Shown here one piece after another: positions 1 to 64,000 of a DNA stretch of 64,000 bases. Below the pieces are notes generated by a model. It was given only the letters and a program-made list of their open reading frames with translations, searched no databases and was not told the origin of the DNA. Source of the stretch: Tuwongella immobilis (lineage in GTDB: Bacteria; Planctomycetota; Planctomycetia; Gemmatales; Gemmataceae). Made by a program: the position numbers and the translations under genes. How positions within the stretch are numbered: the first letter of the stretch is position 1; each line of letters opens with the position of its first letter. Where the stretch lies: contig NZ_LR593887.1 of NCBI RefSeq assembly GCF_901538355.1, positions 3,448,920 through 3,512,919 on the forward strand. Reading direction: 5' to 3'.

Positions 1-51
1 CGACTTGCCTACGTTAGGCCGTCCAACGATCGCTACGATCGGTCTTGCCAT
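1..51 (-). CDS. der: Ribosome-associated GTPase Der (EngA), N-terminal fragment cut by window edge
   Basis: Reading the minus strand from the ATG at 51 to the window edge gives MARPIVAIVGRPNVGKS. This is the canonical beginning of the first G domain of Der, with the P-loop GRPNVGKS complete. Der is a double-GTPase-domain factor needed for assembly of the large ribosomal subunit. A GGGGAGA ribosome-binding site sits 8 bases upstream of the ATG. The gene follows the SDR gene after 37 bases on the same strand, so the two are probably co-transcribed. Only 17 codons are visible; the remainder lies to the left of the window. Confidence 0.85.
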   Translation of the reverse strand, partial: MARPIVAIVGRPNVGKS

Positions 52-88
52 GGAAGTCGTCTCCCCGCCCCTCGCTGCTCGAGTTCGC

Positions 89-871
89 TCACCACAATGT
101 GTAACCCCCGTCCAGTACGAGAGTCGCACCCGTCATGTAATTGGATGCATCCGAGGCCAAATAGAGTGCCAACGGACCGATTTCTTTCGGTTCACCCGCG
201 CGTCCCATGGGGATACCGCTGGTGAAGGTTTCTTGCAATTCGGGCTTCTCGCGAAACCATTTGCGGTTCGGGTCGGTCAAAAACAATCCCGGAGCAATTG
301 CGTTGACTCGAATGTGGTAGCGTGCCCAATCGACGGCAAGCGAGCGAGTCAGCGACATCACCGCCGCTTTTGCTGTTTCGTAATGACGACCGAATATTCC
401 CTTGCTAACAATGATTCCCGCAATGGAGGCCACATTGATGATCGAGCCACCTTGCCCCCGCTGAATCATCATTCGCCCAACGTGCTGACACATTTGATAG
501 ACGCTGGTGAGGTTCAATTGGATCAGGGAATTCCAGTCGGCCAGACTCATTTCTTCGGTAGGAATATTCAGGCGGCGTCCGCCCACATTATTCACCAGGA
601 TGTCAAGGGGGCCAAAATCGCGTGCCAGCAATTCCCCAACTCGTTGTGCTTCATCCACTTGCCCCAAATCGCCGACAATCGTGTCCACCCGTCGACCCAA
701 TGCCGACAGTTCCGATTGCGCAGTTTGCAACGATTCGGCTTCGCGGCCAATCAGCACCAGATCCGCACCCGCCTCGGCGAGTGCCTGTGCCATCGCTCGG
801 CCCAATCCTCGGCTTCCCCCCGTGATACACGCACGGCGGCCATCCAACCGGAATGATGCGAAGACGTCCAT
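89..871 (-). CDS. SDR family NAD(P)-dependent oxidoreductase
   Basis: A 260-residue protein of classical short-chain dehydrogenase length. The Rossmann glycine motif TGGSRGLG is at residues 17-24, the structural NNVGG motif is near 94-98, and the catalytic triad reads Ser149, Tyr164 and Lys168 (YETAK). The C terminus LVLDGGYTLW is the usual end of the family. These enzymes reduce or oxidise carbonyl or hydroxyl groups with NAD(P)H; gluconate 5-dehydrogenase-like and 3-oxoacyl-ACP reductase-like members look similar, and the substrate cannot be told from the sequence. There is no signal peptide, so it is cytoplasmic. It is upstream of der on the same strand, with no obvious functional link to it. 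Confidence 0.9.
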   Translation of the reverse strand: MDVFASFRLDGRRACITGGSRGLGRAMAQALAEAGADLVLIGREAESLQTAQSELSALGRRVDTIVGDLGQVDEAQRVGELLARDFGPLDILVNNVGGRRLNIPTEEMSLADWNSLIQLNLTSVYQMCQHVGRMMIQRGQGGSIINVASIAGIIVSKGIFGRHYETAKAAVMSLTRSLAVDWARYHIRVNAIAPGLFLTDPNRKWFREKPELQETFTSGIPMGRAGEPKEIGPLALYLASDASNYMTGATLVLDGGYTLW

Positions 872-1047
872 GGGGATTTCCAGTCAATTGAGGAGAATCA
901 TTCAATCCAATTGCTGACTGGACACCGCTATCGTAGCATGCAATGGTGTTCCGGCCAGTCGATTTCTTCGGAATACGAGGGTTCCATGGGGTTCGCCCAC
1001 ATGGAAGATCAGTTTTGCCGAGTTTTCCAACCAGCACAGGCAACCGT

Positions 1048-1398
1048 ATGGCACGCTGCGATGAAGGATACCGCTGTCAAGTGTGTGGCGGGGATGTCGA
1101 ATCGATTTTGGATTCGGATCTGTACTTGGCGTACATTTTGGGTGAGATTCCGTTGCATCATTTGCATACGCTATCAGAATGTCACATCCGATGCAACCCG
1201 GCTCGTGCGCAATACATCGTCGATGAATCGTTTCCATCTGTGGAATGCACATCGCTGTTCGATAAGCGGTCTCTCGATCGGGACTACGTTTCGCAGCGTG
1301 AAAACGAAGTCACCCGAGCCTGGCGACGGCTGCAAGCCATCCCCCGACTCGGGCTCTCGGTTCCGGAATATCCCCTATCGGTGACTCCGGATCACTAA
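1048..1398 (+). CDS. Conserved small hypothetical protein with a CxxC motif
   Basis: A 116-residue protein starting at the ATG at 1048 (MARCDEGYRCQVCGGDVESI). The frame is open further upstream to 943, but the start at MARCDEGY is preferred because the upstream residues look like untranslated sequence. Cysteines at residues 4, 10 and 13 (C-x5-C-x2-C) followed later by HxxCNP suggest a small metal-binding or structural knuckle. The rest is acidic-basic mixed, soluble and without membrane segments; the tail contains RAWRRLQAIP. I do not recognise a function. It stands alone between two minus-strand units, ending 15 bases from the stop of the facing PQQ gene. Confidence 0.7.
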   Translation: MARCDEGYRCQVCGGDVESILDSDLYLAYILGEIPLHHLHTLSECHIRCNPARAQYIVDESFPSVECTSLFDKRSLDRDYVSQRENEVTRAWRRLQAIPRLGLSVPEYPLSVTPDH

Positions 1399-1413
1399 GA
1401 CGATTCAATCAAC

Positions 1414-2613
1414 TTACTTCGTTTTGCCAATGGCATACAGTTTGTTGCGAGACCGCAAGAGAATCGTCCCTTCCGCAATCGCCGGAGTCGCCAGAATCGC
1501 GTCCTTCAGGTCGTTCGTGGCCAGCACTTCGGCTTTCTCGCCCGGCTCCACCACGTAGGTCACGCCATCTTCGTTGACGGCATAGATTTTGCCATCCGCG
1601 GCGACCGGTGTGGCATGGAACTTCCCTTTCAATCGCTCTTGCCAGAGAATCTTGCCATCGGCCAGGCTGGCACAAATCAACACGCCGGTCGAGTTGATGC
1701 TGTACACAAAGTTCCCATAGACCAACGGCGACGACATGTTGCTGCGCAGTTGCGGCGCCTTCCAGAGCGTCTTCGGTTCTTGACCGGCCTTTGCATCGAC
1801 CGCGACCACGCCATTGGCGGGGACGATCAGCACACCGGCGGCCACCAGCGGACTCGGAATGCTACCGACGCCCTCGCCCTTGAACTTCCAGCGTTCTTTG
1901 CCCGACGAGATGTCGTAGCCCACCACGCCATCTCCGGACGCGAACACCACTTCCGTCACGCCTTCGCTGGTGCGCAGCACCGGAGTGACCCAGTTTGTTT
2001 CGCGGGGCCGTTTGACCTTCCAAATGTTTTGGCCATAGCGCGTATCGACCGCAGACAGGAACGAATCGCCCGTGTTATCCATCGGCACGATCAGCGAGCC
2101 TTCCCACAGAATCGGGGACGAGGCCATGCCGACTTGGTTGGCAATTGCCGGGTAGTCATTGGCCAATGCCCGAGTCCACTTCAGTTCGCCGGTGAGCGAG
2201 AAGGCCACCAGATCGCCCGTCGCAAACAGCGCATACACGCCATTGGCATCGACCGCCGGAGTGGGTGCCGCCATCGCCGTCATCGGATGACAACCCGTGG
2301 CCCCAGTCGCCCAAATCTGGCGGGACCAGAGTTGCTTGCCGTCTTTGAGCGAATAGCAACTCACGATCAAACGATCCCGTTTGATTCCGGAATTCGAGGT
2401 GATGAACACCCGATCGCCCCAGACGACCGGCGAAGAAACACCGTCGCCGGGAAGATCCGCCACCCAGGCGACGTTCTTCGATTGGGACCAGGATTCGGGG
2501 AGGTTCTTCTCGGCGGAAACGCCGTTCCCTTCCGGCCCACGGAATTGATTCCAGTCCGCTGCCAGCAGAGTTGCCGGCGCGAGCATCAGACAGAATCCAA
2601 GCAACGAACGCAT
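1414..2613 (-). CDS. Secreted PQQ-binding-like beta-propeller repeat protein
   Basis: A 399-residue protein with a clear Sec signal peptide (MRSLLGFCLMLAPATLLAA) followed by DWNQFRGPEGNGVS, the typical N-terminal Trp-rich first blade of planctomycete PQQ-like propellers. Repeats of the form G-x-W-x-x-(D/N/S), such as DGKQLWSRQ, GQNIWKVKR, SGKERWKFKG and DGKILWQERL, mark successive blades across the whole length. There is no dehydrogenase-specific domain, so it is more likely a binding or scaffolding propeller than a quinoprotein enzyme. A GGAG site lies 9 bases before the ATG at 2613. It is last in the minus-strand group starting at 6543 and follows the HEAT-like gene by 36 bases. Confidence 0.85.
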   Translation of the reverse strand: MRSLLGFCLMLAPATLLAADWNQFRGPEGNGVSAEKNLPESWSQSKNVAWVADLPGDGVSSPVVWGDRVFITSNSGIKRDRLIVSCYSLKDGKQLWSRQIWATGATGCHPMTAMAAPTPAVDANGVYALFATGDLVAFSLTGELKWTRALANDYPAIANQVGMASSPILWEGSLIVPMDNTGDSFLSAVDTRYGQNIWKVKRPRETNWVTPVLRTSEGVTEVVFASGDGVVGYDISSGKERWKFKGEGVGSIPSPLVAAGVLIVPANGVVAVDAKAGQEPKTLWKAPQLRSNMSSPLVYGNFVYSINSTGVLICASLADGKILWQERLKGKFHATPVAADGKIYAVNEDGVTYVVEPGEKAEVLATNDLKDAILATPAIAEGTILLRSRNKLYAIGKTK

Positions 2614-2649
2614 GCGATCATTCTCCAGGATAAGTCGAAGCCAACCGCC

Positions 2650-3792
2650 TTAGCGAGGCAACAATTTGAACGGAACTTTTCCACCCGTCTCGTCGGAAAT
2701 CCGCAGTTGAAACTGCCAGCGTTGGGCCCACGATTGGGTCTGTTCGTTCTGGCAGACTTTGATCAGGATTTCGTTGCGTCCCGGCTTCAGTACCCCGCGG
2801 CCGATGTACTGATCCATCTCTTCGCCATGGTGGTATTCTTCGCGGGCATAGATTTGCTTGCCGTTCAGGAAGATCACCACGGCGTTGATGCTGCCGACTC
2901 GCAATTCGACGGGCTGTTCGGTGGGCGATTCCACGGCGGCGAAGGCGTAGGCTACCGCGCCTTTGAATTTGCCCAATTCCTTGTTCAAATCGACACTGCC
3001 GAATGCGTCAGAAGTCGATTTCTGCACCCATTCCACCGGCTTGCCTTCTTTGCCAATCGGCTTCGCATCCAGATCGACCTTCTCTTCCGGGGCATACGGC
3101 TTGGCAAATCCCGCGCCTTGCACATTGTCAAACGGAGCGATCAACCACCACGAGGTGATGAAATTGAAATGCTCGGTGAGGTTCTTTTTCACCCCCATCG
3201 GCTCCAATTTCTTGGCGATTGCTTGCACTTGGTCCAAGTCGCGGGCCACTTCGAAGAGTTTCTCCAGATCGGCTTTGGTCTCTTCGGCGGGCTTCTTTTC
3301 CAATTTGCGGAGTGCCTGTTCGATCGCATCGCGGCGCAATTCGTTGGAGCGATCGTTGAGCATTCCGGCCAGCAATGTCTCTTTCAGGTCCGGCTTGCGA
3401 TCGACGATCAACTCAAATGCCAATCGTCGGGCGGCGGGCAGATTCTTGGTTTCCTTCAGGAACGCCATCAACTCCGCTTCGGGCAGATCCTTCTTGGCGG
3501 TGCGGGCATTCTCCGAAATCGCATCCACGATGGTATGAATATAGTTCGCGGCAATCGGATTGGCTTGATTCAGGGCTTGCAACAGGGCGGGAATGGCTTC
3601 GGGCCCTTGACCGACAAGTTCCTTCCAGGCCACTGCGGCTTCGGCGCTGCCGCTCGCTTCGTTCTTGATATCCAGAATCCGCTTGATCCAAGTTGCGGAA
3701 TCGGCGGCGTGACTGACGCTGCTGAGCATCACGGTCGCCGCGACGCACCACCCCCACGCCAACGTCGTTCGCGTGATTGGTCGCATGGTCAT
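2650..3792 (-). CDS. Secreted HEAT-like repeat protein
   Basis: A 380-residue protein. The ATG at 3792 is chosen over an upstream GTG at 3807 because GGAGAG sits 8 bases before it. The N terminus (MTMRPITRTTLAWGWCVAAT...VSHA) is a signal peptide. The middle (about residues 40-190) is helical with repeated alpha-hairpin units and hydrophobic spacing like HEAT/armadillo repeats (LLQALNQANPIAANYIHTI). The C-terminal third is beta-rich with NGKQIYAREEYHHGEEMDQY and ends with a jelly-roll-like segment similar to carbohydrate- or PA14-like sandwich domains. Function unknown; its neighbour is a secreted propeller, so a periplasmic partnership is possible but not shown. Confidence 0.7.
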   Translation of the reverse strand: MTMRPITRTTLAWGWCVAATVMLSSVSHAADSATWIKRILDIKNEASGSAEAAVAWKELVGQGPEAIPALLQALNQANPIAANYIHTIVDAISENARTAKKDLPEAELMAFLKETKNLPAARRLAFELIVDRKPDLKETLLAGMLNDRSNELRRDAIEQALRKLEKKPAEETKADLEKLFEVARDLDQVQAIAKKLEPMGVKKNLTEHFNFITSWWLIAPFDNVQGAGFAKPYAPEEKVDLDAKPIGKEGKPVEWVQKSTSDAFGSVDLNKELGKFKGAVAYAFAAVESPTEQPVELRVGSINAVVIFLNGKQIYAREEYHHGEEMDQYIGRGVLKPGRNEILIKVCQNEQTQSWAQRWQFQLRISDETGGKVPFKLLPR

Positions 3793-3879
3793 GTTGACTC
3801 TCTCCACGGGAAATGGGTCCCTATCTACCGCGTTCCAGGGTAGCGGATTGGAACTCGAATGTCACGCGGGAAACCCGAC

Positions 3880-4575
3880 TCAATTCAATGGCAATCGACC
3901 GGGTGGAGATGCCGAAATGGTCTCAGTTTGGGCATCGAGTTGATCACGCAGGGAACGAAAATATTCCGTCAATTCATCGGATCCGGCGACGCTGCCTCGG
4001 CTACAGCCACCTGTGGAGCATCCCCCACCCGATGATGAGCCGCAACTGCTGCATCCGCCGGATGATGCGCTACCGCAGCCGGGTTTGCCGCAGCCTTTGG
4101 TTTCGGGTTCGGTCAACCGTTCTGCCGGCAAGCGTCGATGATCTTCAACCAGGATTCGCCGCGAGCCATTCGCGCACAGCGATTCCAAGGATGGGGAAAG
4201 ATCGCAATCCGCCCATGGGAGCAAGTGCAGCACGACCGTCTGATCGTCGAGCAATGATTCGGAATCGAGACACGCCACCGGCAACCCGGCACGTTCGACA
4301 TGTTGTTCGAATTCCGCAAGCAGTTGACTGGCTTGATGTTGCAATGATTGCGACAGGGCATGATCCGCTTCCGTCGCGGATCGCAAAATCGGTCGAACGG
4401 TGCCGCTCGCCTGCGGTGGTAACTCCAATTCGCAGCGAACGACACCGAGTTCGACTCCTCGTTCGGATTCGATCACAACCGTCTGATCTCGTTGGAGTAC
4501 GGTCGGACCTTCCCAGCCGAATCGGCCGAGAAAGCCCGACTTGCCGAATTCAACCAAGAACAGACGAATAGCCAT
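3880..4575 (-). CDS. PSP1-domain protein with cysteine-rich C-terminal tail
   Basis: A 231-residue protein. Residues 1-75 contain FGKSGFLGRFGWEG and the PSP1 signature-like stretch QTVVIESERGVELGVVRC. In Bacillus the related RicT (YaaT) works in an RNA-processing and phosphorelay complex that carries iron-sulfur clusters. The match to PSP1 covers only part of the usual domain. Residues about 160-195 form a low-complexity Gly/Ser segment with six cysteines (KGCGKPGC, GGCSSCG, GGGCSTGGC), possibly a metal-binding tail. It lies 6 bases downstream of the TPR/YggX-like gene and is surely in the same transcript, which fits a shared role in iron or Fe-S handling, although that is inference. Confidence 0.7.
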   Translation of the reverse strand: MAIRLFLVEFGKSGFLGRFGWEGPTVLQRDQTVVIESERGVELGVVRCELELPPQASGTVRPILRSATEADHALSQSLQHQASQLLAEFEQHVERAGLPVACLDSESLLDDQTVVLHLLPWADCDLSPSLESLCANGSRRILVEDHRRLPAERLTEPETKGCGKPGCGSASSGGCSSCGSSSGGGCSTGGCSRGSVAGSDELTEYFRSLRDQLDAQTETISASPPGRLPLN

Positions 4576-4581
4576 CGGTCA

Positions 4582-5274
4582 TCATCCTTGTGCCGGAGGT
4601 GTGCCGCCTTCGGTGACATTCAACGAGGTGGTGGCGGTGGCAGGCGTGGCTTCTTCGAATCCGAAGAAATCGCGCATGTATTTGTCGTATTCGCCTTGGC
4701 CGAAATCGGTGGACAGGTCGAGACGCAACTCGTTGATCACTTTGATTGACTGATTCTTGAACCAGTCGTTCCAGCAATCCGCACAGATTTCGTCGAAGAT
4801 CCGCTTGCCGATTGCGTCGGGAATCGGCGGATTCATCAATCCGCGTGCCCGCTTTCCGTATGGGCAAACCGGCCGCTTGCACTTGAAGCCGGTGCCGCCC
4901 GGTCCAATGGTATCCTCTTCTTCGGCAGCCGCGGTTTCAACTTGCGGCAGCGGTTGCCCCAACTTGACGAGCAGTTTGCCCATCTCGTCGCGCGGCATCT
5001 TGTCGCCCCGACCATGGGCCACCGTGTAGCCTTTGGTCAGCGTTTCAGTCGCTTCCGCGGTGCGATCCAAATGGATCAGCGCTTCGCCGAGCAATTGGTA
5101 CACCTTGGAGAAATTCGGCTCCAATTCCAACGTGCGGCGAAAGGATGCCACCGCTTCGTCGATCTGACCATCTTCCATCAACAACTGGCCCAGTCGAAAG
5201 TGGCCCAATTCGTTGTCGGGGTCATCGGTGGACATTTTTCGGAATTGCGCGATGCGGTCTTTCAGGGCGCTCAT
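4582..5274 (-). CDS. TPR protein fused to Fe(2+)-trafficking (YggX-like) domain
   Basis: A 230-residue protein. The ATG at 5274 is preferred to the longer frame because AAAGGA lies 7 bases upstream. Residues about 15-110 carry tetratricopeptide repeats (LGHFRLGQLLMEDGQIDEA, KVYQLLGEALIHLDRTAEA). The C-terminal part, from IPDAIGKRIFDEICADCWND to YMRDFFGFE, aligns with the small bacterial protein YggX (oxidative damage protection / Fe(2+) trafficking), including the GKRI-x-EI-x-W-x-W pattern and the INE motif. YggX is normally about 90 residues and stand-alone, so this is a domain fusion. It precedes the PSP1-type gene by 6 bases. Confidence 0.8.
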   Translation of the reverse strand: MSALKDRIAQFRKMSTDDPDNELGHFRLGQLLMEDGQIDEAVASFRRTLELEPNFSKVYQLLGEALIHLDRTAEATETLTKGYTVAHGRGDKMPRDEMGKLLVKLGQPLPQVETAAAEEEDTIGPGGTGFKCKRPVCPYGKRARGLMNPPIPDAIGKRIFDEICADCWNDWFKNQSIKVINELRLDLSTDFGQGEYDKYMRDFFGFEEATPATATTSLNVTEGGTPPAQG

Positions 5275-5366
5275 CGGTCGTTCCTTTAAGGATGCAAAAC
5301 GTCCCACCCAGCGCGAAAATCGGCTGAGAAGGACGTCGAGGACTTCAAGGGTAATGGTCGAATCCG

Positions 5367-6167
5367 TCAGTTGACGGGCGTCACCACGATCGGAAGTTCG
5401 ACGACATCCGATTTGTTAGTGAGTTTGTCGACCGCTTTCAACCGAACGCGATATTTCCCTTCCCGGTTGAACGGGAGCATGAAGCGCATCGGCACGCCGG
5501 TATCCTTCTCATCAATCCCCTTATTCACCGTCAACACCGTGGGCTTGGAGACCATATTTCCTTCGGTATCCATGGCTTCCATGGTCACTTCCAGGTTGGG
5601 TTGCTTGTCCGTTCCCGAACGCGCAAATTCCACCACAGCGAAATGCAGCCAAATGCGCTGACCGACCTGCCCCGACAGCGGAGCGGGCACTTCGGCCTTG
5701 GGATCATAGGTCGTGAACAACGACACGATGCCGAATTCGCGAGGCTTGACGGTGAAGCGTTCTTCTAGCGTCTTGCTGACCTTGGAGACGCGATCGGTGA
5801 TGGTGAGCTTCAGCACATATCCGCCCGGCTCTTGTTCCAGCGGAATGGCGACATAGGCACGAGCGGGCAGTACGGTTCCGCCCAATGGAAGATAGTCGCT
5901 GTTGTCGGCAGGTTTTTGCTCGAAAATTTTCGTCCCTTTTTCCGAGGCCACTTCCATGCCCATGCTGTACGAGACTTTGCCTGTGGCATCGACGGCAACG
6001 CCAGCAATATCAAACGACAAGAAGTAGGTGTCGCCCGGCTTCAGCGGGGCTTTGCCACGGGCCGGTCCAAATTCGCCAATCGTCGAGCGAACATTCTGGA
6101 GAGTCAACTCGCTCGCCTGAGCGGGGGCGAGCATCAACATGCCCATCAATGCCAATTCATTCAGCAT
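5367..6167 (-). CDS. Secreted hypothetical protein with beta-sandwich-like composition
   Basis: A 266-residue protein with start at the ATG at 6167, supported by AAAGGA upstream; a longer reading to 6194 lacks support. The first 18 residues (MLNELALMGMLMLAPAQA) are a signal peptide. The mature part is rich in beta-strand-type sequence (GGYVLKLTITDRVSKVSKT, YRVRLKAVDKLTNKSDVVEL) and resembles two or three Ig-like or carbohydrate-binding-like sandwiches. No catalytic motif is visible and I do not recognise a family. It is upstream of the TPR/YggX-like gene by about 90 bases on the same strand. Confidence 0.65.
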   Translation of the reverse strand: MLNELALMGMLMLAPAQASELTLQNVRSTIGEFGPARGKAPLKPGDTYFLSFDIAGVAVDATGKVSYSMGMEVASEKGTKIFEQKPADNSDYLPLGGTVLPARAYVAIPLEQEPGGYVLKLTITDRVSKVSKTLEERFTVKPREFGIVSLFTTYDPKAEVPAPLSGQVGQRIWLHFAVVEFARSGTDKQPNLEVTMEAMDTEGNMVSKPTVLTVNKGIDEKDTGVPMRFMLPFNREGKYRVRLKAVDKLTNKSDVVELPIVVTPVN

Positions 6168-6261
6168 GGCGGATCCTTTCCGAGAGCAAACCATCTCCCC
6201 GCGCGTGCGGGATTTCTCCTATTGTGCCCAGGATTCGCCATTTCGACCAGTCGAACTTGCA

Positions 6262-6543
6262 TCACGATCCAGACGGCTTGTCTGCTGCATCCAATCCTTG
6301 CTGAATCGCCCGGAACGGAGCCAGCACAAATCCCACCACCGCCCCCAACAGTCCCGATGCCAATAGCAGTTGATCCCGCGTGTACGGTTGCAGTTCCACA
6401 ACCTCCTCGTTGAAGGCAACATAGACCAATCCGAACGCGGCAATCGTGAGAATCACAATCGACAACCCCAACAGCATCCGAAACAGGGAATACCCCAAGA
6501 GCATTCCAACGGCGCAGATCACCATTCCGATTGCCGTCAGCAT
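6262..6543 (-). CDS. Small inner-membrane protein
   Basis: A 93-residue protein starting MLTAIGMVICAVGMLLGYSL; GGGAG is 8 bases upstream of the ATG at 6543. The frame continues upstream to 6639 but the added residues are hydrophilic and unlike a natural N terminus. Three hydrophobic segments are visible: about residues 2-20, 22-42 and 58-77. The ending FRAIQQGLDAADKPSGS is cytoplasmic-like. Function unknown. It is first in the minus-strand series running to 1414 and its 5' flank is the AT-richer region with the mini-gene and tRNA. Confidence 0.6.
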   Translation of the reverse strand: MLTAIGMVICAVGMLLGYSLFRMLLGLSIVILTIAAFGLVYVAFNEEVVELQPYTRDQLLLASGLLGAVVGFVLAPFRAIQQGLDAADKPSGS

Positions 6544-6727
6544 ATCTGGCTCCCGATTCCAGGAATGATTCCTGGGCACATCTCGCAGAACGCAAACTCC
6601 CATACGATTGTGAACGATGTTCTTGCCAAAAGTTGACAAATCTTGGCATTTTCTTTTCGGATTTCCGCGACGATTTCCCCTCTCCCGAAATTCGATGTCG
6701 ATTTTGTGAATCTCGGACGATTTTGGT

Positions 6728-6756
6728 TTGCATTCGTCTCAAATACCGGGTACTGT
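6728..6756 (+). promoter_or_regulatory. Candidate sigma-70 promoter for the 26-codon gene
   Basis: TTGCAT at 6728-6733 and TACTGT at 6751-6756 are separated by 17 bases. The -35 element is a fair match and the -10 a weak one (3 of 6). Its value comes mostly from context: it sits in an AT-rich stretch directly before a Shine-Dalgarno, a small reading frame and a terminator-like hairpin. Confidence 0.3.
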
Positions 6757-6821
6757 ATTAATAGAGGTTGGGCGAACGTGGCCCGACGGACAGAAGGCTC
6801 GATGTCATTCGGAGGTCCCAA

Positions 6822-6902
6822 ATGAATATCGGGTTGGCCTTTTGTAAAGGAGGTGATCCAGTGGATTGTAGTAGTTCTGGGAACCAGGTGCGGCTGATCT
6901 GA
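6822..6902 (+). CDS. Candidate 26-residue small protein containing the 16S-tail complement
   Basis: An ATG at 6822 preceded by GGAGG at 6811-6815 (spacing 6) opens a 26-codon frame that begins MNIGLAFCKGGDP and ends GNQVRLI, stop TGA at 6900-6902. Codons 9-13 are encoded by AAAGGAGGTGATCCAG (6846-6861), an exact complement of the conserved 3' end of bacterial 16S rRNA and thus a perfect anti-SD target inside the frame; it would also serve a second in-frame GTG start at 6861. The ATG overlaps the stop of an upstream 7-codon frame (ATG at 6801, ATGA junction). A stem-loop with T-tract follows at 6941-6992. The two cysteines and lack of hydrophobic segment do not point to a known family. It could instead be a regulatory RNA or a remnant of rRNA sequence. 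Confidence 0.4.
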   Translation: MNIGLAFCKGGDPVDCSSSGNQVRLI

Positions 6903-6907
6903 TGCCG

Positions 6908-6924
6908 CTGACGTGCTGCGTCAG
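6908..6924 (+). repeat. Short hairpin directly after the mini-gene stop
   Basis: CTGACG (6908-6913) and CGTCAG (6919-6924) form a perfect 6-bp stem with a TGCTG loop, starting 5 bases after the stop codon of the 26-codon frame. It could protect or shape the transcript. Confidence 0.5.
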
Positions 6925-6940
6925 TGCAGCCGCGATAAAG

Positions 6941-6992
6941 AAACGGTCGGGTGACGCGATTTTCTCGCTGATCCCGGCCGTTTCTGCTTTTT
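6941..6992 (+). terminator. Rho-independent terminator of the mini-gene unit
   Basis: AAACGGTCGGG (6941-6951) pairs with CCCGGCCGTTT (6973-6983) as an 11-bp stem with one G-U pair and a 21-base loop, followed after four bases by TTTTT (6988-6992). The orientation fits a plus-strand transcript from about 6760. Confidence 0.55.
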
Positions 6993-7044
6993 CGGAGATT
7001 GGTCGATTCCGAAGTCGACTCCGAATCCGCTCCAGAAATGAACA

Positions 7045-7070
7045 CAACTCACGCGGTCAGGCATGAGTTG
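7045..7070 (-). terminator. Hairpin downstream of the tRNA-like gene
   Basis: CAACTCA (7045-7051) and TGAGTTG (7064-7070) form a perfect 7-bp stem with a 12-base loop. On the minus strand it begins 5 bases after the tRNA 3' end and is followed by a moderately T-rich TGTTCATTT. It may end or process the tRNA transcript. Confidence 0.45.
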
Positions 7071-7075
7071 CGAAG

Positions 7076-7148
7076 AATCCCCAAGAGGATTCGAACCTCT
7101 GTTTTAGCCCGAGAGAGCTAACGTCCTAAGCCACTAGACGATGGGGAC
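7076..7148 (-). tRNA. tRNA-Glu-like gene, anticodon probably CTC, with 8-nt anticodon loop
   Basis: On the minus strand the body reads as tRNA-Glu: acceptor GTCCCCA with TGGGGAT (one G-U pair at the end), D arm GTCT...GGAC, and T arm AGAGG-TTCGAAT-CCTCT. The anticodon stem TTAGC/GCTAA is perfect only if the loop is 8 nt (TCTCTCGG, 7116-7109); the variable region then has only three bases (AAC). Keeping a 7-nt loop breaks three of the five stem pairs. With U33 in its normal place relative to the anticodon, the anticodon is CTC (7113-7111), consistent with the Glu body; a TCT reading would lack U33. The discriminator position is U and no CCA is encoded. It may be functional, a non-standard decoder, or a decaying copy. 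Confidence 0.65.
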
Positions 7149-7188
7149 GACTGCATTAAAGGGCATCCCCGGCATTCTGTCAACCAGT

Positions 7189-8262
7189 TCACTTCTGGAG
7201 AATCGGCAAGTAGTTGTTTGAAATTTGCAGAATGATGCACGCCATCGCCGTGGCATAATGATTGCAGGTAGTCACATCGGTCCAAACGCCATCGCCACGC
7301 TGCCGAACCCGAGCCACAAGTTCATCCCGAATCGCCGGGAACCAATTTTCCCAGAATTTCCCCCCCGCCGTCCACATCGCTTGGGCCGCGTAGTATTGCC
7401 CGTAGTAATAGTGCATTTCGGGCACATCCCGCCGCGAAATCCCTTGCGTCGGGTGATAATCGGAGAGATATTTCAACCCGCGATCGATCTCTTTCCCCTT
7501 GTAAATCCCAGCACAATAGAGCGCAACCACCCCTGCCGCAGACCGGGCAAATGCCGATGGCCCCTGCTGGCGGAAATAGCTAAACCCACCATCCGGCGTC
7601 TGGCATTCCATCACATACTTCACACAGCGATCCACCGTCGATTTTGGCACAAACAGCCCGGCGTTGCGTGCCGAGCGCAAGGCCATGATCTGGCAAATCG
7701 TCACCGACACATCCGCCATTTGCGGGAACGGCTGATACCGCCAGCCACCCTCGGAATTCTGCGCCCGAATGATGAGCTGCACCGCCCGCTCCAGCGTATC
7801 GCGTGTCCGCTTTTGCAACTCGCGGTCGGGAATCATCCCATACACTTCGGCCAAAAACAGCGTGCCAAACCCGTGCGAATACATCTGCAACTGCTGCGGG
7901 CCAATGGGGTTATGCAGAAATCCCGCCGGCTGTCGTTGTTCCTTGCTCAATACAAATTGCAACGCTCGCAGCACATTCGAGCCGTATCGACCACGCCCCG
8001 GCTGATGGCCACCCGCCATGAATGCGAGCGCGGCCAAGCTCGTCACCGAGACATTCCCACGATAAAGCTGGCGATCCCCGAACGACCCGTCATCGGCCTG
8101 CGTCGTCGCCAAGAATGATAATCCCCGTTCCACCGCGCGTTCGGCTTCGGGTGTCATCAAGGCATCGTTGCTCTTTTCGGATTCCGACTGAGCAAAGAGC
8201 GGGGATACTCCGGAAATGGCCCCACCGCAACTGCTCAGGAACAACCGGCGATCCCACATCAT
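7189..8262 (-). CDS. Secreted prenyltransferase/squalene-cyclase-fold protein, Tat signal
   Basis: A 357-residue protein with a twin-arginine signal (DRRLFLSSCGGAISG) in the first 25 residues. The body is built of alpha-toroid repeats with the QW-like motif: DGSFGDRQ, GGWRYQPF, GGFSYFRQQG, DGVWTDVTTC. This fold is shared by squalene-hopene cyclases, protein prenyltransferase beta chains and complement-like proteins; the DxDD motif needed for cyclisation is not visible and the length is about half that of a true cyclase, so a non-enzymatic or binding role is likely. The start codon overlaps the stop of the preceding gene (8259-8262, ATGA), so translation is coupled. It is the last gene of the long MoxR operon. 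Confidence 0.8.
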   Translation of the reverse strand: MMWDRRLFLSSCGGAISGVSPLFAQSESEKSNDALMTPEAERAVERGLSFLATTQADDGSFGDRQLYRGNVSVTSLAALAFMAGGHQPGRGRYGSNVLRALQFVLSKEQRQPAGFLHNPIGPQQLQMYSHGFGTLFLAEVYGMIPDRELQKRTRDTLERAVQLIIRAQNSEGGWRYQPFPQMADVSVTICQIMALRSARNAGLFVPKSTVDRCVKYVMECQTPDGGFSYFRQQGPSAFARSAAGVVALYCAGIYKGKEIDRGLKYLSDYHPTQGISRRDVPEMHYYYGQYYAAQAMWTAGGKFWENWFPAIRDELVARVRQRGDGVWTDVTTCNHYATAMACIILQISNNYLPILQK

Positions 8263-9326
8263 TTTCGCCCTGCTTTCTCGCTATCAGCAAGGTTGGAGTA
8301 ATACTGGCGCAACAGATCGCCGTATCGGCCCATGAATTGCTCACGGTAGTACAAATCGAGTTCCTGACGCATCGTTTCCGGCAGATTGCCCCACACTCCG
8401 CGATCATAGTCGGCCAATCGCACCGGCTTTTGCGGCAGATCCGGCGGCGGCTCGTTGCCCATCGGCGAACCCGGACCGCCGGGCTGCATCGGCTTTCCGC
8501 CATTCATCGGCGATTGACCGCCGTTTCCGCTCATCGGCGCAGTTCCACCCGGCCCCATCGGTTGCGGCTTACCATTACCCGATCCGCCCGCGTTCATCGG
8601 CTGTTGGCCCGAGCCACCCATCGGATTCGATTTCGTATTCCCGCCTTGCCCCATCGGTTGCGGTTGCTTTCCGCTACCGTTCCCCTTGGGCTGCGATTGC
8701 GATTGCTGATCACCCTGCCCACCCATCGGCTGTTGTTTCGGCTGCGATTGCCCGCCACCACCGCCGTTCGATGACTGCTTCCCGGAACTCCCCCCGGATC
8801 CACCGCCGGAATTCGACCCACCTCCCGAATTTCCCATCGGTGGCGGCGGAGAATCCGAAGACTGACCACCGGAATTCCCACTCGAGGAGTCGCCACCACC
8901 GCCACCGCTTTGATTCATCGGCGGCGGGTTCATCGGCGGGGGATTCATCGGCGGCATCGGCGGCGGCGGCGGCGGATTCAGCAACTGGTCGATATCCCGA
9001 AGCACTTGCTGCTGAAGCTCTTGTGTCGATTGTCCCGGCTGCTTGTCCTCAAGATTTTTTCGCACGGTTTTGGCATTTTCCAACAGGCGATCCGCCACCT
9101 TTGCCGGATCTTCCATCGGTGTTTCCGACGGTGACTCCGGCTTCGGTTCCGCTTTCGGTTCCGACTTTGAATCCGACTTCGGATCAACCGGCACGGATTG
9201 CTTGTCGGCCATCGGCAGCTTCGGTGCATCCGCTTTCGGCGTCGGCTGACCGGATTCCTGCGCGAAATTGCGACCAGAAATGACCATGCTCGCCAACAGG
9301 ATTGCACCGCCAAAGGATCGAAACAT
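8259..9326 (-). CDS. Secreted Gly/Pro/Met/Asn-rich low-complexity protein
   Basis: A 355-residue protein beginning MFRSFGGAILLASMVISG, a signal peptide; GGAG precedes the ATG at 9326 and overlaps the end of the coiled-coil gene. After an Asp/Lys/Pro/Glu-rich segment and a short helical stretch (VADRLLENAKTVRKNLEDK) comes a proline run (PPPPPPMPPMNPPPMNPPP) and about 150 residues of Gly/Ser/Asn/Gln with recurrent PMG, PMN and QPM units. The last 60 residues (RLADYDRGVWGNLPETMRQE...) are ordinary and look like the conserved functional part. Function unknown. Tight spacing on both sides (2 bases and a 4-base overlap) shows it belongs to the operon. Confidence 0.7.
   Translation of the reverse strand: MFRSFGGAILLASMVISGRNFAQESGQPTPKADAPKLPMADKQSVPVDPKSDSKSEPKAEPKPESPSETPMEDPAKVADRLLENAKTVRKNLEDKQPGQSTQELQQQVLRDIDQLLNPPPPPPMPPMNPPPMNPPPMNQSGGGGGDSSSGNSGGQSSDSPPPPMGNSGGGSNSGGGSGGSSGKQSSNGGGGGQSQPKQQPMGGQGDQQSQSQPKGNGSGKQPQPMGQGGNTKSNPMGGSGQQPMNAGGSGNGKPQPMGPGGTAPMSGNGGQSPMNGGKPMQPGGPGSPMGNEPPPDLPQKPVRLADYDRGVWGNLPETMRQELDLYYREQFMGRYGDLLRQYYSNLADSEKAGRK
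8440..8985 (-). repeat. Low-complexity Gly/Pro/Met-coding repeat region
   Basis: The DNA here is a run of imperfect short repeats around CCCATCGG / CATCGGCGG, encoding the PMG/PMN and polyproline tracts of the secreted protein. The repetition is degenerate rather than an exact tandem array. Confidence 0.7.
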
Positions 9327-9328
9327 GA

Positions 9329-12300
9329 TTATTTCTCCATGGGGGTTGGGAGCAATTGGGGAACAATTTCGCGGAGCAATTCTTGGACATCGGCCTGCAG
9401 CGATTGCAATTCTTCCCATTCCGCCAAGGCCAGATCATCGAGTTCCTCGAGATTCGGATGCGATTTCGCAAATGCGGCCGTGCGTTCGTTGATTTCCGCT
9501 TGCAGCAAGCGCAGCACACGCAGTTGCGTCATCGGCGGCACCGAATCGCTCGGCGGCGCATCCCCCGTCATCGGCTTCGGCTCGGCCCCTTCTCCCATCG
9601 GCGGCGTCATCGGTTTCGGCTTCGCTCGACCTTGTTTGGCCTCATCTTCGAACGCTTGCAGCAACTGGTCGATGCGTCGCAGCGCCGTCGCTTGGGCTTG
9701 ATTGACGGCACGATGCGCAATGCCTTCGACCTCGGCCTCCACAGGTTGGGTCACTTCTTCGGGGCGGCGATCCAATAATCGCTCGCGTGAGACATTCATT
9801 GCTTCGACTGCACGCTCCAAAGCGCGATCGATGACGGGGAGTTCGGGAAATTCCTTTTCCCGAAGATTGCCAAGATCGGTCGCAAGCTGGTCTTGCCGAT
9901 CCGCGAGATCCGCCAAACTTTGCAACAACGCCCGATCCCATTTCCCGGCCTTGAGCAATGACTGCTGAATGCGTTCACTCTCGGCGTTGGTCGCCTGTTG
10001 GCGAAGACGCATCGTCTTGAGTCGGTCCGCCCGCTTCAGAATCTGATCGCGAGCCAAGCGTTCTTCCAACTCCTGACGCTGCTTGGCGAAATCGGCATCC
10101 GATTGTTCCAATTGCTGTTGTGCCTGATCCAGCGCTGGTTCGGGATTCTGCCCCTGTTCGAGTTGTTCGCGGGCCTGTTCCATGGCGCGATCGGCCTGCC
10201 GGAGTTGCTCGGCGGCTTGATCGGCTTCCCGGCGGTTCATTTCTCGCGCCAGTTGTCGAGTCAGCCGTTGCAATTGCTCCTGACGCTCTGCCAATTCTCG
10301 AAATGCCTGTTCGCGCATCGGTTCGGGCAGTGATTCCGCCTGCTGGATCTGCTTTCGCAATCGATCCTGTTCCTTTTGCAGATCGCGCAATTCCTCGGCA
10401 GTGGAGCGCAGTTTTTTGGAAAGCTGCGAATCCCCTCGGCTGGATTGTTCATCAAGCGATTCCAACAGCGAATCCAATTTTTTCTGAGCGGTCTCTTGCG
10501 CTTGGTTGGCCGCTTCGAGTTGGTTTTTCCGCACACTCTCGGCAGATTGTCGGATCGCAGAACGCAGGGCTTCCCCGGCACCATCCCGTTGCGTCTGGTC
10601 GAGCAGATCGCGTTCGCGCTGAGCGGCTTCCAAACGTTCGCGTTGTTCATCAACTTCGCGTTGGAGCAATTCCGCTTGCAAGCGTTCTTGCATGGCTCGG
10701 GGATCATCCGCCGACTTGCCCTCCGCCCGTTGGAGCGCCTCGTTGGCGGCTTCCTGCTTGCGGGCCAACTCAGCGGATTTGCGATCGAGTTCGGCCTGTT
10801 TCGCTTCGCGTGCGCGATTCAAGGCTTCGTTCCAGCCACGCACCTGCTCGCTGAGCCGCTGCTGACGATCGGACAGCCGTTCCAGTGGTTCGCGTTCCTT
10901 GGCCGAGAGTTGTTCCGGTTTCTTGCCCGGTGCAATCTTCTCGGTCAGTTCGCCGGTTTGTTCGCGGATGTTGCGGAACTCCTTGGATAAATCCCGCAGT
11001 TCGCCACGCAATTTCTCGGCAGCATTAAACGGTTGCAGTTGTTCGACCAGCGAATTCAAGCGATCTTCGACTTCGGATTGCCGCGATTCCGCGCGACGAA
11101 GCGCCTGCCGAACGCTCGCCGACGCGTTCGCATCGGCTTTCGAAGGATTCGCTTCCAGTTCGCGCCGCGCTCCGGAGAGTGCGGATTCGATCGCGGGCAG
11201 ATCCTCTTCCACGAGCCGATTCGCTTCCTTGGACAATTTTTGCAGTTGTTTTGCAGGCTCGGATTGCTGCATGCCATTATTCTCGGCCAACTGTCGGAGT
11301 TGTTCCAATCGGCTGAGCATCCCGCTCGCTGGTTCTTGCAGTTTGCCGCGCAGTTGTTGTTGCATCTGTTCGACTTGTGCTAACCCGGCCACCGGATCGA
11401 CCTTCGGCCCGTTCGGATTCTCCAGTTGCTCGCGCTGTTGCTTCAACGCTTCCCGCGTCTGTCGCTGATCGTTGCGAAGCTTATCCACCTCGGCCACTTG
11501 TTGCGCCCGTTGTTGCTGCAGCGACTCATCGAATTGATCCGGGCTGACGATCTGAATCGGAATCCGATGCCCTTGGCCGGGATCTTTCAAGGGATGGACA
11601 TCGTCGTGATCGGTGCTCAGAATCGTCAGTTCCAGTCGATCGCCCGACCGTAACGGTTGGCCATCGCGGCGGCGAATCGAGGCCAATTGCAAGGCATATT
11701 CGAACATCCGACTGCCGGGTGAACGCACCGCAAGCGGCGTGATGCCTCGCGGAATCGCCCATGCGCCGGCCACTGCCCCAAAGGCAGCGGTCCGCTCGGT
11801 GAAATCGAACACCGTCCCGCGTTGGGGGTCGATGGTCATTCCGGTGGCTGACCACTCAATTCGCCGCAATCCGAATCGGCGATCATCTACCCGCCCAGAT
11901 AGGGTCAATCGCCCCGTCGGCAGCATCAGAAGCGGCTCTCGCGGGACGGGCGGCTGGTCAATCTGCACCAACGGCGTGGGATCGATCTTCAGCCGAATAT
12001 CGATTAACCGCGATCCACGCAGGCCGGTCGTATCGGTGAGGATGAAATCGTACAGCCCCGCCAGAATCGGCTGCATCTGCCCGTGAAATTGCGATTCCGT
12101 GGGACCGACCATCAGCTTTTGCTCGCTGACCATCGGCAAGAGCGTCCCCGCTCGCACGATGGCGAATCCGGGGTGATCGGCCGCGGGCAGCAACATCGTC
12201 GCCAACCCCGCCAGAGTCTCCGGACGATCCAATCGTGGGCGAATGGTGACGGATGCTAATGCCCGATCGGCCGCGCCGGTCAACGTCAGCATCGAACCTG

Positions 12301-13360
12301 GAATGGCTTCCAATTCGCCACGCCCATCGGTCAAGAGAATCGACGGCTGCTCGCTGTATTCCGGGAAAGTCACGCGAATCGCTGGCGATGGTCGCCCTTC
12401 CCAGGGAATGAACACTGGCGGCGGTAGCACCAACATTTGCTGCCATTCCGTGGCCAGCGAATCCGATTCGACTCGAAAGCGAAAGTTTCGCGGAATTCGG
12501 TCCGCATCGATCCGAATGTCACATTCCGTCTCGCCAATCGCTCGAATGGGCGACTGCCAAGCCACCGTGACACCGTTGGGGTAGGCAATCGGTTCCTGCG
12601 TTGTCTCGTCATCGCCAACGGTACAGTCGATCGCCTGATCGATTCGGGTTCCGCCGTCGATCTGTACGCGCACGGTGAGTGCGGGCGGAGTTAGCCCGTC
12701 GATGCGCAGTCGAAAGACAAACGCTTCGCCACGCGCCATCCGCCCCGGCGATTGTTCGGGAGAAATGATCCGCAGACTGGTCCAGCCATGCCCTTGAAAC
12801 GGTTGCAGCAACCGCAGCGATCCACGCTCAAACAGGAACGCCGGCATGGTCATCAGCATTCCGACCAACACCGCCGCCGCGATCGGGAACAGCCATACCG
12901 AGGTGCGCGACCAGAGTGGATCAATCAGTTGATTCACACTCACCCGATTCACACGCTCGTAAGCATCCGCAATCACTTGCGAACGAAGATCGAGTAGTTC
13001 CGGTTCCTGCTCGATAAATTGAACCGCCGAAGTGATGAGGTTGCTCGATCCCGGCTGCGATTGTTCGATCAGTTGGGCCATCTGGAATGGGTGGCGAAAC
13101 ACCCGCATCGGGCGAACGACCCAGACCGACCAGAGCATCGCGCTCCCGGCCAGGCCGGTGACAAGTGCGATGCCGCGAATCAACGCGGGCAGCTCGAGTG
13201 TCCAATCCAACAGCAGCACGAGCATCACAAACGTGAGCGACAGTGCCAGCCAGCGCGTCAGTCCGGCCAGAAGTCGATAGAAGACGATCTGCACCCGAAA
13301 ATCGTGCAGGCGATTGAGCAGCAATTGCGGTGCAACGCGAGTCTCGGCAAGAGCAACCAT
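9329..13360 (-). CDS. Large membrane-anchored coiled-coil protein (DUF4175-like)
   Basis: A 1343-residue protein. The ATG at 13360 with AGGTG upstream is chosen over a longer frame to 13447. Hydrophobic segments lie near residues 31-50, 58-80 and 150-172; then a large beta-rich region (about 180-600) that looks extracytoplasmic, then about 550 residues of almost uninterrupted coiled coil rich in Gln, Glu, Arg and Leu (roughly 610-1140), and an acidic Pro-containing tail. The overall plan resembles large planctomycete/alphaproteobacterial DUF4175-type proteins. It likely sits in the cytoplasmic membrane and could form a rod or scaffold. It follows the BatA/vWA fusion by 43 bases and is followed by the Gly-rich secreted protein after 2 bases. 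Confidence 0.75.
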   Translation of the reverse strand: MVALAETRVAPQLLLNRLHDFRVQIVFYRLLAGLTRWLALSLTFVMLVLLLDWTLELPALIRGIALVTGLAGSAMLWSVWVVRPMRVFRHPFQMAQLIEQSQPGSSNLITSAVQFIEQEPELLDLRSQVIADAYERVNRVSVNQLIDPLWSRTSVWLFPIAAAVLVGMLMTMPAFLFERGSLRLLQPFQGHGWTSLRIISPEQSPGRMARGEAFVFRLRIDGLTPPALTVRVQIDGGTRIDQAIDCTVGDDETTQEPIAYPNGVTVAWQSPIRAIGETECDIRIDADRIPRNFRFRVESDSLATEWQQMLVLPPPVFIPWEGRPSPAIRVTFPEYSEQPSILLTDGRGELEAIPGSMLTLTGAADRALASVTIRPRLDRPETLAGLATMLLPAADHPGFAIVRAGTLLPMVSEQKLMVGPTESQFHGQMQPILAGLYDFILTDTTGLRGSRLIDIRLKIDPTPLVQIDQPPVPREPLLMLPTGRLTLSGRVDDRRFGLRRIEWSATGMTIDPQRGTVFDFTERTAAFGAVAGAWAIPRGITPLAVRSPGSRMFEYALQLASIRRRDGQPLRSGDRLELTILSTDHDDVHPLKDPGQGHRIPIQIVSPDQFDESLQQQRAQQVAEVDKLRNDQRQTREALKQQREQLENPNGPKVDPVAGLAQVEQMQQQLRGKLQEPASGMLSRLEQLRQLAENNGMQQSEPAKQLQKLSKEANRLVEEDLPAIESALSGARRELEANPSKADANASASVRQALRRAESRQSEVEDRLNSLVEQLQPFNAAEKLRGELRDLSKEFRNIREQTGELTEKIAPGKKPEQLSAKEREPLERLSDRQQRLSEQVRGWNEALNRAREAKQAELDRKSAELARKQEAANEALQRAEGKSADDPRAMQERLQAELLQREVDEQRERLEAAQRERDLLDQTQRDGAGEALRSAIRQSAESVRKNQLEAANQAQETAQKKLDSLLESLDEQSSRGDSQLSKKLRSTAEELRDLQKEQDRLRKQIQQAESLPEPMREQAFRELAERQEQLQRLTRQLAREMNRREADQAAEQLRQADRAMEQAREQLEQGQNPEPALDQAQQQLEQSDADFAKQRQELEERLARDQILKRADRLKTMRLRQQATNAESERIQQSLLKAGKWDRALLQSLADLADRQDQLATDLGNLREKEFPELPVIDRALERAVEAMNVSRERLLDRRPEEVTQPVEAEVEGIAHRAVNQAQATALRRIDQLLQAFEDEAKQGRAKPKPMTPPMGEGAEPKPMTGDAPPSDSVPPMTQLRVLRLLQAEINERTAAFAKSHPNLEELDDLALAEWEELQSLQADVQELLREIVPQLLPTPMEK

Positions 13361-13403
13361 GCAACACCTGCTTGATGGAACGGTTCGCAACCCATCTGCA
13401 ACA

Positions 13404-16400
13404 CTAGACGAGATTGAGCCGCTTTCGGGCCAACCATTCGATGCCAAATAATCCCAACATCAGCGCAAAAATCACCGAATGATTCCAGATGATCCACGGC
13501 GGTCGCGGCTGATTCAAGGGAATCGGACTCGCCTCTGGCAAGCGGTCGATCAACGTATCGACATCCGCAAGCGTGAGGAATTGTCCACGCGATTCCGCCG
13601 CTGCTCGCTCCATCTCCACGCGATTCATGCGGAGTTCATCCATTTCGCCAGCCGGCGGCAGCACCCGCGTCGTCACCGCCGGACGCGATGTCGTCGTCGG
13701 TGGTGTCACCAACTCGAAGCGATATTCCCCCTCGGGCGTTCGCGTTAGCAGCGATTCGAAGGTGGCTCGGGTTCCTTCGCGCTTCGCCAAGGTGAGCAAC
13801 TGAGTATCGCGTTCCTGAATCGCTCGGGCCGCGGGATCGGTCGGTTGCCGAGTCACTTGCACCTGGACCGGCTGCGAATCGAGCGGGGCGGGGGCATCAT
13901 CCGGAAAGCGGACCATCACCCGAATCGGTTCATCCCGACGATAATCTGATTGTCGATCGAGTCGTAAATCAATTTTGGAGAGGCGGTTGCGCGAAACGGC
14001 CCGCAACACCTGAATCCAAAACTGATTGTACATCCGCTCATTCTTCCGGTATCGCCAGCGCCAGGTCTCGTCGATGCCCAGAAACAGCACCCGCCCCGAC
14101 CCGACAAATTGCTGCACGACAATCGGGTGACGCGTATCGTTCGTGGTCCCGGTGCCAACTTCCGGTGCCAAATCGGGATGCACGGCCAAAACTTCCGCCG
14201 CGAGTTTGCGTCGATAGCCACGCGCGACCCAATTCAATGTCGGGAAATTGCTCCAAATTTGTGCATTCTCCGCATCATCCGGCGCAAATCGAAAGATCGG
14301 ATGTCCCAACCCGGTGGGCGTGAGTTCGGGCCGAAATTCGCGCTCATTCGCCCCCAACGCATCCAACGGATTCGCCTCCAAGGGCGGCGGAATCCCCTCG
14401 CTGGTGACGGGCAGCACGGCGGCAAGCGGCGTCTGCTCATAGGCACGCGGATTGCCTTGCGTCCCGGCCAGCAGCACCAGCCCACCCCCTCGCTCCCGCA
14501 CGAAATCGACCAGCATTTGCCAACTGCGATCGCCGCCCGGAATCTGCTTGGGATCGCAGTCGCCCAAAATCACCACATCAAACGTGTTCAACTCTTCCTG
14601 CGTGGGGAAACTCGAAAGCGCCGTTCGATCTTGGGTACTGTATTCCGGGTGAGCATCCAGCAGCAGCGAGCTGAGTTGCACCGTCTTTTGCCCGCGAACG
14701 GGATCAACTTCACGCTCTAGCAGCGTCTTGAGGAAGCGATATTCGTAACGCGGTGTTCCTTCGATGAGCAGCACGCGCAGCGTCCGCGATTCCATCACCG
14801 TAATCGCCCGTTCGAGCCGATTATTGAGCAGATCGCGCTCCTCGGTCTGCACCGGAATTCGCAGTTCAAATTGTTTGTCACCCGTCTCGGTGGGCGCGTG
14901 AATCAATCGGATTCGCACGGGTTTCCCGCCAAGTTCCGGCTGCACCATCTCCCGCGAGCGTTCGATCCACTGGTCGCCCTGCTTCTCGGACAAGATGACC
15001 GGAATCCGCTCCAATTTCCCGGATGGCGGTGTTCCGGTAACGGTCAAGCGAGCCTCGAATACCAATCGATCATTGACATTGACCACTTCTTCGACTTGCA
15101 GATCGCTCAACGCCACATCGAACGGTTGGCGATCATCACCGAGTCCCACAAAAAATAACGGCACGCCCATTCGGGAAGCGAGTTTGCCCACCATCCGCAA
15201 ATCATCGGGCGAAGCCGTCGCCGAACCTCCCGCAGTCGAAATTCCGTCGGTGAACACAACCGCCGCAGTTAGACTCGCCCCACGAAACGATTTCAGAATT
15301 GTCGTTAACCCTTCACCCAGTTGACTGGCAGTGCCGGTCGGGGTGAGCTGTGAGATTTCGGCTTGCAGGGGTGCCAGTGCGGATTCTTCGCTGGCTTGCC
15401 CCAATCGAACGGCCTGCTCGGACAATCGATAGATGTGCAATTTCACCCGGCGATCGCGGATCAGCCGCGCCAATTCGCTTGGCCCACCTTCGGCTACAAT
15501 CGCCTGGGCGAGCTGCAAGCGGTTCAGTTGCGAGGCTTGCGTTCCGGGAATCAGACTGGCCAGCCGATCCCGCATCGGCACGGCGACGGTCGGATCCACC
15601 GTGCCCATACTGCGCGAATCGTCAATCACCACAACCAATTCCGGCAATCCCTCCCGCTCCAGCAGTAGCCGCAATTGGGGAAGCAAAATGCTGAGAATCA
15701 CGGCCACAAGGCTCAGCCGAAGCATCGCCAGCAAGACCATGCTGCCGCGACGAAATCGCCCAGGCAAGCGCCGCAATCCGAAGTCCAACCCGTACAGCAA
15801 CCCAATGAGTCCGCACAATCCAACGGTGAAGCTAATGAGAATCCAGCGTTCCGTGGTCGGAGTCGGGCTGAAAATCGGCAATGATTCGAGCATCCAGTGG
15901 TGTTGTTCCCCGGCGGCGGCGGGGGGCATGCCGAGCATCTGCTCGACTTTCGGATGCAGCGACTCGGGAATTCCACCCAGCAGATTCCCCGACATCCGCG
16001 TCTGAATCGCCACGAAAACCAGAATCCCCGCCGCGATCACGGTCAGCATCGCTGGCATCGCCAACCACCAGCCCATGCCAAGTCCGCCCGGCGGCATGGT
16101 GGCATTCGAGTGACTGCGAGCCGTGCCAAATCGCCACGCCAGCAGCATTTCCAGCACCAATAACCCAAGCAAGATCAACAGGCACCAGCGAGCAATGGTG
16201 CTGCCAACCTGCGTTGTCCCGAGTTCTTCCGATTCGGACGAATTCACGCTGGATGGTACATTCTCCGGCTCATTCCAGGGTCGAATCTGACCGAGGGTGT
16301 CGACAATTTGCAACTCGCCCTCGGGTGCGGTGCCGATCAAATCGGTTCGATCCATGCGAAAGAGATCGCTTTCGTTCCCGCCCGATGCCCCGGTCATTGC

Positions 16401-18590
16401 CAAGTTGACGGCAAATAATCGGTCCATTCGCCCGCCAGGCACTTGCAGTCGCACCATGCCGGCATGATCGATTTCATCGAACAGAATCGATCCGGAATCC
16501 CCCAGAAGCCGAATGGTTTCCGAGCGAACATCGCCGACGGGCGGCAGCAGGCGAACGGGTAAGCCGCTCCAGGCTCCGAGCGTGCTTTCGGTGATCGGTT
16601 CGCCGACGGACAAATTCGTCCGCGATGTTCCCGAGACGGCGTAGCGGAACCATTCCTGCAGAAATGGCGGGTACGACGGCGAAAGCGGCCAACTGTTCCA
16701 ATCGGGATTCAACGAGCTGGCAAAATAAAAGCATTTGCCGCGACCCACCGACCATTCCACGAGTGCCGCTTCGAGCGATTCGCCGGTCGATTGCGCTGCA
16801 GCGGGCATCGGTTTCGCATCGGTCTGCGGTTGCGTTCGGACGAAGTTGAGAATCCGCCGCGCGGCCGCTCGTTCCGGTAGATCCAACGGCAAATAGCGTT
16901 GAAATCGTGCCGAAAGGAGGCTGGCTCGCTCGGTATCATTCTGAAATCCGTTCAACGGCGGTCGACGCAGACTCTCCTCGGTGGGTGTGAGCGAGAAATA
17001 TCCAGGGCGAGGCACATCGCGCACAGCTCGGAATGGAGCGGGGAGCACGCGTTGACCATCGCTCCAGGCGAGTTGTTGAAATGCCTCTACGGATCGGGCG
17101 AGATTCGGTCCCGCCGCCAAGAACAGACTCCCGCCGCGACGGAGAAAGCCTTCCAATCGCGCGAGTTCGCCACGCGATAATTGCGGCACATCGCAGCAGA
17201 TCACCACATCGACTTGGCTCAAATCGCCTAAGCCCGGATCGGCAAATTCTGCCAGCGTGATCGTTCGCGGACGTGCGGGATAGCCGGCGATCCGCTTCCC
17301 CGCGGGGAACGGATTCAGCGCGCGGGCCACCCATTCGCTCGCTCGTTCGAGCGGCTGAGCACTTGGTTTGCCGTTCACCAGCAGCACCGGAATGGTATCC
17401 CGCGCTTGCACGGCCAGCAGCCGCTCATCGTCAATCGGCAGCGCATCGGAATCAATTCGCACCTGGAACAGATGATCCCCCGCTCCGGTGAAGCGATACG
17501 GGACCGCGACCGAGACCGTTCCCCCAACGGGGAGCGTGATGGTGCGTTCGGCAAATGGTCGAAAGACGGGTCGCTCCAATGGGGCATCGGTGCCGGAAGC
17601 GATTTCGCCCGCCAACCGACCGGTTGCCACACTGAAACTCACCCGGACATCTTTTCGTTCTTGACCGCTGAAATTTTGCACGGTCGCCGTGATCGCGGAA
17701 TCGACTCCCACGAGTGGCAGTGAGTCGGCGAGTTCGCAGCCGATGACTGCAAGATTGTCGACATCGGCCTGAGCGACATCCGCGAAGACGATTTTCGCAC
17801 GAGTCGTGATTTGTCGCCACAATTCGGCCAGTGAATTGGCTCGAGTGGAATTCATCGGCGTCGATTCTGCCGTGGACCGAACCACCGACCAGGTACTGCG
17901 TTGCAGATCCGAGGCAAACAGAATCTCACGCCGATCGTACTTGCCGGGCGACCGCGCCAAGACATCCGAGAGCAGATTCAAGCCACTGGCCAGATCCGCA
18001 TTCCCATGCGATGGAGTCATCGACGCGATTTCGGCCAAGATTTTGCTGCGATCATCGACCGGACCAGCGACCACCATTTCGGATGGATTTTTCAGCACGA
18101 TGAGCGAAAATCCATCACCGGGAGCCGCCGATTGGAACCACTCCGAGGCCAACTTTTGAGCACTCTCCCATCGGGTTTGCTCCCCCGTTTGCGTGAGCAT
18201 GCTGTAGCTGGCATCCATCACCAAAATGCGATGCGTTCGGATCGCCGATGCTGGGAGTGTGACTGCCGCGTTGGGGAATAGGCGTCTCCAAATCGAATCC
18301 GCCCAGGGAGTTACGGCCGCCATCGCCAAGATGAGCGCTAGCAGAATCAAAATGCGGACGAGCAACAGCAGCCAGCTTTCCAGCCGCAATTTTCGCACGC
18401 GCTGTTGCTGAGCGGCGAGCAGAAAGCGCATCGCCGCCCAGTTGACGACTTGGTAGCGACGGCGATTGAGCAAGTGAATGACCACCGGCAGCGAGATGGC
18501 CGCCAGCGCGGTCAATGTTGCGGTCAGCGGAGTGACCCACACAATGCCCCAAATGCCCATCAGCATGCCAAGCATTCCTTGAAAGGTCAA
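13404..18590 (-). CDS. BatA-like / vWA / glutamine-amidotransferase-like fusion membrane protein
   Basis: A 1728-residue protein that looks like two proteins joined. The first half starts with a BatA N-terminal region (two membrane segments, residues about 20-37 and 70-92, with the HLLNRRRYQ motif), then a vWA domain with MIDAS DxSxS (MDASYSM, near 121-127), and ends in a membrane segment near 800-820. The second half adds membrane segments near 843-862, 915-935 and 950-975, a second vWA domain (IDDSRSMG, near 987-994) with its own MIDAS, a flavodoxin/class-I glutamine amidotransferase-like region around 1330-1480 (VVILGDCDP, GGGLVLLAG) without a visible catalytic Cys, and a final membrane segment near 1700-1720. 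Its start overlaps the stop of the DUF58 gene by 4 bases. Confidence 0.85.
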   Translation of the reverse strand: MTFQGMLGMLMGIWGIVWVTPLTATLTALAAISLPVVIHLLNRRRYQVVNWAAMRFLLAAQQQRVRKLRLESWLLLLVRILILLALILAMAAVTPWADSIWRRLFPNAAVTLPASAIRTHRILVMDASYSMLTQTGEQTRWESAQKLASEWFQSAAPGDGFSLIVLKNPSEMVVAGPVDDRSKILAEIASMTPSHGNADLASGLNLLSDVLARSPGKYDRREILFASDLQRSTWSVVRSTAESTPMNSTRANSLAELWRQITTRAKIVFADVAQADVDNLAVIGCELADSLPLVGVDSAITATVQNFSGQERKDVRVSFSVATGRLAGEIASGTDAPLERPVFRPFAERTITLPVGGTVSVAVPYRFTGAGDHLFQVRIDSDALPIDDERLLAVQARDTIPVLLVNGKPSAQPLERASEWVARALNPFPAGKRIAGYPARPRTITLAEFADPGLGDLSQVDVVICCDVPQLSRGELARLEGFLRRGGSLFLAAGPNLARSVEAFQQLAWSDGQRVLPAPFRAVRDVPRPGYFSLTPTEESLRRPPLNGFQNDTERASLLSARFQRYLPLDLPERAAARRILNFVRTQPQTDAKPMPAAAQSTGESLEAALVEWSVGRGKCFYFASSLNPDWNSWPLSPSYPPFLQEWFRYAVSGTSRTNLSVGEPITESTLGAWSGLPVRLLPPVGDVRSETIRLLGDSGSILFDEIDHAGMVRLQVPGGRMDRLFAVNLAMTGASGGNESDLFRMDRTDLIGTAPEGELQIVDTLGQIRPWNEPENVPSSVNSSESEELGTTQVGSTIARWCLLILLGLLVLEMLLAWRFGTARSHSNATMPPGGLGMGWWLAMPAMLTVIAAGILVFVAIQTRMSGNLLGGIPESLHPKVEQMLGMPPAAAGEQHHWMLESLPIFSPTPTTERWILISFTVGLCGLIGLLYGLDFGLRRLPGRFRRGSMVLLAMLRLSLVAVILSILLPQLRLLLEREGLPELVVVIDDSRSMGTVDPTVAVPMRDRLASLIPGTQASQLNRLQLAQAIVAEGGPSELARLIRDRRVKLHIYRLSEQAVRLGQASEESALAPLQAEISQLTPTGTASQLGEGLTTILKSFRGASLTAAVVFTDGISTAGGSATASPDDLRMVGKLASRMGVPLFFVGLGDDRQPFDVALSDLQVEEVVNVNDRLVFEARLTVTGTPPSGKLERIPVILSEKQGDQWIERSREMVQPELGGKPVRIRLIHAPTETGDKQFELRIPVQTEERDLLNNRLERAITVMESRTLRVLLIEGTPRYEYRFLKTLLEREVDPVRGQKTVQLSSLLLDAHPEYSTQDRTALSSFPTQEELNTFDVVILGDCDPKQIPGGDRSWQMLVDFVRERGGGLVLLAGTQGNPRAYEQTPLAAVLPVTSEGIPPPLEANPLDALGANEREFRPELTPTGLGHPIFRFAPDDAENAQIWSNFPTLNWVARGYRRKLAAEVLAVHPDLAPEVGTGTTNDTRHPIVVQQFVGSGRVLFLGIDETWRWRYRKNERMYNQFWIQVLRAVSRNRLSKIDLRLDRQSDYRRDEPIRVMVRFPDDAPAPLDSQPVQVQVTRQPTDPAARAIQERDTQLLTLAKREGTRATFESLLTRTPEGEYRFELVTPPTTTSRPAVTTRVLPPAGEMDELRMNRVEMERAAAESRGQFLTLADVDTLIDRLPEASPIPLNQPRPPWIIWNHSVIFALMLGLFGIEWLARKRLNLV

Positions 18591-19486
18591 CGAGCCGTGC
18601 GATACCGGGAACCGCGTCGTTGAAGAAATTCCTGAAGCGAGCGTCCGATTCGATCATCGCTGCGAATTTGCGTGTAATCCAGTCGCAGATTTTGAGCCAA
18701 CTGGGTGAGCTGATCCAAAAATGCGTGGAATTCCCGCAGATAACTCTCCCGAATGCCACGGGGATCGGTGAGAAGTTCCGGCAACTGTTCCAACCCGCGA
18801 AACAACGTGGGTTGTTCAAACGGGAAATCCAATTCCGCCGGGTCCAACACCTGCATCAGAATCACTTCATGCTTGTGATGCCGCAGATGATTCAACCCCT
18901 CCTGGAGCGATTCCAGATCGTCAAAGAAATCGCTGAGGACAAAGACGATTCCGCGTGGGGGAATCCGTTCGGCAATTTCGTGCAATGTCGTGCCAATGGC
19001 GGTCTGCGGTGTCTGAGCGGGTGCCAACAGCGCTCGCGCCATTTCGCCCAGTTGTGTGGTCCGACCGGAAGCGGGCAGCCAGGTCTGAATCTGCGAATCG
19101 ACCCGCGCCAGCCCGACACTATCACCTTGCGCCAAAATCAGTTGCGACAACGCCAGTGCCAGCACACTCGCCGCCTCGAATTTGCTCAGATCCGCGGATG
19201 CGTATTGCATCGATTCGCTGGCATCGCAGACCATCCAGGCAACGAGATTGGTCTCCAATTCGTACTGCTTCAGATACAGCCGATCCCCCCGCGCGTAGAC
19301 TTTCCAGTCAATATGCCGGAAATCGTCGCCGGGGGTGTATTCGCGATGCTGGGCAAACTCGACGGAGAAGCCGTGCCGGGGCGAGCGGTGCATCCCGGTC
19401 AGAATGCCTTCCACCAGGAGTTTGGCTCGAATCTCCAGATGCTGAATTCGGCTCAGCGCATCGCGTTTGGCGGCTTCTTGGTTCAT
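18587..19486 (-). CDS. DUF58 domain-containing protein
   Basis: A 299-residue cytoplasmic protein with the hallmark DUF58 stretch: GFSVEFAQHREYTPGDDFRH followed by IDWKVYARGDRLYLKQYELE. The remainder is a vWA-like fold with a degenerate MIDAS (VCDASESMQ near 117-125). DUF58 proteins regularly stand between a MoxR ATPase and BatA-type vWA proteins and are thought to link ATPase and membrane partner. The gene overlaps the MoxR gene by 4 bases at its start (19483-19486) and the BatA-like gene by 4 bases at its end, so all three are translationally coupled. Confidence 0.92.
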   Translation of the reverse strand: MNQEAAKRDALSRIQHLEIRAKLLVEGILTGMHRSPRHGFSVEFAQHREYTPGDDFRHIDWKVYARGDRLYLKQYELETNLVAWMVCDASESMQYASADLSKFEAASVLALALSQLILAQGDSVGLARVDSQIQTWLPASGRTTQLGEMARALLAPAQTPQTAIGTTLHEIAERIPPRGIVFVLSDFFDDLESLQEGLNHLRHHKHEVILMQVLDPAELDFPFEQPTLFRGLEQLPELLTDPRGIRESYLREFHAFLDQLTQLAQNLRLDYTQIRSDDRIGRSLQEFLQRRGSRYRTAR

Positions 19487-20520
19487 TCGCGGTCCATCCT
19501 TGCTTCGGGCATCTGCTCGATGAGCATTCGCACCAATTGATCGGGTTTGATGCCTTCGGATTCCGCGCGATAATTCGTAATCACCCGATGCCGCAAAACT
19601 GGGACAGCAACGGCGTGAATGTCTTCGATGGCGACGTGCATTCGTCCGGCCAAGGCCGCGCGGGCTTGCGCTCCCCAGACCAGAAATTGCCCCGCTCGTG
19701 GCCCCGCTCCCCAGGTCACGTATTTCTTAACGAATTCCGGAATTCCCGGCGTATCGACCCGAGTCATCCGCGTCAGTTGAGTCGCATAACGCAAGATGAA
19801 TGGTGCCACCGGGATACGACGAACCACCTGTTGCAGTTCCAGCAATTCATCGCCAGAAACCACGGTCTGAATCGGCTGTCGTGTCGTGGCAGTCGTCGTT
19901 TCCAAGATGCGGTATTCATCTTCTTCCGATGGATAGCCAATCTGAATATGGAACATGAACCGATCTTGTTGCGCTTCCGGGAGCGGATACGTACCTTCCT
20001 GCTCAATCGGATTTTGCGTTGCCAGCACAAAGAATGGTTTGGGCAACGTGTGTCGCGTGCCGACCACCGTCACTTGCACTTCTTGCATGGCTTCCAGCAG
20101 TGCGGCCTGAGTTTTTGGCGGCGTCCGGTTGATTTCGTCAGCCAGCAGGACGTTTGTAAACAACGGCCCCCGATTGAAGACGAAATCGCGGCGCCCGTTC
20201 ACCGGATCAACCTGCAAAATCTGCGTGCCAGTAATGTCGGCGGGCATCAAGTCGGGCGTGAATTGCACCCGGTTGAAATCGAGCGCCATCGTCTCGGCAA
20301 GGCTGCGAATCATCAGCGTTTTGGCCAGGCCGGGCACCCCAACCAAGAGGCAGTGGCCACGCGCAAACAGCGCAATGAGCAGCAGTTCCAGCACATCGCG
20401 TTGACCGACGATGACCTTCGCGCACTCGGCTTGGATCTGACTGCCGACCTCGCGCAATCGCTGCAACGCGGAGAGATCGGGTGATTCGTTCACGGGTGAA
20501 AACACGGAAGATGTCCCCAT
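19483..20520 (-). CDS. MoxR family AAA+ ATPase
   Basis: A 345-residue protein starting at the ATG at 20520, which overlaps by one base the stop of the upstream gene (TAATG). Walker A reads GVPGLAKT, Walker B LLADEINRTPPK, and sensor-1 ATQNPIEQEGTYPLPEAQ is the standard MoxR motif, followed by DRF. MoxR ATPases work as chaperones that activate or insert metal cofactors or assemble vWA-containing partners. Here the coupled DUF58 and BatA-like genes are the expected partners. A frame extending to 20655 is ignored because it would lie inside the upstream gene. Confidence 0.95.
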   Translation of the reverse strand: MGTSSVFSPVNESPDLSALQRLREVGSQIQAECAKVIVGQRDVLELLLIALFARGHCLLVGVPGLAKTLMIRSLAETMALDFNRVQFTPDLMPADITGTQILQVDPVNGRRDFVFNRGPLFTNVLLADEINRTPPKTQAALLEAMQEVQVTVVGTRHTLPKPFFVLATQNPIEQEGTYPLPEAQQDRFMFHIQIGYPSEEDEYRILETTTATTRQPIQTVVSGDELLELQQVVRRIPVAPFILRYATQLTRMTRVDTPGIPEFVKKYVTWGAGPRAGQFLVWGAQARAALAGRMHVAIEDIHAVAVPVLRHRVITNYRAESEGIKPDQLVRMLIEQMPEARMDRE

Positions 20521-23500
20521 TATTCGCCGAGTTGCCCCCGATGATTGGTGTTGCGAACCGATCGCCAAATTCGCTGCTGTCCATCCCACGTCGGCTGCCA
20601 AAGCCACGAACCCGAGATTCGATTTCCCATCGACCAGATCGCAGGGAGTGTCCATCGCCGGATCGGTTCCCCATCCCGAAGCATCAATTGGACCATCGTC
20701 TGCTCGGACTGGGTCTCTTCATCATAGACGATCGGAGCGAGCTTCGGGAAGCGAATCCCCAACATCGACCCCAACCGATTTTCCCGGCCCGCGTCAACCA
20801 GCGCGATCGTGTCGGAATCTTCGATGAAGTCAACCGTCGAACCCACGCCCAATTCCGCTCCGCCCCGCCGCCAACGCAACGCTCCAGTGTTGGCATCATA
20901 CGCCACCAGCATCTGCTCGTTCCAGACCAACACCATAGCCGCCGTCAGTATGATCCGTGGCGGATGGTTCGGATCGTTTCGGATTCCAATCGGCGAATGC
21001 CCCCAGACTCGTTTGCCGGTGTCGATTCGGAGCAAGTCCAATTCCCAGTTCATGTTCCGTTCGGATTGCACCAGCAACCAGTCCCCTCGCGCCTGCAATC
21101 GAATCGGCTGGCCGGAGAGCGAACTGGCACCGGGCAGTTGCACCGTCCAGCGGGATTGCCCGGTTTGGGAATCCCAAGCGACGATTTGACCGTCTGGAAA
21201 CGCTTCGATCCAGCCGAACGGTTGAGTCACGGTCGATGGCATCCGCTCGATCGCGGTCGCCCGATCGTTTCGCTTCCAACTTCGAACCATTCGCCCGGTT
21301 GCGAGATTTCGTTCCTGAAATTGATCGCCGCGAACCAGGAACACTTGGTTCTCGCAACCAATCCAACGGTTCCAACCGGCGTCACTCCAGCGAATCCAGC
21401 CCGTCTCCGAGTCGATCACCACCAGCACGTGGGCATCCCACACGGCGATGATGAAACCGTTCAGCATGCGAAAATCGTGCCAACCCGGAATCAATCGCGA
21501 ATCGGTATCCGGAACCCAGCATGGCATCAGTCGGGAGCGGCTGCTGAACATCGCCCAATCGTTTGGCAAACCGATCGCCCAAATCAGCGCCCCGGTATCA
21601 TCCGCCACTCGCGCCAGGCCGCCCGCTCCTGCAACCAACACCGAATTCCCCCATCGCGTTCCGTGAGTCGGCTGAAATCCGAGCGGCGTTTCCCAAATGG
21701 TGCGGCCGGTCGGGAACTCGCGACGCATCACCGCCATTGGCTTGGCCCAGCGAAGCGCATCCGCCGATCGCTCCGGTCGCCCGGCAAACGGAAGCAGCGG
21801 CCAACCGTCCCGGATTGGCACATTCGCGCCGCAAAGTTCCCAATCGGGAATCGGCGAATCGACATTCGCCGGTCGGTTGCCCTTCGCGGAGCGCGATTGC
21901 TCCAACCAGCGATTCACGGTCAATTGCGCATCGAGCGCGGGGAGCACCTGATCGCCAAATCCCGCCCGCAATTCCGCCTCATGAAATACTTCGCGTTCCA
22001 GTTCACCGTTTTGGATGGCCTCTCGTCGCAAAATGGCGTGCGCGATGGCGACTTCGAGCGGGGCAGCGGTTCGTTCGGTTGGCATTCCGAACTGTGTCAA
22101 CCACGTTCGAGCGATTGTCCCGGCTTGCGGCATCGGTTGTTGCCAGGCTTGCAGCAGAACTTGCGAATCAGTCGCAGTCGGCGTTGACGATGATTCATTT
22201 CCCAATGACCGCACGCGATTTCGGGAGGTGAGAATCGGTGTGATTCGATCCAGCTGACGTTCGTGCATTTGGAAAATTTTCGCAAGTTCCGAATCATTCG
22301 GATGTTGCGTCGTGGCGATCTGATGGCGTCGCCATCCCGCGACTGGATCGGGCACCGCTTGCAGTAACCGATCGACCGCGGTCCAATTCGATTGCTCAAT
22401 CTGACGAATCGCTTCTTGTCGAACGGCAATCTCCCAGATTCGACGAGGTTCCGCGAGTTTGGGCGGATCGCCGGGCAACGATGGGGCGCTGTCGAGCAAT
22501 GCCAACCATCTCAACGAGGATTCCGGGTCGGCATTCACGGCCTGATCGGGAAGTTTCGCCAAACGAGATTCCGGCACCCATGCGAAAATCTGATGCATTG
22601 CCGTCACCACCAGACATCCATCTGAATACGCGAGATTTCCCGGCGGAATCGGGATCGGCTGCCGAAGCAATTCCCCGCTGCGGCGATCCAACACCATCAG
22701 CCCCGAGCGCGTCGGCCAAAGAATCGAATCGCCCAATAGCAACCCCTGCCCGGACGGATACGGCGTGGCTGGGTCGTGGATCACCCACCCGTTTGGCCCA
22801 TCGGTGCTGCCAGTTTGAGCATCGATTGCCTGCAAACCGCGCATCTCGCCTTGAAGTGAGACAATCACCTGGTGATCGCTGACGCCAACGATGGAGTGAA
22901 TCTCTTTGGGATCGGTTTCCCAGAGTCGGCGGCCGGTCACTCGATCCAACGCCAGAATCTGCCCACTTTCCGGAATCGCCGCGATCACGCGCCCGGAGTG
23001 AATGCGCACCGGGTTGGGCAAACTGGGCCGCGCCTGCCCGAAACGCCCGACATCAGTGCGGCTGGCGCGAGTCGCCCATTGACTGGTCCCCGTGACGGCG
23101 TCGAAGCTCAGAATCCACCCCTGAATCGGCCCGACAATGATTTGACGCGCATCGGAAGTCAGCAGATAGGGCTGAGTCGTGTTGCTGTCGCCGGAATCGA
23201 AGGTGATTTCGAGGACTTCGCGCTCCCAGAGTAAATCCGGGGCAATCTCACGGTTGATCCCCAAATAGGCTCGCAGCAGAAGGAGCGTTCGCCCCCCTTC
23301 CCGCCGTCGCAGCAATGTCCAGAATCGCTCCCCTTCGATCAGCGGGACGCCTTCCCATTCGGTGGCGGTATTTTCGGCACGGGGGGGCGGCAATTCCCAA
23401 AGTTTGCGAAACTTCCCTTCTCGATCCGGTTTCGTCGCCAGGGCGATCAGAACCGCCGGCCGTTGTGGAAGCGGCAGATTCCCGGTTTCAGCAACAGCGA

Positions 23501-24698
23501 TTGGTCCCACACGGGCGATTAACGCCGATCGCCCCATCGCCAACACGTAACCCGGTGGCGGCTTGGGAATATCGCCATCGGAAACGGCATCCGCATCGCC
23601 CAAAATGGCGCGATTTTGGTGGACGATCACCGATTGCCCCGTGAGTACATCCATGCGGTGGATCGATTGGCCATCCTGAAACCACATCGCATCTTGGGAC
23701 AGAACTGGATATCGTTGTGGAGCTCGAACGGGCAGATGCGTTGGACTGAAGTCATCCGCATCGTCGCGATTGCGGGACGCCACATCGTCAATGGGCTGAG
23801 GAATCCGTCGCGTCCAGGTGGGCGATGTTCGCCAAAATCGCGGAAGCGGCCCTCGACCAATGCCGGAATGCTGATTGTCCCCCGCGAAAGTTTGCCACGG
23901 TTGAACCACAAACGGTGTCGATTGGGGGGCAGGCACCGAAAATGCGGATTGCAACGATTCGGCGAGTTTTCCGGATCGACCGGCAACCAGTCCGCTCGCA
24001 GTAGGCGCATGCGTTTGAATCGACTTGAGCAGTCGGCGAGCGGTTGCGGCATCGCCCCGCTGCCAAGCAATCCAAGCGCGACGGGCACGAACCAACGCAA
24101 GTTCGGTTTGTGGGTCCGGGTATCGGAGCGATTCGGGATGACTGGGTGCGGGATGCGAATCGGCCGCCTCGTTGGGAAACAATCGGTCCAGATAGGCGAG
24201 TGTGGCATCGGCCCGCTCAAAATCGCCGAGTTCAAGATCGAGATCCGCACGCAGCAGAATCGCCTGCTCACACGCTCGACTGAGAAAGCGATTCTCGATG
24301 ATGCGGGATAATCCATCGATCGATCGTGCTTGTCGAGCGGCTTGCAGTTGGCGTTGTGCCTCGGGTTCGATGCGGTCGCGGATGAGTCGGCGGGCGGCAT
24401 CCGGGAGTTTCACGAGGTCGGACTGACACACCTCGCGGACTCGGCGTAATGTTTCTGCGTTTGTCCAAATGAGGGCATCGCCCGCTTCATCTTGAAGTTG
24501 TTGATAGGCTTCCAGAATTTCGGACCAAGATTGAGAAGGAATCTTTCGGCGAATTTCGTCGAGCCGACGTTGGGCTTGGGTACTCTCAACTCGTAAGCTA
24601 ATCCCGTTGGCGGGTGGAACCACGAGTTGTGCCTTCAGGGAGCCGGGAAGTCCCACCCCGAGCAACGCCAAAATCAGCAGAGGAAGTGGTTTTGGCAT
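20520..24698 (-). CDS. Large secreted TPR/PQQ-like beta-propeller protein
   Basis: A 1392-residue protein beginning MPKPLPLLILALLGVGLPGS, a signal peptide; the frame extends to 24767 but without support. Residues about 30-270 are alpha-helical with TPR-like character (ELGDFERADATLAYLDRLFP). The rest contains many PQQ/Trp-docking type blades in two blocks, for example TGTSQWATRA, TGRRLWETDP, SETGWIRWSDAG, TGQSRWTVQL, TGKRVWGHSP and TGALRWRRGG, consistent with two propellers of seven or eight blades. No catalytic residues of quinoprotein dehydrogenases are seen. It is the first gene of the MoxR operon and probably acts outside the cytoplasmic membrane. Confidence 0.8.
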   Translation of the reverse strand: MPKPLPLLILALLGVGLPGSLKAQLVVPPANGISLRVESTQAQRRLDEIRRKIPSQSWSEILEAYQQLQDEAGDALIWTNAETLRRVREVCQSDLVKLPDAARRLIRDRIEPEAQRQLQAARQARSIDGLSRIIENRFLSRACEQAILLRADLDLELGDFERADATLAYLDRLFPNEAADSHPAPSHPESLRYPDPQTELALVRARRAWIAWQRGDAATARRLLKSIQTHAPTASGLVAGRSGKLAESLQSAFSVPAPQSTPFVVQPWQTFAGDNQHSGIGRGPLPRFWRTSPTWTRRIPQPIDDVASRNRDDADDFSPTHLPVRAPQRYPVLSQDAMWFQDGQSIHRMDVLTGQSVIVHQNRAILGDADAVSDGDIPKPPPGYVLAMGRSALIARVGPIAVAETGNLPLPQRPAVLIALATKPDREGKFRKLWELPPPRAENTATEWEGVPLIEGERFWTLLRRREGGRTLLLLRAYLGINREIAPDLLWEREVLEITFDSGDSNTTQPYLLTSDARQIIVGPIQGWILSFDAVTGTSQWATRASRTDVGRFGQARPSLPNPVRIHSGRVIAAIPESGQILALDRVTGRRLWETDPKEIHSIVGVSDHQVIVSLQGEMRGLQAIDAQTGSTDGPNGWVIHDPATPYPSGQGLLLGDSILWPTRSGLMVLDRRSGELLRQPIPIPPGNLAYSDGCLVVTAMHQIFAWVPESRLAKLPDQAVNADPESSLRWLALLDSAPSLPGDPPKLAEPRRIWEIAVRQEAIRQIEQSNWTAVDRLLQAVPDPVAGWRRHQIATTQHPNDSELAKIFQMHERQLDRITPILTSRNRVRSLGNESSSTPTATDSQVLLQAWQQPMPQAGTIARTWLTQFGMPTERTAAPLEVAIAHAILRREAIQNGELEREVFHEAELRAGFGDQVLPALDAQLTVNRWLEQSRSAKGNRPANVDSPIPDWELCGANVPIRDGWPLLPFAGRPERSADALRWAKPMAVMRREFPTGRTIWETPLGFQPTHGTRWGNSVLVAGAGGLARVADDTGALIWAIGLPNDWAMFSSRSRLMPCWVPDTDSRLIPGWHDFRMLNGFIIAVWDAHVLVVIDSETGWIRWSDAGWNRWIGCENQVFLVRGDQFQERNLATGRMVRSWKRNDRATAIERMPSTVTQPFGWIEAFPDGQIVAWDSQTGQSRWTVQLPGASSLSGQPIRLQARGDWLLVQSERNMNWELDLLRIDTGKRVWGHSPIGIRNDPNHPPRIILTAAMVLVWNEQMLVAYDANTGALRWRRGGAELGVGSTVDFIEDSDTIALVDAGRENRLGSMLGIRFPKLAPIVYDEETQSEQTMVQLMLRDGEPIRRWTLPAIWSMGNRISGSWLWQPTWDGQQRIWRSVRNTNHRGQLGE

Positions 24699-24760
24699 GA
24701 AAAATTCCCGATTGCGGAGTGTATGGCTAGGTATCCCTGACCGAGAGCTATAGAACATTC

Positions 24761-24788
24761 TTGACAAACTCCGGACCAGGACAAGAAT
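24761..24788 (+). promoter_or_regulatory. Candidate promoter of the cytochrome c gene
   Basis: A consensus TTGACA at 24761-24766 is followed after 16 bases by AAGAAT (24783-24788), about 40 bases before the ATG at 24827. The intergenic space is shared with the divergent MoxR operon. Confidence 0.5.
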
Positions 24789-24826
24789 TTTCTTCTGATT
24801 TCTCGATCCGAGTAAGTGAGTGACGT

Positions 24827-26299
24827 ATGAAGATCAATCGCCGCGGAATCGTGCTGATCACCGGGCTTAGCCTGATGATGGTCCTGGGGTGTTCGACTCA
24901 AAAAGCCGACCCGACCCAGGCCGTCGATCGCTACCCGGTGCGGGAAGACTGGCTGGTCGCCGATTCGATCGGCATTTCCCCCTCGAAGTACTATCTTCCG
25001 GGTTATCCGCCGCTGTTACGACTGTCGAAAGATTCGACAGATGCTGAAATCCAGGCACTCTGGGGCGAAGTCACCGCGAATCGGATTCGGGACACCCGGA
25101 TTGTCGCGGGAGATGAACGTGCGGAATTTGGCAAAGTGCTCGATTCGCTGTTCGGAACGCCCTCGACTCCGAAGATCGAGCCGATTTCGACCGAAGTCAA
25201 AGCGGCGATCGATCATTTGCAACTCGATCCGCAAACGCTCGCCGTTGGCAGCTTGGCGTACAACCGCTATTGCATGACCTGCCATGGCACGACCGGCAAC
25301 GGGAACGGCCCGGGCGGTCGCTGGTTGGTCCCCGGTCCGCGTGACTATCGTGAGGGGATCTTCAAGTTCATTTCGACCGATAGCTATGCCGCCGTCAATG
25401 GCGACTCCCGCAATCTGGTCGGCCACAAGCCGCGCCGGGCGGACCTGCGTCGCACGATCGTTCATGGCATGGACGGGGCCCCGATGCCCTCCTTCGCCGG
25501 ATTGTCCGACACGGAATTGGAATCGGTCATCAGCTATGTGATCCACCTGAGCATTCGTGGCGAAGTGGAATACGAAGTGATGAAGCTGGCCGCCGACCCG
25601 CGTGGCAATGACTACGATGTGGCCGCCGACCTGAAGGCCGCGCTGAAGGCCATCGCACCGCGGTGGATGGTCGCCGACCAAAGCCCGGTTGTCACGGATA
25701 CCTATCTGGGACAATTGTTGGTCGCCGAACAGAAGGTCAAAGGCTACGAAAGTCAAGCGCAGATCGTGCCAGCCGATCAAAAGCCGGCCGTGGAAGCGCA
25801 GTTGAAGTCCGCCCAAGAAGAACTCAAAGCCCTGAAGGCGAGCCGGGCCGATCGTGGGTTGGAATCGCTGGCCCAAGAATATCGCGAGATGTTCCCCAGC
25901 GACAAGAGTGAGGCATCGCAAGAAAAGTTGCTCAACTCGATCGCTCGTGGCTACGAAATCTTCCTGAATGAAAAGCAAGGTGGTTGCAATGCCTGCCACA
26001 TTCAATGGGGGATTAACGGGGCATACAAGTACGATCGTTGGGGAACGGTGGTCCGAGCGCGAAATCTGACGACTGCGACCTATCGCGGCGGTCGCAAGCC
26101 GGAATATCTCTACACTCGAATTTACAACGGCATCTACGGTTCGGGCATGCAATCGTTCCATCCGTTGCTCAAGCAGACGGAAGAAGATCGCCTCAAGGGT
26201 GAATCGAAGATGTGGGACGTCATCAACTTCGTCATGGCGTTGAATGACCCCGTGAAGCTGAAGATGCTCGACGAGAAGAAGGGCAAGAAGCTCGACTAA
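24827..26299 (+). CDS. Dihaem cytochrome c lipoprotein
   Basis: A 490-residue protein with a lipoprotein signal (MKINRRGIVLITGLSLMMVLGC; lipid-anchored Cys22). Two haem c sites are present: CMTCH at 149-153 with PGPRDYREGIFKF and a distal MPSF motif near 225, and CNACH at 387-391 followed by a possible distal Met in SGMQSF. The two domains are linked by a helical Gln/Lys-rich segment. Such proteins carry electrons in the periplasm and are typical donors in planctomycete respiratory chains, sometimes as part of alternative complex III or near cytochrome oxidase; no oxidase gene lies in this window, so the partner is unknown. Confidence 0.9.
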   Translation: MKINRRGIVLITGLSLMMVLGCSTQKADPTQAVDRYPVREDWLVADSIGISPSKYYLPGYPPLLRLSKDSTDAEIQALWGEVTANRIRDTRIVAGDERAEFGKVLDSLFGTPSTPKIEPISTEVKAAIDHLQLDPQTLAVGSLAYNRYCMTCHGTTGNGNGPGGRWLVPGPRDYREGIFKFISTDSYAAVNGDSRNLVGHKPRRADLRRTIVHGMDGAPMPSFAGLSDTELESVISYVIHLSIRGEVEYEVMKLAADPRGNDYDVAADLKAALKAIAPRWMVADQSPVVTDTYLGQLLVAEQKVKGYESQAQIVPADQKPAVEAQLKSAQEELKALKASRADRGLESLAQEYREMFPSDKSEASQEKLLNSIARGYEIFLNEKQGGCNACHIQWGINGAYKYDRWGTVVRARNLTTATYRGGRKPEYLYTRIYNGIYGSGMQSFHPLLKQTEEDRLKGESKMWDVINFVMALNDPVKLKMLDEKKGKKLD

Positions 26300-26324
26300 T
26301 CGTTCGGAAATTCTGGAACGAACG

Positions 26325-26359
26325 CCGCCGCAAGTGCAATCGAACCGCACTTGCGGCGG
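26325..26359. terminator. Bidirectional terminator-type hairpin
   Basis: CCGCCGCAAGTGC (26325-26337) and GCACTTGCGGCGG (26347-26359) form a perfect 13-bp stem with a 9-base loop between the convergent cytochrome and STN-like genes. The plus side continues TTGTCATTTCT, so it can act as terminator for the cytochrome gene and probably both. Confidence 0.7.
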
Positions 26360-26369
26360 TTGTCATTTC

Positions 26370-27449
26370 TCACGGCAGCGGGATATTTTCCAAACGAAAT
26401 CGCACCGGAAATTCCCGAATCGGTCCCGAAACACGTGCTTGCAGTTTCCACCCCGTCGTCGGGATCGCTTCCAGTTGCAGCATTTCCAGATCAAATCGAA
26501 TCCGATCGCGATAACCTCGGCCCGCTTCGGTGAAGTCGCGTTCCGCCGGTCGAAATGCAGCGTTATCCCGTTCGCGAATCAGCGTCCATTCTGGCGCGAG
26601 TTGTTGCATTTCAAAGCTCTCGAATGCCGGCTCTCCCTCGGGCCGCGAATAATCGAAGTCAATCACCCAAGCGGTGCCCTGCTTCCGCGATTGTCGCATT
26701 CCCAATGCGATGCCCGCTTGCGCGGGGGTCGCACCGTCGCGTTTTGCGGTTGTGAAATCGAAGGTCAGCCATTCGTTGGCGGCCGTCAGTCGAAATTCCG
26801 CTTCGATTTCCGACAATCGAACCATCTCGCGGGTAACACCTTCCAACGGAATGGTTAACGTCGCAGTCGCCCCTTCCAGATTAATGCGCGAATTCGTGGC
26901 CGGTGATTGCACGGCTTTCCCATTGGATGCAATCGCCCGCAACACGCGCGGATGACTATCGATGCGAAACAGCGGAAAACGCGGCTCACACGCAACTTCC
27001 AACAGCAATTCATACCGGGATGCCGTGTCTTGCAAACCGAGTCGGCTACGAATTTCGGTGGGCAGAATTCGAATCGGACCAACCACCCGCGCAGCACCGC
27101 CGGTCGAGCGACCCGGGACGAGTTCGATTCGCCGCCCCTGCTCCCGAATCACCACACGGGCGTCGGATTGTGCCGCGAGTTGATCCAAGACGGTCCAAAA
27201 AGGGAGATCTTGCGATTGAAATGGGACGATCTGTTTGGCTAAGACTGGGTCGAGGAGCACTCCCAAACCCGATTGTCGTCCGATTGCCGCAACTGTTTCT
27301 CCCAACGGACGATCCGATACAAATGGGATCTTCGGTCGAATCGTTGGCAACGATTCCGAAGGTTGATTTGGATCTGCGGAAAGGGGACTGTCCACCCACA
27401 GCAAGAACGGTAAGATAAGCCCCCAACAGGCTCGTGCGTTGGATTGCAT
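26370..27449 (-). CDS. Secreted protein with STN/secretin-N-like region
   Basis: A 359-residue protein from the ATG at 27449 (GAGAGA upstream). The N terminus (MQSNARACWGLILPFLLWVD) is a signal peptide. Residues about 45-110 (VSDRPLGETVAAIGRQSG, FQSQDLPFWTVLDQLAAQSD) match the pattern of the STN domain found at the start of secretins and TonB-dependent transducers. The remainder is beta-rich without transmembrane strands or a secretin domain. Function unknown; a periplasmic sensing or binding role is possible. It diverges from the pyruvate dehydrogenase operon, sharing a 264-base regulatory gap. Confidence 0.65.
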   Translation of the reverse strand: MQSNARACWGLILPFLLWVDSPLSADPNQPSESLPTIRPKIPFVSDRPLGETVAAIGRQSGLGVLLDPVLAKQIVPFQSQDLPFWTVLDQLAAQSDARVVIREQGRRIELVPGRSTGGAARVVGPIRILPTEIRSRLGLQDTASRYELLLEVACEPRFPLFRIDSHPRVLRAIASNGKAVQSPATNSRINLEGATATLTIPLEGVTREMVRLSEIEAEFRLTAANEWLTFDFTTAKRDGATPAQAGIALGMRQSRKQGTAWVIDFDYSRPEGEPAFESFEMQQLAPEWTLIRERDNAAFRPAERDFTEAGRGYRDRIRFDLEMLQLEAIPTTGWKLQARVSGPIREFPVRFRLENIPLP

Positions 27450-27636
27450 GCGATCAATCTCTCTCAATAATGGTGTGGGACTGACAATCGATTCGAGAGG
27501 TTCCTTGGAAGCAATTTCCGAGGTTTCGGGAGTGGCCACGTGTTCTCGCCGGAGCTATTCTAACCAAAATGAATTGTCCCGCGAACATCTAGTCATGCCG
27601 CCTTCGGATCGCCTCAGCCCGAGAACGGATTTGCAC

Positions 27637-27665
27637 TTGGGAAGATTCCGCACCCGAGTTAGTAT
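27637..27665 (+). promoter_or_regulatory. Candidate promoter of the aceE-aceF-lpdA operon
   Basis: TTGGGA (27637-27642) and TAGTAT (27660-27665) are spaced by 17 bases, each matching 4 of 6 consensus positions, about 50 bases before the aceE start. No clear operator palindrome is visible next to it. Confidence 0.35.
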
Positions 27666-27713
27666 CCTTGCGATCCTGTCCGCAAGACCACGCTGGTAGC
27701 GATGAGGTGACCG

Positions 27714-30545
27714 ATGGCTCTGAGTTCGGATAATCAAGTGACTCAAACCGATATCAATTCGCAGACCCTCGCTTCCAATGGTCATACCCATGGGAGCAAT
27801 GGCCACTCCGCGGCGAATCTGAACCTCCCTGCGGACTTGCCGGATCAGGACCCCACCGAAACCAGCGAATGGCTCGAATCGCTCGAAGCCATGGTGCGCA
27901 CGCAAGGGCCGGAACGCGCCCAATATTTGTTGCAGCAACTGCTGTTCACCGCGCACAAATACGGCGTGACGGTGCCGTTCTCGGCAAACACCCCCTACGT
28001 CAACACAATCACACTCGATGAACAGCCGATGTTCCCCGGCAACCGGGAACTCGAACGCAAGATTAAAAGCTACATTCGTTGGAACGCCATGGCGATGGTC
28101 GTGAAGGCCAACAAGACGACCAACGTCGGTGGCCACATCGCCACGTTCGCCTCGGCTGCCACGCTATACGAAATCGGCTTCAACCATTTCTTCCGCGGCG
28201 CAAGCGGCGATCATCCCGGCGACATCGTCTATTTCCAAGGCCATGCCAGCCCCGGCATGTACGCACGAGCGTTCCTGGAAGGTCGGCTCAGCGAACAGCA
28301 ACTCCTGAACTTCCGCCAAGAACTGCAAGATGGCGGCGGGTTGTCCAGCTATCCGCACCCCTGGCTGATGCCGAATTTCTGGCAATACCCCACGGTCAGC
28401 ATGGGCCTTGGGCCAATCATGGCCATCTATCAGGCCCGCTTCATTCGCTATCTGCAAGATCGCGGTCACTCGCCCAAGCACGATGCCCGAGTATGGGCGT
28501 TCCTGGGCGACGGCGAATGCGATGAACCGGAAACCCTCGGCGCCATCACCCTCGCCGCACGGGAAAAATTGGACAATCTTTGCTTCGTCATCAATTGCAA
28601 TTTGCAACGACTTGACGGCCCGGTACGCGGCAACGGCAAGATCATCCAAGAGTTGGAAGCCGCCTTCCGCGGGGCCGGCTGGAACGTCATCAAGGTCGTA
28701 TGGGGCAGCGAGTGGGATTCGATTCTCGCCAAAGACACGACTGGTGCCCTTGTCCGACGAATGGGCGAGGTAGTCGACGGCGAATATCAAGAATACGTCG
28801 TCAAAGGCGGGGCATTCATCCGGGAAAAATTCTTCAACACCCCGGAACTCAAAGCCCTGGTATCCCACCTTTCCGATGAACAGCTCAACAATCTGAAGCG
28901 CGGTGGTCACGACCCGCTGAAGGTATATGCGGCCTACAAGACCGCCGTCGAAAACAAGAACAGCCCGTCGGTGATTCTCGTCAAAACCATCAAGGGTTAT
29001 GGCACGCCGAGCGAAGGCAAGAACACGGCCCACCAAGCGAAGAAAGTCGTTTACGAAGGCCGGCTCGAAACGCCGATGGATGGCACACCCGCCGACAAGG
29101 AAAAGGCCCGTCAGCAGATTGCGATGAAGCAATTCCGCGATCGCTTTGCCATCCCGGTCTCGGATGAACAGCTCGAAAGCATTCCGTTCTACCGTCCCTC
29201 GCCCGATTCACCGGAAATGGTCTATCTTCACGAGCGTCGCAAAGCGCTCGGTGGCTATCAGCCTGCCCGTAACAACGAATTCACCCCCTGTCAGCCGCCG
29301 TTGGCGAAGTCGTTCGAACGACTCCATCAGGGCTCGGTGGCCGGGAAGTCGCAATCGACGACGCTGGCCTGGGTGAATTTGATGATGGATGTGATGCAAG
29401 ATCCGAACATCGGCAAACTGATCGTGCCGATCGTGCCGGATGAAGGCCAGACCTTCGGCATGCCCGGGATGTATTCGAAGTTCGGCATCTACAGCCATGT
29501 CGGACAATTGTATACTCCGGTCGATGCTGGCTCGATGACCAGCTACCGCGAAAGCACCACCGGGCAGATCCTCCAAGAAGGGATCAACGAAGCGGGCAGC
29601 ATGTGCTCGTTCATCGCCGCCGGGACCGCATACAGCACCCACCGCGTCAACACGATTCCGTTCTACATCTACTACTCGATGTTCGGATTCCAGCGGATCG
29701 GTGACTTGGCGTGGGCCGCCGCCGACAGCCGATGCAAAGGCTTCCTAATGGGTGGCACCGCCGGGCGAACCACGCTCAACGGCGAAGGCTTGCAGCACGA
29801 AGATGGTCACAGCCACATCATGGCCATGACCATCCCCAACTGCCGAGCTTACGATCCCGCCTATGGCTACGAATTGGCCGTGATTATCGAAGATGGCATC
29901 AAGAAGATGTACGTCGATGGCGACGATGTTTTCTACTACCTCACGGTGTACAACGAAGGCTACGAAATGCCCTCGATGCCGGAAGGTGTGCGGGATGGAA
30001 TCATCAAGGGGATCTACAAACTCCGTGAAACCAAGCCCGAAGGTGCCAAGCTGCACGTTCAACTGCTGGGCAGCGGCGTGATTCTCAATGAGGTTCTGAA
30101 GGCATCGAAGTTGCTCGCCGAAAAGTTCAACATCGGTTCGACCGTGTACAGCGTTACCAGCTACCAAATGCTGCGACGCGACGCGATTGAAACCGAACGC
30201 CACAATCGGCTGCACCCGACTCAATCGCCGAAAAAGGCGTACATCCAAGAAGTGCTGGGTAACACCACCGGGCCGATCATCGCATCGAGCGACTACATGC
30301 GCATGCTCCCCGAGCAAGTTGCGCCGTATCTCGACGGTCGGCTGCTGGCGCTGGGGACCGATGGCTTTGGCCGCTCGGAAACCCGGCAAGCCCTGCGTCG
30401 CTTCTTCGAGGTCGATGCGGAATCGGTGACGGTGGCCGCGCTTTATTCGCTGGCCCAACAGGGACAATTGGAACAATCGTTGGTGGCTCAGGCGATCCAG
30501 CAGCTTGGTCTGGATCCCGAAAAGCCTGCTCCCTGGACGGTATGA
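27714..30545 (+). CDS. aceE: Pyruvate dehydrogenase E1 component, homodimeric type
   Basis: A 943-residue protein of the single-chain E1 family (E. coli AceE is 887). The ThDP-binding motif reads GDGECDEP...NCNLQ near residues 262-300, and further family signatures include FYIYYSMFGFQRIGDLAWAA and GGTAGRTTLNGEGLQHEDGH. It decarboxylates pyruvate and passes the acetyl group to the E2 lipoyl domain. The N-terminal 45 or so residues (Gln/Asn/His/Ser-rich) are an extension beyond typical E1; in E. coli the N-terminal end binds E2, so the extension may serve docking. GAGG lies just upstream of the ATG. It is first in the PDH operon. Confidence 0.97.
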   Translation: MALSSDNQVTQTDINSQTLASNGHTHGSNGHSAANLNLPADLPDQDPTETSEWLESLEAMVRTQGPERAQYLLQQLLFTAHKYGVTVPFSANTPYVNTITLDEQPMFPGNRELERKIKSYIRWNAMAMVVKANKTTNVGGHIATFASAATLYEIGFNHFFRGASGDHPGDIVYFQGHASPGMYARAFLEGRLSEQQLLNFRQELQDGGGLSSYPHPWLMPNFWQYPTVSMGLGPIMAIYQARFIRYLQDRGHSPKHDARVWAFLGDGECDEPETLGAITLAAREKLDNLCFVINCNLQRLDGPVRGNGKIIQELEAAFRGAGWNVIKVVWGSEWDSILAKDTTGALVRRMGEVVDGEYQEYVVKGGAFIREKFFNTPELKALVSHLSDEQLNNLKRGGHDPLKVYAAYKTAVENKNSPSVILVKTIKGYGTPSEGKNTAHQAKKVVYEGRLETPMDGTPADKEKARQQIAMKQFRDRFAIPVSDEQLESIPFYRPSPDSPEMVYLHERRKALGGYQPARNNEFTPCQPPLAKSFERLHQGSVAGKSQSTTLAWVNLMMDVMQDPNIGKLIVPIVPDEGQTFGMPGMYSKFGIYSHVGQLYTPVDAGSMTSYRESTTGQILQEGINEAGSMCSFIAAGTAYSTHRVNTIPFYIYYSMFGFQRIGDLAWAAADSRCKGFLMGGTAGRTTLNGEGLQHEDGHSHIMAMTIPNCRAYDPAYGYELAVIIEDGIKKMYVDGDDVFYYLTVYNEGYEMPSMPEGVRDGIIKGIYKLRETKPEGAKLHVQLLGSGVILNEVLKASKLLAEKFNIGSTVYSVTSYQMLRRDAIETERHNRLHPTQSPKKAYIQEVLGNTTGPIIASSDYMRMLPEQVAPYLDGRLLALGTDGFGRSETRQALRRFFEVDAESVTVAALYSLAQQGQLEQSLVAQAIQQLGLDPEKPAPWTV

Positions 30546-30641
30546 TTTTCGCTTAGGTATCCATTGCCCCCAAATGGTTCCGTGACGGGTGGACTGCACG
30601 GCCATTTGGGGAACGAGACAATTGGCTCTCCGAGGTGCTGC

Positions 30642-32294
30642 ATGGAGTTTCGTTTGCCGGAACTGGCCGAGGGAATTGACTCGGGGACCGTCGCGGAGGT
30701 TCTGGTCTCTCCCGGCATGACTGTCAAAGCCGGGGATGAGGTTCTGAAAATCGAGACGGATAAAGCGACCATTCCTGTCACGATTTCTACCGATGGCACG
30801 GTCGATTCCATCGTCGCGAAAGTCGGCAGCAAAGTCAGCACCGGCGATGTGGTATTCACATACCACGCTGCGGGTTCCGCTCCGCAGAAACCGACCAGCG
30901 CTCCGACCCCAACCGCGTCGGCGAAGCCGGCACCTGCGGCTCCGGTTGCTCCCGCTGCAGCACCTGCCGCGCCGGCTCAACCGACCTCAAAAACCGTCGA
31001 GTTCGCGGTGCCTGAGTTGGGTGATGGGATTAGCTCCGCCAAGGTGAGTCGGGTGAATGTCGAAGTTGGCGCGAGCTTCCAAGCAAAATCATCGCTGATG
31101 GAAGTCGAGACCGACAAGGCGAACATCTCCGTCGAAGCACCGGCGAACGGCAAAGTTCAAGAAGTTCGCGTCAAAGCGGGCGATACCGTCGAAATCGGTT
31201 CGGTCGTCTTTGTGTTGGTCCTCGAATCGGCGGGCGCGCCCGTTGCAGCGGCTCCGGCTCCGGCTGCTCCACCGAAACCGGCACCAGTCGCACCAGTCGC
31301 AGCGGCCCCTGCTCCAACTGCCGCACCGGCTCCGGCTTCCGCGGCTACGAATGGGGTCGCCGTCAAGCACCCCGCCCATTTGCCGATTCCAGCCGGTCCG
31401 GCGACTCGTCGATTGGCCCGCGAAATGGGCATCGAATTGGCCCAAGTCAAAGGCACGGGTCGCGGTGGTCGCATCACGATTGACGATCTCAAAGCCTTCG
31501 TGAAGACCAAGATGCAGCAAGCGAAGGCCGCCCCGGCTCCGGCTGCGGCAGGTCCCGTCGCACAGCCCCCGCTGCCCGACTTTGCAAAATACGGGACGAT
31601 CGAGAAGCAGACCGTTTCGAAGATTCGCCAAACCATCGCCAAGAATATGACCAACACCTGGTCAATCTGCCCGATGGTGACCCAGTTCGACAAGGTGGAT
31701 ATCACCGATCTCGAAGCTGGTCGAAAGCGAGTCGTTGAATCGCAACCCAAAGGCGCGGCGAAGATTACGATGACCGTGCTGGCCGTCAAAGCGGTCGTGG
31801 CAGCGCTGAAAGCCTTCCCGCACTTCAATAGTTCCTTCGATATGAATTCGAATGAACTCATTCTGAAGAAATACTTCCATGTCGGAATCGCTGTTGATAC
31901 CGATCGTGGCTTGGTCGTGCCGGTGATTCGGGATGCCGACCATAAGAGCATCCACGACATCGCCGTGGAAGTGCAGCAGTTGGCAGAAAAAGCGCGATCG
32001 AATCAACTAACTATCGACCAAATGCGCGGCGGCACCTTCACGATCACCAATCTGGGTGGCGTCGGTGGCACGGCCTTCACGCCAATTGTCAACTGGCCGG
32101 AAGTTGCGATTCTCGGCATGGCCCGGTCGTACATGGAGCCGGTTTGGCGAAATGGTGCCTTTGAGCCGCGGTTGATGTTGCCGCTCTGTTTGACGTATGA
32201 CCATCGTGTGATCGATGGTGCCGATGGTGCCCGATTCACGGCAAAGCTCAACTCGATTCTCTCGGATCCGATTCGGCTGCTCATGGAATCGTGA
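30642..32294 (+). CDS. aceF: Dihydrolipoyllysine acetyltransferase, E2 of pyruvate dehydrogenase
   Basis: A 550-residue protein starting at the ATG at 30642 (GAGGTG upstream). Two lipoyl domains are present, with lipoylated lysines in ETDKA at Lys41 and Lys159, separated by Ala/Pro-rich swinging linkers. A peripheral subunit-binding domain follows at about 240-288 (GPATRRLAREMGIELAQVKG), then a third Ala/Pro linker and the catalytic acetyltransferase core with the active-site motif HRVIDG (His521). It transfers acetyl groups to CoA and forms the core of the complex. It lies 96 bases after aceE and is followed by lpdA after 35 bases. Confidence 0.97.
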   Translation: MEFRLPELAEGIDSGTVAEVLVSPGMTVKAGDEVLKIETDKATIPVTISTDGTVDSIVAKVGSKVSTGDVVFTYHAAGSAPQKPTSAPTPTASAKPAPAAPVAPAAAPAAPAQPTSKTVEFAVPELGDGISSAKVSRVNVEVGASFQAKSSLMEVETDKANISVEAPANGKVQEVRVKAGDTVEIGSVVFVLVLESAGAPVAAAPAPAAPPKPAPVAPVAAAPAPTAAPAPASAATNGVAVKHPAHLPIPAGPATRRLAREMGIELAQVKGTGRGGRITIDDLKAFVKTKMQQAKAAPAPAAAGPVAQPPLPDFAKYGTIEKQTVSKIRQTIAKNMTNTWSICPMVTQFDKVDITDLEAGRKRVVESQPKGAAKITMTVLAVKAVVAALKAFPHFNSSFDMNSNELILKKYFHVGIAVDTDRGLVVPVIRDADHKSIHDIAVEVQQLAEKARSNQLTIDQMRGGTFTITNLGGVGGTAFTPIVNWPEVAILGMARSYMEPVWRNGAFEPRLMLPLCLTYDHRVIDGADGARFTAKLNSILSDPIRLLMES

Positions 32295-32329
32295 TCGGTA
32301 CCCCCTTACGAGAACAGGAGTTGACTCTC

Positions 32330-33751
32330 ATGGCAGAATCGATTCGAGAAACCGAAGTCCTGGTCATCGGTGCTGGTCCCGGTGGTTATCCCGCCGCGAT
32401 CATGGCCGCCGACCATGGCAAAAAAGTCCTGCTGGTCGATCAAGATCCCAAACTCGGCGGGGTCTGCCTCAATCGGGGCTGCATTCCGTCCAAGGCGCTG
32501 TTGCATGTGGCCAAGCTGATTCGTGAGACGCGAGAATCCGCCGATCACGGCTTGACCTTCGGCGAACCGCAATTGGATCTCGACAAACTGCGCGGCTTTG
32601 TCGGCAATAAAGTCATCAGCAAAATGAACTCGGGGATTTCCTCCCTGGTCAAAGGGCGACAGATCGACACGATCCGTGCCAAAGCGATCTTCGAATCTCC
32701 GAATACGGTTCGGCTCGAAGGCGAAACGAACGGTCTGATTCGCTTCCAATACTGCGTCATCGCCACGGGATCGGTCCCAGCGATGCCGAAGGCGTTCGCC
32801 ATTGGCGACCCGCGCGTGATGGATTCCACCGGCGCGCTGCTTTTGCCGGATGTTCCCAAGTCGCTCCTCGTCGTTGGCGGCGGGTACATTGGCCTGGAAA
32901 TCGGTTCCGTGTATTCTGCGCTCGGCACGAATGTCACGGTGGTGGAATTTGCGGATCGGTTACTGCCACTCGCCGATTCGGACTTGGTAAAGCCGTTGCA
33001 CGACCGCCTTGCCAAGCATTTTGAAGCGATCTACCTGAAGACTTCCGTCGAATCGATCGAAGCGAAACCGGAAGGTATTCTCGCGAAGCTGAAAGGCGAC
33101 GGTGCCCCGGCAAGCGTGATGTTCGATCGCGTTCTCGTGTCGGTCGGCCGCCGTCCGAATAGCGTCGGCATCGGCTTGGATAAAGCGGGCATCTCGGTCG
33201 ATGAGCGTGGTTTCATCGTCGTTGATCCGCAACGCCGCACCACCGTCCCGAATATCTACGCAATCGGTGATGTGGCAGGCGATCCGGGCTTGGCACACAA
33301 GGCAACTGCCGAAGCGAAAGTCGCAGTCGAATCGATTCTCGGCGAAAAAACGGAATGGGCTCCCCGCACGATTCCTGCGGTCATCTACACCGATCCGGAA
33401 TTGGCGTGGTGTGGCTCGACCGAACGCGAGTTGAAAGCGGCGAACATTCCGCACGAAGTTCGCAAGTTCCCCTGGCAGGCGTCGGGTCGTGCGACGTCGC
33501 TCGCTCGCCCGGAAGGTCTGACGAAGTTGATTGTCGATCCCGAATCGCAACGGATTTTGGGTCTCGGTATCGTGGGCGTCGGTGCAGGCGATCTGATTTC
33601 CGAAGGGGTGTTGGCCATTGAAATGGGCGCGGTCGCACGCGATCTCGCCGATTCCATCCACCCGCACCCAACGCTGTCGGAAACGATCATGGAAGCGGCC
33701 GATCTCGCATTGGGCGCGACGGTTCACTTACCACGCATGAAAAAAGGCTGA
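32330..33751 (+). CDS. lpdA: Dihydrolipoyl dehydrogenase, E3
   Basis: A 473-residue flavoprotein. The ATG at 32330 is chosen because GGAG lies 9 bases upstream. FAD-binding motif GAGPGGYPAA at 14-23; redox-active disulfide in GGVCLNRGC (Cys46 and Cys51); NAD-binding glycine motif VVGGGYIGLEIG near 190; C-terminal catalytic HPHPTLSE. It reoxidises the dihydrolipoyl groups of E2 with NAD. The E3 here is encoded in the PDH operon and may also serve 2-oxoglutarate dehydrogenase. Its last codons lie inside a hairpin (33746-33772) that functions on the opposite strand. Confidence 0.97.
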   Translation: MAESIRETEVLVIGAGPGGYPAAIMAADHGKKVLLVDQDPKLGGVCLNRGCIPSKALLHVAKLIRETRESADHGLTFGEPQLDLDKLRGFVGNKVISKMNSGISSLVKGRQIDTIRAKAIFESPNTVRLEGETNGLIRFQYCVIATGSVPAMPKAFAIGDPRVMDSTGALLLPDVPKSLLVVGGGYIGLEIGSVYSALGTNVTVVEFADRLLPLADSDLVKPLHDRLAKHFEAIYLKTSVESIEAKPEGILAKLKGDGAPASVMFDRVLVSVGRRPNSVGIGLDKAGISVDERGFIVVDPQRRTTVPNIYAIGDVAGDPGLAHKATAEAKVAVESILGEKTEWAPRTIPAVIYTDPELAWCGSTERELKAANIPHEVRKFPWQASGRATSLARPEGLTKLIVDPESQRILGLGIVGVGAGDLISEGVLAIEMGAVARDLADSIHPHPTLSETIMEAADLALGATVHLPRMKKG

Positions 33752-33772
33752 TTCGCTCTCGACGAATCAGCC
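33740..33772 (-). terminator. Rho-independent terminator of the nucleoside transporter gene
   Basis: GGCTGATTCG and CGAATCAGCC form a perfect 10-bp stem (33746-33755 with 33763-33772) with a 7-base loop. On the minus strand it is followed directly by TTTTTT (33745-33740). It overlaps the 3' end of lpdA. Confidence 0.8.
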
Positions 33773-33788
33773 GGGTCGGAAGTCACGA

Positions 33789-33826
33789 CCGCCGCGGAGT
33801 CACTTGGTTGCTCCGCGGCGGTTTTT
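33789..33826 (+). terminator. Rho-independent terminator of the PDH operon
   Basis: CCGCCGCGGAG (33789-33799) pairs perfectly with CTCCGCGGCGG (33811-33821), 11-base loop, followed by TTTTT (33822-33826). It closes the aceE-aceF-lpdA transcript. Confidence 0.9.
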
Positions 33827-33829
33827 CAT

Positions 33830-35305
33830 TTACGATGCGATCAGCAACCCAGCAATGCAGGCGTTAATCAACGTCGCCAGCGTGCCACCGACTAAGGCCA
33901 TCAATCCGAGTTTGGCGAGCTGACTCCGACGCTTCGGTGCCATCGCGCCGATTCCGCCCAACTGAATGCCGATGGATGCGAAATTCGCAAATCCCGTCAG
34001 TGCATAGGTCGCCAAAATTTGCGATCTGGCCGAGACTAAGCCCGCCTCTGGATTCGTTGCCACAACCATCGCCTGAAGATCGAGGAACGCTACCAGTTCG
34101 TTGACCACCAATTTCGTGCCCAACAATCCTGCGATCTTCGAGGTATCCTCCGCAACCACACCCATCAGGAATGCCACCGGCTGAAACAGAGGTGCGAGTG
34201 CTCCTTGGAGTGTCCAGGTGGGATTGATGACTTGCAACAGTGCGTTAATCATCGAAACGAAGCCCACAAATACGACCAACATCGCAGCGACGTTCAACGC
34301 CAATTGAAGGCCATCCGACGTGCCACGCGATGCGGCATCGAGGAAATTCGCCGAGGTTCGATTCGTCTTCGTTTTCACAAAGTCGCGTGTCTCCGGGACT
34401 TGCGTCTCGGGGATGAGCAGTTTGGCGATGTACAATCCGGCTGGGGCGGCCATGACGCTGGTGATCAGGATCGCCTTCGCATCCGCGCCGATGGAAATGT
34501 AGACCGCCATCATCCCGCCGGAAACCGTCGCCATGCCGCCAACCATCAATGCGAGCATTTCCGATCGGGTCATTCGTCGCACATACGGCTTCACGATTAA
34601 CGGTGCTTCCGTCTGGCCCATGAACACATTCGCGGCAGCGGAAAGACTTTCCGCGCCGGACGTGCCCATGACACCACGCATCAACCGCGCCATGAGTCCG
34701 ACAATGAATTGAAGGATGCCAAAATGATACAACACACTAAAGAACGCGGAAATAAATAGAATCGGCGGTAATGCCGCGAATGCGAACACGAAGCCGTTAT
34801 TTGGCCCGAATGCTTGAGCGAGGACTTTGCGATCGGCGAGTGGTCCGAATACGAACTTCGCACCATCGATGGAAAAACTCAGAAATCGATCAATTCGCTG
34901 TGCCACCGCATCGACGAAATTCGCTACGGCTGGCCCTTGCAGCATCAGCAATCCGAAGAAGAACTGAAGACCCAACCCGAATACGACCGTCTTCCAGCGA
35001 ACGGCACGAAGATTCGTTGAGATTGCCGCGGCGATGCCAATGAAGCAGAAGATGCCGGCGATCGATTGCCCCTTGGTGCCGATGATGTCGCGGCTGAAAA
35101 AGGCGATCAGATAGATGGCGACAATCGCCAGGACAATGCCGATTCGCCAACTGATGGGCGTGGCGGCAGTCGGATACAGCGGTGCCCGATCTTCTTTGCG
35201 GATCGAGCGTTTCGGAACATCTGGAGTTGCCAAGGGAGAGTTGGCAGCCGAGTTCGAATCCTTCGGACGAGTCGCTTTTCGGGCACGACGACGACGGGAA
35301 CTCAT
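33830..35305 (-). CDS. Concentrative nucleoside transporter (CNT/NupC family)
   Basis: A 491-residue membrane protein. The ATG at 35305 is taken; a TTG at 35341 is possible, and neither has a strong Shine-Dalgarno. About 45 basic, Ser/Pro-rich residues precede the first membrane segment (IGIVLAIVAIYLIAFF). The CNT core motifs are visible: GLQFFFGLLML, the GTSGAESLSAAANVFMGQTEAPL stretch (interrupted here as GAESLSAAANVFMGQTEAP), and the later NELVAFLDL and GFANFASIGIQLGGIG. CNT proteins import nucleosides with Na+ or H+. It faces the PDH operon tail-to-tail with separate terminators. Confidence 0.93.
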   Translation of the reverse strand: MSSRRRRARKATRPKDSNSAANSPLATPDVPKRSIRKEDRAPLYPTAATPISWRIGIVLAIVAIYLIAFFSRDIIGTKGQSIAGIFCFIGIAAAISTNLRAVRWKTVVFGLGLQFFFGLLMLQGPAVANFVDAVAQRIDRFLSFSIDGAKFVFGPLADRKVLAQAFGPNNGFVFAFAALPPILFISAFFSVLYHFGILQFIVGLMARLMRGVMGTSGAESLSAAANVFMGQTEAPLIVKPYVRRMTRSEMLALMVGGMATVSGGMMAVYISIGADAKAILITSVMAAPAGLYIAKLLIPETQVPETRDFVKTKTNRTSANFLDAASRGTSDGLQLALNVAAMLVVFVGFVSMINALLQVINPTWTLQGALAPLFQPVAFLMGVVAEDTSKIAGLLGTKLVVNELVAFLDLQAMVVATNPEAGLVSARSQILATYALTGFANFASIGIQLGGIGAMAPKRRSQLAKLGLMALVGGTLATLINACIAGLLIAS

Positions 35306-35378
35306 CGAAACAACACACTTTTCGGAATGCGAGCCTGGCAAAGCGGTTCCGCCGACTTCGCCAGGCTCTGTTACGGAA

Positions 35379-38300
35379 TTACGGGTTCAATCCCTTGAGT
35401 AATTCAGGTTCATCTTTGCCGATCGCCCAGAGGAGCAATCGGAAGGATCGCGACTTTTCGGCTGGCGGAATCTGCAAAATGGCCGACCAGCCGCCACCGA
35501 CTTTCGGCTGGAGATGCCACTTGCTTCCATTCGGTGTGCCACTGGCCAGCAGTGCTTGCAGTCCATTCCCAGACTTCAGCACAATCATCTGACTATCGGC
35601 AGCCAGTTCCGCACTCCCCGGTTTCAGGTCAATCGGCTGCGGGTCCCCGGCCAGCGATGCCAGCGACGGCGGGTCATTGCTGGTCCCACCCAGCAACCAG
35701 GCACTCTCGCCAGTTGGTCCATCCACGGTGAACTCGCGCAGAACTCCCGCAGCGGCACCACGACGAATCGGTGTGGCCCGTTCGGAAATCGTTGCCACTG
35801 AACCACTTGCGCCAAGGGTTCGATATCGGAATGTCGGCACGCCATCGCCATCCAAAGCATAGCCGAGGAACTTCACCGACATCGGCCCGCGATACATTTG
35901 GCCATCCGGCAAATCGGCTCCATATGCCGGATCTTTCGCAAGGGGCGAAAAATCGGGGGCCTGACGCGACCCACTCACCAACCATGAGTGACCCGGAGGC
36001 GCGGTCCAGAATTGGGGACCAAGCAGTTTCGCCGGTGCGCCGCCACGATTATTCCAAACTGGCGAGGCATCCAGGAAGTTCCCGGACCAACCAAAGGCTA
36101 ATCGACATTGTTGACAATCAAACGCCAGCGACATCCCGTTGGGATACCCGACGGCGATTGCCTTATTCCCGGCCCCATTCAAGAATGTCCGCAACAATTC
36201 CGGCTTCTTGACGGGAGCGAGCACCAACCCCTTAGGCGGCTCCAATCCTTCGGGGAGTGGCAAGTTCGCACCCAATGACAAATACGCCCACATCGCCTCG
36301 GCTTGCGGATCGGGATTACCGTCGTAAACCGTTGGTAGCAAAGATTTTCCGTTGACGAAGACTTGGGGCATTCGTGTGCCAGGCACCATTCGCTGGGCCT
36401 GTTCGAGCCAACGACGATACCAATCGTAACGGACGCGCTGATTGGTGGTGGTCAACTCTGGGCCACGGGTTCCACTGTTGGCGATTCCTGCGATATCGTG
36501 GCAACTGATGCATCCGAATCCGGTCTTGCCGATAAGCTGCCGCCCTGCTTCGATCTTCGCGGTATCCAACTTCGGCTGAACCATCGAATCATCGGGGGCA
36601 ATCCCCTCATGAACGGCAATCGCTTCCGGAAGATGCCCGACATTGGCGGCACCATATTGGGGCATTCGCAAGTTCATCCAAGGACGGGCCCGTTTGCCGT
36701 TGACCAGGACATCGCGAAGCCAACTGGTTCGGGCTTTGTGACCGACGCCAGTGAGCGTCGGCGGGGCGACATGATCGGCATTTTCTGCCGTTTCTTGTTG
36801 CCGCATTTGATTTTGCAACTCGGTCGAAAGTCCACCTTCGCCATCGCGTTGGTGGCAATTCAGGCAGTTGAATCGCTTGAAACTGATGCGAGCCGAATAC
36901 GCCGACGCAGGCGACCCCGCTCCGGTGAACCCATCGGCCAAGAACTTCTGAATGCTGGCACGTTCCGCCGGGCTGAATGAATAATTCGGCGACTTGTTTG
37001 TCGGCTTTTCGCTAAGACAGCCATCGGAATTGTTCTGCCGGACGCTAGACAACGCCGCCACGGAATCGATTGCGGGCAGCGCTTTGCCATCCAATTCCGC
37101 CGCATGGCAGCTCGTGCAGCCCTTCGTTACCAGCAGTCGGGCACCGAGCAGATTCCATTTCTCGTTTGGATTTGCCGATTCAAATCGCTTCGCCAAGTTG
37201 CCATCGACCCCCTTCGCGTGGGAATCCCAAATCGATTTGGGGTCGAGCCGTGGAGTTTCGGAAAGTTCGTTTTCGATCGATTCGTCGCGATCTTTGCAGA
37301 GGAAATGCGCCAAATCCTGAGCATCTTGACCATTTAACTGCATATTCGGCATCCGCCCGGCAGGATGATGTGCGAGCGGGTTTTGCAGATACTCGGCGAG
37401 CTTATCGGGCCGCGTCTTGCTGCCAACATCGCCCAGGGCGTATTGGGCCTTTGCCCCTGTCGCAACTCCTGCCGCATACACGGCTTCGGTCGCATTCTCT
37501 TCCGGTTTGACGCCATTGGCATGACAGGCCGCGCAACCCGTGATCACGAACGTGCGTTGGCCGCGAATCGAACTGCGAATGATGTCTTGAACTTTGCGAC
37601 CGGGTTCCGGTTTGAGCGGCTGGTTGCCGGCGAGATAACGCGAGACGGCGTAACGCTCGGCAGCGCCAATCTCATCATCGCGGAATAATTTTGGCATGAC
37701 CGTATTCGGACGCAGCGCCTTGGGATTGGCCAGCCATTTCTCAATCCAGCCCGCGTAAACCCGTTTCCCGACTTGGGATAGGTTCGGGCCTTGGCGATCC
37801 ACCAGCGTCGCCGCCATGGCCTTTTCCGCATCACCAGCTTTATGACAACGCAAGCAAGAATGTTCTTCTACGAGCAATCGCCCGGCTTCCGCAGACTGAT
37901 GCTGGTGAAAGGCGGGGAGAATTTGCTCGGAAATGTGGCCCACGAAATCGTGTGGCAACGGCTCGACTCGAAACAGCGGACCGGCCCACGACAAGGCGAA
38001 CTGTGCGGCACCGGAAACGCGTTCAAACTCGGCGATGATCCGCACTGTCCCGGCAGGAAGCGTGACGCTCGGACCACGAATCAGCTTCGATTGCGCGTCT
38101 GTAACCGTGGCATCGAAGACCGATTTGCCGGCAATCGTCACCTTTGCTTTGCCACGAAGTTCGGCTTCAAATCGATATTCGCCTGCGCGAAAGAGGTTAA
38201 TGTACCCTTCCCATTTCACCGTCGCCGATTTCGCGGACAAACTCGGGTGCGCGGATTCATTCGCCGCCCAATTCAAGGCGATCGTCGGTTCCAATCGCAC

Positions 38301-38450
38301 GATGGGCGATTTCGATTGTCCATCCGAATAGGTGGTGAGGAGTCCGGGGCGTAAATCTTCCGAATCAATATCGGCGGGTAGTTCGGCATGAATCGTGCCT
38401 GCGAATTGCGACAGCGAAATCAATGCCAGAACCCAAGCAAACCATCGCAT
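35379..38450 (-). CDS. Secreted PA14-like multihaem cytochrome c (five CxxCH)
   Basis: A 1023-residue protein; the ATG at 38450 has AGGGA upstream and starts a signal peptide (MRWFAWVLALISLSQFAGTIHA). Residues about 30-175 form a PA14-like sugar-binding sandwich (GYINLFRAGEYRFEAELRGK). Five haem c sites follow: CLRCH (199-203), CAACH (about 307), CTSCH (about 445), CLNCH (about 528) and CISCH (about 647), arranged as separate cytochrome domains. A CQQC-R near 783 lacks the His and looks like a lost or unrelated site. The last 250 residues are beta-rich. The architecture is typical of planctomycetes and suggests a periplasmic sugar-linked oxidoreductase or electron conduit. Confidence 0.9.
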   Translation of the reverse strand: MRWFAWVLALISLSQFAGTIHAELPADIDSEDLRPGLLTTYSDGQSKSPIVRLEPTIALNWAANESAHPSLSAKSATVKWEGYINLFRAGEYRFEAELRGKAKVTIAGKSVFDATVTDAQSKLIRGPSVTLPAGTVRIIAEFERVSGAAQFALSWAGPLFRVEPLPHDFVGHISEQILPAFHQHQSAEAGRLLVEEHSCLRCHKAGDAEKAMAATLVDRQGPNLSQVGKRVYAGWIEKWLANPKALRPNTVMPKLFRDDEIGAAERYAVSRYLAGNQPLKPEPGRKVQDIIRSSIRGQRTFVITGCAACHANGVKPEENATEAVYAAGVATGAKAQYALGDVGSKTRPDKLAEYLQNPLAHHPAGRMPNMQLNGQDAQDLAHFLCKDRDESIENELSETPRLDPKSIWDSHAKGVDGNLAKRFESANPNEKWNLLGARLLVTKGCTSCHAAELDGKALPAIDSVAALSSVRQNNSDGCLSEKPTNKSPNYSFSPAERASIQKFLADGFTGAGSPASAYSARISFKRFNCLNCHQRDGEGGLSTELQNQMRQQETAENADHVAPPTLTGVGHKARTSWLRDVLVNGKRARPWMNLRMPQYGAANVGHLPEAIAVHEGIAPDDSMVQPKLDTAKIEAGRQLIGKTGFGCISCHDIAGIANSGTRGPELTTTNQRVRYDWYRRWLEQAQRMVPGTRMPQVFVNGKSLLPTVYDGNPDPQAEAMWAYLSLGANLPLPEGLEPPKGLVLAPVKKPELLRTFLNGAGNKAIAVGYPNGMSLAFDCQQCRLAFGWSGNFLDASPVWNNRGGAPAKLLGPQFWTAPPGHSWLVSGSRQAPDFSPLAKDPAYGADLPDGQMYRGPMSVKFLGYALDGDGVPTFRYRTLGASGSVATISERATPIRRGAAAGVLREFTVDGPTGESAWLLGGTSNDPPSLASLAGDPQPIDLKPGSAELAADSQMIVLKSGNGLQALLASGTPNGSKWHLQPKVGGGWSAILQIPPAEKSRSFRLLLWAIGKDEPELLKGLNP

Positions 38451-38478
38451 GGCGTGTCCCTGCTTTTCTATCAAGCGA

Positions 38479-38516
38479 CCTGGAGAGTCCACCGATTATG
38501 CCGTGAACTCTCCAGG
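38479..38516 (-). terminator. Hairpin between serS and the multihaem cytochrome gene
   Basis: CCTGGAGAGT (38479-38488) and ACTCTCCAGG (38507-38516) form a perfect 10-bp stem with an 18-base loop, 50 bases past the serS stop. A T-tract is missing, so it may be an attenuating or processing structure rather than a strong terminator. Confidence 0.45.
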
Positions 38517-38566
38517 AGGAAAAGCAGCAAATTCTCAGAATCCCATCGACCACGCAAATCGTTGGC

Positions 38567-39865
38567 TTATTTCTGCGACTTTGGAACAATTCGATCTTTG
38601 CCGACCCACGGACGCAGCACTTCGGGAACGATCACCGAGCCATCGGCTTGTTGGTAATTTTCCAAAATCGCGACCAATGCCCGAGTCACCGCAACCGCCG
38701 TCCCATTCAGGGTATAGGCGATTCGTGTCCCCTTTTGCCCCGCCGATTTGGAACGGATATTCAAACGGCGCGCTTGATAATCGGTGCAGTTCGAGGTGCT
38801 CGTGATTTCGCCCCACCCGCCGCCATCGCCGCGACCGGGCATCCAGGCTTCGAGATCGTATTTTCGGTACGCTGGGCCACCCAGATCGCCGGTGCAGGTA
38901 TCCAAAATGTGATAGGTCAGCCCCAACCCTTGGAAGATTTTCTCTTCGATGGCGAGAATCTGCAGGTGAATTTCTTCGGCTTGTTCGGGGGTGCAGAAGG
39001 CGAACATTTCCACCTTCGTAAATTGATGCACCCGATAGAGGCCACGGGTATCGCGTCCTGGTGCCCCGGCTTCGGTCCGGAAACAGTGCGACAATCCAAC
39101 GTAGCGCTTCGGCAGCTCCGCCTCGTCCAAGATGCGATCCCGGAACATTCCGCCCAGCGTAATTTCCGCGGTCGCAATCAAACAGAGGTCGGTGTCGGCA
39201 ATTGTGTAGACTTGCCGAGTTTCCGGGTTGGGGTCGCGCGGCAGAAACCCAATCCCCTCCAGCACTTCCACGCGGGCCAAGTCCGGCGTGATAATCGGCG
39301 TGAAGCCTTCCTTGACCAGCGTCGTCATGGCATATTGCACGAGCGCCAGTTCAAGCAACACGGCTTCATTCTTCAGAAAGTAAAATTTCTGACCCGTGAC
39401 GCTGGCACCTGCCTCGAAATCAACCAAATCCAACGATTCCGCCAGCGCGACGTGATCCTTGGGCGGAAAATCGAACTGTCGGGGTTCGCCGAATTGTTTG
39501 ATGACCTTGTTATCGGCATCGGTCGTGCCAACCGGCGCATCCGGGTGCGTCATGTTCGGGATTTGCAGCAAAATTGCCTTCAAATCCTCTTCGACTTGTT
39601 TGACCTGCTTTTCGAGCGTGGTCTTTTGCTCGCGAAGGGTCTTGCCTTCGTTAATCAATTCTTGTTTGCGGGCGGGATCTTTTTCCGACGGGATCGACTT
39701 CGACAGTTCATTCGCACGTTGTTGGACAGACTGGGCTTCCGACACCAATCGCTTGCGATCATCGTCGAGCGACACCACCCGGTCCACATCCACAGTGACC
39801 GAGCGATTGCGGCAATTGCTTTTGACCGCGTCGAGATTCTCACGAATAAAAGCGGCGTCCAACAT
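38567..39865 (-). CDS. serS: Seryl-tRNA synthetase
   Basis: A 432-residue class II synthetase of bacterial type. The N-terminal antiparallel coiled-coil arm that grips tRNA-Ser spans about residues 30-105 (VQQRANELSKSIPSEKDP...QVKQVEEDLKAILLQIPN). Motif 2 (SHCFRTEAGAPGRDTRGLYR), then QFTKVEMF and the motif 3 region GTAVAVTRALVAILENYQQ are intact. It charges tRNA-Ser with serine in the cytoplasm. The start MLDAAFIRENLDAVK is the canonical N terminus. It lies between the DinB-like gene and the multihaem cytochrome gene on the same strand. Confidence 0.97.
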   Translation of the reverse strand: MLDAAFIRENLDAVKSNCRNRSVTVDVDRVVSLDDDRKRLVSEAQSVQQRANELSKSIPSEKDPARKQELINEGKTLREQKTTLEKQVKQVEEDLKAILLQIPNMTHPDAPVGTTDADNKVIKQFGEPRQFDFPPKDHVALAESLDLVDFEAGASVTGQKFYFLKNEAVLLELALVQYAMTTLVKEGFTPIITPDLARVEVLEGIGFLPRDPNPETRQVYTIADTDLCLIATAEITLGGMFRDRILDEAELPKRYVGLSHCFRTEAGAPGRDTRGLYRVHQFTKVEMFAFCTPEQAEEIHLQILAIEEKIFQGLGLTYHILDTCTGDLGGPAYRKYDLEAWMPGRGDGGGWGEITSTSNCTDYQARRLNIRSKSAGQKGTRIAYTLNGTAVAVTRALVAILENYQQADGSVIVPEVLRPWVGKDRIVPKSQK

Positions 39866-39932
39866 GGCTTAGGTGTTCCGCACGAAAAGAAAGAAATCGT
39901 TAGATATCCGATGAATCACATCAATCAAACCA

Positions 39933-40439
39933 TTACCAAATCGGCTTCGCCCCGAGCTGCCGACGAAGCAAACCAATCTGCCCAGCGTGCAGCATCTCAT
40001 GGGCCGACGCCCAATCGAGCACTTCGGCGCGCGTCTGACAAATCGGATGCGGCGACAACGGCGGCAAATCCAAATCGGACTCGGAGCAGTGCCGAATTTC
40101 GCGGAGCGTTGCCGAATGGACGCCATCGAAGACCGCACGAATCGTCGCCACATCGGGATAACTGGCGGCATCGGCAGACGCAATCGAATCTCGGCCGAAC
40201 CAGGTGATGAACTCGGCGGGGAACCCGATGGAATCACCGGGCGAATGCCCGCACAACCGTTCCAAGATCAATCGAAATTCCGCAAATGCAAGATGCCCCA
40301 CCTGCCAGGCGACATGCGTCACCCCAGCCGGTGGGACACGAAACCAATCCCCCGGATCGATCGTTTCCAGTATCCGCAGTGTGTACATTCGGGCAAACTG
40401 CATGCGGGTCAGAAACGCATCGATTCGGGATGCAATCAT
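39933..40439 (-). CDS. DinB-family protein
   Basis: A 168-residue protein, start ATG at 40439 overlapping the citrate synthase stop by 4 bases (ATGA). The DinB/YfiT-like four-helix-bundle pattern is visible with metal-ligand candidate histidines: HVAWQVGHLAFAE near 44-50 and HEMLHAGQIGLLRRQLG near the C terminus (about 145-160). Members bind a divalent metal and often act as thiol-dependent transferases, but the substrate is unknown. Overlap with citrate synthase shows co-transcription and coupled translation; a functional link is not obvious. Confidence 0.8.
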   Translation of the reverse strand: MIASRIDAFLTRMQFARMYTLRILETIDPGDWFRVPPAGVTHVAWQVGHLAFAEFRLILERLCGHSPGDSIGFPAEFITWFGRDSIASADAASYPDVATIRAVFDGVHSATLREIRHCSESDLDLPPLSPHPICQTRAEVLDWASAHEMLHAGQIGLLRRQLGAKPIW

Positions 40440-41575
40440 GGTCGTTTTTCCAGCGGAATGTAATCGACATTGGTTTTGCCGACGAAGACTTGTTCCGGAC
40501 GATAGATCCGGTTGTTCTTCAGTTGTTCCAACCAGTGTGCCAACCACCCAGCAACGCGGGCGACAGCGAAGATCGGCGTGAACAAGTCCGTCGGGATGCC
40601 CAGGGACTGATACACGACACCGCTGAAGAAGTCGACGTTCGGGTAAATTCCCTTCGGTCCCAACAATCCGTTGGCGACGCGTTCCAATTCGATCGCCACT
40701 TCGTATTTGGCGGGGCGTCCGGTCTCGGCGAACATATTTTCGGCGAGTTCTTGCAGCACGGTTGCGCGCGGGTCTTTGACTTTGTACACGCGATGCCCGA
40801 AGCCCATAATCTTTGCTTTGGTGGCAATCGCGTTTTCAAGCCACGATTGGACATTGGCCTTGGTGCCAATCGCGTCCAACATGCCGAGCACTTCTTCGTT
40901 GGCCCCACCGTGCAGCGGCCCACTCAGGCTGCCGACTGCGGCCGACACCACCGAATAGGGATTGGCCAATGTCGAACCGGTAACCCGCGCCGTGAACGTG
41001 GATGCGTTCATGTTGTGTTCGGCGTGCAGAATCAAGCAGGCATCCAACACCTTGCGCGTGGCGGCGGAGGGTTCTTTGCCGAACATCATGTAGTAGAAGT
41101 TGGCGGCGTGATCGAGATCTTCACGCGGTTCGATCGCTTCATCGCCGTTGCGAATGCGGGAGAACGCGGCGACCAAAGTTGGCAGCGAGGCGGTCAGCCG
41201 GAGCGTGGCTTCCCAGTTGTTGGCATAATTGCCGACATCTCGGGACGGGTAAAACATTCCCAGCGCCGAGACGGACGATTGCAGTGCGTCCATCGGGTGC
41301 CCATTCTCGGGCAGCGATTTGATCAGATCGATGAGCTTGTACTTGAGCTTGCGACGGGAGCGCAGATCGTGATTGAATTCCGCCAATTCCTTTTGAGTGG
41401 GGAGATCCCCTTTCAGAAGCAACCAGGTGGTTTCCTCGAACGAAGATTCCTTCGCCAGGGTTTCGGCGGCAATTCCCCGATATTCGAGACGAGCGCGTTT
41501 GCCGTCAATGAAGCTGATGGCGGATTCGGCCACAGGTACATCGGCCAGGCCGGGCCGCAATTCCATTTCGCTCAT
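40436..41575 (-). CDS. gltA: Citrate synthase
   Basis: A 379-residue type I/II citrate synthase of the shorter (Gram-positive/archaeal-like) length. Catalytic motifs: LHAEHNMNASTFTARV containing His and the GPLHGGANEEVLGML loop with the second active-site His, followed by the GFGHRVYK motif with its catalytic region and later the PNVDFFSG stretch. It condenses acetyl-CoA and oxaloacetate, the entry to the TCA cycle, and complements the PDH genes of this window. The start is MSEMELRPGLADVPVAESAI. The gene is first in the citrate synthase-dinB pair. Confidence 0.95.
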   Translation of the reverse strand: MSEMELRPGLADVPVAESAISFIDGKRARLEYRGIAAETLAKESSFEETTWLLLKGDLPTQKELAEFNHDLRSRRKLKYKLIDLIKSLPENGHPMDALQSSVSALGMFYPSRDVGNYANNWEATLRLTASLPTLVAAFSRIRNGDEAIEPREDLDHAANFYYMMFGKEPSAATRKVLDACLILHAEHNMNASTFTARVTGSTLANPYSVVSAAVGSLSGPLHGGANEEVLGMLDAIGTKANVQSWLENAIATKAKIMGFGHRVYKVKDPRATVLQELAENMFAETGRPAKYEVAIELERVANGLLGPKGIYPNVDFFSGVVYQSLGIPTDLFTPIFAVARVAGWLAHWLEQLKNNRIYRPEQVFVGKTNVDYIPLEKRP

Positions 41576-41887
41576 GGCAGTGTCTCACTGGGTCATGGGG
41601 TTTGTTGGGCCGCTGCTCTGGCACGTTCCCGGACTCGTCCGAAGGCCAGAACGGGTTGGGTAGGTTCCAAATGCCTTTAGGGTTACGTTTGGCTTATGCC
41701 ATTCCCCTAGTTCTGGCCAGTGGAAATTTACCCGCCCAAATTGCTTCTGTCGTCCGGGAAATCAAATCCGTTTGCCAGTTCCTCCCGCAACTTCGGTGAT
41801 CTCGACTGTTTTCCCGTTTCTTCCGGATAGAATGAGTCGCAACTGGTTTCGGTTTTGGGATTTCCTTCAGTTGCGGAGTCGCTCGTC
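41576..41887. other. Divergent intergenic region between citrate synthase and HisA-like genes
   Basis: 312 bases hold the promoters of the two divergent genes. A TAGAAT -10-like element is at 41828-41833 (plus), 55 bases before the HisA-like start, but its -35 is weak. I see no reading frame with a credible ribosome-binding site, no RNA gene and no clear palindrome here. Confidence 0.4.
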
Positions 41888-42586
41888 ATGGCCGTCATTC
41901 CGGTAATGGACCGACTTAACGGCGTCATTGTGCATGCCCATGGCGGGGATCGACAGACCTACCCACCGATTCAGACTCCGCTCTGTGCATCAACGCATCC
42001 CATCGAAGTCGGGAAAGCCCTGCTGCAAGCCACGTTCGCGCCGCATTTGTATGTCGCGGATCTCGACGCCATCCTGGGGCTACCGTTTGCATACATCGAC
42101 TATCCCCTGTGGCGCGACGAGTTGGGCTGTTTGTGGATCGATGCCGGGATTCGTCATGCGGAATCAATCGTCAAAATCGCCGAATGCGGTCACGACCCGA
42201 TTATCGCCCTGGAGACGCTCGAAGATTGGCAGCAACTTCGGGATTGGCGGGACGCTTTTCCCCTTGTGCGAATGATTTTCTCGCTCGACCTTCGAAATGG
42301 GAATCCAATCGGCATCGGCGAAGGTCAATCGCCAATTCAGATTGCTGCCAAAGCATTGGAATATGGCTATCGTCGCATGCTCGTTCTGGATATTTCCAAA
42401 GTCGGGCAGTCGAAAGGCCCATCGACCGTCGAACTATGTCGGCAGATCCGACGATTGGATGCACGGCTGCACCTCATCTCGGGTGGCGGAATTCGCAGCT
42501 GGGAAGATGTGCAACGCCTGACGGATGTGGGGGTCGATGATGTGGTGGTGGGGACCGCGATTCATGAAGGGAAGCTGTTTTCCTGA
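41888..42586 (+). CDS. HisA/HisF-related TIM-barrel protein
   Basis: A 232-residue protein starting MAVIPVMDRLNGVIVHAHGG; GGAG is 10 bases upstream of the ATG at 41888. It carries the half-barrel repeats of the HisA family: FAPHLYVADLDAILG with the catalytic-type Asp in strand 2, and later the C-terminal phosphate-binding signature HLISGGGIRSWEDVQRLTDV and VGTAIHEGKLF. HisA proper isomerises ProFAR in histidine synthesis; this protein is shorter, lacks several substrate-specific residues, and is not in a his cluster. It fits the group of HisA-like proteins (COG1411 type) reported in organisms with tetrahydromethanopterin-linked C1 metabolism, so a role there is plausible but inferred. Confidence 0.75.
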   Translation: MAVIPVMDRLNGVIVHAHGGDRQTYPPIQTPLCASTHPIEVGKALLQATFAPHLYVADLDAILGLPFAYIDYPLWRDELGCLWIDAGIRHAESIVKIAECGHDPIIALETLEDWQQLRDWRDAFPLVRMIFSLDLRNGNPIGIGEGQSPIQIAAKALEYGYRRMLVLDISKVGQSKGPSTVELCRQIRRLDARLHLISGGGIRSWEDVQRLTDVGVDDVVVGTAIHEGKLFS

Positions 42587-42682
42587 GACGTTTCTTGATT
42601 TCAGGGGTTCCCACTTGCGAGGGGTGCGATGGAACCATAGCCTGATGTTATCGCAGACCCTTTCTCAGGAGATTGCACGAGC

Positions 42683-43576
42683 ATGTCACGTGGAGCGCAG
42701 TTTGCAGGTGTGACCGTCGCCTTGGTGACCCCGTTTCGCAATGGTGAAATCGACTTCGCCGCGCTGAAACGATTAGTCGATTGGCACGTCGAGCAAGGTA
42801 CCGACTGCCTGGCTCCCGTTGGCACCACCGGTGAATCCCCAACTTTGGATCATGACGAACACGAAAAAGTGATCGCAACCGTGGTGGAACATGCCCGCGG
42901 TCGCATCAAGATTATGCCGGGGACCGGTTCCAACAACACCCGCGAAGCGGTTCGACTCACCAAGTTCGCCAAGTCGGTCGGCGCGAATGGCTCGCTGATG
43001 GTCGGGCCATATTACAATAAACCGACTCAAGAAGGTTACTTCCGCCATTTCGCAGCGGTTGCCGATGCGGTGGATCTGCCGATTGTGCTGTACAACATTC
43101 CGGGGCGAACCGGATCGAATATCAACCCCGAAACGATCATTCGAATTGCCGAAGCAATCCCAACGGTGGTGGCAGTCAAAGAAGCCACCGGTTCGCTGGA
43201 TCAAGCGTCGCAAATTGCAGTGGGCAGCGACCTGACGATTCTTTCCGGCGATGATTCTCTCACGCTGCCCCTGATGAGCATCGGCGGCGAAGGCATCATT
43301 TCGGTGGTCGGAAACATCATCCCGAAAGATATGCTGGCGCTGGTGAAAGCGTTCAAAGATGGACAGATTGCCGAAGCCACGCGGCTGCACCAGAAGTTGT
43401 TCCCGCTCTGTCGTGACATGCTGAGCGTCGCCACCAACCCAATCCCGGTGAAAGCGGCCATGAAGCTGTTGGGAATGGATAGCGGCGAACTGCGATTACC
43501 GATGGTCGCCTTGGACGCTGCGGGCGAAGCGCGGGTGCGGCAAACCCTGGTGAATTACGGCCTTTTGCCCGCATAA
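42683..43576 (+). CDS. dapA: 4-hydroxy-tetrahydrodipicolinate synthase
   Basis: A 297-residue TIM-barrel lyase. The pyruvate-binding motif GTTGESPTL is at residues 47-55, the catalytic Tyr137 in YNIPGRTG and the Schiff-base Lys166 in VVAVKEATG. It condenses pyruvate and aspartate semialdehyde, the first committed step to diaminopimelate and lysine. AGGAG lies upstream of the ATG at 42683. Its neighbours are the HisA-like protein and the ArsR-type regulator, not other lysine genes. Confidence 0.95.
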
Positions 43577-43674
43577 TCCGTCGAATCTGGACAGTTGACA
43601 TTTCAACCCGGTCAAATATCTCGATTTTTGTCCGGGTTCTGCTCAAAATCACTTTCCTTACATATTTAACCGCG

Positions 43675-43680
43675 TATAAT
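43675..43680 (+). promoter_or_regulatory. Consensus -10 box upstream of the ArsR-type gene
   Basis: A perfect TATAAT lies in an AT-rich stretch, about 70 bases before the leader ORF at 43749 and 180 bases before the ArsR-type start. The -35 side is weak (CTTTCC at 17 bases). A TTGACA at 43595-43600 has no matching -10. Confidence 0.4.
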
Positions 43681-43748
43681 TCGATAGCGTGATAATGATT
43701 CCGCAACGGAATCGCTAGCTCCCCACCCCTCAGAGGAGCGAATATCCC

Positions 43749-43865
43749 GTGAATGTGCTGCCACTACTAATTCACTCAACCAAACGTCCGTCTCATTGGA
43801 TGAGAGGATTGGTCACGCTCACGCACGCATCACCTGAGTTGGTCCCGAGGAACCCTCTGCGATGA
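43749..43865 (+). CDS. Possible 38-codon leader ORF coupled to the ArsR-type gene
   Basis: A GTG at 43749 with AGAGGAG 10 bases upstream (43732-43738) starts a 38-residue frame (MNVLPLLIHSTKRPSHWMRG...) whose TGA at 43863-43865 overlaps the ATG of the ArsR-type gene (ATGA at 43862-43865). This arrangement is typical of translational coupling. The peptide itself has no recognisable feature, and the downstream gene also has its own GAGGA, so the leader may be chance. Confidence 0.35.
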   Translation: MNVLPLLIHSTKRPSHWMRGLVTLTHASPELVPRNPLR

Positions 43866-44272
43866 AGACTATGGCACCGGCAAGAAGCAAGAAGTCTGCG
43901 CCCGCTCCGGTCGAAGCAACCCCGGTGGAACCGGCGGTTTCGGAAGCCTCGTTCAAGCGGCTGATTGAAATCTTCAAGAGCCTGGCCGACCGCTCTCGAT
44001 TGAAAATCCTGACCATGCTGTCGCGTCAGGGCGAAATGCACGTTTCTGCGATCTGCGAAGAACTGGATCAATCCCAACCGGCAGTCAGCCACCACCTGAC
44101 GCAGCTGCGCAATGCAGGCTTGGTGGATTTCCGTCGCGATGGGAAGTTCAACTACTACCGGCTCGATTCCGTTCTGGTCGCGCAATTGCTCGAGGAATTC
44201 TTCCCCGACGCCAAGACCGCCCAGCAACGCGTGAGCTTCGGCGACCTGGAACTGTCGTTCAAGCGCCGATAA
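43862..44272 (+). CDS. ArsR-family winged-helix transcriptional regulator
   Basis: A 136-residue protein. After about 25 Ala/Pro/Lys-rich residues comes the ArsR winged helix: FKSLADRSRLKILTMLSRQG, the recognition helix in DQSQPAVSHHLTQLRNAGLV and the wing FRRDGKFNYYRL. ArsR proteins repress in the DNA-bound form and release on binding metal or another signal; typical metal-binding CxC motifs are absent here, so a non-metal signal or a redox-independent role is likely. It may be autoregulated from the region 43577-43861. GAGGA precedes the ATG. Confidence 0.88.
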   Translation: MKTMAPARSKKSAPAPVEATPVEPAVSEASFKRLIEIFKSLADRSRLKILTMLSRQGEMHVSAICEELDQSQPAVSHHLTQLRNAGLVDFRRDGKFNYYRLDSVLVAQLLEEFFPDAKTAQQRVSFGDLELSFKRR

Positions 44273-44302
44273 TTCGCCCCCGCTCGTTCTCTCCCGACAC
44301 GC

Positions 44303-44338
44303 AAGCCAGGTACCTCAGTTGATGTGCTTGGCTTTTTT
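44303..44338 (+). terminator. Weak terminator after the ArsR-type gene
   Basis: AAGCCA (44303-44308) and TGGCTT (44329-44334) can pair across a 20-base loop and are followed by a T-run ending at 44338. The stem is short, so support is moderate. Confidence 0.4.
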
Positions 44339-44390
44339 GGGAAATGCCGCTAGGAACGCGATTCTTGCTCGCCGATGCGGCCTTCCCCAC

Positions 44391-44396
44391 TATACT
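44391..44396 (+). promoter_or_regulatory. Candidate -10 box of carA
   Basis: TATACT at 44391-44396 matches 5 of 6 consensus positions about 68 bases before the carA ATG. The nearest -35-like TTGCTC (44365-44370) is spaced 20 bases away, longer than usual. Confidence 0.35.
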
Positions 44397-44463
44397 AGCC
44401 CCGTTTGCAATCCACTGGATTCACACCGAATTCGATTCGATTCTTCTGGGAGTCACTCCGCCG

Positions 44464-45582
44464 ATGGCTGGGAACCTGGCAAAGCTCGCGCTCGAAGATG
44501 GCACTATCTACACTGGCCGTTCCTTTGGGGCATCCTGCGAGATGACCGGCGAAGTTGTCTTCAACACCAGTATGGCCGGCTATCAAGAAATCCTTACCGA
44601 TCCATCGTATCGCGGCCAGATTGTCTGCATGACCTACCCGATGATGGGCAATTATGGCATCACCCCCGAAGACGACGAATCGCCGCGCCCCCAAGTGTCC
44701 GGTTTCATCGTCCGATCGCTGACCGAAGTGCCCAGTAACTTTCGCTCGCAACAAAGCCTGCACGACTATCTGGTGCAGCACAATATTCCGGGCATTCAAG
44801 GATTCGATACCCGCGCGTTGGTTCGACGATTGCGAGTTCGCGGCGCGATGATGGGGATTCTCTCCAGTACCGATCTGGACGATACAAGCTTGGTCCGCCG
44901 CGCACGCTCCCTGCCGGGAATGTCCGGACAAGATTTGGTCAAGGAAGTCGTCCCCGATGCCAAGCTGGATTGGCACGGCGGATGCGACCACCCACTCACG
45001 CAGCAAATGCTCGCCCAACTCCCGCCCAACAAGCATGTGTTGGCGCTCGATTTTGGCATGAAGTGGAATATCCCACGCTGTCTGACGCAAGCGGGCTGCC
45101 AGGTCACGGTCATCCCCGGAACGATGCCTGCCGAAGAAATTCTGGCGATGAAGCCCGATGGCATCTTTCTGTCGAACGGCCCCGGCGACCCCGCGGCGGT
45201 CGATTATGCGATCCAGACGATCCGCAAACTCATCGGCACCACACCAATGTTCGGGATCTGTCTGGGCCACCAATTGCTGGGCTTGGCAACGGGAGCCAAG
45301 ACGTTTAAACTGAAGTTCGGGCATCGCGGCGCGAACCAGCCCGTGCTGGACCACCGAACGGGCAAAGTCGAGATCACCACGCAAAACCACGGGTTTGCAG
45401 TGGATGCCAACTCGCTGCCCGCTTCCATGGAAGCCACGCATACCAACTTGAATGACGGGACACTGGAAGGAATGCGCCACCGGGAATTGCCGATCTTCAG
45501 CGTGCAATACCACCCCGAAGCATCCTCCGGTCCGCACGATTCGACCTACCTGTTCGAAGAATTTCGAAAATCGATGGGGTGA
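44464..45582 (+). CDS. carA: Carbamoyl-phosphate synthase small subunit
   Basis: A 372-residue glutamine amidotransferase subunit. The ATG at 44464 ([19 protein letters not shown]) gives the usual N terminus; an upstream extension to 44344 has no support. The N-terminal CPSase_sm_chain domain ([19 protein letters not shown]) is followed by the class I GATase with nucleophile Cys266 in [10 protein letters not shown] and the His/Glu pair in [10 protein letters not shown]. It supplies ammonia from glutamine to CarB for pyrimidine and arginine synthesis. CarB is not in the window. The downstream hydrolase starts 3 bases after the stop. Confidence 0.96.
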
Positions 45583-45585
45583 TCC

Positions 45586-46587
45586 ATGAAGACGGCGGTA
45601 ACCTGGATCCTATCGCTTGGGCTGTTCGGAATCGGCTCGATCCTACTCGGGTCACACACGGTCTATGCCGAACACCCCCCAACCGGCGAGTTCCTGGTTA
45701 CCCCGTCCTCGGAAGACTCGCAAATTCCGACGGGATATCGACTCCGGAAGGAAAACACGCCCTTCACCCTGGTGAAGGAACGCGCATTTGATGTTTCTGG
45801 ATTCGACCTGTTCCACCTATCGTTTCCCTCACAAGTCAAGTCACCGTTTGAAGTCAACAACACCGTGCATGCCGAATACTATCGGCCACGCGGCAAAGGA
45901 CCGTTCCCAGCCGTCATCATCCTCGATGTCTTGGCCGGCGACCAACTCCTCTCCCGCACGATGGGCCGATTGTTTGCTCAAAATGGCATCGCCGGTCTGT
46001 TCGTACAAATGGCATACTATGGACCGCGGCGGCCTGCCGAGCGGTACGTTCGTCTGCTGACCCCGAATCTGGAGCACACCAGCGAAGCCATTCGCCAATC
46101 GGTCGTCGATTGTCGCAGTGCGGTCTGCTGGCTGGAATCGCGCCCGGAAGTGAACCCGAAGAAACTCGGCATCATCGGCACCAGCATGGGCAGCTTCATC
46201 GCTGGGCTGACCGGAGCGATGGAACCGCGCATCAACAAAGTTGCGTTGTTGCTGGGCGGCGGTGGTTTGGTCGATGCCTATTTCGATCACCCGCGTGGTG
46301 CCCCACTGCGAACGCTCGAAGCATTTTTTCCCGGCAGCAAAGAACGGATCAAAGGCTGGATTCGTTCGATCGATACACTCACTTACGCCGATCGACTCAA
46401 ATCTCGAAATCTGCTGATTATCGCCGCCGCTCACGACGATATTGTGCCGGCAAAAGCCGCTCAGCAATTATGGGAAGCCAGCGGGAAACAAAAAATTATC
46501 TGGTTGAACACCAATCATTATGGGGCCATCGCGTACTTGATTCCCATGATGCATCACGTTCTCAACCACTTTCGGGATCAACCGTAA
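45586..46587 (+). CDS. Secreted alpha/beta hydrolase (dienelactone-hydrolase-like)
   Basis: A 333-residue protein with a signal peptide (MKTAVTWILSLGLFGIGSIL...VYA). The alpha/beta-hydrolase core shows VIILDVLAGDQ (oxyanion strand), the nucleophile elbow GIIGTSMGSF (Ser about 205), an Asp near AAAHDDIVPA (about 286) and a C-terminal His region near NTNHYG. The fold and motif resemble dienelactone hydrolase or acetyl xylan esterase-type enzymes, and the secreted location favours polysaccharide or ester substrates. It is likely co-transcribed with carA because of the 3-base gap, although the two functions are unrelated. Confidence 0.85.
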   Translation: MKTAVTWILSLGLFGIGSILLGSHTVYAEHPPTGEFLVTPSSEDSQIPTGYRLRKENTPFTLVKERAFDVSGFDLFHLSFPSQVKSPFEVNNTVHAEYYRPRGKGPFPAVIILDVLAGDQLLSRTMGRLFAQNGIAGLFVQMAYYGPRRPAERYVRLLTPNLEHTSEAIRQSVVDCRSAVCWLESRPEVNPKKLGIIGTSMGSFIAGLTGAMEPRINKVALLLGGGGLVDAYFDHPRGAPLRTLEAFFPGSKERIKGWIRSIDTLTYADRLKSRNLLIIAAAHDDIVPAKAAQQLWEASGKQKIIWLNTNHYGAIAYLIPMMHHVLNHFRDQP

Positions 46588-46868
46588 GGATGATTCGGAT
46601 TCCGCAGATCTGAATCGAGAACTGCCCGAGCTTCATCAAACCTTTGCATGGCAGGTCTAGACGCTTTTCGCCGTGGCGATAGCATAGAACTGTTGCCTGC
46701 GGACCCGCGACTTTTCGATGGCTCGCACGTCGATTCGTGAACCGAAAAGCCTGCCAGCGGTCTGTTCAACGTATTTGTGATTGAAGCGTGAGTGGGACTG
46801 GCCTGCCCGCGCGTCAATCGATCCTCGATCGAAGGAACCGGACGGCCCTTTGCACCGGCCTGTGTGTT
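46588..46868. other. Leader region of the EF-G gene
   Basis: 281 bases between the hydrolase stop and the EF-G start. No RNA gene, palindrome or credible small frame was found; the promoter of EF-G should lie here but no strong -10/-35 pair stands out. Confidence 0.4.
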
Positions 46869-48983
46869 ATGCTCGACAAACTACGCAATATCGGCATCAT
46901 CGCCCACGTGGACGCGGGCAAGACCACCACGACCGAGCGTATCCTCTACTTCAGCGGCACCAAGCACAAAATTGGCGACGTTGATAGCGGCGATACCACC
47001 ACCGACTACGACCCGCTGGAAAAGGCCAAGGGCATCACCATCAACAGCGCGGCGGTGTCGATCGACTGGGGTGATAATGAAATTAACATTATCGATACCC
47101 CCGGCCACGTCGACTTTACCGCGGAAGTGGAACGCTCCTTGCGGGTGCTCGATGGCGCGGTCGGTGTGTTCTGCGCGGTCGGTGGTGTCGAAGTGCAGTC
47201 GGAAACCGTCTGGTACCAAGCGAATAAGTACAAGGTGCCCCGTCTGGCTTACGTGAATAAGCTCGACCGCTTGGGTGCGGATTTCTTCGCTTGCGTCGAT
47301 GAAATCAAAACCAAGCTCGGCGCGACGCCGTGTATTTGCACGATTCCCTACGGCCAAGACTCGGCCTTCAAGGGAATTATCGACCTGATCCGCATGAAAT
47401 ACGTGCTCAAGGATCCGACCGATAAAGCCCATGTGCGTTATTCGTTCGTCGATATTCCCGAAGAAATGGTCGAACAGGCCGAAGAGTATCGCGCCAAACT
47501 GCTCGATATGGCTTCGTTGGCTTCCGATGAACTCGCAGAAGCCCTGATCGAAGGCACTCCGGTTAGCGAACAACAACTTCGCACCGCCCTTCGAAAAGGG
47601 ACGATCGACGGGATCTTTACGCCGATCCACTGCGGTTCGTCGAAGAACTATCAGGGCGTCCAACTGTTGCTGGATGCGGTTATCGACTATCTCCCGTCTC
47701 CGATCGATCGTCCGCCCGTGGAAGGAACGACGCCGAAGGGGAAGGAAAAAGCGACCCGCAAGCCGTTGAAGGAAGAACCGTTTAGCGGCCTGGCCTTCAA
47801 GACGATTGCAGAACCGACGGGCGACTTGGTGTTCGTTCGCGTGTATTCCGGCGAAATGAAGCCGGGCGATACGGTGATGAACACGACTTCCGGAAAGACC
47901 GAACGCATCAGCCGAATTTATCGGATGATGGGGAACAAGAAGGTCGAAATGGAAGTCGCCGGCCCGGGTGAAATCGTCGCCGTAACCGGTCTGAAGCAAA
48001 CCTTCACCGGGAATACGCTGTGTGATACCAGCAATCAAGTGGTTCTGGAATCGATTCGATTCCCCGAGCCGGTGATTGCGATGGCGATCACGCCGACCAA
48101 GACCACCGACGAAACGAAATTCGCCGATGCCTTGGGCCGACTGCTGCGTGACGACCCGACGCTGAAGGCGTTCACCGATCCGGAAACCAACCAGCACATC
48201 CTCTCGGGGATGGGCGAATTGCACCTGGAAGTGACCGTCGAAAAGCTGCACCGGTTCCCCGGCGTGCAAGTCACGGTCGGTCGTCCGATGGTGGCGTATC
48301 GTCAAACGATTGCCAACAAGGTCGAACTGCAAACGCGGTATATCAAACAGTCCGGTGGTCGTGGGAAGTTCGCCGTTATCACGATGGTGTACGAACCACT
48401 CTCCCCCGAACAGATTGAAGAGATCCATGCCAAGCTCGCCGAAGCGGGTGAAAAGCCGGATCCCAACAATATCTACTTCGAAGAAACCATCGTCGGTGGT
48501 GTGGTTCCTCGCGAATACATCCCCTCGGTCGAAGCCGGTTTCCGCGAAGGGACTGTCAAGGGTGCCAAGTATCAGTTCCCCGTGGTTGGCATCAAGGGGA
48601 CGCTGACCGACGGCAAGTACCACGACGTTGACTCGTCGCAAGACGCGTTCCGTCTGGCGGGTTGGGAAAACTTCCGAGATGCGCAAGTTCAAGCGGGCAT
48701 CGTTCTGCTTGAGCCGATCATGAAAGTGGTCGTCGTGGCACCGGAAGCCTACATGGGTTCGCTCACCGGCGATATTTCGCGTCGGCGTGGTGAAATTCTC
48801 GAAACCGCCATGGATCGTGGTCGTTGCTCGATCTCGGCCTATGTTCCGCTGGCGTCGCTGGTGGGTTACACGACTGAACTTCGCGGTGCCACCTCGGGTA
48901 CGGCTTCGTTCAGCATGGAACCGAGCCACTACGCTCCGGTGAAGGAAGAATTGGCCGACCTGCCGAAGAAAGACTCGAAGTAA
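46869..48983 (+). CDS. Elongation factor G paralogue
   Basis: A 704-residue translational GTPase. The ATG at 46869 is chosen as the usual N terminus (MLDKLRNIGIIAHVDAGKT); an in-frame GTG at 46788 would add 27 residues without a Shine-Dalgarno. G1 AHVDAGKT (12-19), switch/G2 region DTTTDYDPLEKAKGITINSA, G3 DTPGHVDF and G4 NKLD are intact, followed by domains II-V. The G2 region has EKAKGIT where the common EF-G has EQERGIT, which points to one of the divergent EF-G paralogues that planctomycetes often carry beside the str-operon fusA. It is not in a ribosomal protein operon. A terminator follows at 49012-49059. Confidence 0.9.
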   Translation: MLDKLRNIGIIAHVDAGKTTTTERILYFSGTKHKIGDVDSGDTTTDYDPLEKAKGITINSAAVSIDWGDNEINIIDTPGHVDFTAEVERSLRVLDGAVGVFCAVGGVEVQSETVWYQANKYKVPRLAYVNKLDRLGADFFACVDEIKTKLGATPCICTIPYGQDSAFKGIIDLIRMKYVLKDPTDKAHVRYSFVDIPEEMVEQAEEYRAKLLDMASLASDELAEALIEGTPVSEQQLRTALRKGTIDGIFTPIHCGSSKNYQGVQLLLDAVIDYLPSPIDRPPVEGTTPKGKEKATRKPLKEEPFSGLAFKTIAEPTGDLVFVRVYSGEMKPGDTVMNTTSGKTERISRIYRMMGNKKVEMEVAGPGEIVAVTGLKQTFTGNTLCDTSNQVVLESIRFPEPVIAMAITPTKTTDETKFADALGRLLRDDPTLKAFTDPETNQHILSGMGELHLEVTVEKLHRFPGVQVTVGRPMVAYRQTIANKVELQTRYIKQSGGRGKFAVITMVYEPLSPEQIEEIHAKLAEAGEKPDPNNIYFEETIVGGVVPREYIPSVEAGFREGTVKGAKYQFPVVGIKGTLTDGKYHDVDSSQDAFRLAGWENFRDAQVQAGIVLLEPIMKVVVVAPEAYMGSLTGDISRRRGEILETAMDRGRCSISAYVPLASLVGYTTELRGATSGTASFSMEPSHYAPVKEELADLPKKDSK

Positions 48984-49011
48984 GTTCGCTTGCAGAGTCC
49001 ATGAATATCCA

Positions 49012-49059
49012 ACAGCCCGCCGATTGTCGGTTCTCCGAGAGTTGGCGGGTTGTCGTTTT
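49012..49059 (+). terminator. Rho-independent terminator of the EF-G gene
   Basis: ACAGCCCGCC (49012-49021) pairs with GGCGGGTTGT (49044-49053) as a 10-bp stem with one G-U pair, followed by CG and TTTT (49056-49059), 29 bases after the EF-G stop. Confidence 0.65.
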
Positions 49060-49128
49060 CTCGCGATCAACTTGCGAATCTGACGAAATCAAGTTGTGCC
49101 AAGTTTCACGATGGGCACCCCCAACGAA

Positions 49129-49163
49129 CGAGCCTTGGAACCAATCGCTGGTCCCAAGGCTCG
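49129..49163 (-). terminator. Hairpin at the 3' end of the small lipoprotein gene
   Basis: CGAGCCTTGG (49129-49138) and CCAAGGCTCG (49154-49163) form a perfect 10-bp stem with a 15-base loop, 33 bases downstream of the minus-strand lipoprotein stop. Only a short T-containing stretch follows, so termination is plausible but not certain. Confidence 0.5.
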
Positions 49164-49195
49164 CGTGATTCGACGGACAATCGAAACCGAAAAAC

Positions 49196-49588
49196 TTACT
49201 TCACTTCGATGGCGATGTCGGATCCGGACTTCACATCAACGACATTCGCTTCCTTCGGCGAGCGATAGGCTTCCGGAATCAGTTTGATCCCTTCCATCGC
49301 CGCGCTGCGATCCGCTCCCTTGGCATCTTCAGGAACGGTGAAGAAGAACATGTATTTTCCGGGGATTGCTTGGCCGGAGAACGAGCCATCCGCGCCGACT
49401 TTCATGCCGACCGGAACGCCATTGTCCATCGGTTGCAGCGACAGGGTTACACCCTTGGGCGCTTTGCCACTGGCGAGCGAGACCTTGCCTTGGATCGGCT
49501 TGGGTTCGGATCGCATTTCCGGTTTACCTTCGCAGCCGACCAGCGTCCCGACGAGAACGAGCATCACAGCAGTCAATCGCGTCATCAT
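49196..49588 (-). CDS. Small lipoprotein with carboxypeptidase-regulatory-like domain
   Basis: A 130-residue protein with a lipoprotein signal (MMTRLTAVMLVLVGTLVGC, Cys19). The mature part, PIQGKVSLASGKAPKGVTLS through GSDIAIEVK, is a single beta-sandwich of the carboxypeptidase regulatory/transthyretin-like kind commonly found as a partner of DUF1559 proteins in planctomycetes. GGGAG precedes the start; a terminator hairpin separates it from the upstream DUF1559 gene, so it may be expressed at a different level. Function unknown. Confidence 0.75.
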   Translation of the reverse strand: MMTRLTAVMLVLVGTLVGCEGKPEMRSEPKPIQGKVSLASGKAPKGVTLSLQPMDNGVPVGMKVGADGSFSGQAIPGKYMFFFTVPEDAKGADRSAAMEGIKLIPEAYRSPKEANVVDVKSGSDIAIEVK

Positions 49589-49597
49589 GCGTCTCCC

Positions 49598-49634
49598 AAA
49601 AAAGCACAGCCGGCGACACGAAGTCTCGCCGGCT
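49598..49634 (-). terminator. Rho-independent terminator of the DUF1559 gene
   Basis: On the minus strand AGCCGGCGA (49634-49626 complement) pairs with TCGCCGGCT (49616-49608 complement) as a perfect 9-bp stem with a 9-base loop, followed after four bases by TTTTTT (49603-49598). It lies directly before the lipoprotein start. Confidence 0.7.
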
Positions 49635-49679
49635 GCGGAATCCCGAAATCAAGAATCGTCCGGGATTCGGAAAATCACC

Positions 49680-50804
49680 TTAGTCAATGGACACCACGCG
49701 GCCATCATCCGGAACAAACAGGAACTTCAGGGTCACGGCGTCCAGCGAATCACGCAGGAAGCGAACCGAACCGTCGCCCATCACCGCGTTCACACCACCG
49801 GTGTGGAACGAGAACGGCTCATCGTTCGGGCCACAGTTGTTGACCGACCAACGGCAGGTAGCCGGGCCACCAATCGGGCTCGCATTGTTGTTCAAGCGAG
49901 CAGTACGATCGCCACCCGAGTTGCTCGGGCCGGAGAAGCCGTTGGCAGCCGCGTCCGGATCGATCCAGGCGTAGGCACGACGACCGTTCGAGAAGGTCGC
50001 CCCAGCACCCGACAGACCGTCCAACACGTCCACGCCAGCCAGCGGCGAAATCCGCGACGAGTAGGCACCGAAGTTGGCAACCGAGGGGTGAGCGCGGCCA
50101 GCATCTTCCACGATCATGATCGTGTTGCTGGTGCCGTCGGTCACGCCGGTGATGGTTCGGCCGTCGCAGTTCAGCATCCCTTGGCGAGCATCAGCGGCAG
50201 TACCACGGGTGCCAACGCCAGTACCAGCTTCGATGATGTCAGAAGCGGCGATCACCATGTAATCGATGGGGCCATAGTTGGTCACGGGGTCACGACCGGT
50301 TCCGCCCAACGGAGCGCTGGGGCAGATGTAGGTCTTGATCGCAACCTTCCCCGCGTTGGCGGTGGCTGCAGTCGCTTGGTAAGGAATGCCCTTGGAGTTG
50401 CGGTGAATCAAACCACCGGTCGGGCTGGTGAAGCCGGTTCCAGCTGCGGTGCAACCCCAATCGGTCGGCAGCGCGGTGGTATTGAACGCGCGGAAGATAT
50501 TTTCTTGTTCAATGTACGGCAGCAGCAAAGTCGGGGTAGACAAAGCGAGGTAAGTCGTGGTGCTGGAACCAGTTGAGTCGCACTGACCCGAGGGGGGCAG
50601 AACCGAGTTGGCCGATTCGTAGTTGTGGCAAGCCAGGCCGATTTGCTTCAGGTTATTTTGGCAGGTCATCCGCGCGGCGGCTTCACGCACTTTTTGAACT
50701 GCCGGCAGCAACAAGCCGATTAAAATCGCAATGATCGCAATAACGACCAACAGTTCGATGAGCGTGAATGCTCGGCGATGAGACGAACCCAAACGGTAAC
50801 CCAT
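49680..50804 (-). CDS. DUF1559 (SBP_bac_10-type) prepilin-like protein
   Basis: A 374-residue protein from the ATG at 50804 (GAGGA 10 bases upstream). The N terminus has a type IV pilin-like signal: [20 protein letters not shown] with Glu at position 5 after the expected cleavage, followed by the [20 protein letters not shown] core that defines the DUF1559 family, abundant in planctomycetes. The C-terminal signature [20 protein letters not shown] is complete. These proteins are probably exported and may form pseudopilin-like surface assemblies. The gene has a plausible promoter at 50874-50902 and an upstream palindrome at 50956-50988. Confidence 0.93.
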
Positions 50805-50873
50805 AAAATCACAATCCTCAGGTTGTGGAGAGCCACGCAATCAGTGGTATTTGATGTTAGATTGCATGGTCAG

Positions 50874-50902
50874 ATCTTAGGGTCTAAAGTTGTGTATCAC
50901 AA
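50874..50902 (-). promoter_or_regulatory. Candidate promoter of the DUF1559 gene
   Basis: On the minus strand TTGTGA (50902-50897) and TAAGAT (50879-50874) are separated by 17 bases, each matching 4 of 6 consensus positions; the predicted start point leaves a leader of about 60 bases before the ATG at 50804. Confidence 0.45.
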
Positions 50903-50955
50903 GGCGCAGTTCGTGAAGATCTGATGAAAGATATGATTTCGGATTGCGTGAGGCG

Positions 50956-50988
50956 ATCGTGAAGAAATAATCACCATTTCTTCACGAT
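50956..50988. repeat. Perfect 13-bp palindrome upstream of the DUF1559 promoter
   Basis: ATCGTGAAGAAAT (50956-50968) and ATTTCTTCACGAT (50976-50988) are exact inverted repeats with a 7-base centre. A third copy of the half-site core TCGTGAAGA stands at 50911-50919. The position, about 55-115 bases upstream of the presumed transcription start, fits regulator binding sites. Confidence 0.6.
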
Positions 50989-51065
50989 TCAGGATCCAAT
51001 TTTTTGGAACTCTCATTGTGATTGGAACCAATCAGTTCCAACACACTTTTGTCGACAATATTGGC

Positions 51066-52550
51066 TCACTCACCGACTGGAATCGATGGCGTTTTCGACT
51101 CATCGACCCAAATCCAACCATATTGCGTCTGACTTGGCTCGGGATTCCGTTGATATTCTTCCTTGGCTTTGGTGAGTTGATCACTAACGATCGCCTTACG
51201 AGCCGCGTTCACATCCACTTGGAAGAGTCGAGCCGCATTTAATCCAAAGATCTTTGCTTTTACTTCGGGTGTGAGATCTGGATACCCGTACTTCTCCTTC
51301 AGGACATCGGTCATTTTCAACCGACGGAATCGCTCGATCTGCGATTGAGGCGAGCCATTCCAAATCGAATCCGTTCCCCAGAGAATGCGATCCGGCCCAA
51401 CGACCTGCAACATTTGTCCCAACATATGGAGACACTTCTCGGGACTCGACCCCGAGAGCATGTTAAAGGTACTCCCGAGTTCAAAGTAAACGTTTTTGAT
51501 CCCCGGATTCTTTTTGAGCATTCGCAACAAATCGCTGGTCCAAGGAATTTCTTGCGCATCGGGATTCTTGGGTGCGGGTACCTTCTCCCCGGTTCCCGAC
51601 CCGAACCAGAAACTGCCGCGGAACGCGGAATGATAAATGATGAAGTTCAAATCGGGCCAATCTTTGGCTGCTTTTTCGACATCAAACGGGGTACACGCTT
51701 TTTCATTAAATGCGCTTAATGGTAACCCTTTATGGACACAGACATTCTTGACACCCAATTTTAGGGTGCGTTCCCAGAAGGGGTAAGCGATTTTCTCATC
51801 ATCCAGGAACCAGGCTTTCTCACCTAATTCTGCGCCAGTATACATTTTCCAGGCATCGACTTTTAATTCCTTCACCTGGCGTTCGAGTTCATCTAATTCT
51901 TTGAGTCCTAAATTGGGACGTAACAATCCATGCGATAAAACGCGACGTGATCCCGCCAGATCATTCACATATTTTCGCGTGGCCACCATTTGATCCGGCG
52001 GGAGTGGATTTTTATCCCATTCCCGAGTTGGCACACCGCTAATGATCGCCATTACGGTATCGGAATCACCGAATAATTCCTTCACATAATGCATGCGATT
52101 GAGTTGTTCTAAACTGCTCTCCACATTTAAGGATGGCCGCAACATTTGGAAGAACCGTGCCGTAGGTTTTCCATCCGGTCCTAAATACCATTTTTGACTT
52201 AAATCGACATGGTGCGTTTGCACATCGAAAATGAATTGATCCTTGGGCCACCGCTCGGAAAAGGCTTTCGGGTCGGCGGCTTCGGCGGCCTCCACATCAT
52301 AGCATTCGCCGAATACTTCATTCAGTGCGAGTAACGCGGCGGCCATCCCCGCCCCGGTCTGGAAGAATCCGCGGCGATCCAATCCCAGACGGGCCGCGTT
52401 CCGGTCGCCGATTTCCAACACCCGCGATTCGACCCGTTTCAGTTCCTCGCTTTGCGGCGGGGGCACGAACTCTTCATTGGAAGCAATTCGAGTCGGGATT
52501 GGGGTCCGAATTCCTCGTTGGGCGTCGTAATCGCATTGCCGCATCCACAT
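51066..52550 (-). CDS. Amidohydrolase family protein with internal twin-arginine motif
   Basis: A 494-residue protein from the ATG at 52550 (GGAGG 7 bases upstream); an extension to 52604 is possible. About 55 charged residues precede a Tat-like segment (LDRRGFFQTGAGMAAALLAL, near 55-75), an unusual distance for a signal. The body is an amidohydrolase_2-type TIM barrel: FDVQTHHVD, VCVHKGLPL, IIYHSAFRG and WGTDSIW carry the expected metal and catalytic His/Asp positions. Such enzymes hydrolyse or decarboxylate cyclic acids; substrate unknown. The core of the gene (about 51700-52250) is clearly AT-richer than the neighbours. Confidence 0.8.
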   Translation of the reverse strand: MWMRQCDYDAQRGIRTPIPTRIASNEEFVPPPQSEELKRVESRVLEIGDRNAARLGLDRRGFFQTGAGMAAALLALNEVFGECYDVEAAEAADPKAFSERWPKDQFIFDVQTHHVDLSQKWYLGPDGKPTARFFQMLRPSLNVESSLEQLNRMHYVKELFGDSDTVMAIISGVPTREWDKNPLPPDQMVATRKYVNDLAGSRRVLSHGLLRPNLGLKELDELERQVKELKVDAWKMYTGAELGEKAWFLDDEKIAYPFWERTLKLGVKNVCVHKGLPLSAFNEKACTPFDVEKAAKDWPDLNFIIYHSAFRGSFWFGSGTGEKVPAPKNPDAQEIPWTSDLLRMLKKNPGIKNVYFELGSTFNMLSGSSPEKCLHMLGQMLQVVGPDRILWGTDSIWNGSPQSQIERFRRLKMTDVLKEKYGYPDLTPEVKAKIFGLNAARLFQVDVNAARKAIVSDQLTKAKEEYQRNPEPSQTQYGWIWVDESKTPSIPVGE

Positions 52551-52650
52551 CGCTAATCCTCCAGATTGCACATCGGCGAATTTAGGTCCATCGGGTATAC
52601 TCACTCAATCGGATCGGGGTTTCGGACGCATTCCAAGGAAGGATTGACGG

Positions 52651-53538
52651 ATGCCAGTTTTTGGAGTTCACACATCAACCGCTGGTGGTCTGGTGAATGC
52701 GGTCCGAGAAGCCACGAAACTCGGCTGCGAAACCTTCCAGATGTTTACCAAGAATGCCAATCAATGGCAGGCGAAACCGCTTCAAGATTCGGAGATCGCA
52801 CAGTTTCGACGCGAACTGCACGAGTCGGGCTTGCGGTTCCCGACGGCTCACGATTCGTATTTGATCAATCTCGCATCGGCGGATGATGCCCTGCGTGAGA
52901 AATCGATCGCGGCGTTTCGGGTGGAATACCAACGCGCAGAGGCGTTGGGGTTGCAGTATTTGGTGATGCACCCCGGAGCGGCGTTGAAATCTCCTGAAGA
53001 CGAAGCGCTGGCCCGCGTGGTAGAATCGTTTGATCGCATTCATTCCGAATGTCCGGACTTCCGCGTGCAAATTCTGGTCGAAACGACCGCCGGTCAAGGC
53101 AGCACGCTTGGCTACCGGTTTGAACATTTGGCGACCATCCTGGGAGGCGTTCGGGAACCCCAACGCATGGGAGTTTGTTTGGATACCTGCCATGTGTTTG
53201 CCGCCGGATATGCCTTGGAACCGCAAGCGGCATATGATGCGACGTTCGCAGAATTCGATCGCGTGATTGGATTATCCTGGATTCGATTGTTTCATGTCAA
53301 CGATAGTGTCAAACCCCTTGGATCGCGGGTGGATCGACACGCCGCCATCGGCCAGGGTGCAATCGGGTTGGCCGCATTTCAACGGCTGGTCCGCGATCCG
53401 CGATTCACTGACCTCCCGATGATTTTGGAAACCCCCAAAACGGGAGACGACGACCAAGCAATGGACCCCATCAATTTACAAACGCTCCGAAATTGTCGGA
53501 TCGAAGGATCTGGAGACAGTCCCCGTGACCCCGGATGA
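52651..53538 (+). CDS. nfo: Endonuclease IV (AP endonuclease)
   Basis: A 295-residue TIM-barrel nuclease. Zn-ligand and catalytic positions are seen in MFTKNANQW, HDSYLINLAS, VMHPGAALKSPED, ILVETTAGQG, VCLDTCHVFAAGY, LFHVNDS, HAAIGQG and ILETPKTGDDD. It cleaves DNA at abasic sites in base-excision repair. AAGGA lies 9 bases before the ATG at 52651. Its last 14 bases overlap the start of the TPR protein, and the two are co-transcribed. Confidence 0.95.
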   Translation: MPVFGVHTSTAGGLVNAVREATKLGCETFQMFTKNANQWQAKPLQDSEIAQFRRELHESGLRFPTAHDSYLINLASADDALREKSIAAFRVEYQRAEALGLQYLVMHPGAALKSPEDEALARVVESFDRIHSECPDFRVQILVETTAGQGSTLGYRFEHLATILGGVREPQRMGVCLDTCHVFAAGYALEPQAAYDATFAEFDRVIGLSWIRLFHVNDSVKPLGSRVDRHAAIGQGAIGLAAFQRLVRDPRFTDLPMILETPKTGDDDQAMDPINLQTLRNCRIEGSGDSPRDPG

Positions 53539-55588
53539 TCTGTTCGCTCAGGCGGCCGCTGCACACCAGGCCGGTCAACTTGCGGAGGCCGAACGTGGAT
53601 ACCTAGCCGTCTTGGAATCGTCCCCCGATTACCCGGCCGCTCTCACCAATTTGGGAGTGATCCGCATGCGTCAGGGGCACACCGATTCGGCGATTCAGTT
53701 GTATCAGCGTGCGATTGCCGTCGAACCGGATAATCCCGATACGCACTTCAATCTGGGCAACGCGCTGCGAAAAGTGAATCGTCTCCAAGAAGCCGCCAGT
53801 TGCTATCAGCAGACCGTGCATCGCAATCCGCAGCATTATGGTGGGTTCTACAATCTGGGGCTGGTACTCCTATCTGTCGGCAATCTCGAACAGGCGTGCC
53901 TCTGTTTCCAGCGGACCATTGAGATTAACCCCGCCCTTCCCGAAGCTGTGAATCATCTGGGGGATACGCTGGGCCGGTTAGGTCGCACCGATGAAGCGAT
54001 TCAGGTTTTTCGGCAACTCATTCAGCAGTTCCCCGACTTTCATCGCGCGTACAACAATCTCGCCCTCGCGCTCTCGAATCGCGGCGAGCATGAACTCGGT
54101 CTGAACATCATCACCCAAGTGTTGAGCCGAAAGTTCGATTATGTGGAAGCCTGGAATACGCACGGCTTGCTGCTGGAAGCGTTGAATCGGCCCGATGAGG
54201 CATTGCCCAGCTACGAACGTGCCGTCAGCCTTCGCCCGACGTTTGCCGAGGGACAGAACAATCTCGGTCTCACGTATACCGAACTATTCCGGCATGAGGA
54301 AGCGATTGCCGCTCGACGCAAAGCCGTGGAATTGGATCCCACCCGTGCGGCCGTCCATAGCAATTTGCTCCTGGCAATGCACTATCCGGGGACATTCTCG
54401 CCCGAGGAACTGGTGCAAGCGCATCGGGAATGGGCTGAGCGACATGCGGAGCCGCTGCAGAATCGCATTCAGCCGTTGAATCCGGATTGGAATCCGAACC
54501 GTCGGCTGCGAATCGGAATGATCTCCCCCGATTTTCGCACGCACACCGTTGCGAATTTTCTCATGCCGATGATTCAACATCTGAATCGAGACGAGTTCGA
54601 CCTGTTGATTTATGCCCATGTTCCGCGACCGGATGCGATGACGGCTCAATTTCGGGATCTGGTGCCAAACTTCCTGATGGTCGATCGGGCGAACGACGAT
54701 CAACTTGCGGAGCAAATCCGCCGTGATCGCATCGATATCCTCGTCGATTATGCCGGTCACACCGCGAATCATCGGCTGCTGACGTTGGCCCGCAAACCAG
54801 CACCGATTCAGATCACGCATTTCGGATATCCGGATACCACTGGCATGTCCACGGTGGATTACCGCATCACGGATACCCATTCGGAACCACCCGGTACCAC
54901 AGAAGCCTATTCAACAGAGCGATTGGCCTATCTGCCCGAGGTTGCGTGGTGTTGGCAGCCACCGGAATCCGCGCCGAAGGTCGGCGATCTCCCCGCGCTG
55001 CGGAATCGGCATCTGACATTCGGCATTCTGAATAATCCAGCCAAGCTCAATGAGAAGATGATTGCGACATGGGCGGAGATGCTGCGAGCAATCCCCGATG
55101 CTCGCCTGATCGTCTTGGCGGGTCGCGGCGGATTGGGTAGCGATCGCATTGCCGAGCGATTCTCAGCATTCGGAGTCTCGCCCAATCGTCTGCGCATCGT
55201 CCCGCGATTGCCTGCAGCCGACTATCTCGCCCTGCATCAGGAAATCGACATCGCGCTCGACCCCTTCCCGTACAACGGCGGCATCACCTCATGTGATGCG
55301 CTCTGGATGGGGGTACCGATCCTCACACTGGCCGGGAACACATACGTCAGCCGACAGGGATTGATGCTGATGCAAACCGTTGTTCTACCAGAGTTTATCG
55401 CAGAATCGCTTGCAGACATTCGCACGATTGCCCAACGCTTGAACGAGGACATCGTGCGGCTGTCCGTGATTCGGGCCGAGTTGCGCGAGCGATTCCGAGC
55501 CACCACGATTGTCAATGCGTCGAAATATGCGCAGCAGTTGGGTGCGCTCTATCGGCAATTGTGGCAGCAGAATTGTCAAGGTCGATAA
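53525..55588 (+). CDS. TPR protein with O-GlcNAc-transferase-like (SPINDLY/GT41) domain
   Basis: A 687-residue protein starting at GTG 53525, which overlaps nfo by 14 bases. Residues 1-300 contain about eight TPRs (YPAALTNLGVIRMRQGHTDS, PDNPDTHFNLGNALRKVNRL). Residues about 320-687 match the GT41 family: RIGMISPDFRTHTVANFLMP, DILVDYAGHTANHRLLTLAR, YPDTTGMSTVDYRITD and the nucleotide-binding ALDPFPYNGGITSCDALWMG. GT41 enzymes transfer GlcNAc or other sugars to Ser/Thr of proteins. No signal peptide is present. The donor sugar and target cannot be inferred. Confidence 0.9.
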   Translation: MTPDDLFAQAAAAHQAGQLAEAERGYLAVLESSPDYPAALTNLGVIRMRQGHTDSAIQLYQRAIAVEPDNPDTHFNLGNALRKVNRLQEAASCYQQTVHRNPQHYGGFYNLGLVLLSVGNLEQACLCFQRTIEINPALPEAVNHLGDTLGRLGRTDEAIQVFRQLIQQFPDFHRAYNNLALALSNRGEHELGLNIITQVLSRKFDYVEAWNTHGLLLEALNRPDEALPSYERAVSLRPTFAEGQNNLGLTYTELFRHEEAIAARRKAVELDPTRAAVHSNLLLAMHYPGTFSPEELVQAHREWAERHAEPLQNRIQPLNPDWNPNRRLRIGMISPDFRTHTVANFLMPMIQHLNRDEFDLLIYAHVPRPDAMTAQFRDLVPNFLMVDRANDDQLAEQIRRDRIDILVDYAGHTANHRLLTLARKPAPIQITHFGYPDTTGMSTVDYRITDTHSEPPGTTEAYSTERLAYLPEVAWCWQPPESAPKVGDLPALRNRHLTFGILNNPAKLNEKMIATWAEMLRAIPDARLIVLAGRGGLGSDRIAERFSAFGVSPNRLRIVPRLPAADYLALHQEIDIALDPFPYNGGITSCDALWMGVPILTLAGNTYVSRQGLMLMQTVVLPEFIAESLADIRTIAQRLNEDIVRLSVIRAELRERFRATTIVNASKYAQQLGALYRQLWQQNCQGR

Positions 55589-55803
55589 GTTTGTGACAAT
55601 CGGCACAATCGGGGCAATCCGAGGATTCGTGAAGATCGTCGAAAGTTGCTCTCCCCCCCGTCGGCGGGTTATGGTAGATTCTCGCCTGTCGGCCAATCTC
55701 GTCGCTGTTTCAGGGAAGAATTCAGCGGCGGATGGGGGAAGCGTTGTTAACTCGATGACGCGATGGTTCGACACTGGCCGCTGGTGGGACAAGGAGGTCC
55801 GGC

Positions 55804-57570
55804 GTGGCACGTCACTGGCGACTCCGCCACAAATTGCTGGTCGGACTTGGACTCGTGATTGCGAGCATCGGTTTGCTGCTCGTGGGCACGATTCACGGCC
55901 TCACCTCGTATGTCGGGACCATGAACACCACCGATAGCAAATTGGTGGAACTCGTTTGGTCCGAACGGCTTCGGATTGCCATTAGCAATCTCGGCAGCCC
56001 CATTCGACGCGATACCCATGAACTGCCCGATCATCGAACCGCATCCGAAATCGCAACCCTGCGTGATCGCCTGAACGAAGCCAAGGGCGTCTTCACCGGA
56101 TACCGCGATCAATTTCAGGAAACCCTGAAGCGCAAGCGCGATCCCGATCCATTCGTGGAAACCTGCCTGCTCGATGAATTTCAAAAAGCCTTCGATGCGT
56201 TCGATCAAGGATTGACCGACTCAGGTCAATTGCAAATCGTCGAAGAAACCGCGCCGCTAATCGACGATCCGAAGTTGGCCAAACCACGCCAAAAACTTCG
56301 CCAACTGGCGGATGAACTGCCCAGCGAAATCGTCCGCGATATGTATCAGCGCATCGATTTGGCCCGAACTCACTATCGACGCAGCCAATTGATCGTCTGG
56401 ATCGCCATCGCACTCGCACTGATTCTTTCATTAACGCTGATCTATCTGTTCAAAGGATGGGTCTTCCAGCCGATCAAAGAACTGCAAGCTGGTGTCAAGC
56501 GTGTGGCCGCTGGAAACTTCAATCAGCCGATCGTGCTGCATGGACGAGACGAATTGCAGGAATTGGGCAACGCCTTCAATGAGATGGTCGTTCAACTGCG
56601 AGCGATTTACGGCGATCTCGCATCGCAAGTCAACGAGCGATCCCGGCAGTTGGTCCGCTCCGAACGGATGGTGTCGGTCGGTTTTCTGGCAGCGGGGGTG
56701 GCGCATGAAATCAATAACCCGTTGGCCAGTATCGCTTTCTGTAGCGAATCGCTGGAGCGTCGGTTGACCGATGTCCTCGCGAATTCCAACAGCCCCGAGA
56801 CGGACACGATTCGCAAGTATGTGCGAATGATTCAAACCGAGGCATTCCGCTGCAAGGAAATCACCAAGCGCTTGCTCGAGTTTAGCCGCACCGGCGGCGA
56901 GACGACTCGCGAGCCGACGATTCTTTCGGAATTGATTCTGGGCGTGCTCGAAATCACGCAGCACTTGCAAAATTTCCGCGGCAAGCAGATCCTGTTCCAT
57001 CCGTTGGCGCACGTCAACGCAATGGTCAATGCCCAGGATCTCAAGTCGGTGGTGCTGAATTTGGTGGTCAACGCGCTCGATTCCATGGACGACGGCGGGG
57101 TGCTCACCATCACCTTGGGCGTCCGAGGCGATCAAGCGGAAATGACCTTCACCGACACGGGTTGTGGCATGCCATCAGAAGTGTTGGAGAACATTTTCGA
57201 GCCGTTCTTCACCCGCAACCGCACCGGCAAGGGCACCGGCCTGGGACTCTTCATCAGCCATCAGATTATTGACCAACACGGAGGCGTGCTGGAAGCGCAC
57301 AGTGGTGGCCCCGGCAAGGGGAGCACATTTATCGTTCGAGTGCCCATTCGACCTGCCGTCCCGAACACCCCGAATCCGACGCTGTCGTTGGAACAGCAAC
57401 TCGCACGGGCGGGACAACCCAATCAACCAGATCCGCGATCCGTGTCACCGACACGGGTAGAATCGACCCCTGAGACCCAACCAGGTTCCCCCACAGTGCC
57501 GTTCCGACGGCCGGTGATGGTCCCTGGCATCAGCACGCAGACGGAGGACGGCCGTGGCCACGCCGCATAA
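55804..57570 (+). CDS. Membrane sensor histidine kinase
   Basis: A 588-residue kinase starting at GTG 55804, preceded by an excellent AAGGAGG. Two membrane segments, residues about 9-33 and 197-216, enclose a helical periplasmic sensor domain. A HAMP linker ([20 protein letters not shown]) is followed by the HisKA phosphoacceptor [11 protein letters not shown] (His near 301), the N box [14 protein letters not shown]1 DTGCGMP and G2 GTGLGLF of the ATPase. The C-terminal 70 residues are Pro-rich. It signals to the overlapping NtrC-type regulator downstream, which starts 16 bases before this gene ends. Confidence 0.95.
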
Positions 57571-59188
57571 GCTACGCATTCTCTTTGTTGATGATGAGAC
57601 GTATCTCCAAGAGATTATGCGTCACGAACTGCCCAGCTTCGGCCATGAAGTCACGATTTGTCCCGATGGCAACTCGGCCATGCGAACGATCCAGAAAGCC
57701 ACTTTTGATGTGGCGATCCTGGACCTTCGCTTGCCCGATATGACCGGGATGGACGTGCTTCGCTGGCTGAAACAAGTCTCGCCCGATACCGACGCCATCA
57801 TGATGACCGGGCACGGCACACAAGATACCGTAGTGGAAGCGATGCGCTTGGGGGCGGTCGATTTCCTCAACAAGCCGTGCAAGATGGCCGAAATCGAAGC
57901 AATCCTATTGCGATTGCTCGAACGACGGCGGATGAAAAATAACAATGCCGCGCTGCAAACTCGGGTCAAGGCCGCCGAAGGGCCCAGCATGCTCATCGGG
58001 CAATCGCCTGCGATGATCCCCGTGCAGCAACTCATCGCCACGGTCGCCCCGACGAATAGTTCGGTGCTGATTCTGGGCGAAACCGGGACCGGCAAAGAAA
58101 TGGCCGCCCGAACGTTGTACCAAATGAGTCATCGCGCGGATGGCCCGTTTGTGCCAGTCAACTGCGGAGCGCTGGCCGAACACCTCGTCGAAAGCGAACT
58201 GTTCGGCCATCGTCGCGGCGCATTCACCGGTGCGGAACGCGATCATAAGGGATTGTTCGAGGTTGCCAACGGTGGCACCTTATTCCTGGATGAATTGGGC
58301 GAACTCAACCGCAACATTCAGGTGAAATTGCTGCGATTCTTGGAAAGCGGCGAAATTCGTCGGGTGGGCGATTCGGAACCGATCGTGGTCGATGTGCGGG
58401 TTCTCTGCGCTACCAACCGCGATCTGTGGACGATGGTCAGCCGCGAAGAATTCCGCGAAGATTTGCTGTATCGTCTGAATACGTTCGAGATTCGACTGCC
58501 GCCGCTGCGGGAACGCATCGCCGATATTCCCGATCTGGCCCGACACCTGCTCGCCCGCACCGCCAAACGACCGATCGAGCAAGTCTCGCGGCTGCTCAGC
58601 CCGCAAGCGCTGGAAGTCATGTGCCAGTATTCGTGGCCGGGCAATGTCCGCGAATTGGCCAATGCAATGGAATACGCCTACATCGTTTCGGGTGGTCAGC
58701 CGATTACCGATCAGCATTTGCCGCACACCGTTCGCACGGGTCGGCAGTCGATGCGCCCTGCCCAGGCAGCGCCGATGATGTCTCCGCCGGGCTATCCGCA
58801 GATGGGTCAATCGATTCCGCCCAATACGATGCCGTATGGAATCCCGCCCAGTCATCCGCAGGCACACCCGCAAGCCATGCCATATCATCCCGCGCAACCG
58901 GGAATGGGCATGCCGCAAGCTCACCCGCAAGCCCATCCACAATCGCTGCCGCCGATGGCTCCGCAAGGGTATCTGCCGCCGCAATCGCCGGTGGGGGCAG
59001 CAGATCCGTCGATGCTGGCGGGTGGTCACTCGGCCCGCACGCTTCGCGATATTGAAATGGAGCACATTCTCCGCACGCTGGCGAAGCATGGCAACAACAA
59101 GCAACGGACTGCCGAAGAATTGGGAATCAGCGTCAAGACATTGTACAATAAGTTGACGCAATACGAAGAAGATCGAAAAGCCGGCTGA
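57554..59188 (+). CDS. Sigma-54-dependent response regulator of the NtrC family
   Basis: A 544-residue regulator starting at GTG 57554 (GGAGGA upstream). The receiver domain has phosphoacceptor Asp57 (ILDLRLPD) and Lys in FLNKPCK. The AAA+ domain shows Walker A GETGTGKE (about 175-182), the sigma-54-contacting GAFTGA loop (about 222-227), and Walker B GGTLFLDELGEL. A Fis-type HTH (NKQRTAEELGISVKTLYNKL) ends the protein. Between AAA+ and HTH lies an unusual linker of about 90 residues made of Pro, Gln, His, Met and Gly (HPQAHPQ, PGMGMPQ). It probably activates sigma-54 promoters in response to the kinase; its targets are not in the window. Confidence 0.95.
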   Translation: MATPHKLRILFVDDETYLQEIMRHELPSFGHEVTICPDGNSAMRTIQKATFDVAILDLRLPDMTGMDVLRWLKQVSPDTDAIMMTGHGTQDTVVEAMRLGAVDFLNKPCKMAEIEAILLRLLERRRMKNNNAALQTRVKAAEGPSMLIGQSPAMIPVQQLIATVAPTNSSVLILGETGTGKEMAARTLYQMSHRADGPFVPVNCGALAEHLVESELFGHRRGAFTGAERDHKGLFEVANGGTLFLDELGELNRNIQVKLLRFLESGEIRRVGDSEPIVVDVRVLCATNRDLWTMVSREEFREDLLYRLNTFEIRLPPLRERIADIPDLARHLLARTAKRPIEQVSRLLSPQALEVMCQYSWPGNVRELANAMEYAYIVSGGQPITDQHLPHTVRTGRQSMRPAQAAPMMSPPGYPQMGQSIPPNTMPYGIPPSHPQAHPQAMPYHPAQPGMGMPQAHPQAHPQSLPPMAPQGYLPPQSPVGAADPSMLAGGHSARTLRDIEMEHILRTLAKHGNNKQRTAEELGISVKTLYNKLTQYEEDRKAG

Positions 59189-59198
59189 TTGAAAGCAA

Positions 59199-59241
59199 CA
59201 TGCCTGAGTCGGCGACGATTTCCGTCACGGACTCAGGCATG
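59199..59241. terminator. Bidirectional hairpin between convergent genes
   Basis: CATGCCTGAGTC (59199-59210) and GACTCAGGCATG (59230-59241) are a perfect 12-bp inverted repeat around a 19-base loop, centred between the ends of the NtrC-type gene and the metallophosphoesterase gene. No strong T-run follows, but the location fits a shared terminator. Confidence 0.55.
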
Positions 59242-59267
59242 CATCAACTGATCTGCATCCACATCGA

Positions 59268-60182
59268 TTATTTGCCAACCGGCTCAACCGTTTCAGGCAT
59301 CTTCAGATTCTCGGGCACAATTCCGTCGAGCAGGAGATTTGCGATCACGGGGCCAGAATGTTTCATCGTCACCTGTGTGACGTGGTCGAATTCGCCCATC
59401 GGAATGCCGCGCAATTGGGACCCGCCGCCGGTCGTGGCCAACTGATAATGGTTGCGACCATTGCGAACCAGCTTCTGATAGCGATGCACATGCCCCGCAA
59501 ACACGGTGTACGGTCGATCGCCCAGCGCCGTTTCCACATTCAACCAGCCGTTGTTTTCCACATTCGCCGCATAGAGCGGTTTGTGCAGCGCCACAATGGT
59601 CCAACGCGGATTCGGATATTGTTGATAAACCTGGCGAATGTACTCCACTTGTTCCGCCGAGATGCTGTTGGAACCGGGAGGATCTTCCGAGTTGAGCATC
59701 AAAAACAGCACATCATGATACAGAAAATGATAGTACGACTTCCCGAACTTCTTCTTCCAGACTTCGACCATGAACGGATTGGTCAAGTCGTGGTTGCCCG
59801 GAACATAGAAGAACGGCATTTCCAACCGCTTGGTGAAGGATTCGAATTCGGCCCACTGCTCCGCGATTCGCTTTTCGTTGGTGGAGTAGCCTTCGATCAA
59901 ATCCCCCACCGAAATGACGAACTCGGGCTGAAGCAGATTGATTTGCTCCATTGCTCGTGAGAAGATCTTTTCGCGGTGTCCGCCGGTCCGGTCGCTGACC
60001 ACGACAAAACGAAATTCGCGGGGATCATTGTTGAATTTGGTCGTGGTCCATGGGTTGGTGTCGCCCATGGATGCTTGAAACACGCCGGTTCCTTTGGGTG
60101 CCAACGCGGTGAGTTGTCCGGAGAACAACACTGCACCGCCCAGCAGAGCCAACACGATTGCACCGATCCACACACGCTTCAT
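59268..60182 (-). CDS. Membrane-anchored metallophosphoesterase
   Basis: A 304-residue protein from the ATG at 60182 (AGGAG 8 bases upstream). A signal anchor (MKRVWIGAIVLALLGGAVLF) is followed by the calcineurin-like phosphoesterase motifs: VVVSDRTGG, SVGDLIEGY, PGNHDLTNP, LHKPLYA and FAGHVHRYQ. The first motif reads SDRTGG instead of the common DxH, so a metal ligand may differ. The enzyme should work outside the cytoplasm on phosphomonoesters or diesters. It is followed on the right by the FAD-dependent dehydrogenase, 25 bases away on the same strand. Confidence 0.88.
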   Translation of the reverse strand: MKRVWIGAIVLALLGGAVLFSGQLTALAPKGTGVFQASMGDTNPWTTTKFNNDPREFRFVVVSDRTGGHREKIFSRAMEQINLLQPEFVISVGDLIEGYSTNEKRIAEQWAEFESFTKRLEMPFFYVPGNHDLTNPFMVEVWKKKFGKSYYHFLYHDVLFLMLNSEDPPGSNSISAEQVEYIRQVYQQYPNPRWTIVALHKPLYAANVENNGWLNVETALGDRPYTVFAGHVHRYQKLVRNGRNHYQLATTGGGSQLRGIPMGEFDHVTQVTMKHSGPVIANLLLDGIVPENLKMPETVEPVGK

Positions 60183-60207
60183 CCAATCGTCTCCTGTTGG
60201 AGTCTGC

Positions 60208-61824
60208 TCACGGATTCGAGCGATCCAAGCGAGCATATCGAGCCACAATCGCCTTCGCGGTTCGCAACCCATCCACCGCTGCGCTCACGATCCCGCCCGC
60301 ATACCCGGCCCCTTCACCAACGGGGAAAATTCCCGTTAGCCCCGGCGTCTCTCGGGTGAGATCATCGCGCAGAATGCGAATCGGCGAACTGCCCCGTGCT
60401 TCTGGCCCGGCCAACGTCGCATTGCGCAGAAACTTGCCATGCCAGCGACGATCCATCATCGGCAACCCATCCGCCAGGGCTGCCGCGATATACGGAGGAA
60501 GAACTTCTCGAAGATCGATCGAAATTTTTTCGCGGGGGTAACTCGAATACGGCGTCTCGCGGCTGGCTTTCCCGGCCACGAAATCCGAGGCGCGTTGCAC
60601 TGGGCAGCGATATTCGCCTCGGCCCAGCTCGAAGGCGATTCGCTCGTACTTTTGCTGCAATCGAACCCCGGCCAGAACGTCCGTTCCGGGAAACTCGCTC
60701 AGCGGCACCGTCACCACCAACCCACTATTGGCGTGGGGCGAATCCCGCTTGGACAGGCTCATCCCATTGGTGCAGAAGTAGCCTTCTTCCGAGACACTCG
60801 GGATGATGTATCCACCCGCGCACATGCAGAAGGTGAAGACATCCCCACGCGGGCCATTGGCGATCAGGCTATAATCCGCGTTGCCGAGTTGTTCCTCGGC
60901 CCGACTCGAACCGTATTGCACCCGGTTGATTTGGTCTTGCGGATGCTCAATGCGGACGCCCATTTGAAACGGCTTTTGAACGAGCGGCACACCAGTTCGC
61001 ACGAGCATTTCATAGGTGTCGCGTGCCGAGTGGCCGGGTGCCAGCACGAGCAGATCGGCATCGATTCGCCCGGATGGTGTCACCACGCCAACGAGTTTTC
61101 CATCTTCGATCAATAAGTCTTCCACCGGACAATGGAAGCGGACCTCGCCGCCCATCGCCTCGATGCGCTGGCGAATCGCTTTCACCACGGCCGGCAGTCG
61201 ATTGCTACCCAAGTGTGGGCGATGCTCATACAGAATCGATGGCTTGCCCTTGCACTCGGCGAATAACTCCAACACCCGTTGGACATCAGGCCCAGTGCCG
61301 CGGCAGGTCAGCTTGCCGTCGGAGAATGTCCCTGCGCCGCCTTCGCCGAACAGATAATTGCTGTTGGGATTGAATTCGCCGCCATCGTCGAATGTTCGCA
61401 CATCGCGGATTCGCTCGTTCACCCGAGTCCCGCGTTCGAGCACGAGCGGACAATAGCCTTCGAGCGCGAGAAAGTACGCGGCGACGAGTCCGCCCGGCCC
61501 CGACCCCAGAACGATTGGCCGATGACGAAGGCGGAGTTCGCCCGGTGTCGGCATCTCAAACGCCGGCTCGTCATGGAGCGCAACCTGGGCCCCATACATC
61601 GCTTTCGATCGGGCGACAACGGTGGCCTCATCTTCAGGCAGATCGACTGCGGCGTTGTAGACAAAATGAATCGAGCGTTTATCTCGAACGTCCAGGCTCT
61701 TGCGTAAAATTCGCCAAGCCCGCAGATCCTCGGGAGAGACTCCCAGGATGCGGGCCAATCGGTTGGGCAGAATGGAATCCGCGTCTTCAATGGGAAGGCG
61801 GAGATTCGAGATCCGGATCGTCAT
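60208..61824 (-). CDS. FAD-dependent dehydrogenase (COG2509 type)
   Basis: A 538-residue flavoprotein from the ATG at 61824. An N-terminal region of about 90 residues (LRLPIEDADSILPNRLARIL) precedes the FAD-binding motif VLGSGPGGLVAAYFLALEGY and ERG, then NYLFGEGGAGTFSDGKLTCR and the C-terminal GVGEGAGYAGGIVSAAVDG. The pattern matches the group of uncharacterised FAD-dependent dehydrogenases typified by COG2509, found in many bacteria with a possible role in ring or quinone reduction. No metal or iron-sulfur motif is visible. Its start follows the stop of the proline-rich gene by one base, so the two are coupled. Confidence 0.85.
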   Translation of the reverse strand: MTIRISNLRLPIEDADSILPNRLARILGVSPEDLRAWRILRKSLDVRDKRSIHFVYNAAVDLPEDEATVVARSKAMYGAQVALHDEPAFEMPTPGELRLRHRPIVLGSGPGGLVAAYFLALEGYCPLVLERGTRVNERIRDVRTFDDGGEFNPNSNYLFGEGGAGTFSDGKLTCRGTGPDVQRVLELFAECKGKPSILYEHRPHLGSNRLPAVVKAIRQRIEAMGGEVRFHCPVEDLLIEDGKLVGVVTPSGRIDADLLVLAPGHSARDTYEMLVRTGVPLVQKPFQMGVRIEHPQDQINRVQYGSSRAEEQLGNADYSLIANGPRGDVFTFCMCAGGYIIPSVSEEGYFCTNGMSLSKRDSPHANSGLVVTVPLSEFPGTDVLAGVRLQQKYERIAFELGRGEYRCPVQRASDFVAGKASRETPYSSYPREKISIDLREVLPPYIAAALADGLPMMDRRWHGKFLRNATLAGPEARGSSPIRILRDDLTRETPGLTGIFPVGEGAGYAGGIVSAAVDGLRTAKAIVARYARLDRSNP

Positions 61825-61825
61825 T

Positions 61826-64000
61826 TCAGTAATTGGACTCGCGTTTAAGATCCTTCGTCGGATCGAAGACAACTCCGAGCACGGAAGTCGCGGAGAATTC
61901 TCGATCCTGAAACGTCGTCATACCCGTGCGTAAATGCACTCGCCACACTGTGGGAATCGAGCTTAGCACATCCGTCCGTTGATCGTTGCGTAAACGTGGC
62001 CCGAGAATGACCACTTTTCGCGTCTCGCCCGGAGCAAGCGGTTGAGAATCATTCGCTTGTTCGGGAATATATTCTTGTTCGGGACTCGGCCAGGGAAAGT
62101 AACCACCCAAATAGTAGCGTTGCTTGGACCGACCCAGTTCCAGTCCCGCGAAAATTCCCGCATCGTCCTTGCCTGCGGCTCGATTCAACGCCGGATCACT
62201 GGGACAGAATGACCATTCGGAAGACAGATTCTTTACTTCCAATTGAATCATCATGACATTATTCCGGCGAGACTCTTGATCCGGATTTTTTCGAGATTTC
62301 ACCCGAATCGGCCTCTCGACAATCGCAAGCGGCTTCACCTGCAACTGATTGACCGTAATCGTCTGCCCCAGCTTCACTTGAAGTTGTTCGGGAACCGGAC
62401 GGTGGTTGTGCGGCACCAAATTGCTCAGACTCGATGTCTTGCGACGATCGGCTTTTTCGTATTCGCCCACCACATCGGGGATTGCCTCAAATGGGTGCCG
62501 TGCTTCGATGGTTTGGAAGAACCACCCATAGACCGCTGCTCCGGTCGCCACTAGCGCCCACAGCAAGAAAATAATCAGCAGCATCGGATTGGCCCCCGAT
62601 TTCGCGGGAGGCGTCCGAGGATTGGCACGAGTCCGAACAGGCTCAGATTCGACTTCGGGAGTTGGCGCAACTTCTGGAGCGGCCGGTGCAGAAAAGGCGT
62701 TCGGTTGCGCAGCTGGTGCGGGTTGTTCCCAGCCCGAAAAGGTGTTGGCTTCCGCTTGCGGAGCGGGCGGCTCTTGCCCCCAATAAGCCGGTGCGGCAGG
62801 AGGCGGAATCGTCGGAACCGGTTCGGGCGCAATCGGTTGCGGATAATTCGCTTGCGGATAATTCGCTTGCGGAGTCGGTCCACCCGGATACCCAGTGGGC
62901 ATACCACCCGCATTCGGATAGTTGGGTGCATAGAAGTTAGGCTGCGGCGCGACCGCCGGCGGCGCGGGCGGGGCCACCATCGGTGGGGGCATCGCCGGTG
63001 CAGCGGGGGTGTACGCGCCCGGATTGCCAAACATCGGCGGCGCAGGCGGCACAAACGCGGGCGCTACCGGCGGTTCATATGCAGGCGCAGCAGGCGGTTC
63101 CGGTGGCAAAATCGGTTTTGTGCTACGGGTATCCGCGAAGAAATCATTCTCATCCGATTCGCTGAAGATGCTCTCGGGAGCCTCACGCGGCGGTTGAAAA
63201 CTCGGGAACATCGGTTCCGAATCATCATCGAGCGTTTCTTCGGATGGAAGTGGGAACGAATCCGTCGGTGCGGGCTGAGGCGCGGTCACTCGCTCATCGA
63301 CAAACGTCCGTTCGGATGACACTGGCTCGACGGGCGTCTGCTGCGACGGTGCCGGGGTGAACACCGGCTGAGCGGGTTGTTCAGCCGGGAGATGTTCCGA
63401 CGAGGATGGCACCGTCGGCGGCGGCGTCAACTCGAATGCGTGTGTCGCTTGATTCGAGGACGCGGCGGGGATGTTCGAAGTCGGAAATGTCGGCGGCACA
63501 ACCGGTGGAATCGCTGGCGGAGCCGGTGGCGATGCTGGCGATTGCGTCTGAAAATTCGTCGCGGGCAAAATCACCGGCGGGGGCGGCACCATCGGCGGGG
63601 TGCTCGTCGGCACAGGTGGTTGAAATGCCACGGGTTGCGGCGGCTGGACTGGTGGCTGATAGACCGGCTGTTGCGGCATCGGCGGCTGGTACGCCACGGG
63701 CTGCGGTTGCTGCGCGGGCGGCTGATAGACGGGTTGTTGCGGCGGCGCAGGCGGTTGATACGCTACAGGTTGCGGTTGCTGCGCGGGTGGCTGATATGGC
63801 ATCGGCTGAGGCTGCGGCGCAGGCGGCTGATAGGTCATTGGCTGCGGTTGCTGGGCCGGCGGCTGGTAGCTGGGTTGTTGCGGCGGGGGAGCCGGTTGAA
63901 CCGCTGGCGGTGGTTGCATCGGAGCAACGGGACGCGGAGCAACAGGCGGCGTGGGGCCGACGACGGGAGCCTGAACGACGTTCTTGCAGTGCGGACAGCG
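61826..64000 (-). CDS. CxxC zinc-ribbon-like, Pro/Gln-rich membrane protein (5' end beyond window)
   Basis: At least 724 residues; the frame is open to the window edge and the true start lies to the right. The first visible residues are RCPHCKNVVQAP, a CxxC half of a zinc ribbon. Then come about 450 residues dominated by Pro, Gln, Ala, Val and Tyr with repeats of the type YQPPAQQPQP, and an acidic stretch. A single membrane segment (MLLIIFLLWALVATGAAVYG) is at about 240 residues from the C terminus, followed by a beta-rich extracytoplasmic domain. The plan (zinc ribbon, long disordered spacer, one membrane pass, C-terminal domain) is common in planctomycetes; function unknown. Confidence 0.8.
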   Translation of the reverse strand, partial: RCPHCKNVVQAPVVGPTPPVAPRPVAPMQPPPAVQPAPPPQQPSYQPPAQQPQPMTYQPPAPQPQPMPYQPPAQQPQPVAYQPPAPPQQPVYQPPAQQPQPVAYQPPMPQQPVYQPPVQPPQPVAFQPPVPTSTPPMVPPPPVILPATNFQTQSPASPPAPPAIPPVVPPTFPTSNIPAASSNQATHAFELTPPPTVPSSSEHLPAEQPAQPVFTPAPSQQTPVEPVSSERTFVDERVTAPQPAPTDSFPLPSEETLDDDSEPMFPSFQPPREAPESIFSESDENDFFADTRSTKPILPPEPPAAPAYEPPVAPAFVPPAPPMFGNPGAYTPAAPAMPPPMVAPPAPPAVAPQPNFYAPNYPNAGGMPTGYPGGPTPQANYPQANYPQPIAPEPVPTIPPPAAPAYWGQEPPAPQAEANTFSGWEQPAPAAQPNAFSAPAAPEVAPTPEVESEPVRTRANPRTPPAKSGANPMLLIIFLLWALVATGAAVYGWFFQTIEARHPFEAIPDVVGEYEKADRRKTSSLSNLVPHNHRPVPEQLQVKLGQTITVNQLQVKPLAIVERPIRVKSRKNPDQESRRNNVMMIQLEVKNLSSEWSFCPSDPALNRAAGKDDAGIFAGLELGRSKQRYYLGGYFPWPSPEQEYIPEQANDSQPLAPGETRKVVILGPRLRNDQRTDVLSSIPTVWRVHLRTGMTTFQDREFSATSVLGVVFDPTKDLKRESNY
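63640..63925 (-). repeat. Pro/Gln-coding tandem-like repeat
   Basis: Imperfect units of 24-36 bases around GGCTGATAGACGGGTTGTTG and GGCTGCGGTTGCTG repeat about eight times, encoding YQPPAQQPQP-type units in the membrane protein. Copies differ mostly at third codon positions, which argues for selection on the protein rather than recent DNA slippage alone. Confidence 0.75.

Follow-up and report, generated by a model that had tools for sequence, protein, structure and literature searches.

What does an exact complement of the 16S rRNA 3' tail, far longer than an ordinary ribosome-binding site, do inside a short stretch of bacterial DNA that has the marks of a gene of its own? The question is raised by a locus in a 64,000-nucleotide segment of the Tuwongella immobilis genome, hereafter the window, for which an original prediction had described a compact mini-gene and had offered three readings: a small protein that contains Cys and has a second start within it, a ribosome-binding decoy RNA, or a remnant of rRNA sequence on the other strand. 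Here we report that the locus is a stand-alone structured RNA gene (about 6766-6992, plus strand) composed of a promoter, four hairpins (P1-P4) and a terminator, with a promoter-to-terminator transcription unit that, as read from the sequence, would measure ~225 nt.

All parts of the gene lie on the plus strand. The promoter-like hexamers and the GGAGG are present where they had been predicted: a -35-like TTGCAT (6728-6733) is separated by 17 nt from a -10-like TACTGT (6751-6756), and a promoter-like pair precedes P1 in 32 of 53 homologs, against 2.1 expected from shuffles. P1 (6767-6787) pairs 6767-6773 with 6781-6787 and closes a GAACGTG loop whose CGTG is conserved. It is followed by P2 (6790-6845), a long stem with a variable apex, obtained by folding, whose base pairs 6790-6798 with 6837-6845. 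Directly after P2 comes the extended Shine-Dalgarno (SD) site AAAGGAGGTGATCCA (6846-6860), and then the conserved mini-ORF (6861-6902), which consists of a GTG start, 13 codons (MDCSSSGNQVRLI) and a TGA stop. The end of the ORF forms the 5' arm of P3 (6890-6933; 6890-6896 with 6927-6933), so that the stop codon falls just inside this stem, and P3 encloses the hairpin P4 (6908-6924; 6908-6913 with 6919-6924). The gene closes with an intrinsic terminator (6940-6992) made of a 12-bp stem, 6940-6951 with 6973-6984, that covaries among homologs, and a T-tract at 6988-6992. The two downstream hairpins of the original prediction are thus both there, the second with its T-tract, and are better described as P3/P4 plus the 12-bp terminator stem. 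In most homologs the terminator loop (A1 columns 265-275) carries a GTATCT/CTATCC-like sequence that is absent from the window's copy; such conservation is more than a simple terminator would need.

A DNA search picked up the element in roughly a dozen family members' genomes. A covariance model built from 14 sequences (R1) was positive in 75 of 102 genomes of the order, with a best E value of 4e-32, and found one copy per genome except in one draft with two partial matches; phylum-wide it was positive in 60 of 392 genomes. R1 also matches two loci that probably belong to Phycisphaerales, in keeping with a placement in Planctomycetota. A second model (R2), for which all sequences were taken from the class's other families, recognized one copy in each of 194 of 297 class genomes and recovered the element in the window genome at an E value of 3e-4. 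Strict filters were applied, and the genome counts obtained with both models are lower bounds. At gathering score, Rfam returned a tRNA alone in the window and no other consistent family at 30 homolog loci, and Rfam 15 holds no family for the element. Our literature search found no description of it, and queries with the motif letters gave oligonucleotides only. The element is real, widespread and not in Rfam, and it is already surprising that a single-copy RNA gene present in most relatives searched should have no entry in Rfam 15.

Evidence that the gene encodes a folded RNA comes from the fold itself and from comparison among relatives. The predicted fold is 5.4 standard deviations better than that of dinucleotide-preserving shuffles. 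In an alignment of 69 homologs, which was fitted to the model and with which an unfitted alignment agrees for P1/P2, pairing is retained in 99.4% of the cells of P1, 91% of those of P3 and 94% of those of P4; P2 is paired in 67% of its cells, and its basal pairs covary. All 7 pairs of P1 are changed on both sides somewhere in this set, compensatory changes occur in 20 of the 27 pairs, and 224 cells are changed on both sides as compared with 72 in shuffles. An alternative hairpin between the P3 5' arm and the segment just after the stop, which would have given direct form to a structural switch, can pair in 82.7% of cells, with covariation not above that of shuffles.

The match to the 16S tail was then measured against the organism's own genes. 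It has four 16S genes, whose 3' end reads AAAGGAGGTGATCCAACCG as the reverse complement, and the exact match is 15 nt long rather than the 16 originally given. The 6.69-Mb genome has five copies of the 13-base core AAAGGAGGTGATC, of which four are antisense to the four 16S genes and one lies in this element; the reversed pattern used as a control does not occur. That the locus might be an antisense 16S remnant or a chance motif draws on this 15-nt identity; no further identity is found on either side of the 15 nt, with no 16S homology at the element past the SD, and the whole element is a conserved, single-copy gene throughout the class. We consequently exclude an rRNA remnant and give this pair of explanations together next to no credence.

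When G-U pairs are allowed, 68 of 76 non-redundant homologs have an SD region that can pair with the 16S tail without interruption over at least 13 bases (13-17 bp), and the SD core is invariant; by the same measure none of 130 long ORFs of the window, a set that includes spurious ORFs, exceeds 10. The GTG at 6861 lies seven bases after the GGAGG of the site, which is ideal SD spacing. In the window's order the SD is not clearly more accessible (0.43) than with shuffled flanks (0.40). Intramolecular sequestration of the SD was also considered for this order and is unsupported there; the complementary segments ATCACCTC, CCACCTCCT and CCTCCTTT are features of other families. In families elsewhere in the class, and likewise in RNAs of the Rhodobacteraceae type (loci L069, L080, L082, L088 and others; L097, L107, L118), the 16S tail itself is copied downstream within the same RNA (ATCACCTC, CACCTCCT) and this copy could sequester the SD; it is absent from most of the window's order.

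Which frame the ribosome would read is answered by conservation. The ATG-started frame of the original prediction does exist (26 codons, 6822-6899, plus TGA at 6900-6902, with AAAGGAGGTGATCCAG inside), but it is not the conserved ORF: its ATG (6822) and the GGAGG before it, together at 6811-6824, sit in the variable loop or apex of P2 and are unconserved. What had been called a second, internal start is the only conserved one. From this start the mini-ORF extends over about 8-15 codons in homologs, and its register is kept in several ways, none of which depends on likeness between the peptides. The distance from the start codon to P3 is 22, 25, 28, 31, 34 or 37 nt, all 1 mod 3, in 43 of 50 homologs; the first frame-0 stop falls 7-11 nt past the anchor in 46 of 50, while stops of the other frames scatter; indels are of 3n inside the ORF and of 2 or 4 nt right after the stop; and the stop codons are exchanged for one another at the same place (TAA 34, TAG 22, TGA 21).

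The encoded residues behave otherwise. In nearest-neighbour comparisons synonymous changes were not in excess (31 observed, against 39.5 when changes were randomised), either inside or outside P3, in a codon test that is weak on ORFs so short and confounded where the ORF overlaps P3, and with which a role for a few peptide residues is compatible. The comparison of frame with RNA structure that had been suggested for the relatives therefore finds both conserved and the peptide residues not. Start, frame and stop position appear to be under selection and the residues between them apparently unconstrained, a pattern that points to probable translation of the mini-ORF; because the first three are conserved while the peptide is not, it also suggests that the act of translating, not its product, is what matters. 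Retention of a frame with its start and stop while the peptide drifts is a rare signature of selection for the act of translation.

We tentatively favour, without being convinced of it, a stand-alone regulatory RNA whose activity is gated by ribosomes translating its built-in mini-ORF. The 5' domain (P1, P2) leads straight into the full-tail SD and its ideally spaced start codon, where initiating 30S subunits would load with unusually high affinity; loading should be close to maximal because the SD matches the whole 16S tail. The ribosome would then translate the mini-ORF and terminate inside P3. Given the size of the ribosome footprint, a terminating ribosome covers the P3 5' arm, which holds the last codons, and the bases just past the stop, and translation should therefore open P3 and probably P4. 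The 3' arm would be exposed, together with whatever pairs with it or binds it. The RNA may accordingly exist in two states, ribosome-loaded and ribosome-free, with its fold, and hence its activity or stability, depending on whether the mini-ORF has been finished. It could in this way signal how plentiful initiation-competent 30S subunits are, or whether a short round of translation can be completed. Candidate outputs are base-pairing in trans, protein binding and a change in the half-life of the RNA; we infer the step from an opened P3 to an effect in the cell. If the reading is right, the element would be a directly testable case of an RNA sensing ribosome supply.

Other functions can be proposed for the same parts. 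An RNA that acts as a ribosome decoy or sink, titrating 30S subunits through its full-length 16S-tail match while the mini-ORF only keeps bound ribosomes cycling as lambda-type minigenes do, would account for the 13-17 contiguous pairs in 68 of 76 homologs and for the invariant SD core; minigenes can drain ribosomes or tRNAs. A pure decoy, however, could do without a start codon, a frame and a fixed stop. These are conserved, as are P1, P3 and P4, and titration would demand an extremely abundant RNA. The ribosome-binding half of the predicted decoy is thus supported, its kept start, frame and stop are left unexplained by it, and we consider a pure decoy unlikely. We think it just as unlikely that the gene is a small mRNA whose product, a micropeptide of about 8-15 residues, is itself functional, with a typical C-SG-NQ-VRL or C-SS-Q-RGG pattern. 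Its translation signals are maximal and residues do recur within families (CSGNQVRLx, CSSQxRGGTx, CTSRRGGSA), but an excess of synonymous over nonsynonymous changes is seen neither overall nor outside P3, the residues differ widely between families that keep the structure, and those residues that recur at the C terminus fall on the P3 5' arm. The Cys of the predicted small protein is common among homologs, not universal, and we see no constraint at the amino-acid level.

Less probable again is that the key role lies elsewhere, for example in maturation of the 16S 3' end by pairing with the pre-16S tail, and that translation only protects or clears the RNA. Full-length complementarity to the mature tail would suit such a role, as would the 16S-tail copy carried within the same RNA in other families of the class and in the Rhodobacteraceae type; against it, conservation of frame and stop exceeds what protection needs, and that copy is missing in most of the window's order. 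A mini-ORF that ends in a hairpin and is followed by a terminator also recalls amino-acid attenuators, and on that ground we weighed whether the RNA attenuates a gene downstream in cis or encodes its leader peptide. The next genes in the window are a tRNA and an opposite-strand ORF, neither of them constant nor co-directional, and the 3' neighbour varies between homologs, therefore the RNA is not the leader of a fixed operon and we hold this reading to be very improbable. Two known RNAs were also considered. An identity with tmRNA is rejected: the model RF00023 exceeds its cut-off only elsewhere, at the genome's own tmRNA (G000:C1:4309135, 142 bits), and ARAGORN finds no tmRNA in the window; the element shares with tmRNA a structured RNA bearing a short ribosome-engaging ORF and lacks the tRNA-like domain. 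The Rfam model for 6S RNA finds none in the genome, and the multi-stem fold with its ORF does not resemble 6S.

Among described RNAs, a close likeness is with the CC2171 sRNA (Rfam RF01867) of Alphaproteobacteria, like our element a stand-alone RNA with AAAGGAGGUGAUCCAGUG and a terminator. Alphaproteobacterial CC2171 members contain a 20-26-codon mini-ORF (MSHC..), likewise without synonymous excess, and show the layout of GAAAGGAGGUGAUCCAGUG, then mini-ORF, then terminator; the window has AAAGGAGGTGATCCAGTG preceded by T, not G, and likewise a mini-ORF and a terminator after it. Because both carry AAAGGAGGUGAUCCAGUG, the CC2171 model repeatedly scores the element below threshold: at a gathering score of 75 bits, the element reaches 23.6 and its best homolog 31.5, compared with 83-88 for true members. 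Conversely, R1 gives about 13-25 bits on most alphaproteobacterial loci, for which the shared SD alone could account, and beyond the SD no homology of P1, P2 or P3 is detectable between the alphaproteobacterial RNAs and that of the window. Convergence is an equally possible source of the likeness. For Mesorhizobium, CC2171 is given as an sRNA (PMC5596092), and our literature search found no report of its mini-ORF or its 16S match.

A scan of public genomes for GAAAGGAGGTGATCCAGTG returned, among the matches listed, almost only Alphaproteobacteria, and 111 of the 114 distinct ORFs at these listed sites have no more than 30 codons. The alphaproteobacterial loci among them (L096-L214) are widespread mini-ORFs of 14-26 codons that stand alone and have a 16S-perfect SD. 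The MSHC.. type of 20-26 codons is true CC2171; an 18-codon type, MSRVILERGVGT.., is largely from Rhodobacteraceae (at least 38 loci), and a 14-codon type, ..KRCHLAGIAR, is from Bradyrhizobium, the latter two without an Rfam match in the examples tested. None of these types shows synonymous excess. It is possible, if rather doubtful, that bacteria of two or more phyla have dedicated single-copy RNAs that function by being translated, in which a maximal SD would load 30S subunits, a dispensable mini-peptide would be made, and the RNA would switch when the ribosome reaches a fixed stop codon within a stem; these would be peptide-independent sensors of ribosome availability, with the CC2171, Rhodobacteraceae and Bradyrhizobium RNAs as independent or very diverged examples. 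Such a scheme would help to explain CC2171, an orphan alphaproteobacterial sRNA family filed as non-coding.

Dual-function sRNAs and small mRNAs, such as rnTrpL/peTrpL and other sORFs on annotated sRNAs, resemble the element in combining a structured RNA of regulatory size with a tiny ORF, and in S. meliloti 33% of 54 unannotated translated sORFs lie on annotated sRNAs (PMC10117765). In rnTrpL, however, the ORF is part of a cis attenuator and encodes a functional peptide, whereas our element lies in no fixed operon and its peptide is apparently unconstrained. In S. aureus, start selection makes use of an SD-aSD helix that is extended on the side near the start (PMC13009471); there the extension is modest and occurs in ordinary mRNAs, while here it is a dedicated single-copy mini-ORF RNA that pairs with the whole tail.

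The surroundings of the gene have features of their own. The tRNA downstream (7075-7148, minus strand, 44 bits) is tRNA-Glu-like with an apparent 8-nt anticodon loop, and ARAGORN assigns it no anticodon. Upstream, the minus-strand ORF 4582-5307 encodes tetratricopeptide repeats fused to a bacterial Fe(2+)-trafficking domain (PF04362), and proteins whose N-terminal start is similar to its product are found upstream of the RNA in several relatives. Between that ORF and the RNA gene in the window, 5367-6194 (minus strand) encodes a 275 aa protein with no Pfam match above cut-off, and at the homologous loci L003, L013 and L015 proteins similar to it are encoded upstream of the RNA gene, in divergent orientation.
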